Shown one piece after another: positions 1-64,000 of a stretch of DNA of 64,000 bases. The stretch is from an endosymbiont of unidentified scaly snail isolate Monju. GTDB taxonomy: Bacteria; Pseudomonadota; Gammaproteobacteria; Chromatiales; Chromatiaceae. Positions within the stretch are counted from its first letter, which is position 1. Every line of letters begins with the position of its first letter. The notes beneath the pieces are model-generated. The model made no database searches. It was given only the letters and a program-made list of their open reading frames with translations, and was not told the DNA's origin. The position numbers and the translations under genes are program-made. Location: the NCBI RefSeq assembly GCF_000801295.1, contig NZ_AP012978.1, positions 2,525,001 through 2,589,000 on the forward strand, read 5' to 3'.

Positions 1-104
1 TGAATGGAGACGTGCGCCTTGCCGTACAGGGTGGTGTCAGCGGCGACAGCAGCCGGCGCGGCCACGACGGCGGCGATGGCAGCAGCGATAAGCTTCTTGT
101 TCAT
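1..104 (-). CDS. Gram-negative porin, N-terminal fragment
   Basis: Only the first 34 codons are present; the gene runs off the left edge. It starts with a classic Sec signal peptide (MNKKL, a long Ala/Val-rich core, cleavage likely after AVAA) followed by DTTLYGKAHVSI, which is the first beta-strand of general porins (DTTLYG is typical of the mature start). The product would be an outer-membrane trimeric diffusion channel. The ATG at 104 is preceded by GGGAG at good spacing. Which porin subfamily it is cannot be judged from this fragment. Confidence 0.8.
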   Translation of the reverse strand, partial: MNKKLIAAAIAAVVAAPAAVAADTTLYGKAHVSI

Positions 105-327
105 TTCAGAACTCCCGCAAATGGTTGATGGGTTGATTTGCACGGGCAATGGTAGTGTGACGAGCCACACATTGCAAGCCCTTCTTTGCAAAAAAAACAC
201 GCCACCATACGAGCTGTGGCTTTTTTGCAACATCACGGGAATTCAAGGGCTTGGGACACATTGGCGATGCAGATAGCGAAGAATGCTGGGGCTTCGGGGC
301 TCTTTCACGACGAGGCGACCTGCAATT

Positions 328-532
328 CACCACAGAGAACAGAGCACACAGAGAGATTCTCTGCAGGGTGCCTCGCTTGCCCAAAGCTTGTGACAGCAAG
401 CGCTCATGGCCGCCCGCTTCCGGTCCGGTGCTGACCGTTCCACATCGGGCCTTGACCATGGTTTCCACGTGACGCCGAGAATTGTGCTTCTGCCACCCTA
501 TGATCTCTGTGTGCTCTGTATCCTCTGTGGTG
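328..532. mobile_element. MITE-like element 1 with inverted CCACAGAG arms, no gene inside
   Basis: The left arm (328-357) reads CACCACAGAGAACAGAGCAC and continues with ACAGAGA. The right arm (503-532), read on the other strand, is CACCACAGAGGATACAGAGC and continues with ACACAGAGA. The arms face each other and are built from short CACAGAG units. The roughly 150 bp between them show no coding sequence and no similarity to the interiors of the two related elements at 7438-7950 and 9441-9619. It lies between the porin start and the rpsI terminator, within the 105-603 gap, which holds no gene. Confidence 0.65.
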
Positions 533-544
533 AGCCGCCCAAAA

Positions 545-574
545 TGCAAAAGGCCCCTCCACAAGGGGGGCCTT
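545..574 (-). terminator. Rho-independent terminator of rplM-rpsI
   Basis: An 8-bp perfect stem (AAGGCCCC at 550-557 pairing with GGGGCCTT at 567-574) with a 9-nt loop is followed on the minus strand by TTTTGCATTTT. It lies 30-60 nt past the rpsI stop codon. Confidence 0.85.
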
Positions 575-603
575 CTCTGCTCGGGCGATCGCGTGGCAGC
601 GGA

Positions 604-996
604 TCAGCGCTTGGAGTACTGCGGACGCTTGCGCGCCTTGTGCAGACCCACCTTCTTGCGCTCGACCATGCGGGCATCGCGGGTCAGCAGACCGGCCTGA
701 CGCAGCGGGGCGCGCAGCGACTCGTCGTATTCCAGCAGGGCGCGGGCGATGCCGTGACGGATGGCACCGGCCTGACCGGTGTTGCCACCACCCTTGACGG
801 TGACCTTGACGTCGAGCTTGTTGAGGTTGTCGGTGAGCACCAGCGGCTGGCGCACCACCATGCGCGCGGTCTCGCGGCCGAAAAACTCGTCGAGCGCGCG
901 GCCGTTGACAGTGATCTTGCCGCTACCGGGCGACAGGAAGACGCGGGCAGTGGAGGTCTTGCGACGACCGGTTCTGTAGTTCGCTTGCATTGCCAT
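604..996 (-). CDS. rpsI: 30S ribosomal protein S9 (uS9)
   Basis: This is a 130-residue protein of normal S9 length. It contains [14 protein letters not shown] near the N-terminus and ends in the basic tail [11 protein letters not shown], whose final Lys-Arg reaches the P-site tRNA in the ribosome. It is the second gene of the rplM-rpsI operon, 10 nt after rplM, with a GAGAG ribosome binding site upstream of ATG 996 (ATG 990 is also possible). A terminator follows. Confidence 0.97.
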
Positions 997-1006
997 GACG
1001 ACTCTC

Positions 1007-1438
1007 TCAGATATCCAGCGGCTTGGGCTGTTGGGCCTGGTGGGGGTGCTCGGGGCCGGCGAAGATGCGCAGCTTCTTCATCATGGCGCGGCCCAGCGGG
1101 GTGCGCGGCAGCATACCGCGGACGGCGGTCTCGAGCACGCGCTCGGGCGCCTTCTGCAGGAGCTTTTCCAGGCTGATCGACTTGAGGTTGCCGATGTAAC
1201 CGGTGTGATGATAGTACATCTTGTCCTTCATCTTGTTGCCGGTGACCCGGATCTTCTCGGCATTGACCACGACGATGTAGTCGCCGGTGTCCACGTGCGG
1301 CGTGAAGATGGGCTTGTGCTTGCCTTTCAGACGACGCGCGATCTCGGAGGCGAGACGGCCGAGGGTCTTGCCTTCGGCGTCCACGACGTACCAGTCGCGG
1401 CGGACTTCTGCGGGTTTGGCGCTGACCGTGGTTTTCAT
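1007..1438 (-). CDS. rplM: 50S ribosomal protein L13 (uL13)
   Basis: This is a 143-residue protein with typical L13 blocks: [16 protein letters not shown] at the N-terminus, then [18 protein letters not shown], and [18 protein letters not shown] near the end. The start MKTTVSA at 1438 was chosen over a start 20 codons upstream because it has a GGAGCAGGA ribosome binding site and matches the family N-terminus. L13 is an early assembly protein of the large subunit. It is the first gene of the operon, driven by the promoter at 1511-1539. Confidence 0.97.
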
Positions 1439-1454
1439 TTTCCTGCTCCAGCGG

Positions 1455-1470
1455 GGCCTGCACGCAGGCC
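1455..1470 (-). promoter_or_regulatory. Hairpin in the rplM leader, candidate L13 autoregulatory site
   Basis: The arms GGCCTGC and GCAGGCC are perfect complements separated by 2 nt. The hairpin sits directly upstream of the rplM ribosome binding site (about 1443-1452) within a leader of about 70 nt. In E. coli the rplM-rpsI leader is a target of feedback control by L13; that this hairpin plays that role here is inference. Confidence 0.4.
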
Positions 1471-1510
1471 ACCAGGACTCGGGTTCAAGTGGTTTCACGA
1501 AAGGGCGCGA

Positions 1511-1539
1511 ATATTAGCGTCCCCGGCGGCGCTTGACAA
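1511..1539 (-). promoter_or_regulatory. Sigma-70 promoter of rplM-rpsI
   Basis: On the minus strand a -35 box TTGTCA (1534-1539) is followed after exactly 17 nt by a -10 box TAATAT (1511-1516). Both boxes are close to consensus and spacing is optimal. Predicted transcription starts near 1504, about 65 nt upstream of the rplM start. Confidence 0.8.
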
Positions 1540-1639
1540 GCACTTTCGACCGCCTCGGCACTCTTCGGCCCGAGAACGTATCTCCGGCGTCCAGCAGCGG
1601 CACCCCCGCCGCGAACATGCCGCCAAAGGACCAGCCCCT

Positions 1640-1666
1640 CGCAGGAATGGCGTCCTCGCGGTGAAC
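1640..1666 (-). repeat. Dispersed 27-bp repeat, copy A (diverged)
   Basis: The stretch reads CGCAGGAATGGCGTCCTCGC and continues GGTGAAC. It has the same length as the copy at 46961-46987 and matches it at about 22 of 27 positions. It lies in the 1540-1871 gap between the rplM promoter and the [2Fe-2S] gene, which otherwise holds only the terminator at 1694-1724. Function unknown; REP-like intergenic repeats behave this way. Confidence 0.45.
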
Positions 1667-1693
1667 CCCCGCACAGGGATGTACGACGCAGGC

Positions 1694-1724
1694 AAAAAAA
1701 ACGCGTGGCGGGGGGCGCCACGCG
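1694..1724 (-). terminator. Strong Rho-independent terminator
   Basis: A 9-bp perfect stem (CGCGTGGCG at 1702-1710 with CGCCACGCG at 1716-1724) and a 5-nt G loop are followed on the minus strand by eight Ts. It lies about 150 nt past the [2Fe-2S] gene and upstream of the rplM promoter, so it insulates rplM-rpsI from that transcription. Confidence 0.85.
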
Positions 1725-1871
1725 AAATGTAACCGCCAAAGGAGGATGGAGGAGTACTGACTCGATGAATCAGTATGTGAGAAGTTTCTGATATTCCTGT
1801 GCAGCTGTCAAGTGCACCAGTTCACATTGCGTGTTGGTCTTCAGCGACGTCCAGCAACCCGGAGGGGTGTC

Positions 1872-2198
1872 TCAGATGGCGTCTTCGCGGTTGATGAGCA
1901 GGCGCTCCACCCGCCGGCCGTGGCGTAGATGCTCCTCGATGATCTCGTCCAGGTCGCTCTGGTCGACGTAGGTGTACCAGGTCTCCTCGGGATAGATTAC
2001 GATCACCGGCCCCTGCTCGCAGCGATCCAGGCAACCGGCGGTGTTGATGCGCACACGGCCCGCCCCGTGGATGCCCAGCGCCTTGCAGCGCTGCTTGACG
2101 TAGTCGCGCGCCTCGCGCGCACCACAGTCATTGCACGAGGGCCGGCCATCGTCACGCTGGTTGGTGCAGAAGAAAACATGGTACTGGTAGCGACCCAT
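1872..2198 (-). CDS. (2Fe-2S) ferredoxin domain protein, thioredoxin-like fold
   Basis: This is a 108-residue protein of the small thioredoxin-fold [2Fe-2S] type. Visible ligands are a Cys in FFCTNQRDDG, a following CNDCG, and CLDRCEQGP, the paired-cysteine pattern of this family. A central INTAGCLDRC and VIVIYPEETWY match the family core. The ATG at 2198 was preferred to the GTG at 2210 because GTGAGG lies about 8 nt upstream of it. It is divergent from the GlcF-like gene. The family is a soluble electron carrier or cluster protein; its partner is unknown here. Confidence 0.85.
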   Translation of the reverse strand: MGRYQYHVFFCTNQRDDGRPSCNDCGAREARDYVKQRCKALGIHGAGRVRINTAGCLDRCEQGPVIVIYPEETWYTYVDQSDLDEIIEEHLRHGRRVERLLINREDAI

Positions 2199-2231
2199 CG
2201 GCTGCCTCACTCTCGCTGTGGGATGACAGCC

Positions 2232-2239
2232 ATTATACT
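2232..2239. promoter_or_regulatory. Overlapping divergent -10 boxes
   Basis: The same bases give TATAAT on the minus strand (2232-2237, toward the [2Fe-2S] gene) and TATACT on the plus strand (2234-2239, toward the GlcF-like gene). Neither has a good -35 box at 17 nt, so only the -10 elements are supported. If both are used, RNA polymerase can serve only one direction at a time. Confidence 0.4.
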
Positions 2240-2266
2240 GGTGCGCCCTGCAACCATCCCAGCACT

Positions 2267-3397
2267 ATGAACGACCGCGACAACGCCCTGCAGGCCGCCG
2301 ATCACTGCGTGAAATGCGGTCTCTGCCTGCCGCACTGCCCCACCTATCGGCTGTATGCCGACGAAGCCGATTCGCCGCGCGGCCGCATTGCCCTCGCCGA
2401 GGGCCTGCTGCGCGGCATGCTGGCACCCGACGCCACGCTGCGCGAACACCTGGACCGCTGCCTGTTATGCCGCGCCTGCGAGGTCCATTGCCCATCTGGC
2501 GTGAGATTCGGTCGCATCATGGATGCCGCACGCAACGAACTCGGGCCAGGCGAGGCTGCTCCCTCACTCGACCGCCCGCTGGCGCGCCTGGGGCTCGCCC
2601 TGGCCCGCCACCTGCCACTGCCTGGGCGTCGGGCCCGACTGGCGCGCGCCCTGCCGGGCAGCGGTTCGGCGCCTGCACCCGGCCACTATGCCCCGTCCGG
2701 GACCCCGCGCAGCCGCCTGGGCCTGCTCACCGGCTGCGTGACCGGGACCCAGCAGGCCGGCGCGCTGCATGCGGCGATCCGCCTGCTCAACGCCCTGGGC
2801 CACGAGGTGGTGATCCCGCCCGCGGCGGCCTGTTGCGGCGCCCTGGCCGCACACCACGGCGACCCGGCAACCGCCGTGCGCCAGACCGACGCACTGCACG
2901 GGGCCTTCACCGGACTCGACGGCGTGGTCGCCATCGCCAGCGGCTGCGCCCTGCAACTGCACGAAACCCTGCCCGAGCTCGGCCCCGAAGACATCGTCAC
3001 ACGCCTGGCCCGGGAGCTGCCGGACTCAGGCCTGCGCTTTGCCCCCGTGAACACCCGAGTGGCCCTGCACGTCCCCTGCACCCTGGCCAACGGCCTGCGC
3101 CGGGGAGACGATCTGCCGCGCCTGATCGATTGCCTGCCGGAGACCGACTGGCCCCCCCTGGGGCGGCCTGGCGGCTGCTGTGGCGCAGCCGGCATGCACC
3201 TGCTGACCCGGCACGCACAGGCCGAACGACTGCGCCAGCCGCTACTCGACCAGCTGCTGCGCGAACGCCCCGCGCTGCTGCTCACCAGTAACATCGGTTG
3301 TGCCCTGCACCTGGCCGAGGGCGCACGGGCGCACGGGCTGTCGATCGAGGTCTTGCACCCGGTGGAACTGCTGGCACGGCAACTCGAGGAGGCCTGA
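2267..3397 (+). CDS. GlcF-like (Fe-S)-binding oxidoreductase subunit
   Basis: This is a 376-residue protein. The first 90 residues hold two CxxCxxCxxxCP motifs (CVKCGLCLPHCP and CLLCRACEVHCP) for two [4Fe-4S] clusters. The C-terminal part has two CCG domains (CCGALAAHHGD and CCGAAGMHLL) as in glycolate oxidase GlcF, heterodisulfide reductase subunits and LutA. These proteins pass electrons from a flavoprotein dehydrogenase to the quinone pool. No GlcD/GlcE or lactate dehydrogenase partner is adjacent, so the substrate is unknown. The ribosome binding site is weak. Confidence 0.8.
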   Translation: MNDRDNALQAADHCVKCGLCLPHCPTYRLYADEADSPRGRIALAEGLLRGMLAPDATLREHLDRCLLCRACEVHCPSGVRFGRIMDAARNELGPGEAAPSLDRPLARLGLALARHLPLPGRRARLARALPGSGSAPAPGHYAPSGTPRSRLGLLTGCVTGTQQAGALHAAIRLLNALGHEVVIPPAAACCGALAAHHGDPATAVRQTDALHGAFTGLDGVVAIASGCALQLHETLPELGPEDIVTRLARELPDSGLRFAPVNTRVALHVPCTLANGLRRGDDLPRLIDCLPETDWPPLGRPGGCCGAAGMHLLTRHAQAERLRQPLLDQLLRERPALLLTSNIGCALHLAEGARAHGLSIEVLHPVELLARQLEEA

Positions 3398-3477
3398 GCA
3401 CGCGCCATTGCCCAGCCCGGATGCTTCACCGATTCTCGGGATACCGGCAAAAGATCCGGGTCAACCACCATTTCCGC

Positions 3478-3483
3478 TACAAT
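3478..3483 (+). promoter_or_regulatory. -10 box of coq7, possibly giving a leaderless mRNA
   Basis: TACAAT ends 7 nt before the coq7 ATG at 3491, so transcription from it would start at or next to the A of the start codon. No purine-rich ribosome binding site precedes the ATG, which fits a leaderless message. The -35 region is poor. Confidence 0.4.
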
Positions 3484-3490
3484 CACCCGT

Positions 3491-4135
3491 ATGAGCAATC
3501 GACACTACAGCACCGCCGACACCCTGCTGCTGGGCTTCGACCAGGCCCTGCGCACCCTGTTCGGCCAGCCGAAAGTCACCGGCCGCCCCAATCCGGCCGA
3601 CAGCATCGAAGAGACCGAGCTGGACGAGCGCCAGCGCGACCACATCGCCCGCCTGCTGCGCATCGACCATACCGGCGAGGTGTGCGCCCAGGGGCTGTCC
3701 CAGGGACAGGCACTCACCGCGCGTGATCCAGAAGTGCGCGACGCCATGGAGCAGTCTGCCGACGAGGAGAACGACCATCTCGCCTGGTGCCAGCAACGCA
3801 TCGAGGAACTGGGTGGACGCACCAGCCTGCTCAACCCCCTGTGGTATGCGGGCTCACTGGCCATCGGCGCGACGGCCGGGCTGGCCGGCGACCGCTGGAG
3901 CCTGGGCTTCGTCGGCGAGACCGAACGCCAGGTCGAGGCCCATCTGCGGTCTCACCTCGACGAGATCCCCCCCGAAGACCGCCGCTCGCGCGCCATCCTC
4001 GAGCAGATGAAGACCGACGAGATCGAACACGGCGAGAAGGCCATGCGCCATGGTGGCGCCGAGTTGCCCGCACCGGTGAAGCTGGCGATGAAGCTGACAT
4101 CAAAGGTGATGACGAAATCGGTCTATTACCTCTGA
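3491..4135 (+). CDS. coq7: 3-demethoxyubiquinol 3-hydroxylase (Coq7)
   Basis: This 214-residue protein is a carboxylate-bridged di-iron monooxygenase that hydroxylates 3-demethoxyubiquinol in aerobic ubiquinone synthesis. The iron ligands are recognisable: Glu in [10 protein letters not shown], Glu and His in [10 protein letters not shown], Glu in [10 protein letters not shown], and the final Glu/His in [12 protein letters not shown] hydrophobic stretch ([14 protein letters not shown]) is the usual membrane-association surface. It ends in [10 protein letters not shown], as do family members. It is a single gene, converging on the sulfotransferase gene. Confidence 0.95.
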
Positions 4136-4150
4136 GCCCCCCCCGAACAA

Positions 4151-4200
4151 GTTCCCCCGCTTGCGGGGACCAGGAAGGGGCGCCCTGCCAGCCCCCTTCC
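4151..4200. terminator. Tandem hairpins between convergent genes
   Basis: Two hairpins lie in the 83-bp gap between the coq7 stop and the sulfotransferase stop. The first (4151-4170) folds through CCCCGC and GCGGGG. The second has 8-bp perfect arms GGAAGGGG (4173-4180) and CCCCTTCC (4193-4200). No T tract follows either, so a bidirectional terminator is a guess from position. Confidence 0.4.
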
Positions 4201-4218
4201 ATGCCAGGGATCGTAGTC

Positions 4219-6303
4219 CTACATTTCGAACAGGCCGTACTCGTCCGGAATATCGTCCGGCTTGAATTCGCGTAACGCCTCGAACAGCGGCCTCAGATGC
4301 TTTTCGTAGGGTTTCCAACGCCCGATCGACGTTGAATAGAGCTTCTGACGAACCTGCCACTTACTCGCGGTCTGCACCTGGCGTTCCTGTTCGTAGAAGC
4401 GCTTCATGGCATCCTCGACCGTGATACCGAGGAATGCTGCCAGGCGGTGGATCATCCCTTCGAGGTCGGTGACCAGTTTCTCATAATCGAGCGTGAACAC
4501 GGGGTTGGGAATGAGCGATTTCCAGTGACTCATGAGACGCTCCTGCTCCCAGTACTGGAACGCCAGGTTTTTCAGATCGTAGGCATAGGGGTGGTAGCCG
4601 CCAAAATCCTGGAAATAGATCGACAATAGGTTGTCGCGTGGATCGCGCCGGATATGGATCACCGGCGCGCACGGAAACTCCAGCGCAAACAGGCCCAACA
4701 GTTGAAAGTTGTGGGGCAGTTTGTTGGTCACGAAGGACTCGCCATGGCGTGCCTGCGCCTCGAGACGGGCCAGATGGTTCCGAGCCATCGCCTCACAATC
4801 GACGGCATCCACAGCCAGAATGCTCTCGGCCTCGTCGAGAATCCGGGGCACTTGAAGTCCGGGCCCGGCACTGAGGCCCGTCACGGCGCCAAATTCGCCC
4901 GCACCATGCACGGCGGAATGCGCCGAGACGATCTGTTCGGTAAGGGTCGTACCTGAACGGGGCATGCCCACGATAAGCACCGGCAAGCGACTGTCCAGCC
5001 CCCAGTCGGCGCGCTCTTCAAAGAACGAACGACTGTAGATCTTCAGGGTACGATCGACCCACCCCCGGTAAGCAAGCCGGTCCCAGCTGTATCCCTTGAG
5101 CTGGTTGCCGCGCTTGTAATAGCGAAAGGCCTTGTCATACTCCTTGATGTTGCGGTAATGGTTGCCCAGTGCGAAACCCATCGAGGTGCGCACTTTCGCA
5201 TCGATGGCCGGATCATCGATTCGCTTTTCCATAAAGGCGACACCGGTGTCATCCAACTTGCGCTTGGGCACGAATGCCAGATGGACACGCGCAGCGACAT
5301 TCTCCGGGTCTTTTTTCAGTATCCGCTGCAACAAGGCTTCCTGCAGATCGAAATCACCGATGAGCGAAAGCGTCTGCGCTGCCTCCAACAGGATATCGGG
5401 ATCGTCGCCACCTTGTTCCACCGCCTCATCAAGAGCACCCCGCCCTGTTTCGATTTCGCCGGAAGTAACATACAAATCGGCTAACGCCAACGCGGTTTTC
5501 GGAATGGAGGCACCCAATTCACGCGCCTTCTTCAGAGCCTCTTCGGCATCGCCGTATTCACCTCGTTCGCCAAGTACCTTACCCAAGGCATAGAACAGGA
5601 GCGGATCTTCGGATGTCTTCTCGATGGCTCGCCGGAAATAACGTTCCGCCAATTCGTGACGACTGAGGCCGTAATAGATCTTGCCCACCTCGTGCAGGAA
5701 ATCACCATCCTCGGCATCAGCCAGCTCTGCCGCCCGAGCTACGGCCTCGTCCACCTGCCTGGGCTTGCGTAATTCCATCCGGATCTTGGCCAGGTTCAGC
5801 CAGGCCCTGGGATCTTCGGGCGAGATTTTCACCGCCTGCTCGAACAGGACCTCCGCCTCCCGCAGGCGCTTCAACTCGTGCTGGACAATGGCCAGATTGT
5901 CAATGGCGTCACGTGACTTGGGGTCCAACCGAATGGTCGCTTGAAACGCGTCGCGGGCCTTTTCCAGTTCCCGCTTCATGAAATAGGCCATCCCAAGGTT
6001 GTAATGATAGAGCCCGACCTTGGGTGCCTTGCGGATCGCTTGCCTTATCAGTCCAATGGCATCGTCGGGTTTGCCCTCGACCAATTGGATGTACCCCGCC
6101 AAGTGAAGCGCGTCGGGGTGGCTGGGAAAATGCTTTCGTACCTCGTCGATAATCGCCTTCGCCCGCCCAAAATCTTGGCGATTCAGTGCATGCACCGCCG
6201 CGGCCAGTGCGTGCTTCAACTCGGCCTGCCGAGAATCCCCGTTTGAAGCTTGCGGCATCCTGGCACTTTTCCTGGATATCGGAGAGGAAGATTTACCAGC
6301 CAT
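4219..6303 (-). CDS. TPR-repeat sulfotransferase family protein
   Basis: This 694-residue protein has two parts. Residues about 25-400 are a run of tetratricopeptide repeats, with motifs such as LYHYNLGMAYF, SRDAIDNLAIVQHEL and PRAWLNLAKIRM. Residues about 440-650 are a sulfotransferase domain: VGMPRSGTTLTEQIV is the PAPS 5'-phosphate loop and IHIRRDPRDNLLSIYFQDF matches the 3'-phosphate-binding strand and helix. No signal peptide or membrane segment is seen, so it is probably cytosolic. Family members sulfate proteins or sugars; the acceptor is unknown. It lies 58 nt downstream of hemE on the same strand. Confidence 0.88.
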   Translation of the reverse strand: MAGKSSSPISRKSARMPQASNGDSRQAELKHALAAAVHALNRQDFGRAKAIIDEVRKHFPSHPDALHLAGYIQLVEGKPDDAIGLIRQAIRKAPKVGLYHYNLGMAYFMKRELEKARDAFQATIRLDPKSRDAIDNLAIVQHELKRLREAEVLFEQAVKISPEDPRAWLNLAKIRMELRKPRQVDEAVARAAELADAEDGDFLHEVGKIYYGLSRHELAERYFRRAIEKTSEDPLLFYALGKVLGERGEYGDAEEALKKARELGASIPKTALALADLYVTSGEIETGRGALDEAVEQGGDDPDILLEAAQTLSLIGDFDLQEALLQRILKKDPENVAARVHLAFVPKRKLDDTGVAFMEKRIDDPAIDAKVRTSMGFALGNHYRNIKEYDKAFRYYKRGNQLKGYSWDRLAYRGWVDRTLKIYSRSFFEERADWGLDSRLPVLIVGMPRSGTTLTEQIVSAHSAVHGAGEFGAVTGLSAGPGLQVPRILDEAESILAVDAVDCEAMARNHLARLEAQARHGESFVTNKLPHNFQLLGLFALEFPCAPVIHIRRDPRDNLLSIYFQDFGGYHPYAYDLKNLAFQYWEQERLMSHWKSLIPNPVFTLDYEKLVTDLEGMIHRLAAFLGITVEDAMKRFYEQERQVQTASKWQVRQKLYSTSIGRWKPYEKHLRPLFEALREFKPDDIPDEYGLFEM

Positions 6304-6361
6304 GTTGCTTTTCTCGACCGCTCGCCAAAGTAGGTATCATCGCGTGGCTCGCTCTCAAAAC

Positions 6362-7426
6362 TCAGCCATGATACGCCCGACTCAACTCATGCACCGCCTC
6401 GACCATGGCGGCGGCGTGCTCGGGCGGGATCTCGGGGTGGATGCCATGGCCCAGGTTGAAGACGTGCCCCGAGCCCTGGCCATAGCTCTCCAGGATCTCG
6501 GCCACCGCGCGGCGGATGGCCTCGGGCGAGGCGTAGAGGGTACAGGGGTCGAGGTTGCCCTGCAGCGCCACGCGGTCGCCGACACGACGGCGTGCCTCGC
6601 CGATGTCGATGGTCCAGTCGAGCCCCAGGGCGTCGGCACCGGTGTCGGCCATCATCTCCAGCCAGCCCATGCCGCCCTTGGTGAACAGGATCACCGGCAC
6701 GCGGCGGCCTTCGGCCTCGCGGGTCAGGCCATCGACGATGCGTTGCATATAGGCCAGGGAGAAGGCCGCGTAGTCGCGCGGGGTGAGGGTGCCGCCCCAG
6801 GTGTCGAAGATCATCACGGCCTGGGCACCGGCGGCGATCTGGGCGTTGAGATAGGCGGTCACTGCATCAGCCAGCTTGCCGAGCAGGGCGTGCATCAGTT
6901 CGGGGGCGTCGAACAGCATGCCCTTGGAGCGGGCAAAGTTCTTGGTGCTGCCCCCCTCGACCATGTAGGTGGCGAGCGTCCAGGGGCTGCCGGAGAAGCC
7001 GATCAGGGGCACCCGGCCGTCGAGCTCGCGGCGGATGGTGCGCACCGCGTCCATGACGTAGCCCAGGTCGTCCTCCATGTCGGGCACGCCCAGGGCCTCG
7101 ATGGCGGCACGGTCGCGTACCGGGCGCTCGAACTTCGGCCCTTCACCCTCGCCGAAGTACAGCCCCAGGCCCATGGCGTCGGGAATGGTGAGGATGTCGG
7201 AAAACAGGATGGCTGCGTCCAGCGGGAAACGCTCCAGCGGCTGGATGGTCACTTCGCAGGCCAGTTCGGGGTTCTTGCACAGCTCGAGAAAGCTGCCCGC
7301 CTTGGCGCGGGTGGCGCGGTATTCGGGCAGGTAACGACCGGCCTGGCGCATCATCCACACTGGGGTCGTGTCCACGGGCTCGCGTAGCAGGGCGCGCAGG
7401 AAACGGTCGTTCTTCAGTTCAGTCAT
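6362..7426 (-). CDS. hemE: Uroporphyrinogen decarboxylase
   Basis: This 354-residue protein decarboxylates the four acetate side chains of uroporphyrinogen III to give coproporphyrinogen III in heme synthesis. The signature [15 protein letters not shown] lies near the N-terminus, and [17 protein letters not shown] and [13 protein letters not shown] follow. The start MTELKND at 7426 fits the family; the reading frame continues 15 codons further upstream (CSLCPLW...) only because it runs into the CACAGAG repeat arm. The start has no clear ribosome binding site, and the repeat element begins 12 nt upstream. The order gltB-gltD-hemE is conserved in relatives. Confidence 0.96.
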
Positions 7427-7437
7427 TTTGATTTTCA

Positions 7438-7954
<517 letters not shown>

Positions 7955-7958
7955 CAAG

Positions 7959-9413
7959 CTATCGCGGCAGATCGGTGCGCCCCATGAGGTATTCGTCGAT
8001 GGCGGCAGCGGCCGGGCGGCCTTCGCGGATGGCCCAGACCACCAGCGACTGACCGCGGCGCATGTCGCCAGCAGCGAAGACACCGTCGATGGAGGTACGG
8101 TAGGCGTCGCGGCCCTCGGTACCGCCCCGCACGTTGCCGCGCGCATCCAGCGCCACGCCCAGTTCCTCGAGCATGCCCTCGTGCACCGGGTGGACGAAGC
8201 CCATGGCCAGCGTCACCAGGTCGGCCTTGAGTTCGAATTCGGAACCTTCGATCTCGTGCATCTGCATCCGGCCCTGCTCGTCACGCTCCCAACGCACCTT
8301 GACGCAGCGCAGGCCACGCACGTGTCCGTTGCCGTCGTCGAGGAATTCCTTGGTGAGCACGTTCCACATGCGCTCGCAGCCCTCTTCCTGCGAGGTGGAG
8401 GTACGCAGCTTGTGCGGCCAGTCGGGCCAGACCAGGTCCTTGTCTTCCTTTTCGGGCGGGCGATCCATGATCTCGATCTGGGTGATCGAGCGCGCGCCGT
8501 GACGCACCGAGGTGCCGATGCAGTCGGAGCCGGTATCCCCGCCGCCGATCACCACCACGTCCTTATCCTTGGCAGAGATCAGGTACTCCTCGGCACCGGG
8601 CACGCCCTGCACCACCTTGCTGTTGGCGCGCAGGAAGTCCATGGCGAAGTGCACACCTTCGAGATCACGGCCCGGCACCGGCAGGTCACGCGGCTGCTCG
8701 GAGCCCCCGGCGAGCAGCACGGCGTCGAACTCGTCGATGAGCTGGCGCGCCGGGATGTCCACGCCGATGTGACGGTTGATGTGGAACTCCACACCCTCGG
8801 CGCGCATCTGCGCGATACGCCGGTCGAGCAGCTTCTTGTTGAGCTTGAAGTCGGGAATGCCATAACGCAGCAGGCCGCCGATGCGGTCCTGGCGTTCGTA
8901 GACCACGACGTGATGACCGACCCGTGCCAGCTGCTGGGCAGCGGCCAGCCCGGCAGGGCCGGAGCCGACCACGGCGATCCGCTTGCCGGTCTTGTGTGCC
9001 GCGACCTGGGGCTTGATCCAGCCCATCTCCCAGCCCTTGTCGACGATGGCGCACTCGATGCTCTTGATGGTCACCGGCTCGTCGGTGATGTTGAGGGTGC
9101 ACGACTCCTGGCAGGGCGCCGGGCAGATGCGGCCGGTGACTTCGGGGAAGTTGTTGGTCGAGTGCAGCATCTCGAGCGCCTCGCGCCAGTCGCCGGTATA
9201 GACCAGGTCATTCCAGTCGGGGATCAGGTTGTTGACCGGACAACCCTGGTGGCAAAACGGAATGCCACAGTCCATGCAACGCGCGCCCTGGGCGCTGAGC
9301 TGTTCGTCGCTGAGCGGGATGACGAACTCGTCGAAGTGCCGGATGCGGTCGGCCACGGGCGCATAACTGCGCTCCTGGCGCGGGATCTCTTTAAAACCGG
9401 TTGGCTTGCCCAT
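7959..9413 (-). CDS. gltD: Glutamate synthase [NADPH] small subunit
   Basis: This 484-residue protein feeds electrons from NADPH through FAD and [4Fe-4S] clusters to GltB for glutamate synthesis from glutamine and 2-oxoglutarate. Cysteine motifs [17 protein letters not shown] and [11 protein letters not shown] lie in the first 110 residues. [17 protein letters not shown] (about 150) binds FAD and [14 protein letters not shown] (about 290) binds [24 protein letters not shown] near the end is typical. ATG 9413 has AGGTAA 8-13 nt upstream. It is separated from gltB by a 217-bp gap that holds repeat element 3. Confidence 0.97.
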
Positions 9414-9440
9414 TGTTTGTTACCTGAATACTGTGTTTTC

Positions 9441-9619
9441 ACCACAGAGGACACAGAGACTTTTCCGTCGACGTATTTGTGTCCCGCTCGAATCACCAGC
9501 CCATGCCTCCATGGGCATATTCCCTGGTTGTTTCGATGCATCGATGGTCAAGCTGTCGCCCGTACCATCGAAGACCGAAGTGCGAGTAAAAACTCTGTGC
9601 CCTCTGTGTCCTCTGTGGT
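9441..9619. mobile_element. MITE-like element 3 with inverted CCACAGAG arms, between gltB and gltD
   Basis: The left arm (9441-9459) reads ACCACAGAGGACACAGAGA. The right arm (9592-9619), on the other strand, reads ACCACAGAGGACACAGAG followed by GGCACAGAGT. The 130 bp inside contain no gene and do not resemble the interior of element 1. The element sits inside the gltB-gltD operon, so transcripts for gltD must cross it. Confidence 0.65.
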
Positions 9620-9630
9620 TAATCCATCAA

Positions 9631-12600
9631 TCAAGCCGCCGACTGGCGCTGCTGTTCCTGCATCTCGCGGAGTGCGCGGCGGTATTCCACCGGCATCACC
9701 TTGATGAACTTCGACAGGCTGTTCTCCCAGTCGTCGAGGATGCGCCTGGCCACTGCCGAGCCGGTATACGCAAGGTGATCCTCGATGAGCTGGCGCAGCC
9801 GAATGGCGTCGAAGCGGGTCATGTCGTGCGAGACGTCCACCCGACCGTGAGTCTCGAGGTCGCCACCCTGATGGCCCAGCGCTTCGAGCGCATCGTCTTC
9901 CTCGGACACGGGCTCGAGCTCGACCTGCGCCAGATTGCAGCGGGTCTCGAAGTCTCCGGCCTCGTCGAACACGTAGGCGATGCCGCCGGACATGCCGGCC
10001 GCGAAGTTGCGCCCGGTCGGGCCCAGCACCACCACGATGCCGCCGGTCATGTATTCACAGCAGTGATCACCGGCACCTTCGACCACCGCGGTGGCCCCGG
10101 AGTTGCGTACCGCGAAGCGCTCGCCGGCCACGCCGCGGAAATAACACTCCCCGCTGATGGCGCCGAACAGCACGGTGTTGCCGACGATGATGTTGTCCTC
10201 GGCACGCTCGATGCCGCACTCCTCGGGCGGAGCGATGATCAGCTTGCCGCCGGACAGGCCCTTGCCGACATAGTCGTTGCCCTCGCCGGCGAGACGGATG
10301 GTCACCCCGTGCGCCAGCCAGGCGCCGAAGGACTGGCCGGCGGTGCCGCGCGCGTTGATGACGATGGTGTCATCCGGCAGGCCGGCATGGCCATAGCGCT
10401 CGGCCAGCCGACCCGAGAGCATGGCACCGAAGGTGCGGTTGGTGTTCTCGATGTCGATGTCGATCTCGACGCGCTTGCCCTCCTCGAGCGCCGGCCTCGC
10501 CAGTTCGATGAGGCGATTGTCCAGCGCCGCGGCCAGACCGTGGTCCTGCTCCTCGGAACAGTAGTAGGTGTCACCCTCGGCCAGCTCCGGCTTGCGCAGC
10601 AGGCGGCTGTAGTCGAGGCCGCGTGCCTTCCAATGGTCGATGCAGCGGCGCATGTCCAGGCGATCCATCTGGCCGACCATCTCGTTGAAGGTGCGGAAGC
10701 CCAGCTTCGACATCAGCTGGCGCACCTCCTCGGCGACGAAGAAGAAGTAGTTGATGACGTGCTCCGGCTTGCCGCTGAAGCGCTTGCGCAGCTCCGGATC
10801 CTGCGTGGCCACGCCCACCGGACAGGTGTTGAGGTGACACTTGCGCATCATGATGCAGCCTTCGGCGATCAGCGGCGCGGTGGCAAAGCCGATCTCGTCG
10901 GCGCCGAGCAGGGCGGCGATCACCACGTCGCGCCCGGTGCGCATGCCGCCATCGGCCTGCACCACGATGCGCGAACGCAGGCGGTTGAGCACCAGGGTCT
11001 GCTGGGTCTCGGCCAGGCCGATCTCCCAGGGGCTGCCCGCGTGCTTGATGGAGGTGAGCGGGCTGGCGCCGGTACCGCCGTCGTAACCGGCGATGGTGAC
11101 GTGATCGGCATGCGCCTTGGACACACCGGCCGCCACGGTACCCACGCCCACCTCGGAGACCAGCTTGACGCTGATCCGCGCCTTCGGGTTGACGTTCTTC
11201 AGGTCGTGGATCAGCTGTGCCAGGTCCTCGATGGAGTAGATGTCGTGGTGCGGCGGCGGCGAGATCAGGCCAACGCCGGGGGTGGAATGACGCACCCGCG
11301 CGATCTGCTGGTTGACCTTGTGGCCAGGCAGCTGACCGCCCTCGCCGGGCTTGGCACCCTGCGCCATCTTGATCTGGATGTCGTCGGCATTCACCAGGTA
11401 CTCGGTGGTCACCCCGAAACGGCCCGAGGCGACCTGCTTGATGGCCGAACGCTCAGGGTTGGGGGAGCCGTCGGGCAACGGATTGAAGCGCTCGGGCTCC
11501 TCGCCGCCCTCGCCGGTATTGGACTTGCCGCCGATGGCATTCATGGCGCGCGCCAGCGTGGAGTGCGCCTCGTAGGAAATGGAACCGAAGGACATGGCCC
11601 CGGTGGCGAAGCGCTTTACGATCTCGGAAGCGGGTTCGACCTCGTCGAGCGGCACCGGCTCGTCGGCGAACTTGAACTCCATCAGGCCGCGCAGGGTGAG
11701 CAGACGCTCGTTCTGCTCGTTGACCAGGCGCGAGTACTCCTCGTAGGTACGGGCGTCGCCCGCGCGCACTGCGTGTTGCAGCTTGGCGATGGTCTCGGGC
11801 GTCCAGACGTGGTCCTCGCCGCGGATGCGGAAGGCGTAATCGCCACCCACATCGAGATGTCGGCGGTAGATCAGCGCATTGCCATAGGCGTTACGATGCC
11901 AGCGCACGGCCTCGGCGGCCACTTCGGACAGGCCAATGCCCTCGATGGTGGTCGCCGTGCCCGTGAAGTACTTGTCCACGAACTCGCTGGACAGGCCCAC
12001 CGCGTCGAAGATCTGCGCGCCGCAGTACGACTGGTAGGTGGAGATGCCCATCTTGGACATCACCTTGAACAGGCCCTTGCCCACCGCCTTGATGTAGCGC
12101 GCGCAGGCCTCTTCGGGGTTGGGCGCGCCGTCGATCCCGGGCAACACCGCGTGGATGGTCTCGAAGGCCAAGTAGGGGTTGATCGCCTCGGCACCGTAAC
12201 CGGCCAGGGTGGCGAAATGGTGGACCTCCAGCGCGGCGCCGGTCTCGACCACCAGGCCGGATTCGGTGCGCAGGCCCTGCTCAATCAGGTAATGATGCAC
12301 CGCCGAGGTAGCCAGCAGCGCCGGGATGGCGATGTGGTCGGCGTCCACCGCGCGGTCGGACAGGATCAGGATGTTGTGGCCGCCTCTGACGGCCTTTTCG
12401 GCGGCGCGGCACAAGGCGGTGAGCGCCTTCTCCATGCCCTGCTCGCCCTGTTCGGCCGGATAGGTGATGTCCAGGGTGCAGGTACGGAAGGCCCCCTTGG
12501 TGGTGTCCTCGAGGTTGCGGATACGCTCCAGGTCCACGTTGGTGAGCACCGGCTGGCGGCACTCCAGGCGCATGCTCTCGCCACCGGAGGTCTGGTCCAG

Positions 12601-14256
12601 CAGGTTGGGCCGCGGGCCGACCAGCGACACCAGTGACATCACGATCTCTTCGCGGATCGGGTCGATCGGCGGGTTGGTGACCTGCGCGAACAGCTGTTTG
12701 AAATAGTGCGACAAGTGCTTGGGCTTGCTCGACAGCACCGCGGGCGGATTGTCCGCACCCATCGACCCCACCGCCTCCATGCCGGTCATGAACATGGGGG
12801 TGAGCAGGAACTTGATGTCTTCCTGGGTGTAGCCGAAGGCCTGCTGGCGGTCGAGCAGGGTGTCCTCGTCGGGGGGCATCACGCCGACGGCCTCGGGCAG
12901 CTCGTCGACCCGAATCTGGGTTCGCTGCAGCCACTCGCGATAGGGACGCGCGGCGGCCAGCTCGGCCTTGATCTCGGCGTCGTCGATGATGCGGCCCTGC
13001 TCCATGTCGATCAGCAGCATCTTGCCCGGTTGCAGGCGCCACTTCTTGACAATCTTCTCCTCGGGAATGGGCAGCACGCCCATCTCCGAGCCCATGACCA
13101 CCAGATCGTCGTCGGTGATGAGGTAGCGCGCCGGACGCAGGCCGTTACGGTCGAGGGTGGCGCCGATCTGGCGACCATCGGTGAAGGCCACCGCCGCCGG
13201 GCCGTCCCAGGGCTCCATCAGCGCTGCGTGGTACTCGTAGAAGTCGCGCCGCGCCGGGTCCATCTGCGGGTTGCCCGACCAGGCCTCGGGGATCAGCATC
13301 ATCATGGCGTGCGCCATGGAATAGCCGCCCATCACCAGCAACTCCAGCGCATTGTCGAAACAGGCGGTGTCCGACTGCCCTTCGGGGATCAGGGGCCAGA
13401 TCTTGTCCAGGTCGTCACCCAGAATGTCCGAGGCCATGGAGTGCCGGCGCGCGGCCATCCAGTTGACGTTGCCGCGCACGGTATTGATCTCGCCGTTGTG
13501 CGCGATCATGCGGAAGGGATGGGCCAGGTCCCAGGTGGGGAAGGTGTTGGTCGAGAACCGCTGGTGCACCAGCGCCAGCGCCGAGACCATGCGCTCGTCG
13601 TTCAGATCCTGGTAGTACTCGCCCACCTGGCCGGCCAGCAGCATGCCCTTGTAGACCAGGGTGCGCGAGGAGAAGGAGGTGAAATAGAAGGCGTCGCCGC
13701 CCTCGAGATTCAGCGCGCACACCCGGTTCTCGATCTGCTTGCGGATCACGAACAGCTTGCGCTCGAAGGCATCCTGGTCGCCGCAGTTGTCGCCGCGGCC
13801 CACGAACACCTGGCGGATCACCGGCTCGGTGGGCAGCACGCTGTAGCCCAGGCCGCTGTTGTCCACCGGCACCTCACGCCAGCCCAGCAGGCGCTGACCC
13901 TCGGCGGCGATGTACTCCTCGACGATCTGCTCGGCGCGCGCGCGCGAGGCGTCCTCGCGGGGCAGGAACAGCATGCCCACCGCGTACTCGCCCTCGGGCG
14001 GCAGCTCGAAGTCCACCACCGCGCGGAAGAAGGCGTCGGGGATCTGCATCAACAGGCCGGCACCATCGCCGGCGCGCGGGTCGGCACCCACCGCGCCGCG
14101 GTGATGCAGCCGTTCCAGCAGGATGGTCAGACCCTGGCGGATGATCTCGTGGCTCTTCTTGCCCTTGATGTGCGCGACAAAGCCGACACCGCAGGCATCG
14201 TGTTCGTTTGCAGGGTCATACAAGCCCTGTTGTGGCGGCAGGGTGCTGTAACTCAT
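9631..14256 (-). CDS. gltB: Glutamate synthase [NADPH] large subunit
   Basis: This is a 1541-residue, full-length GltB. The N-terminal glutaminase domain starts after a short propeptide at [12 protein letters not shown], whose Cys is the nucleophile that releases ammonia. The central domain is followed by the FMN synthase domain ([19 protein letters not shown]; loop 4-like [13 protein letters not shown]). [12 protein letters not shown] holds the three [3Fe-4S] ligands. The C-terminal GXGXG helix is present ([21 protein letters not shown]). ATG 14256 is preferred to TTG 14262 because AGAGG sits 8 nt upstream. It heads the operon with gltD. Confidence 0.97.
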
Positions 14257-14333
14257 CGCCAACCTCTATCGTTGCATGCTGACAGCGGGCCGCCTCTGTC
14301 GGCGACCCGGGCGGAATCCTTGTCCGGGAAGGA

Positions 14334-14377
14334 CGGACTGGCCGACCGGACTGGCCGGCGGCACGGGCGGACTGGCC
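14334..14377 (+). repeat. Three short direct repeats upstream of gltB
   Basis: CGGACTGGCC occurs at 14334-14343, 14347-14356 and 14368-14377, so starts are 13 and 21 nt apart. They lie 78-122 nt upstream of the gltB start. They could be binding sites for a regulator or simple GC-rich drift; no known motif is recognised. The rest of 14257-14481 shows no gene. Confidence 0.3.
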
Positions 14378-14481
14378 CGCGAACCCGCTAGGATAATCGA
14401 TTCCTTATATTGGGACCAGCCCCCCCAGAGACCTTCCTTCGGCCCGGGGCGGACCTCCTGCCGATCATCGAGGAATCCCTT

Positions 14482-14641
14482 GGGAACCTCTGAACAAGTC
14501 TGGGCCGAAGAGATTGGCGTCAGAACGTGTCAGTTCAAAGCGCGAATCGCACGTAATAGCCCGCTATTGCGAAGATTCACAACGCAGAAATAGCGCATTC
14601 TGGCGTCAAGATCCCGGTTCACGACTTGTTCAGAGGTTCCC
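14482..14641. mobile_element. 160-bp MITE with perfect 19-bp terminal inverted repeats
   Basis: The ends GGGAACCTCTGAACAAGTC (14482-14500) and its exact complement (14623-14641) bound 122 bp with no credible gene. The 19-of-19 match indicates a recent or still mobilisable element. Ends starting GGAACCTCTGAA recall terminal repeats of some insertion sequences, but the parent cannot be named from memory. A short duplication is possible (CTT on both sides, overlapping the end). The right end contains the last codons and stop of the damX-like gene. Confidence 0.8.
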
Positions 14642-16276
14642 TTGCATCTGTTTGCGGATCGAGGCGAAGGTGCGCGGCCAGACACCACCACGGGCAATGG
14701 CGGCAGGCAGGTGCGAGCGCGCGGCCACCGCGGCATCACGGGAGGGATAGCTGCCGGCGACCAGCGAATACCAGGGGCGACCATCGAGTTCGCGCTCGAA
14801 CACCGCATAGGGCGGTGCGATGTGATGCCGCCGCAGGAAGGCATCGATGGAGGCGCGTTCGCGCGAGCCCACCAGTTGCAGGGTCCAATGGCCTGGCGGC
14901 TGGGCCAGCAGCCAGGCCCGTCCCTTTTGCGGGGACTTGCGGGATTCGTGCGCTGGAGAAGCCTTCGATTTGCCGCCAGCCGCTGCTGGCGGCTTCGCGG
15001 CGCGGGATGCGGGCCGGGGCGGCGGCGGGACAACTGGCTGCACCGCCGGCGCCGTTGTATCCGTCGTGGTTTGCGCCGCCTTGGCGGCCAGGTCGTCCCC
15101 CGGGGGGGGCTCGGCACGGGCAGGTGATGTCGTCGGCGGGGGGTCAGTCTTCGACGGCTCCCCCGCCCCGTTGGAAGCACGGGTGCCGGGCGTGGCCTGC
15201 TCGGCGGCACTCGCCGTCAACTGCGGGATCGCGGTCGCCTCGCCCGGTGGCTGCGCCGCGGCTCGGATGGCCTCGTCGATGATGGCATCGAGCACGGGAT
15301 CACTTTCCGCCGGCCCGGCCTCCGGTGCATCGTTGGCGGCCGGGGTTTCGGGTGCCTTGGCGGTGACGACCGGTTCGGGGACCCCAGCCTGGTCACCGGC
15401 CACGGCAGCCGGCGCCGTTGCGGCAGCGGGAGTCCCCGCTTGCGCGCCATCGCCAGGCGGCTCGTCATCGATCTGCCGGTTGGCTGGCAGCACGGCCGCT
15501 TCCCCGCGGGTTTCTTCTCGCGATGCGGTCGGGCCCGGCAACGATTCGCCCCCGGGCTCGAACCAGGCATTGATGCGCTCCTGATAGATCCAGGCCAGAC
15601 CGAGCAGCAGCAGGGCAGCCAACCCGCCCAGGATCCACGGCCAGGGCCGGCCGCGACGCGCGGTCACGGTGGCCCCGCCCGCCGGCCCCGACAGGCCGTC
15701 CAGGGCATCGAGCAGGGGGCCGGGTTGCCCCCCCGCGGCGCGGTGCAGAGCGCGAACCACCGAGTCCTCGAGGGTCGTGCCTGCCCGCTCCTGGAGAAAG
15801 GCCCGGGTCTCGTCCTCGCTGAAGGGGGGCAGATCAACGAACTGGATCTCCCAGTCGCTGGCCGATTGTGCCAGCTCGCCCGAGCCCGCCAGCAGCAGGT
15901 GCACACCGACGCTGGCAAGATCGAGCAGGTCGGCGATGTCACCCAGCCCCAGGGCCTGGGCATCGTCCACCAGAAGCAACAGCGGACGGTCGTCCTGCCG
16001 ATCCGTGACAACCGCCGGCCAGCCGGCATCCACGGCATCGAGCCCCAGCGCCTCGGCGAGCTGGTCACGTAGTGCGAAGGCGCCACCGGCAACCAGCGGC
16101 ACCACCTGGTACTCCGTTACCAGGCGCTTTCCCAGCTCGGTCAGGAAGCGGGTCTTGCCGGCCCCGGCCGGGGCACGCAGGTAGGGTGTCGCTTCGGCAT
16201 TGGCGACCAGGTGCACGAGCAACTGCATACGCTCGCGCCGCAGAGGGGTGTCGAAATAGTCGCCGACCTCAGTCAT
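14630..16276 (-). CDS. damX: DamX-like AAA ATPase with C-terminal SPOR domain
   Basis: This is a 548-residue membrane protein. Residues 1-210 form an AAA-type ATPase with Walker [13 protein letters not shown] and Walker [13 protein letters not shown] single membrane helix follows at about 205-225 ([20 protein letters not shown]), then a long Ala/Pro-rich periplasmic linker. Residues about 465-545 are a SPOR domain ([36 protein letters not shown]) that binds denuded septal peptidoglycan. Its ATG lies inside the aroB stop (ATGACTGA), suggesting coupled translation. The final residues GNL and the TGA stop are encoded by the terminal repeat of the MITE at 14482-14641, so the native C-terminus has been replaced. 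Confidence 0.88.
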
Positions 16277-17360
16277 GGGCGAAGGAGGCCAGGGTGGCGT
16301 CGAGCACTTCCGGCGGGAAATCAGCAGAGACCAGGGCTCCCCCTATGCCCTTGAGCAGGATCAGGCGCAACTTTCCGCCGAGCACCTTCTTGTCCACCGC
16401 CATCAACTCGCGGAAGCGGTCCGGCCCCAGGGCGTCGGGGGGCCGATTCGGCAGGCCTGCCTGTTCGAGCACGCGGTCGACGCGCTCGCGGTCGTGCTCG
16501 TCCAGCCAACCGAGGCGGCGCGACATCTCGGCGGCCATGGCCATGCCAGCGCCGACCGCCTCGCCATGCAGCCACTCGCCATAGCCCATGCCGGTCTCGA
16601 TGGCGTGCCCGAAGGTATGGCCCAGGTTGAGCAGGGCGCGCTGCCCGGCCTCGCGCTCGTCGGCGGCGACGATCACCGCCTTGTCGGCACAGGAGCGTTC
16701 GATGGCCTCAGCGAGCAGCGCCTTGTCGCGCGCCATGAGCGCCGGCAGGTTTCGCTCGAGCCAGGCGAAGAAATCGGCATCGTTGATCAGCCCGTACTTG
16801 ATGACCTCGGCCATGCCGGCGGACAGCTCGCGGTCGGGCAGGGTATCGAGCGTCGCGGTATCGGCGATCACCGCGCGCGGCTGGTGGAAGGCGCCGATCA
16901 TGTTCTTGCCCAGCGGGTGATTGACGCCGGTCTTGCCGCCGACCGATGAATCGACCTGCGAGAGCAAGGTGGTGGGTACCTGGATGAAGTCCACGCCGCG
17001 CTGGTAGGTGGCCGCGGCGAAGCCGGTCATGTCGCCCACCACGCCGCCACCGAGGGCGACCAGGGTGCAGCTGCGGTCGAACCGGGCCTCGAGCAGGGCG
17101 GTATAGATGCGATCGAGGATATCGAGGTTCTTGTACTGCTCGCCGTCGGGCAGGATGACCGTGGCCGTCTGGAAACCTGCGAGCGCCGGCATCAGGCGCT
17201 CCAGGTAGAAGGGCGCAACCGTCTCGTTGCTGACCACCATGACCTGGCGCCCACGAACATGGGGCGCCAGGTAGCGCGGATCGCCGATCAGGCCCTCACC
17301 GATATGGATGGGGTAGGCGCGCTCGCCCAGATCGACTTGCAGGTTGCGTACGGCCGACAT
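16269..17360 (-). CDS. aroB: 3-dehydroquinate synthase
   Basis: This 363-residue protein converts DAHP to 3-dehydroquinate, the second shikimate pathway step, using NAD+ and a divalent metal. Motifs include [38 protein letters not shown] (NAD binding), [19 protein letters not shown], and the metal ligands in [20 protein letters not shown] and [21 protein letters not shown] at 17360 was chosen as start; the frame continues 10 codons upstream without support. It lies 38 nt after aroK and overlaps the damX-like start by 8 nt. Confidence 0.96.
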
Positions 17361-17398
17361 GCTCGTCAAGGCTCTCCTCGGTGAAGCCACCTGGCGGC

Positions 17399-17911
17399 TC
17401 AGGTCACCAGATCGATGATCTCACGGGCGACCGCCCCCGCCGAACGGCCCTCGGTGGACACCGTATAGTCGGCGGTCTCCCGGTACAGGGGTTCGCGTTC
17501 GGCCATCAGTTCGCGCAAGCGACCCAGCGGATCCTCGGTCTGGATCAGGGGGCGCTTGCGATCACGATAGGTACGGTCGTACTGCTGTTCGGGCGAGCAG
17601 GCCAGATAGACCACGATGCCCCGCGCCGACAGGCGGTCGCGGTTGGCGGGCCGCAGCACTGCGCCGCCACCCGTGGCCAGCACCTGCTGGTCGATACGGG
17701 TGAGATCATCGATCACCCGTTGTTCGCGGTCGCGAAAACCTTCCTCGCCCTCGTATTCGAAGATGGTCGGGATATCCACGCCGGTACGGCGCTGGATCTC
17801 CTGATCGGTGTCCACGAAGTTCAGACCGAGCTGCGAGGCCAGGGTCTTGCCAACGGTGGTCTTGCCCGCCCCCATGGGGCCGATGAGAAAGATACGGTTC
17901 GGTTTTGCCAT
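17399..17911 (-). CDS. aroK: Shikimate kinase
   Basis: This 170-residue enzyme phosphorylates shikimate with ATP. Walker A is [15 protein letters not shown] at about residue 10, the shikimate-binding block is [13 protein letters not shown], and [11 protein letters not shown] and [14 protein letters not shown] follow, with the lid Arg region [11 protein letters not shown]. The start [11 protein letters not shown] at 17911 fits the family; the frame extends 39 codons upstream into the pilQ tail region without homology. It stands 73 nt after pilQ in the conserved pilQ-aroK-aroB order. Confidence 0.96.
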
Positions 17912-17984
17912 CCGACAGATATGCCAGAAACGGGCCGCGCAGGCAAGCGGCAAGCCGCCTGCCCGGCCCATCGAAAGGTGGGAA

Positions 17985-20090
17985 TCAACGCAATGAAAGC
18001 GTGTCCTTGAGAATGCGCGGGGTGACAAAGATCAGCAGTTCGTTGTTCTGATCCTTCACCTGCTCCTGCTTGAAAGCCCAACCCACGTAGGGCAGGTCGC
18101 CGAAGAAGGGCACCCGGCCGATGTTGCGCGACTTGGTACGTTCGAACACGCCGCCGAGTACCACGGTCTCGCCGTTGTCGACCAGCACCGAGGTCTCCAG
18201 GGCCCGGGTGTCCACCGGCGGTACGCCCAGTACCGAGCGGGTGAAGTCCGGGTTGTCCTTGTTGACCTTGAGATCCATGATCACCCGGTCGTCCGGGGTA
18301 ATGTGCGGGGTGACCTCGAGCTGCAACACGGCTTCCTTGAACGCCACGGCGGTCGCGCCGCTGGAAGTCGCCTGCTGGTAAGGGATCTCGACACCCTGCT
18401 TGATGACTGCCTTGTTCTGATCGGAGGTGATCACCCGCGGGCTGGAGATGATCTCACCCTTGCCCTCCTGCTGCATGGCGTTGAGCTCCAGGCGCAACAG
18501 GTGCGAACCGATCTTGCCCAGCACGAAGTTGATGGCGCCGCCGCTGCCCGCCGCCAGGGTCTGCGGCAGATTGACCAGCAGGTTCTCGTTGGTTCCGCCG
18601 GTCGAAATGATCGGCGTCCCTGTGATCGCCGTGGCGTCCAGGTCGCCCGCCAGGCCACCGCCAATCACCAGGGTGTTGTCGGTGGTACTGAGTTGGTTAC
18701 GTCCGCTCAGGCCCAGCTTGACCCCCAGGTCCTTGGCGAAGTCGTTGTTGGCGATGACGATACGCGACTCGATCAACACCTGGCGCACCGGCACGTCGAG
18801 GTTGCCGATGAGCTCGCGGATCTCGCTGATCTTGGCCGCGGTGTCCTGCACCAGCAGCGAGTTGGTGCGCTCGTCGATGGTGACGTTGCCCCGCTCGGAG
18901 AGCAGCTTGTTTTCCTTGGACTTGAGCAGTGCGGCCAGGTCGGCGGCCTTGGCGTAGTTGATCTGGATGAGCTCGGAGCGCAGGGGAGCGAGCTCCTCGA
19001 TCTGCTTCTGCGATTCGAGTTCCAGCTTCTCGCGCGCCGCGATCTCCTCGGTGGGTGCGACCAGGATGACGTTGTCGTTGCGGCGCATGGACAAACCCTT
19101 GGTCTTGAGGATGATGTCCATGGCCTGGTCCCAGGGCACGTTCTTCAGGCGCAGGGTGATACGACCGCCGACGCTGTCGCTGACCACCATGTTCAGGCCG
19201 GTGAAGTCGGCCAGCAGTTGCAGCACCGAACGCACCTCGATGTCCTGGAAGTTGAGCGACAGGCGCTCTCCCTCGTACACCTTGTGGCGCGCGCGACGCT
19301 CCTCGACCTCGGCCCGGGTCAACGCGCGGAACTCGACCGTGTAGGTGTCTTCAGCCTGGTAGGCCAGGTGTTCGAACTCACCCTGGGTGGCAATCACCAG
19401 CCGGGTGTTCTTGCCCTGCGGGCGGGCCACCACCTCGGTGACCGGGGTGGCGAAATCCCTCACGTCGAACACCCGGGCCAGTTCGGCCGGCAGGCGGGTA
19501 CCCAGCAGGTCGAGCACGATCTTCTGGCCCTCCTGGCGCATGTCCACCACGATGGAGGGGTCGCTCAGCTTGATCTGGACCTTGCCCTCGCCCTCGGGGC
19601 CGCGTCGGAAATCGATGTTGAGAACCTGGGCGCCCCCGGCGGCCCTGGCTTGGCCGGCTGCGCTCGCAGTACCGTGATCCGTGGCCTTCATGGTGGCCAC
19701 ACCGCCGGAACCGCCGATATCGACCAGCAGGCGGTTGCCCTCGGAACGGATCTGGTGCGGTACCGACTCGACCAGGTTGACCACCACCCGGGTGCGATCG
19801 GCGGCCTCGATGGCAGCCACACTGCGTGCGACTCCGACGCCGATGGGCATCACCTTGCGCTTGAGCAGACTCCTGGTATTGGGCAGGTCGATGGCGATGC
19901 GCGCCGGGTTGTCGGTGGCAAAGGAAGGCGGTGCGGCAATGGGCTCGGCCAGGGTCATGACCACCTGGACCCGATTGCCCGGCAGGGTCACGAAACTGAT
20001 GTCGCGGAGCTCGTTGGCCCAGAGTGCGCCCGACCAGCCTGCCAAGACGATGGTCAGCATACGACGTGTCTGTTGCGTGATGGATGGCAT
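17985..20090 (-). CDS. pilQ: Type IV pilus secretin PilQ
   Basis: This 701-residue protein forms the outer-membrane pore through which the type IV pilus passes. It begins with a signal peptide (MLTIVLAGWSGALWA), then AMIN domains that bind peptidoglycan (about 25-260), an STN/N0 domain (NFQDIEVRSVLQLLADFTGLN), an N1 domain (INYAKAADLAALLK), and the secretin barrel (from about 440) with VPFFGDLPYVGWAFK and ELLIFVTPRIL near the end. CAGGAGAG precedes the start. It closes the pilMNOPQ operon. Confidence 0.96.
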   Translation of the reverse strand: MPSITQQTRRMLTIVLAGWSGALWANELRDISFVTLPGNRVQVVMTLAEPIAAPPSFATDNPARIAIDLPNTRSLLKRKVMPIGVGVARSVAAIEAADRTRVVVNLVESVPHQIRSEGNRLLVDIGGSGGVATMKATDHGTASAAGQARAAGGAQVLNIDFRRGPEGEGKVQIKLSDPSIVVDMRQEGQKIVLDLLGTRLPAELARVFDVRDFATPVTEVVARPQGKNTRLVIATQGEFEHLAYQAEDTYTVEFRALTRAEVEERRARHKVYEGERLSLNFQDIEVRSVLQLLADFTGLNMVVSDSVGGRITLRLKNVPWDQAMDIILKTKGLSMRRNDNVILVAPTEEIAAREKLELESQKQIEELAPLRSELIQINYAKAADLAALLKSKENKLLSERGNVTIDERTNSLLVQDTAAKISEIRELIGNLDVPVRQVLIESRIVIANNDFAKDLGVKLGLSGRNQLSTTDNTLVIGGGLAGDLDATAITGTPIISTGGTNENLLVNLPQTLAAGSGGAINFVLGKIGSHLLRLELNAMQQEGKGEIISSPRVITSDQNKAVIKQGVEIPYQQATSSGATAVAFKEAVLQLEVTPHITPDDRVIMDLKVNKDNPDFTRSVLGVPPVDTRALETSVLVDNGETVVLGGVFERTKSRNIGRVPFFGDLPYVGWAFKQEQVKDQNNELLIFVTPRILKDTLSLR

Positions 20091-20103
20091 GAAACTCTCC
20101 TGA

Positions 20104-20622
20104 TTACCCGCCTTCGACGACGAGGCTGACCGCAGCCTCGCGCTCCTGATATCCGGAACCGCTCTTTATCAGTTCCACCAGCTTTATCTTGTCTTCCGTG
20201 ATCTCGACGATACGACCGTAGTTCTTGGCCATGTGATTGCCCGTGGTCACCCGGTGGATGGTTCCGTCGCTGGTCTTGACCAGTGCCCAGGTACGCCCCT
20301 CCTTTTCGAGGGTGCCCACCATGCGCAGACTGTCGAGCGGATAGGCCTCCAGCTCTTCCTTGCGCCGATTGAAGTCGGGGCGAATGCCGCTGTCGGCCAC
20401 CGCCTCGGCCTCTTCCTCGGGATTGGTGTCCGGGGTGAAGGGGTCACGACGATCACCCGCGACGTAGAGATAGGTCTCGACCTCGGCCGGTTGCGGCGGC
20501 GGACTGATGCCGCTCGGCGGCCGCGCCTTGACCTCGGCCACATAGGCCTCGAGATCGGACAAGTCCCGGTTCGTGCAACCGGCGAGCAGACCTACCGAGA
20601 TGAAAATTGCCAGCCAGCGCAT
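20104..20622 (-). CDS. pilP: Type IV pilus alignment lipoprotein PilP
   Basis: This 172-residue protein has a lipoprotein signal MRWLAIFISVGLLAGC, with the lipobox Cys at residue 16. A disordered Pro-rich segment follows, then the beta-domain (LRMVGTLEKEGRTWALVKT, TGNHMAKNYGRIVEI) that contacts PilQ. PilP tethers the inner-membrane PilNO complex to the secretin. Its ATG overlaps the pilO stop as TGATG; a TTG one codon upstream is less likely. Confidence 0.94.
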   Translation of the reverse strand: MRWLAIFISVGLLAGCTNRDLSDLEAYVAEVKARPPSGISPPPQPAEVETYLYVAGDRRDPFTPDTNPEEEAEAVADSGIRPDFNRRKEELEAYPLDSLRMVGTLEKEGRTWALVKTSDGTIHRVTTGNHMAKNYGRIVEITEDKIKLVELIKSGSGYQEREAAVSLVVEGG

Positions 20623-21230
20623 CAACTGCCCTCCTCTTCATCCAGGTAGCGGTAGGTCTTGGCGGTGGCCTCGAGGATCAGCGGCTGCTTGCCCGGCTCT
20701 CCCTTCTTGTTGCCCGCACGGCGGATACTGAAGTTGTGCAAGGTCACGATGCGCGGCAGGGACACCAGGCCGCTGACGAAATCGCCAAACTCGTGATAAC
20801 GGCCGCGCACCCGCAGCTTGATCGGCAGCTCGGCGTAGAACTCCTTGGGGATCTCGTTTTGCGGCTGGAACAACTCGAATTCGAGGCCGGCCGCCAACCC
20901 GGTCTGCGAGACATCGACCAGCAGGCCGGCAACCTCGGTCTTGTTGGGCAACTGGCGCAGCATGGCACCGAAGGATTCCTGCATCTCGGCCAGCTGGGCC
21001 TTGTAGGCATCCAGGTTGACGGCCTTGGCCTGCTTGATCTCGAACTGCTGGCGCAGTTCCTGCTCGGTCTGCTTGTGCCGGTCGAGTTGCAGGTACTGGT
21101 CCTCGATGTCGAAGAAATACCAGCCGAACGCGATCAGCGCACACAGCAGCAGGATCGTGATCGCCTTGACCAGGAGCGGCCACTCGCCGATGTTGCTGAA
21201 ATCCAGTTCGTTGAGCTCGTCGAGCGTGAT
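20622..21230 (-). CDS. pilO: Type IV pilus alignment protein PilO, start codon altered
   Basis: A 202-residue PilO is encoded without interruption from ITLDELNELDFSNIGEW through a membrane helix (LLVKAITILLLCALIAFGWY), a coiled coil (QTEQELRQQFEIKQAKA) and the ferredoxin-like domain ending YRYLDEEEGS. The family N-terminus falls exactly on an ATC codon (21228-21230) where ATG is expected. No ATG, GTG or TTG lies nearby in frame; the first in-frame ATG (20984) would remove the membrane helix. One base change at 21228 would restore both the pilO ATG and the pilN TGA in an ATGA overlap. PilO dimerises with PilN in the inner-membrane alignment complex. Confidence 0.8.
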   Translation of the reverse strand: MTLDELNELDFSNIGEWPLLVKAITILLLCALIAFGWYFFDIEDQYLQLDRHKQTEQELRQQFEIKQAKAVNLDAYKAQLAEMQESFGAMLRQLPNKTEVAGLLVDVSQTGLAAGLEFELFQPQNEIPKEFYAELPIKLRVRGRYHEFGDFVSGLVSLPRIVTLHNFSIRRAGNKKGEPGKQPLILEATAKTYRYLDEEEGS

Positions 21231-21786
21231 GACTTGTCGCCCTCCGCCTTGGGCACCACCTGCTGCATGGTCAGCGAGAATTCCGCCGCGCCCTGCTTAC
21301 CGCCCTTCTGCTGAATGATGCGCAGCACCGGCTTGTCCAGCCAGGGGCTGGCCTCGATGTTGCGCATGTAGGCCGAGATCCGGGCATTGGATTCGGCCTT
21401 GCCCTGCACCGTGATGATCTTGCCGCGCTGCACCACGGAATCGAGATAGACGCCGTCGGGCAGCGTCGTGACCAGCTCGTCGAACAGGTGGACCACCAGC
21501 GGGCGCTGGCTCTGCAGACTGGCCACCACCTTCATGCGGGCGATCAGCTGCTTGCGGGTCTTCTCGAGATCACGGATCTCCCGGATCTGCTTGTTGACCC
21601 GGGCGATCTCCTGGCGCAGGTAGTTGTTGCGCTGTTCCTGGTATTCGATCAGCCCCTCGTTGTAACGATGCCAGAAGAACAGGCCGGCAGCGGTGACCAG
21701 GACGGCCAGCAATACGGCCATGCCGAACTCGCGCTTGCGCTGGGCCCGCAGTTTCTCGCGCCAGGGGAGCAGGTTGATATTCGCCA

Positions 21787-21787
<1 letters not shown>
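21134..21787 (-). CDS. pilN: Type IV pilus assembly protein PilN, reading on into pilO
   Basis: The protein begins MANINLLPWREKLRAQRKRE, the N-terminal PilN signature whose INLLPWR segment binds the groove of cytoplasmic PilM. A membrane helix follows (FGMAVLLAVLVTAAGLFFWH), then a coiled coil and the periplasmic domain ending in FSLTMQQVVPKAEG. Normal PilN would end near residue 186, at 21227. Here the expected TGA is TCA, so the frame continues about 30 residues of Ser/Arg-rich sequence out of frame over pilO. The ATG overlaps the pilM stop (TGATG). Confidence 0.88.
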
Positions 21788-22899
<1,112 letters not shown>

Positions 22900-22948
22900 C
22901 TATGTGGGCCAGTGTAGCGGCTCTTCGGAGGATTTTCTTTAAAAATTT

Positions 22949-22978
22949 GGCTTAAGCTTAAGTATATAGCTTAAAGCC
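22949..22978. promoter_or_regulatory. AT-rich palindrome between pilM and mrcA
   Basis: GGCTTAAGC at 22949 and GCTTAAAGCC ending at 22978 are inverted copies with a 1-nt bulge. Inside is a perfect 12-bp palindrome, CTTAAGCTTAAG (22951-22962), next to TATATA. In a GC-rich genome this stands out. It could be an operator or promoter region for the divergent pair; no known regulator motif is recognised. Confidence 0.4.
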
Positions 22979-23112
22979 AGTTTTTTGTGAAATGGTGCCG
23001 GCTTTTCACTTTCAGCAACCAACGTTGCGCTTGTCTCCCGCTCACGACAACGCCTGGCAACGAGGCAATGTTAATATACCGCCCCCATCCTGCCCGGCTT
23101 TCATCCTGATCT

Positions 23113-25536
23113 GTGACCAAACGCATGTCCTGGCTGAAGAAACTGCTCAAGTACGGCCTTGTCCTGTCGCTCGTCGGTGCCATTACCGGCGCGATCGCCG
23201 TGTTCGCGGCCTACCGCTATATCGAGCCGGACCTTCCGGACATCGAGGCACTGCGCGAGGTCAGGCTGCAGGTGCCGCTGCGCGTGTACAGCGCCGACGG
23301 CCAGCTGATTGCCGAGTTCGGCGAGAAGCGACGCACCCCGGTGCGCTACGAGCAACTGCCCACGCGGCTGGTGCAGGCGATCACCGCCGCCGAGGACGCT
23401 GCCTTCTTCAGCCACCCTGGCGTGGATCCACGCGGCCTGCTGCGCGCCGGCATCAAGCTGATCCTCACCGGCAAGCGCGCCCAGGGCGGCAGTACCATCA
23501 CCATGCAGGTGGCGCGCAACTTCTACCTGTCGCGCAAGAAGACCTATCTGCGCAAGCTCTACGAGATCTTCCTCGCCCTGCGTATCGAGCAGGAGCTGAG
23601 CAAGGAAGAGATTCTCGAGCTGTATCTCAACAAGATCTATCTCGGCCACCGCGCCTACGGGGTGGCCGCCGCCGCCCAGGTGTACTACGGCAAGCACCTC
23701 GACGAGCTGACCCTGCCCGAGATCGCCATGATCGCCGGACTGCCCAAGGCTCCCTCGGCCTACAACCCGTTGTCCAACCCACCGCGTGCACTGACCCGCC
23801 GCAACTATGTACTCGGCCGCATGCGCGAACTGGGCTACATCACCGAGCAGGAATACACCGAAGCGGTGAACGCACCGATCACCGCCCGGCGCTATGCCCC
23901 GGACATCCAGGTCGAGACTCCCTACGTGGCCGAACTGGTCCGCGCACGCATGGTCGAGCGCTTCGGCGATGCCGCCTACACCAGCGGCATCGAAGTCCAC
24001 ACCACCCTGTCCGCCAAGGCCCAGGCCGCCGCCAACCGCGCCCTGCGGCGCGCCCTGCACGCCTATACCGAACGCCACGGCTACCGTGGCCCGCTGGCGC
24101 ACGTCGATGCGGTTCCCGATGAACCCGAGGCACGCGATGTCCTGCTCGCCGAGCAGCCGCATGTCGGCGAGGCCCGGCCGGCACTGGTGGTGGCCGTGGA
24201 GAAGCGCCACGCCGCCCTGTACCTGGAAGGCGGCGAGGAGATCGAACTGCCCTGGCAGGGCATGGACTGGGCACGCCGCAAGCTCGGGAAACAGCGCCTC
24301 GGCAAGCCCCCGCGCAAGGCGGCCGAGGTCGTTACAGCCGGTGACATCGTGCTGGTGCGCCCGGCGCGCGACCGCAAGGGCAAGCCCTACTGGCGCCTGA
24401 CCCAGTTCCCCAAGGTCTCCGGCGCACTGATCTCGCTGCGTGCCCGTGATGGCGCCATGCTCGCCCTGGTCGGCGGCTACGACTACTACCGCAGCAAGTT
24501 CAATCGCGTCACCCAGGCGAAGCGACAGCCCGGCTCCGGCTTCAAGCCCTTCATCTATTCAGCGGCACTGGAGAAGGGCTTCACCCCGGCAACGCTCATC
24601 AACGACGCCCCGGTGGTGTTCGACGACCCGGCCCTGGAGGGTGCCTGGCGACCCGAGAACTACTCCGGAAAGTTCTTCGGACCGACCCGCCTGCGCTGGG
24701 CACTGACCAAGTCCCGCAACCTGGTCTCCATCCGCATCCTGCGCAGCATCGGCGTGGACTATGCCCTGCGTTACAGCCGCCGCTTCGGCTTCGACCCCGA
24801 CCGACTGCCGCACAACCTGTCGCTGGCCCTGGGCAGCGCCAGCGTAACCCCGTTGCAGATGGCGCGCGGCTACGCGGTGCTGGCCAATGGCGGCTTCCTG
24901 GTGCAGCCCTACCTGGTGGCGCGCATCGTGCGCAACGGCGAGACGGTGTTCGAGGCACAGCCGCTCGAGGCCTGCCCCGACTGCCCCTACAAGGAGCTGC
25001 CCGAACCACTCGACGGCGAGGGCCTGGACCATGCCCCGCGCACCATCACCCCGCAGAACCGTTACCTGATGTACTCCATGATGCAGGACGTGATCCGGCA
25101 GGGCACGGCCGTGCGCGCGCGGGTGCTGGGCCGCGAGGACATCGCCGGCAAGACCGGCACCACCAACGACCAGCGTGATGCCTGGTTCAACGGCTACAAC
25201 CAGTCGATCGTGGCCAATGTCTGGGTCGGTTTCGATGACAATCGCAAGCTCGGTCGCGGCGAGGTAGGCGGCCGCGCGGCCCTGCCGGCCTGGATCGACT
25301 ACATGCGTGAGGTACTGGCCAACACCCCGGACCGGTCACCCGAGATGCCCGAGGACATGGTGGTGGTACGCATCGACCCCAAGACCGGGCAGCGCGCCCC
25401 GGCAGACACGCCGGATGCCATCTTCGAAACCTTCCGCAAGGGCAACGAACCGGAGGAAGCCTCGGCAGACGGCCCGCTAGTGCCGGGAGGCGCCGGCGAC
25501 CCGGCGGGCAACACCCAGCCACTGGACCTGTTCTGA
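23113..25536 (+). CDS. mrcA: Penicillin-binding protein 1A
   Basis: This 807-residue bifunctional enzyme polymerises and crosslinks peptidoglycan. A membrane anchor at about 12-35 precedes a glycosyltransferase-51 domain with catalytic Glu in AITAAEDAAFFSHPGVDP and QGGSTITMQVARNFYL. The PBP1A-specific OB-like insert follows. The transpeptidase has SGFK (PGSGFKPFIYS, Ser about 475), SRN (LTKSRNLVSIRIL) and KTG (AGKTGTTNDQRDAWF). Start is GTG 23113 or ATG 23125; neither has a good ribosome binding site. It converges on gltA with a 26-bp gap. Confidence 0.95.
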   Translation: MTKRMSWLKKLLKYGLVLSLVGAITGAIAVFAAYRYIEPDLPDIEALREVRLQVPLRVYSADGQLIAEFGEKRRTPVRYEQLPTRLVQAITAAEDAAFFSHPGVDPRGLLRAGIKLILTGKRAQGGSTITMQVARNFYLSRKKTYLRKLYEIFLALRIEQELSKEEILELYLNKIYLGHRAYGVAAAAQVYYGKHLDELTLPEIAMIAGLPKAPSAYNPLSNPPRALTRRNYVLGRMRELGYITEQEYTEAVNAPITARRYAPDIQVETPYVAELVRARMVERFGDAAYTSGIEVHTTLSAKAQAAANRALRRALHAYTERHGYRGPLAHVDAVPDEPEARDVLLAEQPHVGEARPALVVAVEKRHAALYLEGGEEIELPWQGMDWARRKLGKQRLGKPPRKAAEVVTAGDIVLVRPARDRKGKPYWRLTQFPKVSGALISLRARDGAMLALVGGYDYYRSKFNRVTQAKRQPGSGFKPFIYSAALEKGFTPATLINDAPVVFDDPALEGAWRPENYSGKFFGPTRLRWALTKSRNLVSIRILRSIGVDYALRYSRRFGFDPDRLPHNLSLALGSASVTPLQMARGYAVLANGGFLVQPYLVARIVRNGETVFEAQPLEACPDCPYKELPEPLDGEGLDHAPRTITPQNRYLMYSMMQDVIRQGTAVRARVLGREDIAGKTGTTNDQRDAWFNGYNQSIVANVWVGFDDNRKLGRGEVGGRAALPAWIDYMREVLANTPDRSPEMPEDMVVVRIDPKTGQRAPADTPDAIFETFRKGNEPEEASADGPLVPGGAGDPAGNTQPLDLF

Positions 25537-25562
25537 TTCCGGGTCGTGCCGCGACGACTAGC

Positions 25563-26864
25563 TCAGTCGCGGCGCTCCTCCAGCGGCACGTAGTCGCGCC
25601 GGTCCGCGCCGACGTAGAGTTGGCGGGGTCGGCCGATGCGGTGCTTGGGATCGTCCCACATCTCCATCCAGTGACTCACCCAGCCGGCGGTGCGCGCGAT
25701 GGCGAACATCACGGTGAACATGCTCTCGGGGATGCCCAGCGCGCGGTAGATGATGCCGGAGTAGAAATCCACGTTGGGATACAGGCCGCGCTCCAGGAAG
25801 TACTCGTCGTGCAGGGCGCGCTCTTCCAGGCGCCGCGCCAGTTCGAACAGCGGGTTGTTGCTGTCGGCCAGTTTCTCGAGTACCTGCAGGCAGACCTCGC
25901 GGATGATTCGCGCGCGAGGATCGTAGTTCTTGTACACCCGGTGGCCGAAGCCCATCAGACGGAAGGGGTCGTCCTTGTCCTTGGCCTTGTCGAGGTACTT
26001 GTCGATCTGGCTGGCGTCGCCGATCTCCTCGAGCATGCGCAGCACCGCCTCGTTGGCTCCGCCGTGCGCCGGCCCCCACAGCGAGGCCACACCCGCGGCG
26101 ATGCAGGCAAAGGGGTTGGCGCCGGAGCTGCCGACCAGGCGTACCGACGAGGTGGAGGCATTCTGCTCGTGATCGGCATGCAGGATGAACAGCAGATCCA
26201 GCGCACGCTCGGCCAGCGGGTCCACGCAATAGGCCTCGCAGGGCCGGCCAAACATCATCTGCAGGAAGTTGCCGACATAGCTCAGATCGTTGCGCGGATA
26301 CATCACCCGCTCACCGACGTTGTGCTTGTAGGCCGCCGCCGCGATGGTCGGCATCTTCGCCACCAGCCGGTGCGCCGCCAGCTCGCGGTGCTGCGGGTCG
26401 TTCATGTCGATCGAGTCGTGATAGAAACCGGACAGTGAACCGACCACGCCCACCATCATGGCCATGGGATGGGCGTCGTAGTGGAAGCCCTCGAAGAACC
26501 GTAGCAGCGACTCGTTGATCATGGTGTGGTGGGTGATCTTGCAGACATAGTCGTCGAGCTGCTCGCGGGTCGGCAGCTCGCCGTACATCAGCAGGTAGGA
26601 CACCTCGAGAAAGGTCGATTCCGCCGCCAGCTGCTCGATGGGATAGCCGCGATAACGCAGGATGCCCTTGTCACCGTCGATGTAGGTGATGGCGCTGCTG
26701 CAACTGGCGGTGGACAGAAAGCCGGGATCGTAGGTGAACACACCGGCATCACGGTACAGACCAGCGATGTCCACCGCGTCCGGACCCACCGTGCCGGAAT
26801 GTACCGCCAGCTCGATCTTGTCCTCGCGATCGCTGAAACTCAGCCAGGCTTTCTTGTCGGCCAT
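25563..26864 (-). CDS. gltA: Citrate synthase
   Basis: This 433-residue type II citrate synthase condenses oxaloacetate and acetyl-CoA. Catalytic residues lie in [20 protein letters not shown], in [15 protein letters not shown], and the Asp in [22 protein letters not shown]. The start [12 protein letters not shown] at 26864 has GTGGAGG upstream; the frame extends 27 codons further without homology. With mdh and malic enzyme downstream of mrcA it forms a block of C4/TCA genes on one strand. Confidence 0.96.
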
Positions 26865-26966
26865 CTCGATCCTCCACGGTTCTTTCCGGACGGCGAAGCC
26901 TATCACAGTCCCCCGTCCCCTTCCGGGCGCCCCACCCGGCAACAAAAGCGGTAAAAGGCGTGCTCC

Positions 26967-27905
26967 TCAGCCACCCGGCAACGGCGGCAGGCGCTCGATG
27001 TCGGCGCGCACCCCGGCGGCCGAGGCAGCAAAGGCCGCCTGCTCCTGCGCATTCAGGCCCAGGTCCACGATATAGGTCAGTCCGCTGCGATCGAGCACGC
27101 AGGGCACTCCCATGGCGATGTCGCGCTCGCCGTACTCGCCTTCCAGAATGGCCACGCAGGGCAGCAGCCGCCGGCGGTTTCGGGCGATGGCATCGACCAT
27201 CTCGGCCACGGCTGCGCCGGGCGCGTCGTAGGCGCTGGAGATCTTGCGCAGGGAAAGGATCTCGGCACCGCCGTCACGGGTGCGCTGCACGATCTCCTCG
27301 AGCCGGTCCTCTTCGAGGAAATGACTCACCGGGACACCGTTGACGGTACAGAAACGTGCCACCGGCACCATGGCATCACCATGGCCGCCGAGCACGATGG
27401 TGGTGATGTCGCGCACCGAGAAACCCGTCTCCATGGCAATGAAAGCGGCCATGCGCGAGGCATCCAGTACGCCCGCCTGGCCCAGTACCCGCGCGCGCGG
27501 CCAGCCGGTGCGCGTCCAGGCACGCCAGGTGAGCACGTCCACCGGGTTGGTGACCATGATGATGACCGCCTCGGGCGCGTACCGCAGCACATCATCGACG
27601 ATGCCGTCGATGACCTTGACGTTGACCTCCAGCACGTCCGAGCGTGACATGCCCGGCTTGCGCGGCACCCCGGCGGTGATCACCACCAGGTCGGCGCCGG
27701 CCATCGCGGCCGGATCGTTGCTGCCGGTCACCCGGGTATCGAAACGGAACAGGGGCGCGGTCTGCGCGATGTCCAGCGCCACCCCCTGGGGCGCGTCCTC
27801 GCGGATGTCGATCAGCACCACTTCGCGGCAGGTCTCCTGCTCGGCGAGGATCTGCGCGGTGGTCTCGCCCACGCGTCCTGCACCCACGATGGCAACCTTC
27901 TGCAT
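26967..27905 (-). CDS. mdh: Malate dehydrogenase
   Basis: This 312-residue protein interconverts malate and oxaloacetate with NAD. VAIVGAGRVGETTAQILAEQ binds NAD, and Asp in VVLIDIRED confers NAD preference. VITAGVPRKPGMSRSDVL holds the substrate Arg loop, VTNPVDVLTWRAW and the catalytic His in LGGHGDAMVPVAR follow. It belongs to the LDH-like malate dehydrogenase group rather than the E. coli type. Start MQKVAIVG at 27905 has AGGAGG 6 nt upstream; a longer frame is unsupported. Confidence 0.94.
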   Translation of the reverse strand: MQKVAIVGAGRVGETTAQILAEQETCREVVLIDIREDAPQGVALDIAQTAPLFRFDTRVTGSNDPAAMAGADLVVITAGVPRKPGMSRSDVLEVNVKVIDGIVDDVLRYAPEAVIIMVTNPVDVLTWRAWTRTGWPRARVLGQAGVLDASRMAAFIAMETGFSVRDITTIVLGGHGDAMVPVARFCTVNGVPVSHFLEEDRLEEIVQRTRDGGAEILSLRKISSAYDAPGAAVAEMVDAIARNRRRLLPCVAILEGEYGERDIAMGVPCVLDRSGLTYIVDLGLNAQEQAAFAASAAGVRADIERLPPLPGG

Positions 27906-28042
27906 GCTGACCTCCTGCTCTTCAGACCGGCGCGACGCGCCATTTCCTTCAAATCTAGCAGGCAGTCGACAGGGCGGGATGAGATTCTTCAATGCATATC
28001 CCGGCGCGGGGACACATCGACCGCGAGGTCACGAAGCCGAAA

Positions 28043-28092
28043 GTTCGCGGCGGGGACGCCGCTCCTGCTGGCAGAAGGCCCGTCCTCGGGCC
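28043..28092 (+). repeat. Dispersed repeat, copy B, with an adjacent hairpin
   Basis: GTTCGCGGCGGGGACGCCGC followed by TCCTGC (28043-28068) is identical over 26 bp to the complement of the copy at 46961-46987. A perfect hairpin GGCCCG-TCCT-CGGGCC (28077-28092) follows. It lies in the 216-bp gap between malic enzyme and mdh, which holds no gene. Confidence 0.55.
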
Positions 28093-28121
28093 GAACCTTC
28101 CGCCGCGGCCACAAGCAGCGG

Positions 28122-29396
<1,275 letters not shown>

Positions 29397-29445
29397 GAGC
29401 GGGCTCCCGCAACAAAGTAAGAGGTCTGGAGAAGGCTCAGAATAG

Positions 29446-29470
29446 CAAAAGGCGCCGCGAGGGCGCCCTT
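29446..29470 (-). terminator. Rho-independent terminator of rpmE
   Basis: GGCGCC (29451-29456) pairs with GGCGCC (29462-29467) across a 5-nt loop, and flanking A/T pairs extend the stem. On the minus strand it is followed by TTTTGCTATT. It lies 50 nt past the rpmE stop and before the malic enzyme start. Confidence 0.75.
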
Positions 29471-29519
29471 GGCTTTATCAATGCTGCGCGCCCACCGGCA
29501 GTGGCCGGCAGGTATCGGT

Positions 29520-29723
29520 TCAGCGGCCGAAACGCTTCTTGAACTTGTCCACGCGGCCGGCCGTGTCCATGATCTTCTGCTGGCCCGTGTAGAAGGGGTG
29601 GCAGGCCGAACACACTTCCACGTGCAGCTCGTCCTTCTCATACGTCGAGCGCGTGCCGAAGGCGTTGCCGCAGCTGCAGGTCACCTTCACATCGTGATAA
29701 TCGGGATGGATGTCCGCTTTCAT
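29520..29723 (-). CDS. rpmE: 50S ribosomal protein L31 (bL31, zinc type)
   Basis: This 67-residue protein starts [20 protein letters not shown]. Its cysteines (VTCSCG and [10 protein letters not shown]) mark the zinc-binding form rather than the zinc-free paralog. [21 protein letters not shown] is the conserved C-terminal half. Start 29723 was chosen by homology; the frame continues 42 codons upstream without meaning. It is a single gene followed by a terminator. Confidence 0.96.
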
Positions 29724-29870
29724 TTCCGTCTCCGGCCACTCGGCCAAAACTCTGTTGCTGGGGTGTTGCCGACAGCGCCACCAAACCGGCAGGCTGGGCG
29801 AAAGGCCGCGTAATCTACTACAGTGATCGATCCCTTGCAAGGGCCTCACGCCCCGAAAGCAGGGCCGGGT

Positions 29871-30245
29871 TCAGTAGCGCGCCCCGCGCTGCTCGGCGAC
29901 GCGCGCGAACGAAAGCACCTCGGCGCGCCGACCGCCGTCCACCTCTCGGCCCTGCAGCAGGCCACTCAGGCCATCGAGCCGGTCGCGCAAGCCTCCACGA
30001 CCGAGCAGGCTGTCCCACATCATGCGCGAAAGACGCAGGCAGGCGGCCATGGGAGTGCGTGCCAGCCGGCGCTCCTGGTCGATACGCCATTGCAGGCGGC
30101 GCAGGCGGGCCTGGTGTTCATCGGGGACACTCTCGATATAGGCTTCGATGGCCGCCAGGCGCAGTTTCTCGAAGGCCGCCGGGTCTTTCTCGGCCAGCGC
30201 GACCCACTCGGCGAAGTCCTTCCCCGCGATATCTGTCGTTTTCAT
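29871..30245 (-). CDS. DUF3135 family protein
   Basis: This is a 124-residue protein starting MKTTDIAGKDFAEWVALAEKDPAAFEKLR, which resembles the DUF3135 N-terminus (acidic helix, then FE.LR). It is soluble, helical and Arg-rich, with no membrane segment. The ATG at 30245 has GAGCGGG close upstream. Function is unknown. It lies on the same strand as uvrD-hemW and their small partners, 151 nt after the Rof-like gene. Confidence 0.65.
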   Translation of the reverse strand: MKTTDIAGKDFAEWVALAEKDPAAFEKLRLAAIEAYIESVPDEHQARLRRLQWRIDQERRLARTPMAACLRLSRMMWDSLLGRGGLRDRLDGLSGLLQGREVDGGRRAEVLSFARVAEQRGARY

Positions 30246-30396
30246 CCCGCTCACCCTCAAGTCTTGCCCCGGGCGGCCGATACATGGCGGTTCTGCCCGA
30301 TCTCAGAGGTAAAGCTAGCACAGCAAAAGGGGGCTTGTCTTCGCGAATTAAAAGACGCGCTTCGGGACGCCGATTCCCATCATTTCCTTTGTACAA

Positions 30397-30696
30397 TCAG
30401 CCAGTTACGTCACCAGCCTCCTGGGTGTCGGTTTTCTGGCGCCAGCAGACCCGACCAGCAGGATCAACAATCTGTCGCAAGCGGTCGAGACGTACCTCGC
30501 AGCGACCTCCGGACGTATCGAGCACCAGGTATTCGACACCATCGCGCACGCGCAGGTCCAGCAGCCGTCCCTCGCAGGCAGTCTCGCCGGCGTGCCCGAG
30601 CCAGTACACCCAACCGCGGAAGCTGTGCATCACCAACTGTTCCAGCTCACTGTGCACGGCGCAGGCGATGGGCCGATATCGGTCATTCGTCGTCAC
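30397..30696 (-). CDS. Rof-like (Rho-binding antiterminator family) protein
   Basis: This 99-residue protein shares the Rof pattern: YRPIACAVHSELEQL at the start, a short beta-barrel with GRLLDLRVRDGVEYLVLD, then CEVRLDRLRQIVDP. In E. coli, Rof binds Rho and inhibits termination; the same role here is inference. The GTG at 30696 is proposed because GGAGG lies 5-10 nt upstream; an ATG at 30720 is also possible. It overlaps the CPXCG gene by 14 nt, indicating coupled translation. Confidence 0.65.
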   Translation of the reverse strand: MTTNDRYRPIACAVHSELEQLVMHSFRGWVYWLGHAGETACEGRLLDLRVRDGVEYLVLDTSGGRCEVRLDRLRQIVDPAGRVCWRQKTDTQEAGDVTG

Positions 30697-30871
30697 GTCG
30701 CACCTCCAGTCGCCAGTCATCGCCTTCCGGTCGCCACCACAGTTCGATGGGCCGACAGCAGACCGCACAGTCCTCGATATAGCGCTGCTCGCCGGCAGAG
30801 CGGTCCACCCACAGCTCCAGCGGCTCGCCGCAATAGGGACAGCAGATACTGGTCATCTCCAGGCCACTCAT
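30683..30871 (-). CDS. CPXCG-motif cysteine-rich protein
   Basis: This 62-residue protein has CCPYCGEPLELWVD near the N-terminus and DCAVCCRPIEL in the middle, giving two CxxC pairs that look like a small zinc ribbon. The C-terminus WWRPEGDDWRLEVRRDDE is acidic and typical of the family. ATG 30871 overlaps the hemW stop (ATGA), with GAGG upstream; ATG 30856 is an alternative. Function unknown. Confidence 0.8.
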   Translation of the reverse strand: MSGLEMTSICCPYCGEPLELWVDRSAGEQRYIEDCAVCCRPIELWWRPEGDDWRLEVRRDDE

Positions 30872-32007
30872 TCACCGACCTCGAACAGCAACAGCAGATC
30901 GTCGAGAAAACGCCGGCCCAGCGCGGTGGGGCGCAGCACGGCCGGATCGTCCTCCAGCAGCCCGCGGGCCCGCGCCTGCGCCAGCGGTGTCTCGATCACC
31001 GCCAGCGACAGGCCTGTGCGCTCGCGGAACAGGGTTGCAGGCACCCCCGAGTGGAGCCGCAGGGCGTTCATGAGGAACTCCAGAGGCAATTCATTTGCCG
31101 ATAGTATGCGCTCACTTCCTGACGCCGCGGGGGCAGCCAGGTAATCGCGCGGATGGCGAGGGCGGCTGTAGCGCCGCACCCGGCCGTCGGGCGCGCTGAG
31201 CTTCCCGTGCGCGCCAGCGCCGATGCCCAGATAGTCACCGAAGGTCCAGTAATTGCGATTGTGCCGCGCCGCCCGCCCCGGGCGCGCATGCGCCGAGATC
31301 TCGTACTGGCGGAATCCGGCCCCGGCCAGCAGCGCCAGTCCGGCCTCCATGATGTCACCAACCGTATCGCCGTCGGGCAGCGCCGGCGGCCGGGCATGAA
31401 ACAGGGTGTTGGGCTCGAGGGTGAGCTGGTACCAGGACAGGTGCTCGGGCGCCAGCGCCAGCACCGCGTCCAGGTCCGCCAGCGCGGCCTGCAGATCCTG
31501 TCCCGGCAGGCCGTACATGAGATCCAGGTTGAGGTTGTCGAAACCGGCCGCCCGCGCCCAGCCCACTGCCTGGCGGGCCTCGGCGGCATCGTGCACCCGG
31601 CCGAGCGCACGCAGACGCTGGTCGTCCAGGCTCTGCACCCCGATCGACAGGCGATTCACCCCCGCCGCCCGGTAGTCGGCGAACCGCGCCGCCTCGGCCG
31701 TGCCGGGATTGGCCTCCAGCGTGATCTCGGCAGCGTCCGTCAGATCCAGCCGCGCTGCGATCCCCTCCAGCAGCCGCCCGATCGCCGCTCCCGAGAACAG
31801 ACTGGGCGTACCACCACCGATGAACACTGTCTCCACCGCACGACCCGCGACCCGCGGCGCCTGCACATCCAGATCGGCGAGCAGGGCATCGACATACTCG
31901 GCCTCTGGCACCTCGCCGCTGACCGCATGCGAATTGAAATCGCAATAGGGGCACTTGCGGAGGCACCAGGGGATGTGCACGTACAGGCCCAGCGGCGGCG
32001 GGATCAC
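30868..32007 (-). CDS. hemW: Heme chaperone HemW (radical SAM)
   Basis: This 379-residue protein is a HemN-like radical SAM protein. CLRKCPYCDFNSH binds the [4Fe-4S] cluster, VETVFIGGGTPSLF binds SAM, and NRLSIGVQSLDDQRL and FDNLNLDLMYGLPGQ are family blocks. The Cys that follows the motif in HemN is absent, as in HemW, which binds and transfers heme instead of oxidising coproporphyrinogen. No ATG is near; GTG at 32007 is preceded by GGGAGGGGG and gives the family N-terminus. It starts 47 nt after uvrD. Confidence 0.92.
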   Translation of the reverse strand: MIPPPLGLYVHIPWCLRKCPYCDFNSHAVSGEVPEAEYVDALLADLDVQAPRVAGRAVETVFIGGGTPSLFSGAAIGRLLEGIAARLDLTDAAEITLEANPGTAEAARFADYRAAGVNRLSIGVQSLDDQRLRALGRVHDAAEARQAVGWARAAGFDNLNLDLMYGLPGQDLQAALADLDAVLALAPEHLSWYQLTLEPNTLFHARPPALPDGDTVGDIMEAGLALLAGAGFRQYEISAHARPGRAARHNRNYWTFGDYLGIGAGAHGKLSAPDGRVRRYSRPRHPRDYLAAPAASGSERILSANELPLEFLMNALRLHSGVPATLFRERTGLSLAVIETPLAQARARGLLEDDPAVLRPTALGRRFLDDLLLLFEVGE

Positions 32008-32054
32008 GACCCCCTCCCGGCCGCCGCCAACAGGGGACGGCCGCTGAGAAGGAC

Positions 32055-34217
32055 TCACAGCAGGCTGAGGTTGGCGTAGGCGACTACCAGCCACTTGGCG
32101 CCGACACCTTCGAAATTGACCTGAACGCGTGCGCCGTTGCCCTGACCCTCGGCATTGAGCACCACGCCCTCGCCGAACTTCGGGTGGCTGACACGCTGGC
32201 CCAGAGCGAAGCCGGTGACCTCGCGCGCCGCATCCAGCGAACCGCCGGCCGGTCTCCAGGGACGATTCACCTGCGGGCGAGCGCGCACCTCTTCGACCAG
32301 GTCCGACGGGATCTCGCGCAGAAAGCGCGAGGGCAGGGGGTAGGTGTCATCCCCATGCAGGCGCCGGCTCTCGGCGTGGGTGAGCCAGAGCTGGCGCATG
32401 GCGCGGGTCATGCCCACGTAGCACAGGCGGCGCTCTTCCTCGAGGCGTTGCGGATCCTCGGCGGACATGCTGTGCGGGAACAGGCCCTCCTCCATGCCGC
32501 CGATGAATACCAGCGGAAACTCCAGGCCCTTGGCCGAGTGCAGGGTCATCAGCTGCACCGCGTCCTCCCACTGGTCGGCCTGGTTGTCGCCGGCCTCCAG
32601 CGAGGCGTGCGCCAGGAAGGCATCCAGTTCGCCCATCTCCGCCTCGGCCTCGGGGAGCTCGAACTGGCGCGCCGCATTGATCAGTTCCTCGCGGTTCTCG
32701 ATGCGGTCCGGCCCCTTGCCGTCGCGCGACTTCTCGAAGTGCTCGCGCAGGCGCACGCGTGCGAGCAGGGTCTCGACCCGTTCGGCCAGATCGAGCATCG
32801 CCGTCTCGGCGGCGATCTCCTCGATCAGTTCCAGGAAACCGCACAGGGCACCGGCGGCACGCGTGCTCATGGCGCCGCCGCGCAGCAGGTCCTCGCTGGC
32901 CACCCACAGCGAGCAGCCGAAGTCGCGGGCATGGTTGCGGATCGCCTCCAGCGTCTTGGCGCCGATGCCGCGCGGCGGCTGGTTCACCGCACGCTCGAAG
33001 GAAGGGTCGTCGTGGCGGTTGGCCAACAGACGCAGGTAGGCGAGCGCGTCCTTGATCTCGGCACGCTCGAAGAAACGCAGACCACCATAGACACGGTACG
33101 GAATGCCGGTCTGGATCAGCGCCTCTTCGAACAAGCGTGACTGCGCGGTGGTGCGGTAGAGGATGGCGATCTCGCGTCGCGCCAGCCCCTGCTCGCTCGC
33201 TTCGGCGATGCGATCCACGACGAAGCGCGCCTCGTCGGTCTCGTTGAAGGCGGCATACACGCGGATCGGCTCGCCCTCGGCGTCCTCGGTCCACAGTTCC
33301 TTGCCCAGGCGGCCGGGGTTGTTGGCGATCACCGCATTGGCCGCGCGCAGGATGTTGCCGGTCGAACGGCAGTTCTGTTCCAGGCGGACCAGCCGGGCAT
33401 TGGGGTAGTGCTTCTGGAAATCGAGGATGTTCTCCACCCGCGCGCCGCGCCAGCCATAGATGGACTGATCGTCGTCACCGACCACGAACAGCCGGTCATC
33501 AGTGCCGGCGAGCAGGCGCAGCCAGGCGTACTGGATGGCGTTGGTGTCCTGGAACTCATCGACCAGCACCGCGCCAAAACGCTCGCGGTAGTGTTGCAGG
33601 ATGTCCGGCCGGTCGCGCCACAGTTCGTGCGCACGCAGCAAAAGCTCGGCAAAGTCCACCACCCCGGCACGCCGGCAGGCCGCCTCGTATTCGCGGTAGA
33701 TGGCGATCAACTGACGCTGGTAGGGATCGCCTCCGTCGTCGAGGTGCTCGGCGCGCAGCCCTTCGTCCTTGTTGTGATTGATGAACCACTGTACCTGGCG
33801 CGGCGGCCATTTGTGCTCGTCGAGGTTCATCTCGCGCACGAGGCGGCGCACCAGGCGGAACTGGTCGTCGGCGTCGAGGATCTGGAAACCCTGCGGCAGG
33901 CTGGCGTCTTCCCAATGTGCACGCAGCAGGCGATGCGCCAGGCCATGGAAGGTGCCGATCCACATGCCACCGGCGGGCTGGCCGAGCAGGGACTCGATAC
34001 GTCCACGCATCTCGCGCGCGGCCTTGTTGGTGAAGGTCACCGCGAGGATGTTCCAGGGCGAGAAACCCTCGACCTGCAACAACCAGGCGATACGGTGCAC
34101 CAGCACCCGAGTCTTGCCCGAGCCGGCACCGGCGAGCACCAGCATACTGCCAGGCGGCGCGGTGACCGCCTCGCGCTGCGCCTCGTTGAGGCCATCGATG
34201 ATGGGTGTGACATCCAT
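32055..34217 (-). CDS. uvrD: DNA helicase II, UvrD/Rep family
   Basis: This 720-residue superfamily 1 helicase unwinds DNA 3' to 5' in nucleotide-excision and mismatch repair. Motif I is LAGAGSGKTRVLVHRI, II is VLVDEFQDTN, III is VGDDDQSIYGWRGA, V is LMTLHSAKGLEFPLVFI and VI is LCYVGMTRAMRQLWL. The C-terminal Tudor-like tail (RVSHPKFGEGVVL) that contacts RNA polymerase is present. Start MDVTPIIDGLNEAQ at 34217 matches UvrD; 83 upstream in-frame codons do not. Confidence 0.95.
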   Translation of the reverse strand: MDVTPIIDGLNEAQREAVTAPPGSMLVLAGAGSGKTRVLVHRIAWLLQVEGFSPWNILAVTFTNKAAREMRGRIESLLGQPAGGMWIGTFHGLAHRLLRAHWEDASLPQGFQILDADDQFRLVRRLVREMNLDEHKWPPRQVQWFINHNKDEGLRAEHLDDGGDPYQRQLIAIYREYEAACRRAGVVDFAELLLRAHELWRDRPDILQHYRERFGAVLVDEFQDTNAIQYAWLRLLAGTDDRLFVVGDDDQSIYGWRGARVENILDFQKHYPNARLVRLEQNCRSTGNILRAANAVIANNPGRLGKELWTEDAEGEPIRVYAAFNETDEARFVVDRIAEASEQGLARREIAILYRTTAQSRLFEEALIQTGIPYRVYGGLRFFERAEIKDALAYLRLLANRHDDPSFERAVNQPPRGIGAKTLEAIRNHARDFGCSLWVASEDLLRGGAMSTRAAGALCGFLELIEEIAAETAMLDLAERVETLLARVRLREHFEKSRDGKGPDRIENREELINAARQFELPEAEAEMGELDAFLAHASLEAGDNQADQWEDAVQLMTLHSAKGLEFPLVFIGGMEEGLFPHSMSAEDPQRLEEERRLCYVGMTRAMRQLWLTHAESRRLHGDDTYPLPSRFLREIPSDLVEEVRARPQVNRPWRPAGGSLDAAREVTGFALGQRVSHPKFGEGVVLNAEGQGNGARVQVNFEGVGAKWLVVAYANLSLL

Positions 34218-34329
34218 GGCTTCATTGTACCGGAGCTGACTGTGGCATATCGCGCCCCACCGGGAAATCACCGGCCGTGCTCCGTGCAGCCCCGGATTGC
34301 CCGGTGGCAACTTCAAGTTTCGCCTGGTC

Positions 34330-34345
34330 TGGCCGATACTTTGCC
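34330..34345 (+). promoter_or_regulatory. Candidate sigma-54 promoter of the PhnD-like/diguanylate cyclase pair
   Basis: TGGCCGATACTTTGCC has GG and GC separated by exactly 10 nt, with TGGC and TTGC intact. Transcription would begin near 34356, 28 nt upstream of the ATG at 34384. A sigma-54 activator gene follows downstream (36560). Such a match is expected a few times by chance in 64 kb on two strands, so position is the main support. Confidence 0.45.
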
Positions 34346-34383
34346 GAGAAGGCGCGATAACAACGACTGGAACCAACGGAATT

Positions 34384-35187
34384 ATGAAACACCTCCTGCC
34401 CGCGCCGAGACTGTTGATGCTGGCGCTTGTCCTGTACTCGACCAATGTCCTGGCCGCACGTTGCACCGAGACTCACCCCTGCCTGTTTGGGGTGTTTCCG
34501 CATACCGGCACGGCCCAGCTGAGGGATACCTATTCAGTAGTGGCCGAGGATCTGTCCCTCACATTGGACACCCCGGTCCATCTGGCCTCGGGCCCTGTCG
34601 GTGGTGGCTTTCGCAAAATGCTGGACCAAGGGGAATGGGATATCGCCCTGGTGGGACCGGGCAACTTCATCCTGCACGCACAACCCGCTGGTTACTTGCC
34701 CATAGCCTCCACCGGACGCCAGATCATCTATCAGCTCACAACCCTGGCAGAACGACAGATCCGGACACCGAAACAGTTGCGCGGACACCGACTCGGCACC
34801 ATGCTGCCGGATTCCAGCACCTGGCTGGTCACCATGGACCTACTCGAACAATACCACCTGGCACCCGCCAGGGATGTGGAGATCGTTCATTTTTCATCTC
34901 AGCGTGGTTGCCTTCACGCCCTCGTGATCGGGCGGGTCGAAGCATGCGTACTGGCCCGCCCGATCTTTCGTATCCTGCAACAGCAATATCAGGCCCGCTT
35001 TCTCATTCTTGCCGAAACACCGGAATATGCCGGACCACTCTACGTGGTGCACCCCAATCTGTCTGAATCACTGCGCCAGCGCATTGCCGACTACCTGCAG
35101 TCCCGGCCTGGCACAGGTCCGGTCAACCTGTCCGCACTCGACCCCTACCGGGAGATTGTCCGGCGACTGGGAAGGTTGTCCCCATGA
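34384..35187 (+). CDS. PhnD-like periplasmic substrate-binding protein
   Basis: This 267-residue protein has a Sec signal peptide (MKHLLPAPRLLMLALVLYSTNVLA) and the PhnD/phosphonate-binding fold: FGVFPHTGTAQLRDTYSVVAEDLS, then GEWDIALVGPGNFIL, TPKQLRGHRLGTMLPDSST and GRVEACVLARPIF. No ABC transporter permease or ATPase is nearby. Its stop overlaps the diguanylate cyclase start (ATGA), so it probably acts as a sensor part for that membrane protein rather than for uptake. The ligand is unknown. Confidence 0.82.
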   Translation: MKHLLPAPRLLMLALVLYSTNVLAARCTETHPCLFGVFPHTGTAQLRDTYSVVAEDLSLTLDTPVHLASGPVGGGFRKMLDQGEWDIALVGPGNFILHAQPAGYLPIASTGRQIIYQLTTLAERQIRTPKQLRGHRLGTMLPDSSTWLVTMDLLEQYHLAPARDVEIVHFSSQRGCLHALVIGRVEACVLARPIFRILQQQYQARFLILAETPEYAGPLYVVHPNLSESLRQRIADYLQSRPGTGPVNLSALDPYREIVRRLGRLSP

Positions 35188-36405
35188 AGATCCGCTGGTG
35201 GCACTCGCTGCGCCTGCGCATCGCCCTGGTCATCTTCCTGCTCGAAGCCGTGCTGCTGATCGTGGTGCTGTGGGAGACACAATCTCATGCCCTGTTCCGG
35301 GCCCGCCAGCTGATCCAGGAACAGGACGATATCGCACTGGCCCTGCTGGCCGCGGACGCTGAGCAAGCCATGATGACCCTGGCCTACGACCATCTGACCG
35401 ATCTATTTCGCCAGGCCGCCGCCAAGGCACACATCGATGATATCGTGCTCACCGATGAACGTGATATCGTCCTCGCCAGCAGCGATGCAGCGCTATTGGG
35501 ACGATCCTCGCTCAGCTCGCCCGACACCCCCGGTCACTACTCAAGCGCCTTGTCATTTGAAAACCCCTGGTGGTGAAACCGGTCTGCTACGGATCGTATT
35601 TTCCGACGACCGCCTGACACAGGTCTATCGTGAATCCTTGCGTCTTGGTCTTGCTATCGGCCTCTTCGGAATGCTGATCATTGCACTGGCAGGCATCGGC
35701 CTCGGACATCTGCTCACCCGGCGTCTCGACCGCCTCACCCGGCAGGCCGAAGCGATTGCTTCAGGCCACGATATCCGACCCGTGGTAATCGACGGCGCCG
35801 ACGAGATCACCGCCCTGAGTCAGGCCTTCAACCACATGGTCAGAACCCTGGACCGCCACGCCCGGCGCATGAAACGCATGGCATATCAGGACCCTCTGAC
35901 CGGCCTGGCCAACCGCCGGGCCTTCCGGCAGTGCCTGGAACGCGCGCTCAGCAGCGCGCAACACTATCAGATCCGGCATACCCTGATGTACCTCGATCTC
36001 GATCACTTCAAACAGGTCAATGACCGTTGCGGCCATGAAGCTGGCGATCGCCTGCTCGCGGAGCTCTCGGCGCTTCTGCGCAAGACCCTGCGCCTGCGTG
36101 ACACAGTCGCCCGGCTTGGGGGCGACGAATTCGGAATACTGCTCGATCGCACGAGCCTGGAAGAAGCCCGGCAGGTCGCCGAGAAGCTGCGGCGTGCCAT
36201 TGCCAACCTCCGTTTCCGCGCCTGCGGACAGGTTTTTCGTGTGGGTGTCAGTATCGGTCTGACGGAGGTCACGAGCGACATTCAAGATATCGAGCATCTG
36301 CTCAGACTGGCCGACCAGGCCTGCTATGCCGCCAAGGAAAAAGGGCGCAATGCGATCGTCGCCGCCCATCATGGGGACACCGACACTGGCGTACAGCTGA
36401 CCTGA
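35184..36405 (+). pseudogene. Membrane diguanylate cyclase (sensor-HAMP-GGDEF), frameshifted
   Basis: Two frames make one protein of about 406 residues. The first (from ATG 35184) gives a membrane helix (LRIALVIFLLEAVLLIVVLW) and a periplasmic sensor region up to SALSFENP. The second gives GGETGLLRIVFSDDRL, a second helix (LGLAIGLFGMLIIALAGIGLG), a HAMP domain and a GGDEF domain with intact RLGGDEF and an RLRD inhibitory site five residues upstream. The switch lies at CCCC (35564-35567); one C fewer joins the frames. The domains are otherwise well kept, so a sequence error or recent lesion is likely. Active, it would make c-di-GMP. Confidence 0.8.
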
Positions 36406-36559
36406 CCCCCTCCAAGCCTTGTGCCGAAGGACTGCATGTGGGCCTTTGTCCCATATTCGAGATCACGACGGACCGCAACGCCCATCGTCTGTGATCGACG
36501 TCACCGGATGTCCGTTTTCAGACTGGACTTTTGCCTGACAGGCCGTCCAGAATGAGTGG

Positions 36560-37921
36560 ATGGACTCTAGCCAAGAAGCCACCGAAAAGGATCCACCCCT
36601 GATCCTGGTGGTCGACGACGACACCGACCACCTGATCCTGGTACAGCGCTGGCTGATCCAGGCGGGCTACCTCGTCGATGGCGCCAGCCAGGGGCGGCAG
36701 GCGCTTGCACGCATCGAGCGCCAGCGGCCCGACATGGTCATCACCGACCTGTTCATGGACGAGATGGACGGCCTGGCCCTGATCGAGCAGATCCACCAGC
36801 GCGATCCACTGCTGCCCATCATCATGGTCAGCGGACAGGCCGATATCGCACATGCCGTGGAGGCCACACGGCGTGGCGTGGTGGACTTCCTGGTCAAGCC
36901 GGTAGACCGGGAAACACTACTGACGCAGGTCGCCGAGACCCTCCAGCTCGGCGCCCCTGGCTCCATTGGGCGGTCGGACTTCTGTTCTCGCTGTATTCAC
37001 CGATCGACCAGCACCAGCGAACTGCTCGAACGCGCGCGGCAGGCGGCGGCCAGCGAGACCCCCGTGCTGATTACCGGCCCCACCGGAAGCGGCAAACAGA
37101 TGATCGCCGAGTGCCTGCACCATGCCAGTGCACGCGCCGACAAGCCCTTCGTGGCCCTGCGCTGTGGCGCCCTGCCCGAACGCCTGCTGGAATCCGAACT
37201 GTTCGGGCATGTCACAGGCGCCTTCACCGGGGCTACCGAAGACCATCGCGGCCTGTTGCAGACGGTCCAGGGTGGAACCCTGGTCCTCAAGGACATCGAC
37301 GAGTTGCCGCTGTCGGCGCAGACCCGCCTGTTGCAAACCGTGGAAGAGATGCAGGTTCGTCCGCTCGGCGGCGACCGCGCCTTCCCCACCGACGTGCGCA
37401 TCATCGCCACCACCCGGGTCGATCTCGGCGAGGCCGTGCAGAACGGACAGTTCCGCGAAGACCTCTACTACCACCTCAAGGTGATCCCGCTACAAGTGCC
37501 CAGCCTGGCCGAACGGCGTGAGGACATCCCCGCGCTGGCCGAGCACTTTCTCGACGAACTGGCCCGCGAGGGCGAGACGCCCAAGCGCTTCGCCCCGGAT
37601 GCCCTGCGCCTGCTCATCGGCGCCGACTGGCCCGGCAACGTGCGCCAGCTGCAGAACGTGGTGGCGCATTGTCAGGCGATGACACCGGGCGACATCATCC
37701 CCGAGACCATGGTGACCGAAGCACTCGAGGGGCTTTCCACCACGCCACCGACTTTCGATGAGGCGCGGGCAGCCTTCGACCGGCGCTATCTCTCGAGTCT
37801 GCTGCGCGCAACCAACGGCAATGTCACCAACGCCGCCCGCCTGGCGGGCCGCAACCGCACCGAGTTCTACAAACTGCTGCGTCGTCACCGACTCGAGCCA
37901 AAGGACTACCGGCAGGGCTGA
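36560..37921 (+). CDS. GlrR-like sigma-54 response regulator with altered ATPase residues
   Basis: This 453-residue protein has a receiver (about 13-125; phosphoacceptor Asp in MVITDLFMDEMDG), a sigma-54 AAA+ domain (about 145-380) and a Fis-type helix-turn-helix ending NAARLAGRNRTEFYKLLRRH, which closely resembles GlrR/QseF. Walker A GPTGSGKQ and GAFTGA are intact. Several otherwise conserved positions differ: NC is RC in VALRCGALPE, the Walker B Asp-Glu is Lys-Asp in LVLKDIDEL, YYRL is YYHL, and LRERREDI is LAERREDI. ATPase activity may therefore be weak or absent. It is preceded by a 154-bp gap with no clear promoter. Confidence 0.85.
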   Translation: MDSSQEATEKDPPLILVVDDDTDHLILVQRWLIQAGYLVDGASQGRQALARIERQRPDMVITDLFMDEMDGLALIEQIHQRDPLLPIIMVSGQADIAHAVEATRRGVVDFLVKPVDRETLLTQVAETLQLGAPGSIGRSDFCSRCIHRSTSTSELLERARQAAASETPVLITGPTGSGKQMIAECLHHASARADKPFVALRCGALPERLLESELFGHVTGAFTGATEDHRGLLQTVQGGTLVLKDIDELPLSAQTRLLQTVEEMQVRPLGGDRAFPTDVRIIATTRVDLGEAVQNGQFREDLYYHLKVIPLQVPSLAERREDIPALAEHFLDELAREGETPKRFAPDALRLLIGADWPGNVRQLQNVVAHCQAMTPGDIIPETMVTEALEGLSTTPPTFDEARAAFDRRYLSSLLRATNGNVTNAARLAGRNRTEFYKLLRRHRLEPKDYRQG

Positions 37922-38004
37922 GACTTCTGCGTCGTGGAAACACAACGCTCCGCGGTCATCCTCTCGGCAAGCAATTTGCGACAATACGGCGCTTACTACC
38001 GCAA

Positions 38005-38020
38005 TGGCACAAGGACTGCT
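38005..38020 (+). promoter_or_regulatory. Sigma-54-like -24/-12 element abutting a start codon
   Basis: TGGCACAAGGACTGCT has the right GG-N10-GC spacing and one mismatch to the core. It ends directly at the ATG of the receiver gene (38021). Transcription would start about 10 nt inside that gene, so it could serve only downstream genes or be a coincidence. Confidence 0.25.
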
Positions 38021-38416
38021 ATGAAACCGCGCATACTCATTGTCGAAGATTCCCTTTCTCAGCGCCAAACCGTTTGCCGTCAGCTGGCACGCTGCCATTT
38101 CGACCCGGTGAGCGCAGAAAACGGGCTGGAGGCCCTTCGGCTGGCGCGGATGCAGCCACCAGAACTGATCCTGATGGACATCGATATGCCTGAACTCGAC
38201 GGTCTTGATACCTGTCGCGAGCTGCAACGGGATCCCTTGACCCGCCATATTCCTGTCGTCATGCTGTCGTCCTGTACCGAGAAATCCTGTCAGCTTCGCG
38301 CACTGATGCGCGGCGCCATCGCCTACCTGACCAAGCCCGTGACCCGGGCGCAGCTGTGCCATACAATGACGCGTTGCCTCTTGCAACCACCGACCTGGTT
38401 TGTCAGCGAAGCCTGA
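38021..38416 (+). CDS. Single-domain response regulator (receiver)
   Basis: This 131-residue protein is a CheY-like receiver with no output domain. ILIVEDS supplies the acidic pair, ELILMDIDMPELDG the phosphoacceptor Asp, VVMLSS the conserved Ser/Thr and YLTKPVTRAQL the Lys. The start MKPRILIVEDS at 38021 fits the fold; an upstream in-frame ATG at 37934 does not. It begins the tight run of genes that ends with the hybrid kinase, which is its probable phosphodonor. Confidence 0.88.
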   Translation: MKPRILIVEDSLSQRQTVCRQLARCHFDPVSAENGLEALRLARMQPPELILMDIDMPELDGLDTCRELQRDPLTRHIPVVMLSSCTEKSCQLRALMRGAIAYLTKPVTRAQLCHTMTRCLLQPPTWFVSEA

Positions 38417-38433
38417 CGCGAAGACCAAAGACT

Positions 38434-38883
38434 ATGGCCAGAAAAGCAGACTCATCGCAGGAAAATACCACCAGCGCACCTGCCGATACCATGCAGCAGG
38501 TGCGCGAACTGCTGTTTGGCGAATACCAGCGGCAGGTCGAGGCCCGACTGGACAAGGTCTCCTCCGACCTGGAGCGGCTGCGACAGGACACAGAACACGA
38601 GCGTTCTGCTCTCGAGCAGCTGCTGGCGCAACGTATCGAGCAACTCGACGAGCAGACCGGCACCGACCTCGAGGCACTGGAATCTTCGCTGCGTAACGAG
38701 CTGCAGACGCTCAAGACCACTCTGGAGCAACGCATCGACGATCTCCACACCCTCATGGAATCCGAACTCCAGTGTTTCAAGGAGGAAACCCGTCAACAGC
38801 TCGACCAGTTGGAGGCCGCCAAGGTGAGCCGCAAGCAACTGGCCGGACTGATGCGGCAACTGGCCGACACTCTGGAAACCTGA
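38434..38883 (+). CDS. Coiled-coil protein of unknown function
   Basis: This 149-residue protein is almost wholly helical and charged. From about residue 20 to 149 it shows heptad-like runs rich in Glu, Gln, Arg and Leu (EARLDKVSSDLERLRQD, LRNELQTLKTTLEQRIDDL). No signal peptide or membrane helix is present, so it should be cytosolic and oligomeric. It lies 17 nt after the receiver gene and 5 nt before the OmpA-like gene, so it is probably part of the same unit, perhaps a scaffold. No family name is recognised with confidence. Confidence 0.7.
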   Translation: MARKADSSQENTTSAPADTMQQVRELLFGEYQRQVEARLDKVSSDLERLRQDTEHERSALEQLLAQRIEQLDEQTGTDLEALESSLRNELQTLKTTLEQRIDDLHTLMESELQCFKEETRQQLDQLEAAKVSRKQLAGLMRQLADTLET

Positions 38884-38888
38884 AAAGC

Positions 38889-40818
38889 GTGAGCAGGAGC
38901 CCCTCCGCGAGCAGGCGACCCGTCACGACGGCCTCGGGTGATGAGGCGTTGCAGGCCCTCAAGTCGCTGCTGCTCGACGAGGAAAAGGCCCAGATCGAGC
39001 ACCTGACCGAGCGTCTGGAAAACCCGACACTGCGCACCGAGGACGTGGCCGATGTCCTTCCCGACGCCCTCCGCCAGAGCGACCAGCAAGGCCTCGAACT
39101 CACCGAAGCCCTGACCGCACCGGTCACCCGTTGCATCGAATCGTCCATCCAGCAGAACCCCGAGGGATTCGCCAATGCCCTCTACCCGGTGATGGGGCCG
39201 GCGATCCGTCAGTCGATCACCAACACCCTGCGTGGCCTGCTCGAGAACATCAACCGCACGTTCGAGCACAGCCTGTCTATCCAGGGGTTCAAGTGGCGGC
39301 TGGAGGCCATGCGCAGCGGCATCCCCTTCGGCGAGGTGGTGCTGCGACATACCCTGGTGTACCGTGTCGAACAGGTGTTCCTGATCCAGCCGGACAGCGG
39401 ACTGCTGATGCAGCACCTGACCGCCGAGACGGTGGCCGACAGCGACCCCGATGCCATCTCGGGCATGCTCACCGCCATTACCCAGTTCGTGCGCGACGCC
39501 TTCCGGGCCGAGCACGACCAGGGCCTGGAAAGCGTGGAGCTGGGCGATCATACCGTGATCCTGGCGCATGGCCCCTACGCCTACCTGGCCGCCGTGGTGC
39601 GCGGCATCGCACCCTCGAGCCTGCGCGAACACTGTCAGGGCGTGCTCGAAAAACTCCATGCTCGTTACGCTTCGCTGTTGCAGAACTTCGACGGCAACGC
39701 GCTCGCACTGGAATCGGCTCGCCCGCTGCCTGCTGTCGCAACAACGCGAGGACGACAAGCCGCGACGCGGTCTCTCGCCGGCCCTGCTCGGGCTCCTGCT
39801 CCTGCTCATCGCCGCTGGGGGCTGGTGGGCCTACGGGGCCTGGCAGGACCACCAAGCCGAGGCCCGGCGCCTGGCACTGCAACAGGCTCTGGTGGAGCGC
39901 CTGCGCACCACGCCCGGGATTATCGTCACCGACGCCCGTTTCGGTCCCACGCTGTCACTGCGCGGCCTGCGTGACCCGCTGGCTCCCGCCCTGGCGCCCC
40001 TGCTGAACGGCAGCGGCCTGGCGCCGGATGCGCTGCGGACCACCTTCGCACCCTACCTCGACCTGTCTCCCTCGCTGGTGCTGGAGCGCGCCCGCCACAA
40101 GCTCCACCCTCCCGAGGGTGTAGACCTGCACCTGCGCGGCACCACCCTCGTGGTCTCTGGCGTGGCCGATGACGCCTGGATCACGCGACTGCGCCTGCAG
40201 GCCCCCCTGTTGCCCGGTATCGACACGGTCGAGGACCAACAGCTGAAGTCCTCCTCGGCCTGGCTGATGCAACAGGTCCGTGAGCGCCTCTCTCCGCTGC
40301 CCAAGGCAGTGAAACTGCGCCTGCAGGGAAAACGGCTCGAGATCACCGGGCTGGCACCACTCGCCTGGATCGATCAGGCCACCTCCCGGCTGCAGGACCT
40401 GCCGTTGCATGACATCCGCACCCAGGGACTCGAATCCCGGGAAACCCGCCGCTTCGACATACTGCAGTCCCAGATCGACGGCACCGCTGTCTACTTCGAG
40501 GAGGGCACCCGGCTTGGTGAAGAACAGCAACGGCAGTTGCAGATCCTGGCCGGTGACCTGCGGGAACTCGCCGACCTGGGCGGGAAGCTGGCACGGCGCT
40601 TCCACCTGTTGATCGTTGGACGCGCCGACGGGGTCGGCCTGCCTGCACACAACGAAGAACTGGCAATGGCCCGTGCGCGTACGATCCGACAAAACCTGAT
40701 CGAGCAGGGCGTACCGGAAGCCCTGCTGCAGACAGCGACCCGAATCGCCCCCACGCCCGGCTTCGATCCGCTGTTGCGACGCGCAGAATTTCGCATCGTT
40801 ACCAAACAGGGTGACTGA
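38889..40818 (+). pseudogene. Transmembrane protein with C-terminal OmpA-like domain, frameshifted
   Basis: Two frames give one protein of about 640 residues. The cytoplasmic part (about 1-280, from GTG 38889) includes FANALYPVMGPAIRQSITNTL and RHTLVYRVEQVFLIQPDSGLL, then a region (GMLTAITQFVRDAF, LGDHTVILAHGPYAYLAAVV) that looks like a roadblock/longin domain. After the frame switch (about 39715-39740) come a membrane helix (LSPALLGLLLLLIAAGGWWAYG), two BON-like segments and an OmpA-like domain (LIVGRADGVGLPAHNEELAMARA). OmpA domains bind peptidoglycan. One base too many, or two too few, explains the break. It ends 2 nt before the GTPase gene. Confidence 0.75.
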
Positions 40819-40820
40819 AG

Positions 40821-41324
40821 ATGCTGGCACGCAAGATCTGCATGGTCGGTGACTTTGCCGTTGGCAAGACGAGCCTGGTGGCCCGTTATGTCCACAGCAC
40901 CTTCTCTTCCGAGTATCACACCACCATCGGCGTCAAGGTGGACAGCAAGGTGCTGGAGCTGCCATCGGGCGATCGCTTGAAGCTCATTCTCTGGGACATT
41001 GCCGGCACCAGCGCCCTGAGCACCGTGGAAAAGACCTATCTGCGGGGCAGCAGCGGCTACCTGCTGGTCGCCGACACCACGCGGCGCAACACCCTGGATT
41101 CCGCCATTTCCTTGCAGGAAAAGGCCGAATCCATCATCGGTCAACAGCCGTTCGTCCTGTTGCTGAACAAGATCGACCTGGAAGCCCAGTGCGAACTCGA
41201 TCTGGACACGGTGCGGCAACTGAAGTCACGGGGCTGGGAGTCGGTCTACAGCAGCGCGCTGTCCGGCCAGGGCGTGGAAGAGGCCTTCGGCCGACTGGGA
41301 GAACATCTGGCAGGGATGACATGA
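40821..41324 (+). CDS. Rab/MglA-like small GTPase
   Basis: This 167-residue protein is a complete Ras-superfamily G domain. G1 is GDFAVGKTS (residues 10-18), G2 the Thr in YHTTIGVKV, G3 is WDIAGTS, G4 is NKID and G5 is SSALSG. Ras has Gln after DTAG; here it is Thr, which predicts slow intrinsic hydrolysis and a need for a GTPase-activating partner. There is no prenylation site or membrane helix. It starts 2 nt after the OmpA-like gene and overlaps the kinase start by ATGA, so the three are translated together. Confidence 0.9.
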   Translation: MLARKICMVGDFAVGKTSLVARYVHSTFSSEYHTTIGVKVDSKVLELPSGDRLKLILWDIAGTSALSTVEKTYLRGSSGYLLVADTTRRNTLDSAISLQEKAESIIGQQPFVLLLNKIDLEAQCELDLDTVRQLKSRGWESVYSSALSGQGVEEAFGRLGEHLAGMT

Positions 41325-42820
41325 ACGATAACGTGGACCCCATCGAACGCCTTCAGGGTTACCTGCAGACTGCACGGATGCAAGGAGTAAAGCCCTTCTA
41401 TTTGCTGATCGATGACGACTTCCGCCTGCGCGCGCCCCGTGGCCAGGCGCGCTTCTACGGCTTCGACGGCCTTTCTCCGGACAGCGATCTCTCCGACCAG
41501 TTGCTGTTCCTGGTGGGCCAGGACCAGGATCCCGGCGCCACCCTGCACCTGCCGATGCTGGAGCTGCCCAATGGCACCTACTGTGAACTGCACGCGATCC
41601 GCCTGAAGAACGGCTGGGGCCTGGCTTTCTGCGACGCCAGCATCCAGCAGCAGCTCCAAGCCCGTTACCAGCAGATGGCGCACGAACTGGCACTGGCCCA
41701 GTACCAGCTGAAACACCAGCACCAGCAACTGCAGGAGGCCAACGAGGCCAAGTCACGTTTCATCGCGCGCATGTCGCACGAATTCCGTACCCCACTGTCG
41801 TCCATCCTCGGCTTCACCGAGCTGGCACACGAGGACATGGGCGATCCCTGGCGACTGAATGCCGATCTCGAGGCCATCTCGCGCGGCGCCAATTACCTGC
41901 TGTCGCTGGTGGACAACCTGCTCGATCATGCCGTGCTCGAACAGGGCGAGCTGATCATCCATCCCACGTCCTGCGAACCCTATCGCCTGATTGACGACCT
42001 GGAACAGCTGTTCCAGCCGGCGGCGCACCAGAAAGGTCTGTCGCTTGCCTGGTGGCTGGATGCGGGGGTGCCCGATCACCTATGGATCGACGAGGTCAGG
42101 CTACGCCAGGTCATGGTCAACCTGATCGGCAATGCCATCAAGTTCACCCAGGAGGGCGGCATTACCGTCTCCATGGAATGGCACGACGAGCGCCTCAAGG
42201 TCCAGGTGGAAGACACCGGCAGCGGCATCTCGGAGAGCGAACAGGCCCGACTGTTCGAGGCCTTCATGCAGGCCGACGCCGGCAAGAGTGCGCGCGGCGC
42301 CGGGCTGGGACTGACCATCAGCCGCGAGATCGTGCGCCGCATGGGCGGTGACCTGACCCTGCGCTCCAGGCCCGGCAGGGGCACACGGATACGTTTTGAC
42401 ATCAAGGCTCCGGCACGCGCGGGCAGCGAGGCCGGCAAGGTCTCGCTGGAGGGCATGCGCATCTTGCTGCTGGAGCAGGATCCGGACATCCGCAAGCTGT
42501 TGACGATCTTCCTCAAGACCGCCGGTGCGGAGCTGCTGGAGGCCGGGGGACAACAGAAGGCCCTGGAACTGCTGTCGAAAAAACCGCAGCTCGCTCTCTG
42601 TCACCTGCTTGATCCCCCGCAACACCGCCTGCTGCTGCGGGTCCTGCGACAGGCGGGATTCCAGGGACCGGTGCTTGCCATCGGCTCGCAGGACGACCAG
42701 GACCTGCTCAACGAGATCCTGCGCGCCGGCTATGCCGATCTCATTACCACGCCCATCCGCCGTACCGAACTGCTGGCCCGCCTCACCGAGGTGCACTCCA
42801 AACAGGAAGATCGGGCCTAG
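41321..42820 (+). CDS. Cytosolic histidine kinase with a degenerate C-terminal receiver
   Basis: This 499-residue protein has an N-terminal sensor-like region (1-125) without membrane helices, a coiled coil, a HisKA domain (MSHEFRTPLSSILGFTEL, His about 153) and an ATPase domain with N box LIGNAIKFT, G1 VEDTGSGIS and G2 GAGLGLTI. Residues about 385-495 fold like a receiver (MRILLLEQDPDIRKLLTIFLK), but DD is EQD and the usual phosphoacceptor strand reads LALCHLLDPP, so phosphorylation there is doubtful. The kinase probably receives signals from the GTPase or OmpA-like partner and phosphorylates the lone receiver at 38021. Confidence 0.9.
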   Translation: MNDNVDPIERLQGYLQTARMQGVKPFYLLIDDDFRLRAPRGQARFYGFDGLSPDSDLSDQLLFLVGQDQDPGATLHLPMLELPNGTYCELHAIRLKNGWGLAFCDASIQQQLQARYQQMAHELALAQYQLKHQHQQLQEANEAKSRFIARMSHEFRTPLSSILGFTELAHEDMGDPWRLNADLEAISRGANYLLSLVDNLLDHAVLEQGELIIHPTSCEPYRLIDDLEQLFQPAAHQKGLSLAWWLDAGVPDHLWIDEVRLRQVMVNLIGNAIKFTQEGGITVSMEWHDERLKVQVEDTGSGISESEQARLFEAFMQADAGKSARGAGLGLTISREIVRRMGGDLTLRSRPGRGTRIRFDIKAPARAGSEAGKVSLEGMRILLLEQDPDIRKLLTIFLKTAGAELLEAGGQQKALELLSKKPQLALCHLLDPPQHRLLLRVLRQAGFQGPVLAIGSQDDQDLLNEILRAGYADLITTPIRRTELLARLTEVHSKQEDRA

Positions 42821-42868
42821 CCCGGATATTCACCCGTATTCCGGGAACCGGCGGAATTCGCAGCCGGT
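42821..42868. terminator. Tandem hairpins after the kinase gene
   Basis: CCCGGA (42821-42826) pairs with TCCGGG (42840-42845), and ACCGGC (42847-42852) pairs with GCCGGT (42863-42868). They lie directly after the kinase stop and before the convergent glmS. No T tract follows, so a terminator role rests on position. The rest of the 42821-43081 gap shows nothing recognisable. Confidence 0.35.
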
Positions 42869-43081
42869 GTGACGCCGATTTGCAGCGAACGCCACACCTG
42901 CGTCATCGCTTGAGTGAACATCCAGCCACAGCGCGCGAGAAACCGCCAGAATCAGGATTGGACAGCACCGGAAACCAGCGGCAACCGGCTACTGCCGCGC
43001 GTTCCCGAAATTGTCCTTCGAGTCATCAAGCGCTTGCCATCCGGGTGTTGTTCGACGAGCGAAACACCCAGGCCCGCGCCG

Positions 43082-44908
<1,827 letters not shown>

Positions 44909-44921
44909 GGTTCCCTCCGGT

Positions 44922-46283
44922 TCAGCGTTTCTTCTCGGGCCGCTTCCAGCCCTCGATGGTGGTCTGACGGGCCCGGGTCAGGGTCAGGCGCTCCTCGGGG
45001 GCGTCCTTGCTGATCACCGAGCCGGCGCCGATGGTCGCCCCGCGACCGACCGAGACCGGCGCCACCAGCGCGGTGTTCGAGCCGATGAAGGCCTGGTCGC
45101 CGATGCGGGTGCGATGCTTGTTGGCCCCGTCGTAGTTGCAGGTGATGGTGCCGGCCCCGATGTTGACTCCGCGCCCGATGTCGGCATCACCGACATAGCT
45201 CAGGTGATTGACCTTGCTGCCTTCGCCGATCTCCGCGTTCTTGATCTCGACGAAGTTGCCCACGTGATTGCCGCCGGTGAGTTCGGCACCGGGGCGCAGA
45301 CGCGCAAAGGGGCCGACACGAGAGCCCGTGCCGATTTTCGCCTGCTCGATCACGCAATGCGCCAGCACTTCCACACCATCATCGATGTGGCAGTCACGCA
45401 ACACGCAATGCGGCCCGATGCGCACACCCTCGCCGAGCGTGACCTCACCCTCGATCACCACGTCGATGTCGATCTCGCAGTCGAGGCCATGGCGCAGGCT
45501 GCCGCGCAGATCGAAGCGCGCGGGGTCACGCAGGGTGAGCCCGGCACGCATCAGGGCCTCGGCCTGGCGGCGCTGCCAGGCGCGCTCGAGCGAGGCGAGC
45601 TGGAGGCGGTCGTTCACGCCCTCGGCCTCGACCGGCTCGGCCGGCTGCGCCACTGCCACGGCCAGACCCTCGGCCACGGCCATCGCCAGCACGTCTGTCA
45701 GATAATATTCGCCCTGGGCGTTGTCCTTGCCCAGCCGCCCCAGCCAGTCGGCCAGACGACCTCCCGGCAGAACCATGATCCCGGTGTTCACCTCGCGGAT
45801 GGCCAGCTGCTGCGGCGTGGCGTCCTTCTGCTCGACGATGCACTCGACCTGGCCGGCGCCGTCGCGGCAGATGCGTCCATAGCCGGTCGGGTCCTCCAGG
45901 GTGACGGTGAGCAGACCGAAACTGTCGCCAGCCGCATCCAGCAGGCCTTGCAGGGTCTCGGTGCGGATCAACGGTACATCACCATAGAGCACCAGTACCT
46001 GATCAAGCCCGGCCAGGTGAGGCAGGGCCTGGGCCAGCGCGTGTCCGGTGCCGAGCTGCTCGGCCTGCTCGGCCCAGATCAGGTCGTCACCCGTGATGGC
46101 AGCGCGCACCTGCTCGCCGCCGTGACCGTGGACAATGACGAGGCGCGCTGGCTGGAGCGCACGCGCGGTATCGATCACGTGTTGCAGGAGGGGTCGGTCG
46201 CCCAGGTGGTGCAGCACCTTGGGGAGACGAGATTTCATGCGGGTTCCCTGTCCCGCGGCCAGTATCACGATGCCCAGTGTCAT
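44922..46283 (-). CDS. glmU: Bifunctional GlmU (GlcN-1-P acetyltransferase / GlcNAc-1-P uridyltransferase)
   Basis: This 453-residue enzyme completes UDP-GlcNAc synthesis. The N-terminal uridyltransferase has [35 protein letters not shown] and LYGDVPLI. The C-terminal left-handed beta-helix has hexapeptide repeats and the acetyltransferase residues in [33 protein letters not shown] and [19 protein letters not shown]. Start [15 protein letters not shown] at 46283; 38 upstream in-frame codons are not supported. Confidence 0.97.
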
Positions 46284-46308
46284 CCTTGGGCCCTCGACTT
46301 GCAGTGAT

Positions 46309-46809
46309 TCAGTTGACGGTGGGGTGAGTCGGTGCCTGCACCGCGTGGATCCCCGAGACCTTCTCCTCCCCCGGACGCGCATCGCGCACCTCGACAATCT
46401 TCACGTGGATGGTCAGGTGCTTGCCCGCCAACGGGTGGTTGCCGTCCACGGTCAGCTTTCCGTCCTCGATCCTGGAAACGTAGAAGGTCTTCACCTCGCC
46501 GGCCTCGTTCTGCATCTGCACCTCGGCACCGACGCGACGAAACTCGGGCGGGACGTTCTCGATGTCGTCAGTAAAGGTGAGCGAGGGGTCGTGCGGACCG
46601 TAGGCATCCTCGGGCGCCAGCTGGACTTCCACCTCGTCGCCGACCTTCTTGCCCAGCACGGCACGGTCGAGGCCGCCGATCAGCTCGGTGTCGCTGCCGT
46701 AGACAAAACCGATAGGCAGGTCGTGCTGCTCGACCACGCGGCCCTCATCGTCGACGATGCTGTAGGTGATGCCGACATACTTGCCGGGCTGGATGATCTC
46801 TTCGCTCAT
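46309..46809 (-). CDS. SlyD-type FKBP peptidyl-prolyl isomerase
   Basis: This 166-residue protein has the split FKBP core [17 protein letters not shown] and [25 protein letters not shown], with an insert-in-flap domain between ([34 protein letters not shown]). The DGNHPLAGK motif is typical of SlyD and FkpB. The His/Cys-rich metal-binding tail of E. coli SlyD is missing. It catalyses proline isomerisation and acts as a folding chaperone. It lies 25 nt before glmU on the same strand. Confidence 0.9.
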
Positions 46810-46960
46810 GATGTGTTCCGGTACCAGGGATTTGCCGGTGAAGGTCGCCGATTATAGCGGATGTTCGACCCGGTGACGGGCCTCCTGCCAGCGAACGGTT
46901 CGGCCCCGGGGAAGGGAGTCCGACGTTTGCTGCGAGTCGTTCAATCCCCCAACGAGCCCC

Positions 46961-46987
46961 CGCAGGAGCGGCGTCCCCGCCGCGAAC
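46961..46987 (-). repeat. Dispersed 27-bp repeat, copy C
   Basis: CGCAGGAGCGGCGTCCCCGC followed by CGCGAAC is identical over 26 bp to the complement of 28043-28068 and similar to 1640-1666. It lies in the 273-bp gap between the SlyD-type gene and atpC, which has no gene. Confidence 0.55.
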
Positions 46988-47023
46988 CACCCGCAGGCAG
47001 GGCGACAGCGGAGACCGGAAACG

Positions 47024-47053
47024 AAAAGACCCCGCAGCGAAGGCTGCGGGGTC
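47024..47053 (-). terminator. Rho-independent terminator of the atp operon
   Basis: An 11-bp stem (GACCCCGCAGC at 47028-47038 with GCTGCGGGGTC at 47043-47053) and a 4-nt loop are followed on the minus strand by TTTTCGTTTCC. It lies 30 nt after the atpC stop. Confidence 0.9.
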
Positions 47054-47082
47054 CTTCCGGAGGGATCGCGACGACCGCGCGC

Positions 47083-47511
47083 CTACTTGCCCTTGCCCTT
47101 GCGCAAACGCTCGATGGCTCGCAGCTGGGCGATGGCCTCGGCAAGCTCGGCCTGTGCGCGGGCCAGATCCATGTCCGCGGCCTGGTTGGCCAGGGCATCC
47201 TCGGCACGGCGCTTGGCTTCCAGCGCGGCGGCCTCATCGAGGTCGACGGCACGCACGCCGGTATCGGCGAGCACCGTGACCTTGAAGGGCTGCACCTCGA
47301 TCAGGCCACCGGAAACATAGAAGTGCTCCATCTCCTTGCCCTGACCGGGGTCGATCCGCACCTCGCCGGGCTTGAGCGGACTGACCAGCGGCGCGTGACG
47401 CGGCGCGATGCCGATCTCGCCCATCACCGCCGGGGCGTACACCATCTCGCCCTGGCCGCTGAAGAGCTGGCCCTCGGCGCTCACGATATCGACATGTATG
47501 GTCATAGCCAT
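47083..47511 (-). CDS. atpC: ATP synthase F1 epsilon subunit
   Basis: This 142-residue subunit of the F1 rotor starts [19 protein letters not shown], continues with [23 protein letters not shown] and ends in a two-helix hairpin ([34 protein letters not shown]) that inhibits ATP hydrolysis. AGGAGC lies 8 nt before ATG 47511; ATG 47505 is less well placed. It is the last gene of the operon. Confidence 0.96.
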
Positions 47512-47554
47512 GATTCTAGCTCCTGGTGCTTGAACCGTGCGGTGCGATCGCCGC

Positions 47555-48946
<1,392 letters not shown>

Positions 48947-48999
48947 TCAGTCTTCAATCTTTCGCAGTCGGACTGCGACCGATAATTCAAAATCTATGT

Positions 49000-49866
49000 T
49001 CACGATACCGCCGCGGCGCCGCTGACGATCTCGGAGATCTCCTGGGTGATCGCGGCCTGGCGCGCCTTGTTGTAGACCAGCTGCAGCTCGTCGATGATGT
49101 TGCCGGCATTGTCGGTGGCCGACTTCATGGCCACCATGCGCGCGGCCATCTCGCAGGCCCCGTTCTCGACCACGGCCTGATACACGACCGACTCCATGTA
49201 GCGCTGCAGGAGTGCATCGAGCACCTGCTTGGCGTCCGGCTCGTAGATGTAGTCCCAGTGATGCTTGAGTTCCTCGGCATCGTCGCCCTCGGGTAGCGGC
49301 ACCAGCTTCTCGATGGTCGGTTGCTGGGTCATGGTGTTGACGAACAGGTTGTAGGCCAGACGGATCTCGTCGACCTCGCCTTCCATGTAGGCATCCAGCA
49401 TGACCTTGACCGGGCCGATCAGGGCCTCCAGCTCGGGGCGGTCGCCCAGATGGGTGACCTGGGCGCGCACATTGCCACCGACACGACGGAAGAAACCCAG
49501 TGCCTTATTGCCGACCAGGCAGTAGCTGATCTCGCGACCGGCCTCGCGCTCGGCGCGGATCTCGCGCACCATCTTGCGAAACAGGTTGGTATTGAGACCG
49601 CCACACAGTCCACGGTCGGATGACACGATGATATAGCCGATGCGCTTGACCTCGCGCGCCTGCATGAAGGGGTGCCGATACTCGGGATTGGCCAGGGCCA
49701 CGTGCCCGATCACCTGGCGCATCTTCTCCGCGTAGGGACGCGAGGCGTCCATGCGATCCTGTGCGCGCCGCATCTTGGACGCCGCGACCATCTCCATCGC
49801 ACTGGTGATCTTCTGCGTGCTCTTGATGGAGGAGATCTTGGTGCGTATCTCTTTCGCGCCTGCCAT
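49000..49866 (-). CDS. atpG: ATP synthase F1 gamma subunit
   Basis: This 288-residue central stalk protein starts [36 protein letters not shown], and its C-terminal helix [40 protein letters not shown] is strictly conserved. The two helices form the rotating coiled coil inside the alpha3-beta3 ring. Confidence 0.98.
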
Positions 49867-49928
49867 CTGTTTTCTCGCTCGTTACCTGAAGGCCCGGGAA
49901 CCGGCGGCCCGTGGGCCGCCGCCCGTGA

Positions 49929-51470
49929 TTACCAGGTGCTGTTGGCCTTGAAATCCTTCAACACGTCGTGGAAGGCCTGTTCGATCTCGTCGTTCCAGTC
50001 GGCGGTTTCATTGACCTTGGTCATCAGGTCGGCGTAGTTGGCGTGCATGTAGGCGTGCAATGCCGCCTCGAAATCCACCACCTTGGTGACCTCGATATCG
50101 TCCAGGTAGCCTTCGTTGGCAGCGAACAGCGAAATCGCCATCTCCGCCACCGACAGCGGGCTGTACTGGGGCTGTTTCATCAGTTCGGTCACGCGCTGGC
50201 CGCGTTCAAGCTGCTTGCGGGTGGCCTCGTCCAGGTCGGAGGCGAACTGCGAGAACGCCGCCAGTTCACGGTACTGGGCCAGGGCCAGACGCACACCGCC
50301 GCCGAGTTTCTTGATGATCTTGGTCTGCGCCGCACCACCCACACGCGACACCGACAGACCGGCGTTGATGGCCGGGCGGATGTTGGCGTTGAACAGGTCC
50401 GACTCGAGGAAGATCTGGCCGTCGGTGATCGAGATCACGTTGGTCGGCACGAAGGCGGACACGTCGCCGGCCTGCGTCTCGATGATCGGCAACGCGGTGA
50501 GCGAGCCGGTCTTGCCCTTGACCTCGCCGTTGGTGAACTTCTCCACGTACTCTGCATTGACCCGGGCGGCACGCTCGAGCAGGCGCGAGTGCAGGTAGAA
50601 GACGTCACCGGGATAGGCCTCGCGGCCCGGCGGGCGACGCAGCAGCAGCGACACCTGGCGATAGGCCCAGGCCTGCTTGGTCAGGTCGTCGTAGACGATC
50701 AGCGCATCTTCGCCGCGGTCGCGGAAGTATTCGCCCATGGTGCAACCAGCATACGGTGCGATGAACTGCAGCGCAGCCGACTCGGCAGCGGGAGCGGCAA
50801 CGATGATGGTGTGCTCCATGGCACCATGCTCTTCGAGCTTGCGCACCAGCGCGGCAATGGTGGAGTTCTTCTGGCCCACCGCCACGTAGATGCACTTAAC
50901 GCCGGTGCCCTTCTGGTTGATGATGGTATCGATGGCAATGGCGGACTTGCCGGTCTGGCGGTCACCGATGATCAGTTCGCGCTGACCACGACCGACCGGG
51001 ACCATGGCGTCGATGGCCTTGATGCCGGCCTGCACCGGCTGGTCCACCGACTGGCGAGCGATGACGCCGGGCGCGATCTGCTCGATGGGCGCAGAGCACT
51101 TGGCTTCGATCGGACCCTTGCCGTCAATGGGGTTGCCCAGGGCGTCGACCACACGACCCAGCAGTTCGGGGCCGGTGGGCACTTCGAGGATCTTGCCGGT
51201 GCACTTGACCGGGTCACCTTCGGAGATACTCTTGTAGTCGCCCAGCACCACGGCACCGACCGAGTCGCGCTCGAGGTTCAGCGCCAGGCCGTACACGCCA
51301 CCGGGAAACTCCAGCATCTCGTAGGACATGGCGTCGGCCAGCCCGTGGATACGGACGATACCGTCGGTCACGCTGACCACGGTACCTTCGTTGTGAGCCT
51401 CGGCAGAAACATCGAATTTCTCGATCTTCTTCTTGATCAGCTCGCTGATTTCAGAGGGGTTCAGTTGCAT
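49929..51470 (-). CDS. atpA: ATP synthase F1 alpha subunit
   Basis: This is the 513-residue non-catalytic nucleotide-binding subunit. The P-loop is [15 protein letters not shown], and [25 protein letters not shown] and the arginine-finger region [17 protein letters not shown] are present. The N-terminus [20 protein letters not shown] is the delta-binding helix. Normal length. Confidence 0.98.
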
Positions 51471-51484
51471 GGTTGCGTACCCTG

Positions 51485-52024
51485 TTAAAGTCCTAATTCG
51501 TGCGCCAACTGGTTGAGCTGCCCGGCCACGGAGCTGTCGATGACCATGTCACCGGCGCGCAGGCGGAAGCCGCCGATCAGTTCGGGGTCTTCGTGGCTGG
51601 CGATGCGCACCTCGCGCCCCAGCTTCGCCTTCAGCGCGTCGGCCAGCAGTTTTTCCTGCGCCGGCTTGAGCGGGTAGGCGGTGGTCAACTCGACCTCGAC
51701 GGTGCCCTCGTGCTCGGCCTTGCGCTGTGCGAACAGCGCGGCGATCTCGGGGAGCACGCCCAGGCGGTTGTTCTCGGCGAGCAGGCGGACCAGGTTCTGG
51801 CCCTCCTCGCTGAGCCGGCCGCCACCGATTTCCAGTACCAGCTCGGCCTTCTGCTCGCGGCTCAGGCCGGGACCGGCAAGCACGCCGGCCAGCGTAGGAT
51901 CGGCTGCGGCGGTGGCCAGCATCTCCAGCATTTCCGACCACAGGTCGAGCTTGTCGGTCTCGACCGCGCGCTGAAACACCGCTTCGGCGTAGGGGCGGGC
52001 GGTAGTTGTTGCGTCTCCAGCCAT
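51485..52024 (-). CDS. atpH: ATP synthase F1 delta subunit
   Basis: This 179-residue protein links F1 to the b-subunit stalk. [14 protein letters not shown] at the N-terminus and the C-terminal block [40 protein letters not shown] are typical. It lies 14 nt before atpA and 9 nt after atpF. Confidence 0.96.
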
Positions 52025-52033
52025 GGCTCTGCC

Positions 52034-52504
52034 TTAAATCTGCTTGGCGACCGCTTCGACGATGTCCTTGTGCGCGTCGGCGTCGATCTCGCGGCGCAGG
52101 ATCTTCTCGGCGCCGGCCACTGCCAGCTCCGCCACCCGGCTACGCAATTCCTCGCGCGCCCGGTTCACTTCCTGCTCGATCTCGGCCTGGGCCGCGGCCA
52201 GCTGGCGCGCGCCCTCTTCCTGGGCCTTGGTCTTTGCCTCTTCGACGATCAGGGCAGCCTGCTTCTCGGCCTTGGCGGTGATCTCGGCCGCCTGCTGCTT
52301 GGCCTCGTGCAGGTATTCCTTGGCGCGCTCGCGCGCCATTTCCTGCTCGTGCTGGCCGCGCTCGGCTGCAGCCAGACCGTCGGCGATCTTTGCCTTGCGC
52401 TCGTCCATCGCCTTGACCAGCGGGGGCCATACGAACTTCATGGTGAACCATACGAACACCGCGAAGGACACCAGCTGGGCAATCAGTGTCAGGTTGATAT
52501 TCAT
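52034..52504 (-). CDS. atpF: ATP synthase Fo b subunit
   Basis: This 156-residue stator protein has one N-terminal membrane helix ([24 protein letters not shown]) followed by a long charged right-handed coiled coil ([27 protein letters not shown]). A homodimer forms the peripheral stalk. It is the single-b arrangement, with no b-prime gene. Confidence 0.97.
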
Positions 52505-52556
52505 CCCGAAACCTCGTTCAGACGAGAGTGGATTACATGTACTGCGAGGGTCGTCC

Positions 52557-52808
<252 letters not shown>

Positions 52809-52842
52809 TCAATCAGGTGAGTAGTTGAAGATCAGTTCGAAA

Positions 52843-54085
<1,243 letters not shown>

Positions 54086-54131
54086 GCTGTGGTCCGCCAG
54101 GTACCCGTTCCGGCACGTCAAAGCGGGGCGC

Positions 54132-54160
54132 AGTATAAGCAGATGATGTAATAAGGTCAA
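54132..54160 (-). promoter_or_regulatory. Sigma-70 promoter of the atp operon
   Basis: On the minus strand TTGACC (54155-54160) and TATACT (54132-54137) are separated by exactly 17 nt. This is the best -35/-10 pair in the window, placed about 47 nt upstream of atpI, with an AT-rich tract just upstream that could act as an UP element. Confidence 0.88.
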
Positions 54161-54356
54161 ACGATAGTTTGATAAAAAATCACATGGGTTGCGCAGTCAG
54201 GGAGCAGGGGAGGCCCGACGCCGGAGAACAGGATGAGATGTTGCGGTCGTCCGCATTCCCGCCCTGAGAGGGTTGGCGACCCTGTCAGGGTGCAGCAAGA
54301 AGCACTCCGAGGCACGGCGTCATCGCCCCGAGGGGTTCGACCCGGGGAGGGGTCTC

Positions 54357-55238
54357 CTACTTGATGTGAGCGAGGATGCCCTCGAGCTCGTCGAGGCTGT
54401 TGTAGGCGATCTCGAGACGGCCCTTGCCGCCCTTGCCTTGCTTGAGGGTGACCCGCGCGCCCAGGCGTTCGGTGAGGTCGTCGAGCAGGCGGCGGATGTC
54501 GGGATCTTCCTTGGCCGGCGCGGCCGTGGTTTTTTTCGGCGGGTCGTTCAACCGCCGCACCAGGGCTTCGGTCTCGCGCACCGACAGGCCCTTGCACGCC
54601 ACCTCACGCGCCGCCTGCAGTTGCACTGCCTCGTCCTTGAGCGCCAGCAGGGCGCGGGCATGGCCCATCTCGAGCTCGCCCTGTTCGACCAGCTCCTTGA
54701 CACCGGGCGCCAACTCCAGCAGGCGAAGCAGGTTGGTCACGGTGGTGCGCGACTTGCCGACCGCCTGCGCCACCAGCTGATGGGTCAGACCGAACTCGTC
54801 GAGCAACCGGTGCAGGGCAGACGCCTCTTCCAGCGGGTTGAGATCATCGCGCTGGATGTTTTCGATCAGCGCCATGGCCATGGCGGTCTGGTCGTCCACT
54901 TCGTGCACCACGACCGGCACCTCGGCCAGACCCGCGAGCTGGGCGGCGCGCCAGCGGCGCTCGCCGGCAATGATCTCGTAACGGCCGCCATCCACCGGAC
55001 GCACCACGATCGGCTGCACCATGCCCTGGGCTGTGATGGAATCGGCCAGCTCGCGCAGCTTGTCCTCGTCAAAATGCCGGCGCGGCTGGTAACGGCCTCG
55101 CTGAATCTGCTCTACCGGCAGCCGCTGGGTCGGGGTCGCCGCAGCGCGCTCGGGCGCCGGCGGGGTGTCGGATGCCGCCTCGCGGGTCGCGCCCAGCAGC
55201 GCATCCAGTCCGCGTCCGAGGCCTCTCTTCTTTGCCAT
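54357..55238 (-). CDS. parB: Chromosome partitioning protein ParB
   Basis: This 293-residue protein is a CTP-dependent clamp that loads at parS. The N-terminus KKRGLGRGLDALLG is typical. IQRGRYQPRRHFDEDKLRELADSI and the CTP-binding GGRYEIIAGERRWRAAQLAGL are in the N-domain. The helix-turn-helix is LTHQLVAQAVGKSRTTVTNLLRLL, and a C-terminal dimerisation domain ends the protein. It follows parA by 2 nt. No parS site was found in this window. Confidence 0.97.
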   Translation of the reverse strand: MAKKRGLGRGLDALLGATREAASDTPPAPERAAATPTQRLPVEQIQRGRYQPRRHFDEDKLRELADSITAQGMVQPIVVRPVDGGRYEIIAGERRWRAAQLAGLAEVPVVVHEVDDQTAMAMALIENIQRDDLNPLEEASALHRLLDEFGLTHQLVAQAVGKSRTTVTNLLRLLELAPGVKELVEQGELEMGHARALLALKDEAVQLQAAREVACKGLSVRETEALVRRLNDPPKKTTAAPAKEDPDIRRLLDDLTERLGARVTLKQGKGGKGRLEIAYNSLDELEGILAHIK

Positions 55239-55240
55239 GA

Positions 55241-56029
55241 TCAGGTCTGTGCCGAAACGGGTTGGGTTCGATGCCGGCGGGTCAGCTCGGAGGCCAGCGC
55301 CATGTAGCTGACCGCACCGCGCGACTGCTTATCATACAGCATCACCGGCAGGCCATGACTGGGCGCCTCGGCCACGCGCACGTTGCGCGGAATGATGGTG
55401 CGAAACACCTTGTCGCGAAAATGCCCGATGAGCTGGTAGGAGACCTCGTTGGCCAGGTTGTTGCGTGGATCGTGCATGGTGCGCACGATACCCTCCAGCT
55501 CGAGACGGGGATTGCGATGCGCCCGGATCTGCTCGATGGTGTCGAGCAGCGCGGACAAGCCTTCGAGCGCATAGTACTCGGTCTGGATCGGCACCAGCAC
55601 GCCGTCGGAGGCCACCAGTGCGTTGACCGTGAGCATGTTCAACGAAGGCGGGCAGTCGATCAGGATGTAGTCGTACTCCCGGCGCACCGGCTCCAGCGCC
55701 AGGTGCAGGCGCTTGTCGCGCATCGGCGCATCCAGCAGGCGCACCTCGGCGGCGGTCAGGTCGCTGTTCGAGGGCAGCACCGCGAACAGCCCCTCGGCGC
55801 CACGCACGATGGCCTGGCGCGCCGGTACCTCGCCCAGCAACACCTCCAGTGCCGAGACTTCCAGCGCGTGCTTGTCCACCCCGCAACCCATGGTGGCATT
55901 ACCCTGGGGGTCGAGGTCGATGAGCAACACCCGCTGCCGCATGTCCGCCAGCGAGGCAGCCAGGTTGACGGCGGTGGTGGTCTTGCCCACGCCCCCCTTC
56001 TGGTTGGCGACACAGATGATTCGTCCCAT
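55241..56029 (-). CDS. parA: Chromosome partitioning ATPase ParA (Soj)
   Basis: This 262-residue protein is a deviant Walker ATPase. CVANQKGGVGKTTTAVNLAASLA has the signature Lys before GVGKTT, VLLIDLDPQGNATMG is Walker A-prime, and YDYILIDCPPSLNMLTVNAL is Walker B. It forms ATP-dependent gradients on the nucleoid that pull ParB-bound origins apart. The gene follows rsmG by 87 nt. Confidence 0.97.
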   Translation of the reverse strand: MGRIICVANQKGGVGKTTTAVNLAASLADMRQRVLLIDLDPQGNATMGCGVDKHALEVSALEVLLGEVPARQAIVRGAEGLFAVLPSNSDLTAAEVRLLDAPMRDKRLHLALEPVRREYDYILIDCPPSLNMLTVNALVASDGVLVPIQTEYYALEGLSALLDTIEQIRAHRNPRLELEGIVRTMHDPRNNLANEVSYQLIGHFRDKVFRTIIPRNVRVAEAPSHGLPVMLYDKQSRGAVSYMALASELTRRHRTQPVSAQT

Positions 56030-56116
56030 GGCGGTGTACCGGTTGTGATTGTCCTGGCCGGGCCGGCCATCATAGACCAGAGAACACGGGCTTGACCATC
56101 GACGACAACCCGAACC

Positions 56117-56767
56117 TCAGGACGCCTCGCACACCCGCACCAGGTGCCGCCGCCCGGTGATGCCCGGCACGCGCAGCGGGATCACCTCGGCGGCCAGCCC
56201 GGGAGGCAGGGGTTCGCGTTGCAGTTCTTCCAGCCCGGCCTTCATGGCCGCCCAACAGCCGCCGGGGGCATGCAGGTGTTGGGTCAGACGCAGCATCTGG
56301 TGCAGGTCGGCAAAGGCGCGCGAAGTAATGGTGTGAAAGCCGTCCGGGTCGACCAGGCGCTCGACCCGCTCCTGCACCACCGCGACATTGTCCAGGCCCA
56401 GGTCGATCACCGCATGCTGCACGAAGCGCGTCTTCTTGCCGTTGGAGTCGAGCAGTACGAAGTCGCTGTCCGGACACGCGATCGCCAGCGGAATGCCGGG
56501 CAGGCCGGCACCGGTACCCACGTCGAGCACCCGTGGCCCACGCACCCAGGGCAGGATGGACAGGCTGTCGAGAAGGTGACGGGAGACCATCTCGTCCGGG
56601 TCGCGCACCGCGGTCAGGTTGTAGGCGCGATTCCACTTGTGCAACAGGGCGAGATAGGCGAGCAGCCGTTGGCGCGAGGAGGTGTCGAGATCCAGCTCCA
56701 GCGCCTGCAGCCCCTGGTCGAGCTGCCGGCCCCAGCGCGCGGGATCGGCGTCGGGAAGCGGTTTCAT
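56117..56767 (-). CDS. rsmG: 16S rRNA m7G527 methyltransferase
   Basis: This 216-residue protein methylates G527 of 16S rRNA; loss gives low-level streptomycin resistance in E. coli. Motifs are LLHKWNRAYNLTAVRDPDEMVSRHLLDSL, the SAM loop VLDVGTGAGLPGIPLAIACP, and TSRAFADLHQML. ATG 56767 is preferred to the TTG six codons upstream. It is close to parA as usual, but mnmG, its normal neighbour, has been separated by the inserted genes at 56809-61326. Confidence 0.95.
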   Translation of the reverse strand: MKPLPDADPARWGRQLDQGLQALELDLDTSSRQRLLAYLALLHKWNRAYNLTAVRDPDEMVSRHLLDSLSILPWVRGPRVLDVGTGAGLPGIPLAIACPDSDFVLLDSNGKKTRFVQHAVIDLGLDNVAVVQERVERLVDPDGFHTITSRAFADLHQMLRLTQHLHAPGGCWAAMKAGLEELQREPLPPGLAAEVIPLRVPGITGRRHLVRVCEAS

Positions 56768-56808
56768 GCTGCTATTATCGAGCAAACTCCCACCGCCGGA
56801 CCAGTCTC

Positions 56809-57423
56809 ATGATCACCCTCTACGGCATTGCCGCCTCCCGCACTTTCCGCTGCCTGTGGATGCTCGAGGAACTGAGCCTCGAATACCGTCACGAGCCGAT
56901 CGACTACCGCGACCACGCGGCGCTGGACGCGCCGGCCTACCGGCAACTCAACCCCAACGGCCGCATCCCCACCCTGGTCGATGGCGAGCTGGTGCTGTGG
57001 GAGTCGATGGCCATCAATCTCTACCTGGCCCGTCGCTATGGCGTCGATACCGGGCTCTGGCCCGACACGGTCGAAGACGAGGGACGCGCCTGGCAGTGGT
57101 CCTTCTGGGTGATGAGTGAAATCGAACACTCCCTGCTCACGGTGCTGATGCACCAGCGCCTGCTGCCCGAGGAACAACGCAACCCCGAACGCGCCGCGCG
57201 CCATCGCGGCATCCTGCGCCAGCCCTTTGCCGTGCTTGAGCGGGCACTGGACGAGCGCGACTGGCTGGCCGGCACACGCTTCACCGTGGCCGATCTGAAC
57301 GTCGCCGCGGTGCTGAGCTGGGCGCGACCGGCTCGCCTGTCGCTCGAGGACTGGCCCGCGCTCGATGACTGGCTCGATCGCTGTCTGGACCGGCCGGCAC
57401 GCAAGCGGGCGCAGCGCAAATGA
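56809..57423 (+). CDS. Glutathione S-transferase family protein
   Basis: This 204-residue protein has the N-terminal thioredoxin-like domain (ITLYGIAASRTFRCLWMLEEL; NPNGRIPTLVDGELVLWESMAINLYLARRYG, whose Glu-Ser binds the glutathione gamma-glutamyl group) and a helical C-terminal domain (FTVADLNVAAVLSWA). Ser10 or a nearby residue probably activates the thiol. It is divergent from rsmG with only 41 bp between their starts. Substrate unknown. Confidence 0.9.
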   Translation: MITLYGIAASRTFRCLWMLEELSLEYRHEPIDYRDHAALDAPAYRQLNPNGRIPTLVDGELVLWESMAINLYLARRYGVDTGLWPDTVEDEGRAWQWSFWVMSEIEHSLLTVLMHQRLLPEEQRNPERAARHRGILRQPFAVLERALDERDWLAGTRFTVADLNVAAVLSWARPARLSLEDWPALDDWLDRCLDRPARKRAQRK

Positions 57424-57865
57424 GTCCTGGGTCGCTTCTTGTGCAGGCTGACTATACTCGTTCGTGAAGGAAACGCTTTCGCCCCTCATGGAGGAACCCA
57501 TGCGCGTCATCCGGACCTGCACGACGAGCCTTCACCGATACCGCTGCGTGCAGCCATGCCTCGCCCGCGCTCGCTGATCATCCTCGACCAGGAACGCAAA
57601 GTGGTGTTACGAGGAGAGGGTGCCGAGCCCGACCCTGCCCACGCCACCACTTCGGGAGACGCGCCAACAGGGGCAGCCAGTCGGTATCGAGGGACGCGTC
57701 TCGGGCAAGCCGCCACGGGCACGCATCGCCGGACACATCGTGCCTCAGTACCTCGCACGGTGGTCTCGAAAGATACAAGCTCCGGCCCGGGGAAAATCTC
57801 TCGGGACAATACCCGTCACGGGTGCTAGCGTGACGGGACAGACACGTCGTGCCCGGAGTCCCGAG
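57424..57865. other. Intergenic region between GST and P-type ATPase genes
   Basis: No convincing gene is visible in these 442 bp. One open frame (57439-57828) has no family resemblance and no ribosome binding site. The only clear structure is the inverted repeat at 57812-57837. Confidence 0.5.
57812..57837. promoter_or_regulatory. Perfect 9-bp inverted repeat upstream of the P-type ATPase
   Basis: CCCGTCACG (57812-57820) and CGTGACGGG (57829-57837) are exact complements with an 8-nt spacer. The repeat ends 28 nt before the ATG. It could be an operator for a dimeric regulator or a leader hairpin near the ribosome binding site. Confidence 0.45.
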
Positions 57866-60569
57866 ATGACCGAATCCGCATCCCGCACGACAACAGCCTG
57901 GCACGCGCTCCCGGTGGCAGAGGTCCTGCGTCGCCTGCATGGGAGCGAGACCGGCTTGAGTTCCGACGAGGCCCGGCGACGCACGCAACGCTACGGACCG
58001 AACCAGCTGCGCCCCCCCGGAAGGCAAGAGCCTGTGGCGACGCCTGCTGGCACAGTTCGACAATCTGCTGATCCATATCCTGCTGGTCGCAGGAGGGATC
58101 ACCCTCTTTCTGGGACACCGCATCGATGCCTCGGTGATCTTCGGCATAGTCGTGATCAATGCCCTGATCGGCTTCGTGCAGGAACACCGGGCCGAACTGG
58201 CGATGCGCGCCCTCTCACGCCTGCTCTCCCCGCGCGCCACGGTACTGCGGGACGGCCATTTCCGCGAGCTGCCCGCCGAGAAGCTGGTGCCCGGCGATAT
58301 CGTGCAGCTGATGGCTGGCGACCGCGTACCAGCCGATCTTCGGCTGTTGCAGGCACGCGAATTGCGCATCGACGAGTCATTGCTGACCGGCGAGTCCCAG
58401 GCCGCCGACAAACAGAGCGAGCCGGTCCTGTCGGGCATGTCCCTGGGCGATCGGTACAACATGGCACACGCAGGCACCAGCGTGGTGGCCGGGCAGGGGC
58501 TCGGGATCGTGGCAGCAACCGGAGAGCAGACCGAGATCGGGCATATCAGTGGTCTGCTGGCGAAAGTGCAGCCGCTCACCACGCCGCTGGTTCGACAGAT
58601 ACAACAGCTGGGACGCGTGCTCACGATCGGCATCCTCGGGGTTGCCGGACTGTTCCTTGCCCTGGGGATCTTCCTCCACGGGCAACCTCCCGGCGAGGTC
58701 TTCCTGGCGGCGGTCGCGCTGGCGGTAGCCGCCATTCCCGAGGGCCTGCCCGCGATCATCACGGCCACGCTCGCGCTGGGTGTGCAACGCATGACTCAAC
58801 GCAAGGTCGTGATCCGCAACCTGCCAGCGGTGGAGACGCTCAGTGAGGTGAGTGTCATCTGCTCCGACAAGACCGGCACCCTGACCCGCAACGAGATGAC
58901 GGTGCTACGCGCGGAGACGATACGCAACCGCTATCAGGTCAGTGGCACCGGCTATGTACCGCATGGCGGCTTCGAGGATGCAACCGGGCCGGTGAGCCCC
59001 CCGACACACCCGGAACTGCTCGAGCTGCTGCGTGCCGGGCTGCTGTGCAACGACGCCAGCCTCGATCACGACGCCGAGGGTTGGATCTGGCGAGGTGATC
59101 CTACCGAGATCGCCCTGCTCACCGCGGCCCTGAAGGCCGGTTTCGATCTGCACCGTGAGCGGGCAAGATGGCCACGTCTCGACGTGCTCCCCTTCGATTC
59201 GCACAACGGCCTGATGGCCACCTTGCACCAGGGCCCCGACGACCGCGCCCGGGTCTTCGTGAAAGGCGCGCCCGAGATCGTATTCCGGCGATGCACCCAG
59301 CTCGCCGACGCTACCCCTTTCGAGTCCCCGGCATGGGAGGCCCGGCTGCACGCTCTGGCGCGTAACGGATACCGCGTACTCGCCCTGGCACAACGGGCAT
59401 TCGACAGCGATGAGCGACATCTCGACCTGGAGGAGTTGCAGGATCTGCAACTGCTCGGCCTGATCGGCCTCATCGACCCGCCGCGAGAGGAGGCGATCGC
59501 CGCGGTCGCCGAGTGCCGGCAGGCGGGTATTCGGGTCAAGATGATCACCGGTGATCACGCGGTGACAGCGGCAGCGATCGGCAGGACCCTGGGCATCGGC
59601 GACGGTGATCGGGCGGTCGGCGGCGAACAGATCGAACAGGCGGACCAGCATCACCTGCGTGCACTGGCACTCGATGTCGATATCTTTGCCCGTACCAGTC
59701 CCGAACAAAAGCTGCGGCTGGTGGAGGCATTGCAGGACGCACAGAAGACCGTCGCCATGACCGGCGATGGCATCAACGATGCACCGGCCCTGAAACGCGC
59801 CGACGTCGGTATCGCGATGGGTTGCAAGGGTACCGAGACGGCACGCGAAGCGGCCGACATGGTGCTGGTGGACGACAACTTCGCATCCATCGTCGCCGGC
59901 ATCGAGGAGGGTCGCACCATCTATGACAATATCCGCAAGGCGATCCTGTTCATCCTCCCCACCAATGGTGCCGAAGCATTGATCCTGATCCTCGCCATGG
60001 CCCTGGGCCAGGTGCTCCCGCTGTCACCGGTGCAGATCCTGTGGGTGGACATGGTCACGGCGGTAACGCTGGCGGTGGCGCTGGCGTTCGAACCGGCAGA
60101 GCCGGATATCATGCGGCGACCACCGCGCGCACGCTCGGAACGTCTGCTCGACGCCTTTCTGCTCTGGCGGGTGCTGTTCGTCTCGACCCTGCTGCTGATC
60201 TACAGCTACGGTCTGTTCGCCTGGTGGCTGGAGCAGGGGGTCAGTCTGGAGCTCGCACGCACCATCGCCGTGAACGCGCTGGTCGGCGGCGAGATCGCCT
60301 ACCTGTTCAACAGCCGCTTCCTCGCTGCTTCCAGCCTGAGCCGGAGCGGCCTGCTCGGCAGTCGTGCCGCCCTGGCCGCCGTCGCGATGGTCAGCCTCCT
60401 GCAATTCGCCTTTACCGACCTCGCACCCCTGCAACGGCTGTTCGCCAGCGTCACGCTCGACGGTGCACACTGGCTCAGCATCCTCGGGGGCGGGGTCGCG
60501 GTGTTTCTGATCGTGGAGGCGGAAAAGGCCCTGCTGCGCCGCTTTCGAGCGCCGTTCAGCCGCGGGTGA
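57866..60569 (+). pseudogene. Cation-transporting P-type ATPase (P2 type), frameshifted
   Basis: Two frames together give about 900 residues. The first (from ATG 57866, GGAG upstream) carries the cation ATPase N-domain TAWHALPVAEVLRRL and RTQRYGPNQLRPP. The second continues EGKSLWRRLLAQFDNLLIHILLVAG and holds the rest: AAIPEGLPAIITATLALG in helix 4, phosphorylation site SDKTGTLTRNE, hinge MTGDGINDAPALKRADVGIAMG, and the C-terminal helices. The switch lies in a run of seven Cs (58012-58018); six would restore one frame. The helix 4 PEGLP motif is as in Ca2+ and related pumps; the ion is not certain. The 3' end overlaps convergent yaaA by 14 nt. Confidence 0.82.
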
Positions 60570-61326
60570 ACACCCAGGTATCGTCCTTCGAGAGCTCCGG
60601 GTTGAAGGCATAACCCGCATAATCGAAGTCCTTCAACGCCTCGACGTCTTTCAGGCGGTTGACGATGGCATAGCGGCTCATCAGGCCGCGCGCCTTCTTG
60701 GCGTAGATGCCGATCATCTTGTAGCTGCCGTCGTCGCGGCGTTCCTTGAACTGGGGGGTGATGATGCGCCCGGCCAGTTTTTTCGGGCGCACGGCCTTGA
60801 AGTATTCGTTGGAGGCGAGGTTCACCAGCACGTCATCACCCTGTGCCGCCAGCGCCGCGTTGAGTCTGTCGGTGATGATCTCACCCCAGTAGTCGTAGAG
60901 ATTGCGCCCGCGCGGATTGGCCAGTGCAGTGCCCATCTCCAGTCGGTAGGGCAGCATCAGGTCCAGTGGGCGCAGCACCCCGTACAGCCCGGAGAGGATA
61001 CGCAGGTGGTCCTGGGCGAAGGCGATGTCGTCGTGCTCGAACTGGTCGGCATTGAGCCCGGTGTAGACATCGCCCTTGAAGGCGAACAGCGCCTGCTTGG
61101 CGTTCTCGGGGGTGATGTCCGTGGTCCAGGCCTGGTAGCGCTCGTGATTGAGGCGGGCGAGCTTGTCACTGAGCTTCATCAGGCCGGCGATCTCCTCGAC
61201 CGATAGCCCGCGCAGGATGTCGATCAGCGGCTGGCTGTGCTCGAGCAGCTCGGGCAGGGTGTGGTCTTCGGTCGGCGCCGGGGTGTCGTAATCAAGCTTC
61301 TTGGCGGGCGATAGGACGATGAGCAC
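60556..61326 (-). CDS. yaaA: Peroxide stress protein YaaA
   Basis: This 256-residue protein has the DUF328 blocks [55 protein letters not shown] and [16 protein letters not shown]. In E. coli YaaA is induced by OxyR and lowers intracellular iron and DNA damage during peroxide stress. The start is GTG 61326 with AAGGAG upstream. It lies 11 nt after mnmG, so they are probably cotranscribed. Confidence 0.94.
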
Positions 61327-61337
61327 GAGGTTCTCCT

Positions 61338-63218
61338 TCAGGCGGATCGTTTCTTCAGGTGGACCAGCAGCAGCGACAGCGCCGCCGGGGTGACGCCGGG
61401 GATGCGCCCGGCCTGGCCGAGCGTCTCGGGACGGTGGCGTGCCAGCTTCTCGGTGATCTCGGCCGACAGGCCCTTGACCTGGCAGTAGTCGAGGTCGGGC
61501 GGCAGGCGTACTGCCTCGGCCTGGCGCGCACGCTCCACCTCGTCGCGCTGGCGGTCGATGTAGCCGGCGTACTTGGCCTGGATCTCCACCTGCTCGGTGA
61601 CCTGCTCACGCAGGTCCGGGTCGATGTCACCCTCACCAACCAGCTGGCAGACTGCCGCGTAGCTGCTCTGCGGACGGGCGATCAGCTCCAGGGCGCGGGT
61701 CTCGCGACGCAGTTCGTCGCCCAGCAGCTCGCGCGCGCGTTCCGGGGCGATCTCACCGGGGCGCACCCAGGTATCGCGCAAGCGCTGTTGCTCGCGCTCG
61801 ATGGCCTCGCGCTTGCGCTCGAAGAAGGCCCAGCGGACATCGTCCACCAGCCCCAGCTCGCGGCCGATCCCGGTGAGCCGCAGATCGGCGTTGTCCTCGC
61901 GCAGCATCAGGCGATACTCGGCACGCGAGGTGAACATGCGGTAGGGCTCCTGGGTGCCGCGGGTGATGAGATCGTCCACCAGCACGCCGAGATAGGCCTG
62001 GTCGCGGCGCGGACACCAGGGCTCGCGCTCGCTCACCAGCAGCGCGGCATTGGCCCCGGCCAGCAGGCCCTGCGCCGCGGCCTCCTCGTAACCGGTGGTG
62101 CCGTTGATCTGTCCGGCGAAGAACAGGCCTTCGATGAACTTCGTCTCCAGCGAGGCCTTCAGGTCGCGCGGGTCGAAAAAGTCGTACTCGATGGCATAGC
62201 CCGGGCGGGTGATGCGCGCGTTCTCGAAGCCCTTCATCGAACGTACCAGCTCCCACTGCACATCGAAGGGCAACGAGGTAGAGATACCGTTGGGATACAG
62301 TTCGTTGCTCTCCAGGCCTTCCGGCTCGATGAAGATCTGGTGCGAATCGCGGTCGGCGAAGCGCACCACCTTGTCCTCGATGGAGGGGCAGTAGCGCGGA
62401 CCCACACCCTCGATCACCCCCGCATACATGGGCGAGCGGTCCAGTGCGCCGCGGATGATCTCGTGGGTGCGCGCGGTGGTGCGTGCAATATGACAGAGCA
62501 CCTGCGGCGGATGGTCCTCACGCCGACCGAGGAAGGAGAACACCGGCGCCGGGTCGTCCCCGGGCTGGACCTCCAGTACGCTGAAGTCCACCGAACGCTT
62601 GTCGATGCGCGGCGGGGTGCCGGTCTTCAGGCGCTCCACGCGGAAGGGCAGCTCACGCAGGCGTGCCGCCAGCGCATTGGCCGGCGGATCGCCGGCGCGT
62701 CCACCCGGATAGTTCTCCAGCCCGATATGGATGCGCCCGCCGAGAAAGGTGCCCACAGTGAGCACCACCGCGCGGGCGCGGAACTTCAGCCCCATGGTGG
62801 TGACCACGCCGACCACCCGGTCATACTCGACGATCAGGTCATCGACCGCCTGCTGGAACAGCGCGAGATTCGGCTGGTTCTCCAGTGCCTGGCGCACCGC
62901 CGCACGGTACAGGGTGCGGTCGGCCTGGGCGCGGGTGGCGCGCACCGCAGGACCCTTGCGCGCGTTGAGCGTGCGGAACTGGATGCCCGCGCGATCCGCC
63001 GCCTGCGCCATCAGCCCGCCCAGTGCGTCGATCTCGCGTACCAGGTGCCCTTTGCCGATGCCGCCGATCGCCGGGTTGCAGCTCATCGCCCCCAGGGTAT
63101 CGATGTTGTGGGTGAGCAGCAGGGTGTGGGCACCCATGCGCGCGGACGCCAGCGCGGCCTCAGTACCGGCGTGGCCGCCACCGATGACGATCACATCGAA
63201 GGACTCGGCATGGAACAT
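61338..63218 (-). CDS. mnmG: tRNA uridine-5-carboxymethylaminomethyl modification enzyme MnmG
   Basis: This 626-residue FAD protein works with MnmE to install cmnm5U at the tRNA wobble position. [21 protein letters not shown] binds [27 protein letters not shown] is a signature, and [13 protein letters not shown] and [15 protein letters not shown] follow. The helical C-terminal domain ([32 protein letters not shown]) binds MnmE. Full length. In many relatives it lies near oriC. Confidence 0.97.
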
Positions 63219-63417
63219 GGCTGAAAAAAGCGCTCGAAGGATGGTAAACCCTTTATTCTAGCGAAAAACCGCTGTGATCTACGGCACAGGCCGTGCGGGC
63301 TTTGGCACTGTGGCCGGCCGGCGCGCCATCGAAGCGGCGATCGAGGAACGGCTCGCGGAGTGAACGGTTTCGCATCCCCCGCGACAGCGGGTGACTGAAG
63401 GCCGACAGGAGCTGCGC

Positions 63418-63423
63418 TACACT
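63418..63423 (+). promoter_or_regulatory. -10-like box upstream of the secreted protein
   Basis: TACACT lies 32 nt upstream of the start at 63456; the -35 region (CTGAAG at 17 nt) is poor. The rest of the 63219-63455 gap shows no gene. Confidence 0.3.
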
Positions 63424-63455
63424 GGCCGCATCTCGGTTGAACAGGGAGTTGTCCC

Positions 63456-64000
63456 ATGAGGTCCGCTTGCGTTTTTCTGTTGTGTTTCGGCCTGCTGCTC
63501 GGCGGAGCGGTGACCGCTGCCGACCGTGAACAGGCCCTGCTTGAGGAGTTGCGGGCACTTGCGCAGAAATCCCGCGAACAGCGCGCCGCCGATCGCTGGC
63601 TGCAACGCGCGCTGGACGACCTGGTGGCGCGTTACGACCGCCCCTGGACCCGCACCCTGCTGTTCGATGACTTCCGCGATGGCGACTTCACCCGCAAGCC
63701 GGCCTGGCAGTTGATCGAGGGCCGTTTCACCGTGCGACGCAGTCGGGGCCTGGTAGCCTGGGACCGGCCGGTCGACGCGGCAAGCGACGCAGGCCGCAAT
63801 GACGATGCCGCGCAGGGTCCGGCCGACCCGGCCGACCTCGGCGTGGCACTGGTGGGTGTCCTGCTCGAACAGGCACTGGGACCGACCTCGCGCGAGGCGC
63901 AGGACGATGGGCGGCCCGCCGCCGAGCAGGATCGCCTGCGCCTGGCCAGCGGGCCCGACCGACTGCGCGTCAAGGCCAGCGCGACCAATGCCTTTGCGCT
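63456..64000 (+). CDS. Secreted protein of unknown function, N-terminal part
   Basis: The gene runs off the right edge; 181 codons are visible. A Sec signal peptide (MRSACVFLLCFGLLLGGAVTAA) is followed by a charged helical segment (EQALLEELRALAQKSREQRAADRWLQRALDDLVARY) and then WTRTLLFDDFRDGDFTRKPAWQLIEGRF, which resembles the start of a beta-sandwich domain of the kind found in secreted carbohydrate- or matrix-binding proteins. That resemblance is weak. GGGAG precedes the ATG. Confidence 0.7.
   Translation, partial: MRSACVFLLCFGLLLGGAVTAADREQALLEELRALAQKSREQRAADRWLQRALDDLVARYDRPWTRTLLFDDFRDGDFTRKPAWQLIEGRFTVRRSRGLVAWDRPVDAASDAGRNDDAAQGPADPADLGVALVGVLLEQALGPTSREAQDDGRPAAEQDRLRLASGPDRLRVKASATNAFA

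What the first reader, a model, noticed from the sequence alone, without database searches (positions are those of the whole stretch)
38021..42820. Putative trans-envelope switch: OmpA-like membrane protein, Rab-like GTPase, coiled coil, hybrid kinase and lone receiver
Five genes are packed with 2-17 nt gaps or ATGA overlap. The OmpA-like protein has a large cytoplasmic part with roadblock/longin-like sequence, one membrane helix, BON-like segments and a peptidoglycan-binding OmpA domain. Roadblock proteins such as MglB regulate MglA-type GTPases, and the neighbouring GTPase lacks the Ras Gln (DIAGTS). A model follows: the OmpA-like protein anchors to the wall, senses strain or position, and regulates the GTPase, whose state is read by the kinase and passed to the receiver. 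I know of no described system with this composition.
Basis: partly seen in the sequence, partly recalled or inferred. Interest (0 to 1): 0.8.

Follow-up and report, generated by a model that had tools for sequence, protein, structure and literature searches.

The report
Wall-anchored Rab-like GTPase signalling operon
This is a bacterial gene cluster, of a kind first described from genomes in 2014, in which a cell-wall-anchored membrane protein probably sets a Rab-like molecular switch that a sensor kinase reads; the wall protein's unassigned domain looks like the roadblock/longin domains that work with Rab-type switches in our own cells.

Summary
The five genes are there and packed as described, with one correction: the "OmpA-like" gene is not one open frame in this window. 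It is split between two frames, while its close relatives have it in one. The composition is not new. Wuichet & Søgaard-Andersen 2014 (PMC4316618) described it as the Group 1 Rup neighbourhood: a GTPase lacking the G3 Gln, a coiled-coil protein, an "unknown domain"-TM-OmpA protein, and an output module with an invariant Gln. They left the domain unassigned and held that Rup GTPases do not pair with MglB-type proteins. The domain and the GTPase co-occur almost perfectly (29 of 30 domain-bearing genomes among 369) and usually sit side by side. The kinase N-terminus is a PAS-like domain plus a helix carrying the near-invariant Gln. That Gln stays even where the GTPase keeps its own, so it is not a simple catalytic swap. 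The kinase's own receiver is degenerate here, pointing to the lone receiver and NtrC-type regulator as targets. Function and binding remain inferred.

The parts
35184..36405 (+). HAMP-GGDEF (diguanylate cyclase) gene, split over two frames; upstream member of the larger cluster in same-genus locus L141
   Evidence: Pfam HAMP/GGDEF; L141 GGDEF open frame aligns in two frames
36560..37921 (+). NtrC-type sigma-54 response regulator; also next to the lone receiver in same-genus loci L141 and L143 (its end is seen at the edge of L142)
   Evidence: Pfam REC + Sigma54_activat
38021..38416 (+). lone receiver domain, phospho-acceptor Asp and Lys present; in five other gammaproteobacterial loci tested an OmpR-type regulator stands in this place
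38434..38883 (+). coiled-coil protein with a conserved C-terminal motif (K-x-x-R-x-x-L-A)
38889..39713 (+). OmpA-like protein, cytoplasmic part: helices (17-155) then roadblock/longin domain (157-275)
   Evidence: AF2 model
39727..40818 (+). OmpA-like protein, membrane helix, BON-like periplasmic part and OmpA domain, in a different frame from the cytoplasmic part
   Evidence: BON only in relatives
40821..41324 (+). Rab-like small GTPase (Group 1 Rup), G3 WDIAGT without Gln; only match of its kind in this genome
41321..42820 (+). histidine kinase: PAS-like domain + helix with near-invariant Gln118, HisKA, HATPase_c, degenerate receiver

Best explanation
A Group 1 Rup signalling operon. Shown: gene order, domain content, conservation, predicted folds. 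Inferred: a single-pass protein held to peptidoglycan by its OmpA domain carries, on the cytoplasmic side, a roadblock/longin domain that binds the neighbouring Rab-like GTPase and alters its nucleotide state (as scaffold, GEF or GAP), with the coiled-coil protein as partner. The GTPase docks on the PAS-like domain/helix unit of the output protein, where the near-invariant Gln lies at or near the contact, and so switches the kinase. The kinase's own receiver has lost its phospho-acceptor here, so phosphate should go to the separate lone receiver and/or the NtrC-type regulator next door. In this genome the wall anchor and the roadblock domain are in different frames, so the pathway may be broken, uncoupled, or only apparently split by a sequence error.
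For: Domain-GTPase co-occurrence: 29 both, 1 domain only, 3 GTPase only, 336 neither among 369 class genomes (Fisher p 1.5e-38, not corrected for kinship). Side by side in 26 of 29 other domain-bearing genomes and, from the GTPase side, domain within 6 kb upstream on the same strand in 55 of 68 named loci. Fold: Z 12.1 to chain A of the Fuzzy-Inturned/Rab23 complex (112 aligned, 2.9 A), 11.9 a LAMTOR chain, 11.7 Asgard Roadblock3, 11.6 MglB; Foldseek MglB E 1e-4. Profile-profile against 31 Robl_LC7 sequences: P 1.1e-4 over 76 columns; seven control pairs P 0.0053-0.64. No Pfam Robl_LC7 match in this genome at E <= 0.001 and one Rup-type GTPase. Output domain PAS-like (Z up to 10). Receiver of the kinase lacks the Asp in window, L014, L015.
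Against: No complex was modelled and I found nothing biochemical. Pfam Robl_LC7/longin matches are weak (4 and 2 of 54 members, best E 0.005); the profile-profile probability is only 56% (38% with the whole domain). PMC4316618 counts no Rup GTPase coupled to MglB (0 of 121). The roadblock/longin fold is also used by proteins not known as GTPase regulators (SNAREs, adaptor subunits), which are in the same hit list. Model pTM is 0.48 for the whole chain. G209 has the domain without a GTPase match at E <= 1e-25, and G315 and G299 have them on different contigs; G037, G147 and G396 have a GTPase match without the domain. In L070 and L071 the domain lies 4.9 and 3.6 kb from the GTPase. L132 and L138-L140 have no PAS-like output match. 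The gene is split in this window.
Confidence: 0.55

Rival explanations
1. The output protein is the GAP: its near-invariant Gln completes the active site of the Gln-less GTPase in trans, so reading the signal also ends it (close to the speculation of PMC4316618). The roadblock-like domain is then only a membrane scaffold or the GEF.
For: G3 Gln absent in 58 of 64 bacterial GTPases, window included, and in the 29 GTPases of the loci, L141-L143 included; Gln near-invariant in the output proteins.
Against: The six cyanobacterial GTPases that do have the G3 Gln (L059, L060, L062, L067, L069, L080) still sit beside outputs with the Gln, so the two are not exchanged. The Gln lies on the helix beyond the PAS-like core.
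Confidence: 0.25
2. The roadblock/longin-like domain serves only assembly (dimerisation with itself or the coiled coil) and does not touch the GTPase; co-occurrence reflects a shared operon.
For: Roadblock/longin folds can act as dimerisation or adaptor modules (recalled); adaptor and SNARE chains are among the hits.
Against: Near-perfect co-occurrence over 18 families of the class; in L025 the two genes are convergent, not one operon, yet still neighbours.
Confidence: 0.2
3. In this particular genome the locus is decaying: the frame break uncouples wall anchor and regulator, and the upstream cyclase gene is split too.
For: Two split genes with breaks about 4 kb apart; patchy presence in the genus (strong GTPase match in 3 of 7 other same-genus genomes).
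Against: Both halves remain open and similar to relatives (OMPN 68%, OMPC 47% to L014); receiver, coiled coil, GTPase and kinase are intact frames. A sequence error is not excluded.
Confidence: 0.4

Closest known systems
Group 1 Rup GTPase neighbourhood (Wuichet & Sogaard-Andersen 2014, PMC4316618)
   Same: GTPase without G3 Gln, coiled-coil protein, unknown-domain/TM/OmpA protein, output module with invariant Gln in its N-terminal region
   Different: Here the unknown domain is assigned a predicted roadblock/longin fold and the output N-terminus a predicted PAS-like fold; a lone receiver and NtrC-type regulator are attached; the OmpA-like gene is split in this genome
MglA/MglB (Myxococcus, Thermus)
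   Same: Small GTPase next to a roadblock-fold protein; two-component partners
   Different: The GTPase keeps the G3 Asp that MglA lacks; the roadblock-like domain is part of a TM/OmpA protein and below Pfam cut-offs
Actinobacterial conservons (CvnA-D)
   Same: Histidine kinase, roadblock-type protein and small GTPase in one operon
   Different: Conservon GTPase is of the MglA family; no CvnC-type protein seen here; the membrane span is on the roadblock-like protein, and none shows in the modelled 175 N-terminal residues of the kinase
Eukaryotic longin/roadblock GTPase platforms (Fuzzy-Inturned/Rab23, Mon1-Ccz1/Rab7, Ragulator/Rag)
   Same: Rab-like GTPase with a roadblock/longin-fold partner; among the closest fold matches of the domain
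   Different: Bacterial protein with TM, BON and OmpA parts; output is a kinase or other bacterial signalling enzyme

Membership tests
Group 1 Rup system | single-domain small GTPase (150-240 aa) of the Ras type | tested here: met
   167 aa, Ras family E 9e-28
Group 1 Rup system | no catalytic Gln in G3 | tested here: met
   WDIAGT
Group 1 Rup system | coiled-coil cytoplasmic neighbour | tested here: met
   38434-38883, similar proteins in the same place in relatives; coiled-coil nature judged from sequence and weak Pfam hits, no coiled-coil program was run
Group 1 Rup system | neighbour with unknown domain, TM helix and OmpA domain | tested here: met
   all three parts present, but in two frames in the window; one frame in close relatives
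Group 1 Rup system | output module whose N-terminal region has an invariant Gln | tested here: met
   Gln118 of the kinase; identity with the 2014 Gln is judged from the description, their alignment was not seen
Group 1 Rup system | placement in the Group 1 clade of the GTPase tree | not tested
   no tree was built
Roadblock/longin superfamily (cytoplasmic domain) | beta-beta-alpha-beta-beta-beta-alpha fold | tested here: met
   predicted model only: strands and helices 159-265, Z 10-12 to roadblock and longin chains
Roadblock/longin superfamily (cytoplasmic domain) | sequence profile match over curated cut-off (Pfam Robl_LC7 or longin) | tested here: not met
   no match for the window member; 4 and 2 of 54 members, best E 0.005; profile-profile P 1.1e-4, probability 56%
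[quoted passage not shown]
   Asp59 of WDIAG is present, and invariant in A5
MglA/MglB system | MglB homologue (Robl_LC7) coupled to the GTPase | tested here: not met
   no Robl_LC7 match in the whole genome at E <= 0.001
Conservon | four genes: kinase, MglB type, CvnC type, MglA type | tested here: not met
   GTPase not of the MglA type; no Pfam Robl_LC7
PAS domain (kinase N-terminus) | PAS fold | tested here: met
   predicted model, pLDDT 92; PAS chains at Z 8.7-10, FlrB PAS-like domain in Foldseek; no Pfam PAS match for the window protein at E <= 0.001

The most novel reading that the evidence does not exclude
Bacteria have a wall-anchored, trans-envelope counterpart of the eukaryotic longin/roadblock GTPase platforms: the 'unknown' domain of Group 1 Rup systems is the missing cognate roadblock/longin regulator of Rab-like (Rup) GTPases, which hand the state on to interchangeable PAS-fronted outputs (kinase, cyclase, sigma-54 activator). 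The pairing of Rab-like GTPases with longin/roadblock regulators would then exist across many bacterial phyla, with lone-domain relatives in Asgard-labelled archaea.
Probability: 0.45. Interest if true: 0.75.

Novelty: new member of a known kind. Interest (0 to 1): 0.52.

Why it matters
Group 1 Rup GTPases are described as very similar to the eukaryotic Rab/Ran/Ras/Rho group (PMC4316618, passage) and had no assigned regulator there. A fold assignment for their constant partner makes that open question directly testable with two purified proteins, and ties a Rab-like switch to the cell wall. The locus itself is one more example of a system on record since 2014.

Tried and rejected
Chance packing of unrelated genes: rejected, order conserved from both sides. 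A novel composition: rejected after reading PMC4316618. MglB as such: rejected on sequence, kept on fold. Standard phosphorelay hybrid kinase: rejected for this genus, because the kinase's receiver has His (window, L015) or Gly (L014) at the phospho-acceptor place; in the more distant relatives aligned (L017, L019, L041, L045, L048, L050, L053, L058) the Asp is there. Simple Gln swap between GTPase and output: weakened by the six cyanobacterial pairs with both. PDB sequence search with the domain profile gave only chance-level hits, best E 0.71. The archaeal lone-domain proteins gave no Pfam match better than E 0.07. No tree of the GTPases was built.

Circularity and dropped rows: the output-domain model (A2) was built from proteins chosen because they follow the GTPase, so its 58 of 68 hits are partly by construction; the set (22 of 26 loci with an adjacent GTPase) is the fairer count, and L132, L138, L139 and L140 had no match. 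For one search, seven of the 68 loci gave no downstream open frame by my rule (L016, L018, L027, L032, L046, L047, L076) and L022, L064, L065, L066, L072, L078, L079 and L081 were set aside, leaving 53 plus the window. A2 used 46 of those 53 plus the window. A4 used the window plus 56 of the 57 downstream proteins (L049 left out; L064, L078, L079, L081 had been dropped before). A1 used 53 of the 55 domains plus the window (L033, L040 left out). In the coiled-coil count L129 and L135 were dropped as wrong picks (66 of 68 kept). For the Robl_LC7 set 31 of 32 loci were used (L164 skipped). L146-type contig-edge checks were not made beyond that.

Literature: absence of a later study of Group 1 Rup systems, or of a roadblock/longin assignment, rests in an open-licence PMC library only. 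Seen: PMC4316618 abstract and outline, twelve found passages and the whole of section 18; all other papers only as search listings with abstract starts. Statements on what roadblock, longin, SNARE or conservon proteins do, beyond those passages and listings, are recalled.
Full report
What is there. Between 38021 and 42820 five plus-strand genes follow each other with gaps of 17, 5 and 2 nt and an ATGA overlap: a receiver, a coiled-coil protein, an OmpA-like protein, a Ras/Rab-type GTPase and a histidine kinase. The GTPase's nearest solved relatives by sequence are Rab14, a Thorarchaeota Rab and Rab23. The window lies in a single-contig genome of 2.6 Mb, which has one GTPase of this sort and no Pfam Robl_LC7 match.

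The OmpA-like gene is split. The cytoplasmic part reads in one frame to about 39713, the membrane and periplasmic part in another from about 39727. Relatives L014, L015, L017, L018 and L003 have 13 residues between two landmarks, where the window has about 11 nt less (L015 and L018 were printed out of frame there and read from the DNA); same-genus loci L141-L143 carry one frame of 653-656 codons. L006 shows a break of its own in the periplasmic part. A GGDEF gene upstream is also split against its same-genus relative, with its break about 4 kb away. This is either decay or sequence error; the data do not decide.

It is a known kind. PMC4316618 (section 18) reports that Group 1 Rup GTPases, which lack the G3 Gln, sit with a coiled-coil protein, a protein with an unknown domain often followed by a TM helix and an OmpA domain, and an output module (cyclase/phosphodiesterase or histidine kinase) whose N-terminal region has an invariant Gln. 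All of these are met here. [quoted passage not shown]

Conservation. A scan for the GTPase gave 68 named loci: 55 have the OmpA-like cytoplasmic domain within 6 kb upstream on the same strand (about 0.4-1.3 kb in 53 of them, 4.9 and 3.6 kb in L070 and L071). Of the other 13, five (L029, L036, L043, L052, L063) have under 1.2 kb of upstream contig, one (L025) has the domain gene convergent, two (L019, L042) lack it despite 8 kb of room, and five (L064, L076, L078, L079, L081) are in archaea-labelled MAGs; in L064, L079 and L081 a lone protein on the other strand matches only the roadblock part of the profile. From the other side, the domain is in 30 of 369 class genomes, and 26 of the 29 besides the window have the GTPase next door; the exceptions are L121 (GTPase on another contig), L125 (no GTPase match at E <= 1e-25 in its genome) and L130 (contig edge; GTPase on other contigs). 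At genome level the table is 29 both, 1 domain only, 3 GTPase only, 336 neither.

The cytoplasmic domain. The AF2 model of the window's own 275 residues with 53 relatives has mean pLDDT 82.6 and pTM 0.48: helices 17-155, then beta-beta-alpha-beta-beta-beta-alpha at 159-265. Foldseek ranks TRAPP, MglB, Rag/GATOR-complex and Mon1-Ccz1 chains first, E 5e-5 and up, 42 chains at E <= 0.001. VIA-align gives chain A of the Fuzzy-Inturned/Rab23 complex Z 12.1, a LAMTOR chain 11.9, VAMP7 longin 11.7, Asgard Roadblock3 11.7, MglB 11.6, all starting at 157-159; these are ties. A profile-profile comparison with 31 Robl_LC7 sequences gives P 1.1e-4 over 76 columns (probability 56%), against P 0.0053-0.64 in seven control pairs. 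Pfam itself gives only weak matches, Robl_LC7 in 4 and Fuz_longin_1 in 2 of 54 members, best E 0.005. So the fold is well supported by prediction, the family assignment moderately, and the function by analogy only; SNARE and adaptor chains are in the same list.

The output side. The first 105 residues of the kinase model as a PAS-like domain (pLDDT 92), followed by a helix from 107 carrying Gln118. Among 57 output proteins, window included, Pfam finds HisKA in 31, sigma-54 AAA in 10, class III cyclase in 3 and SpoIIE in 3 (first 25 of 35 families shown), so the PAS-like unit fronts different enzymes. G3 Gln is absent in 58 of 64 bacterial GTPases and in the 29 of the loci; the six that keep it still have the output Gln, which argues against a strict swap of catalytic residues.

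Phosphotransfer. The kinase's C-terminal receiver has His at the phospho-acceptor place in the window (His in L015, Gly in L014), while the lone receiver at 38021 and the NtrC-type regulator at 36560 keep their Asp. In five of five other gammaproteobacterial loci tested the regulator in this place is REC plus Trans_reg_C. The likely output is therefore transcriptional, with direct transfer to separate regulators; this is inference.

Coiled coil. The proteins upstream of the OmpA-like gene share a C-terminal motif, K-x-[DGSAEP]-[RK]-x-x-[LFMI]-[AS]-x-[LMFI]-[LMFI], in 55 of 66; most of the 11 misses show it in a looser form. It is a candidate contact site.

Verdict. Observation partly confirmed, interpretation partly supported: a new member of a system already described from genomes, with a fold assignment that supplies a candidate for the regulator the 2014 description lacked.

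Noticed in passing
window 35184-36405: HAMP-GGDEF gene lies in two frames against the 652-codon GGDEF open frame of same-genus L141, whose further C-terminal part has no counterpart in the window alignment.
   Followed up: partly
L064 6594-7268 (-), L079 1139-1648 (-), L081 2351-2857 (-): Lone proteins in archaea-labelled MAGs match only the roadblock part of the domain profile (E 1e-27, 2e-9, 2e-9), with no Pfam match better than E 0.07; the GTPase gene that brought in the locus lies about 0.7, 4.4 and 4.4 kb away.
   Followed up: partly
L121, L122, L125: OmpA-like proteins of 888-982 codons with an extra partial match to the helical part of the domain in front (extra matches in G315, G065, G209); L125's genome has no matching GTPase at E <= 1e-25.
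   Followed up: no
L116, L118, L119: Output proteins with two PAS-like domain/helix units, each with the Gln.
   Followed up: no
L020, L026, L028, L025: The PAS-like unit occurs as a free-standing 131-142 residue protein after the GTPase, with a sigma-54 AAA gene following in L026 and L028.
   Followed up: no
window 34297-35187: Periplasmic phosphonate-type binding protein gene (PF12974) directly before the cyclase gene; kept in L141.
   Followed up: no
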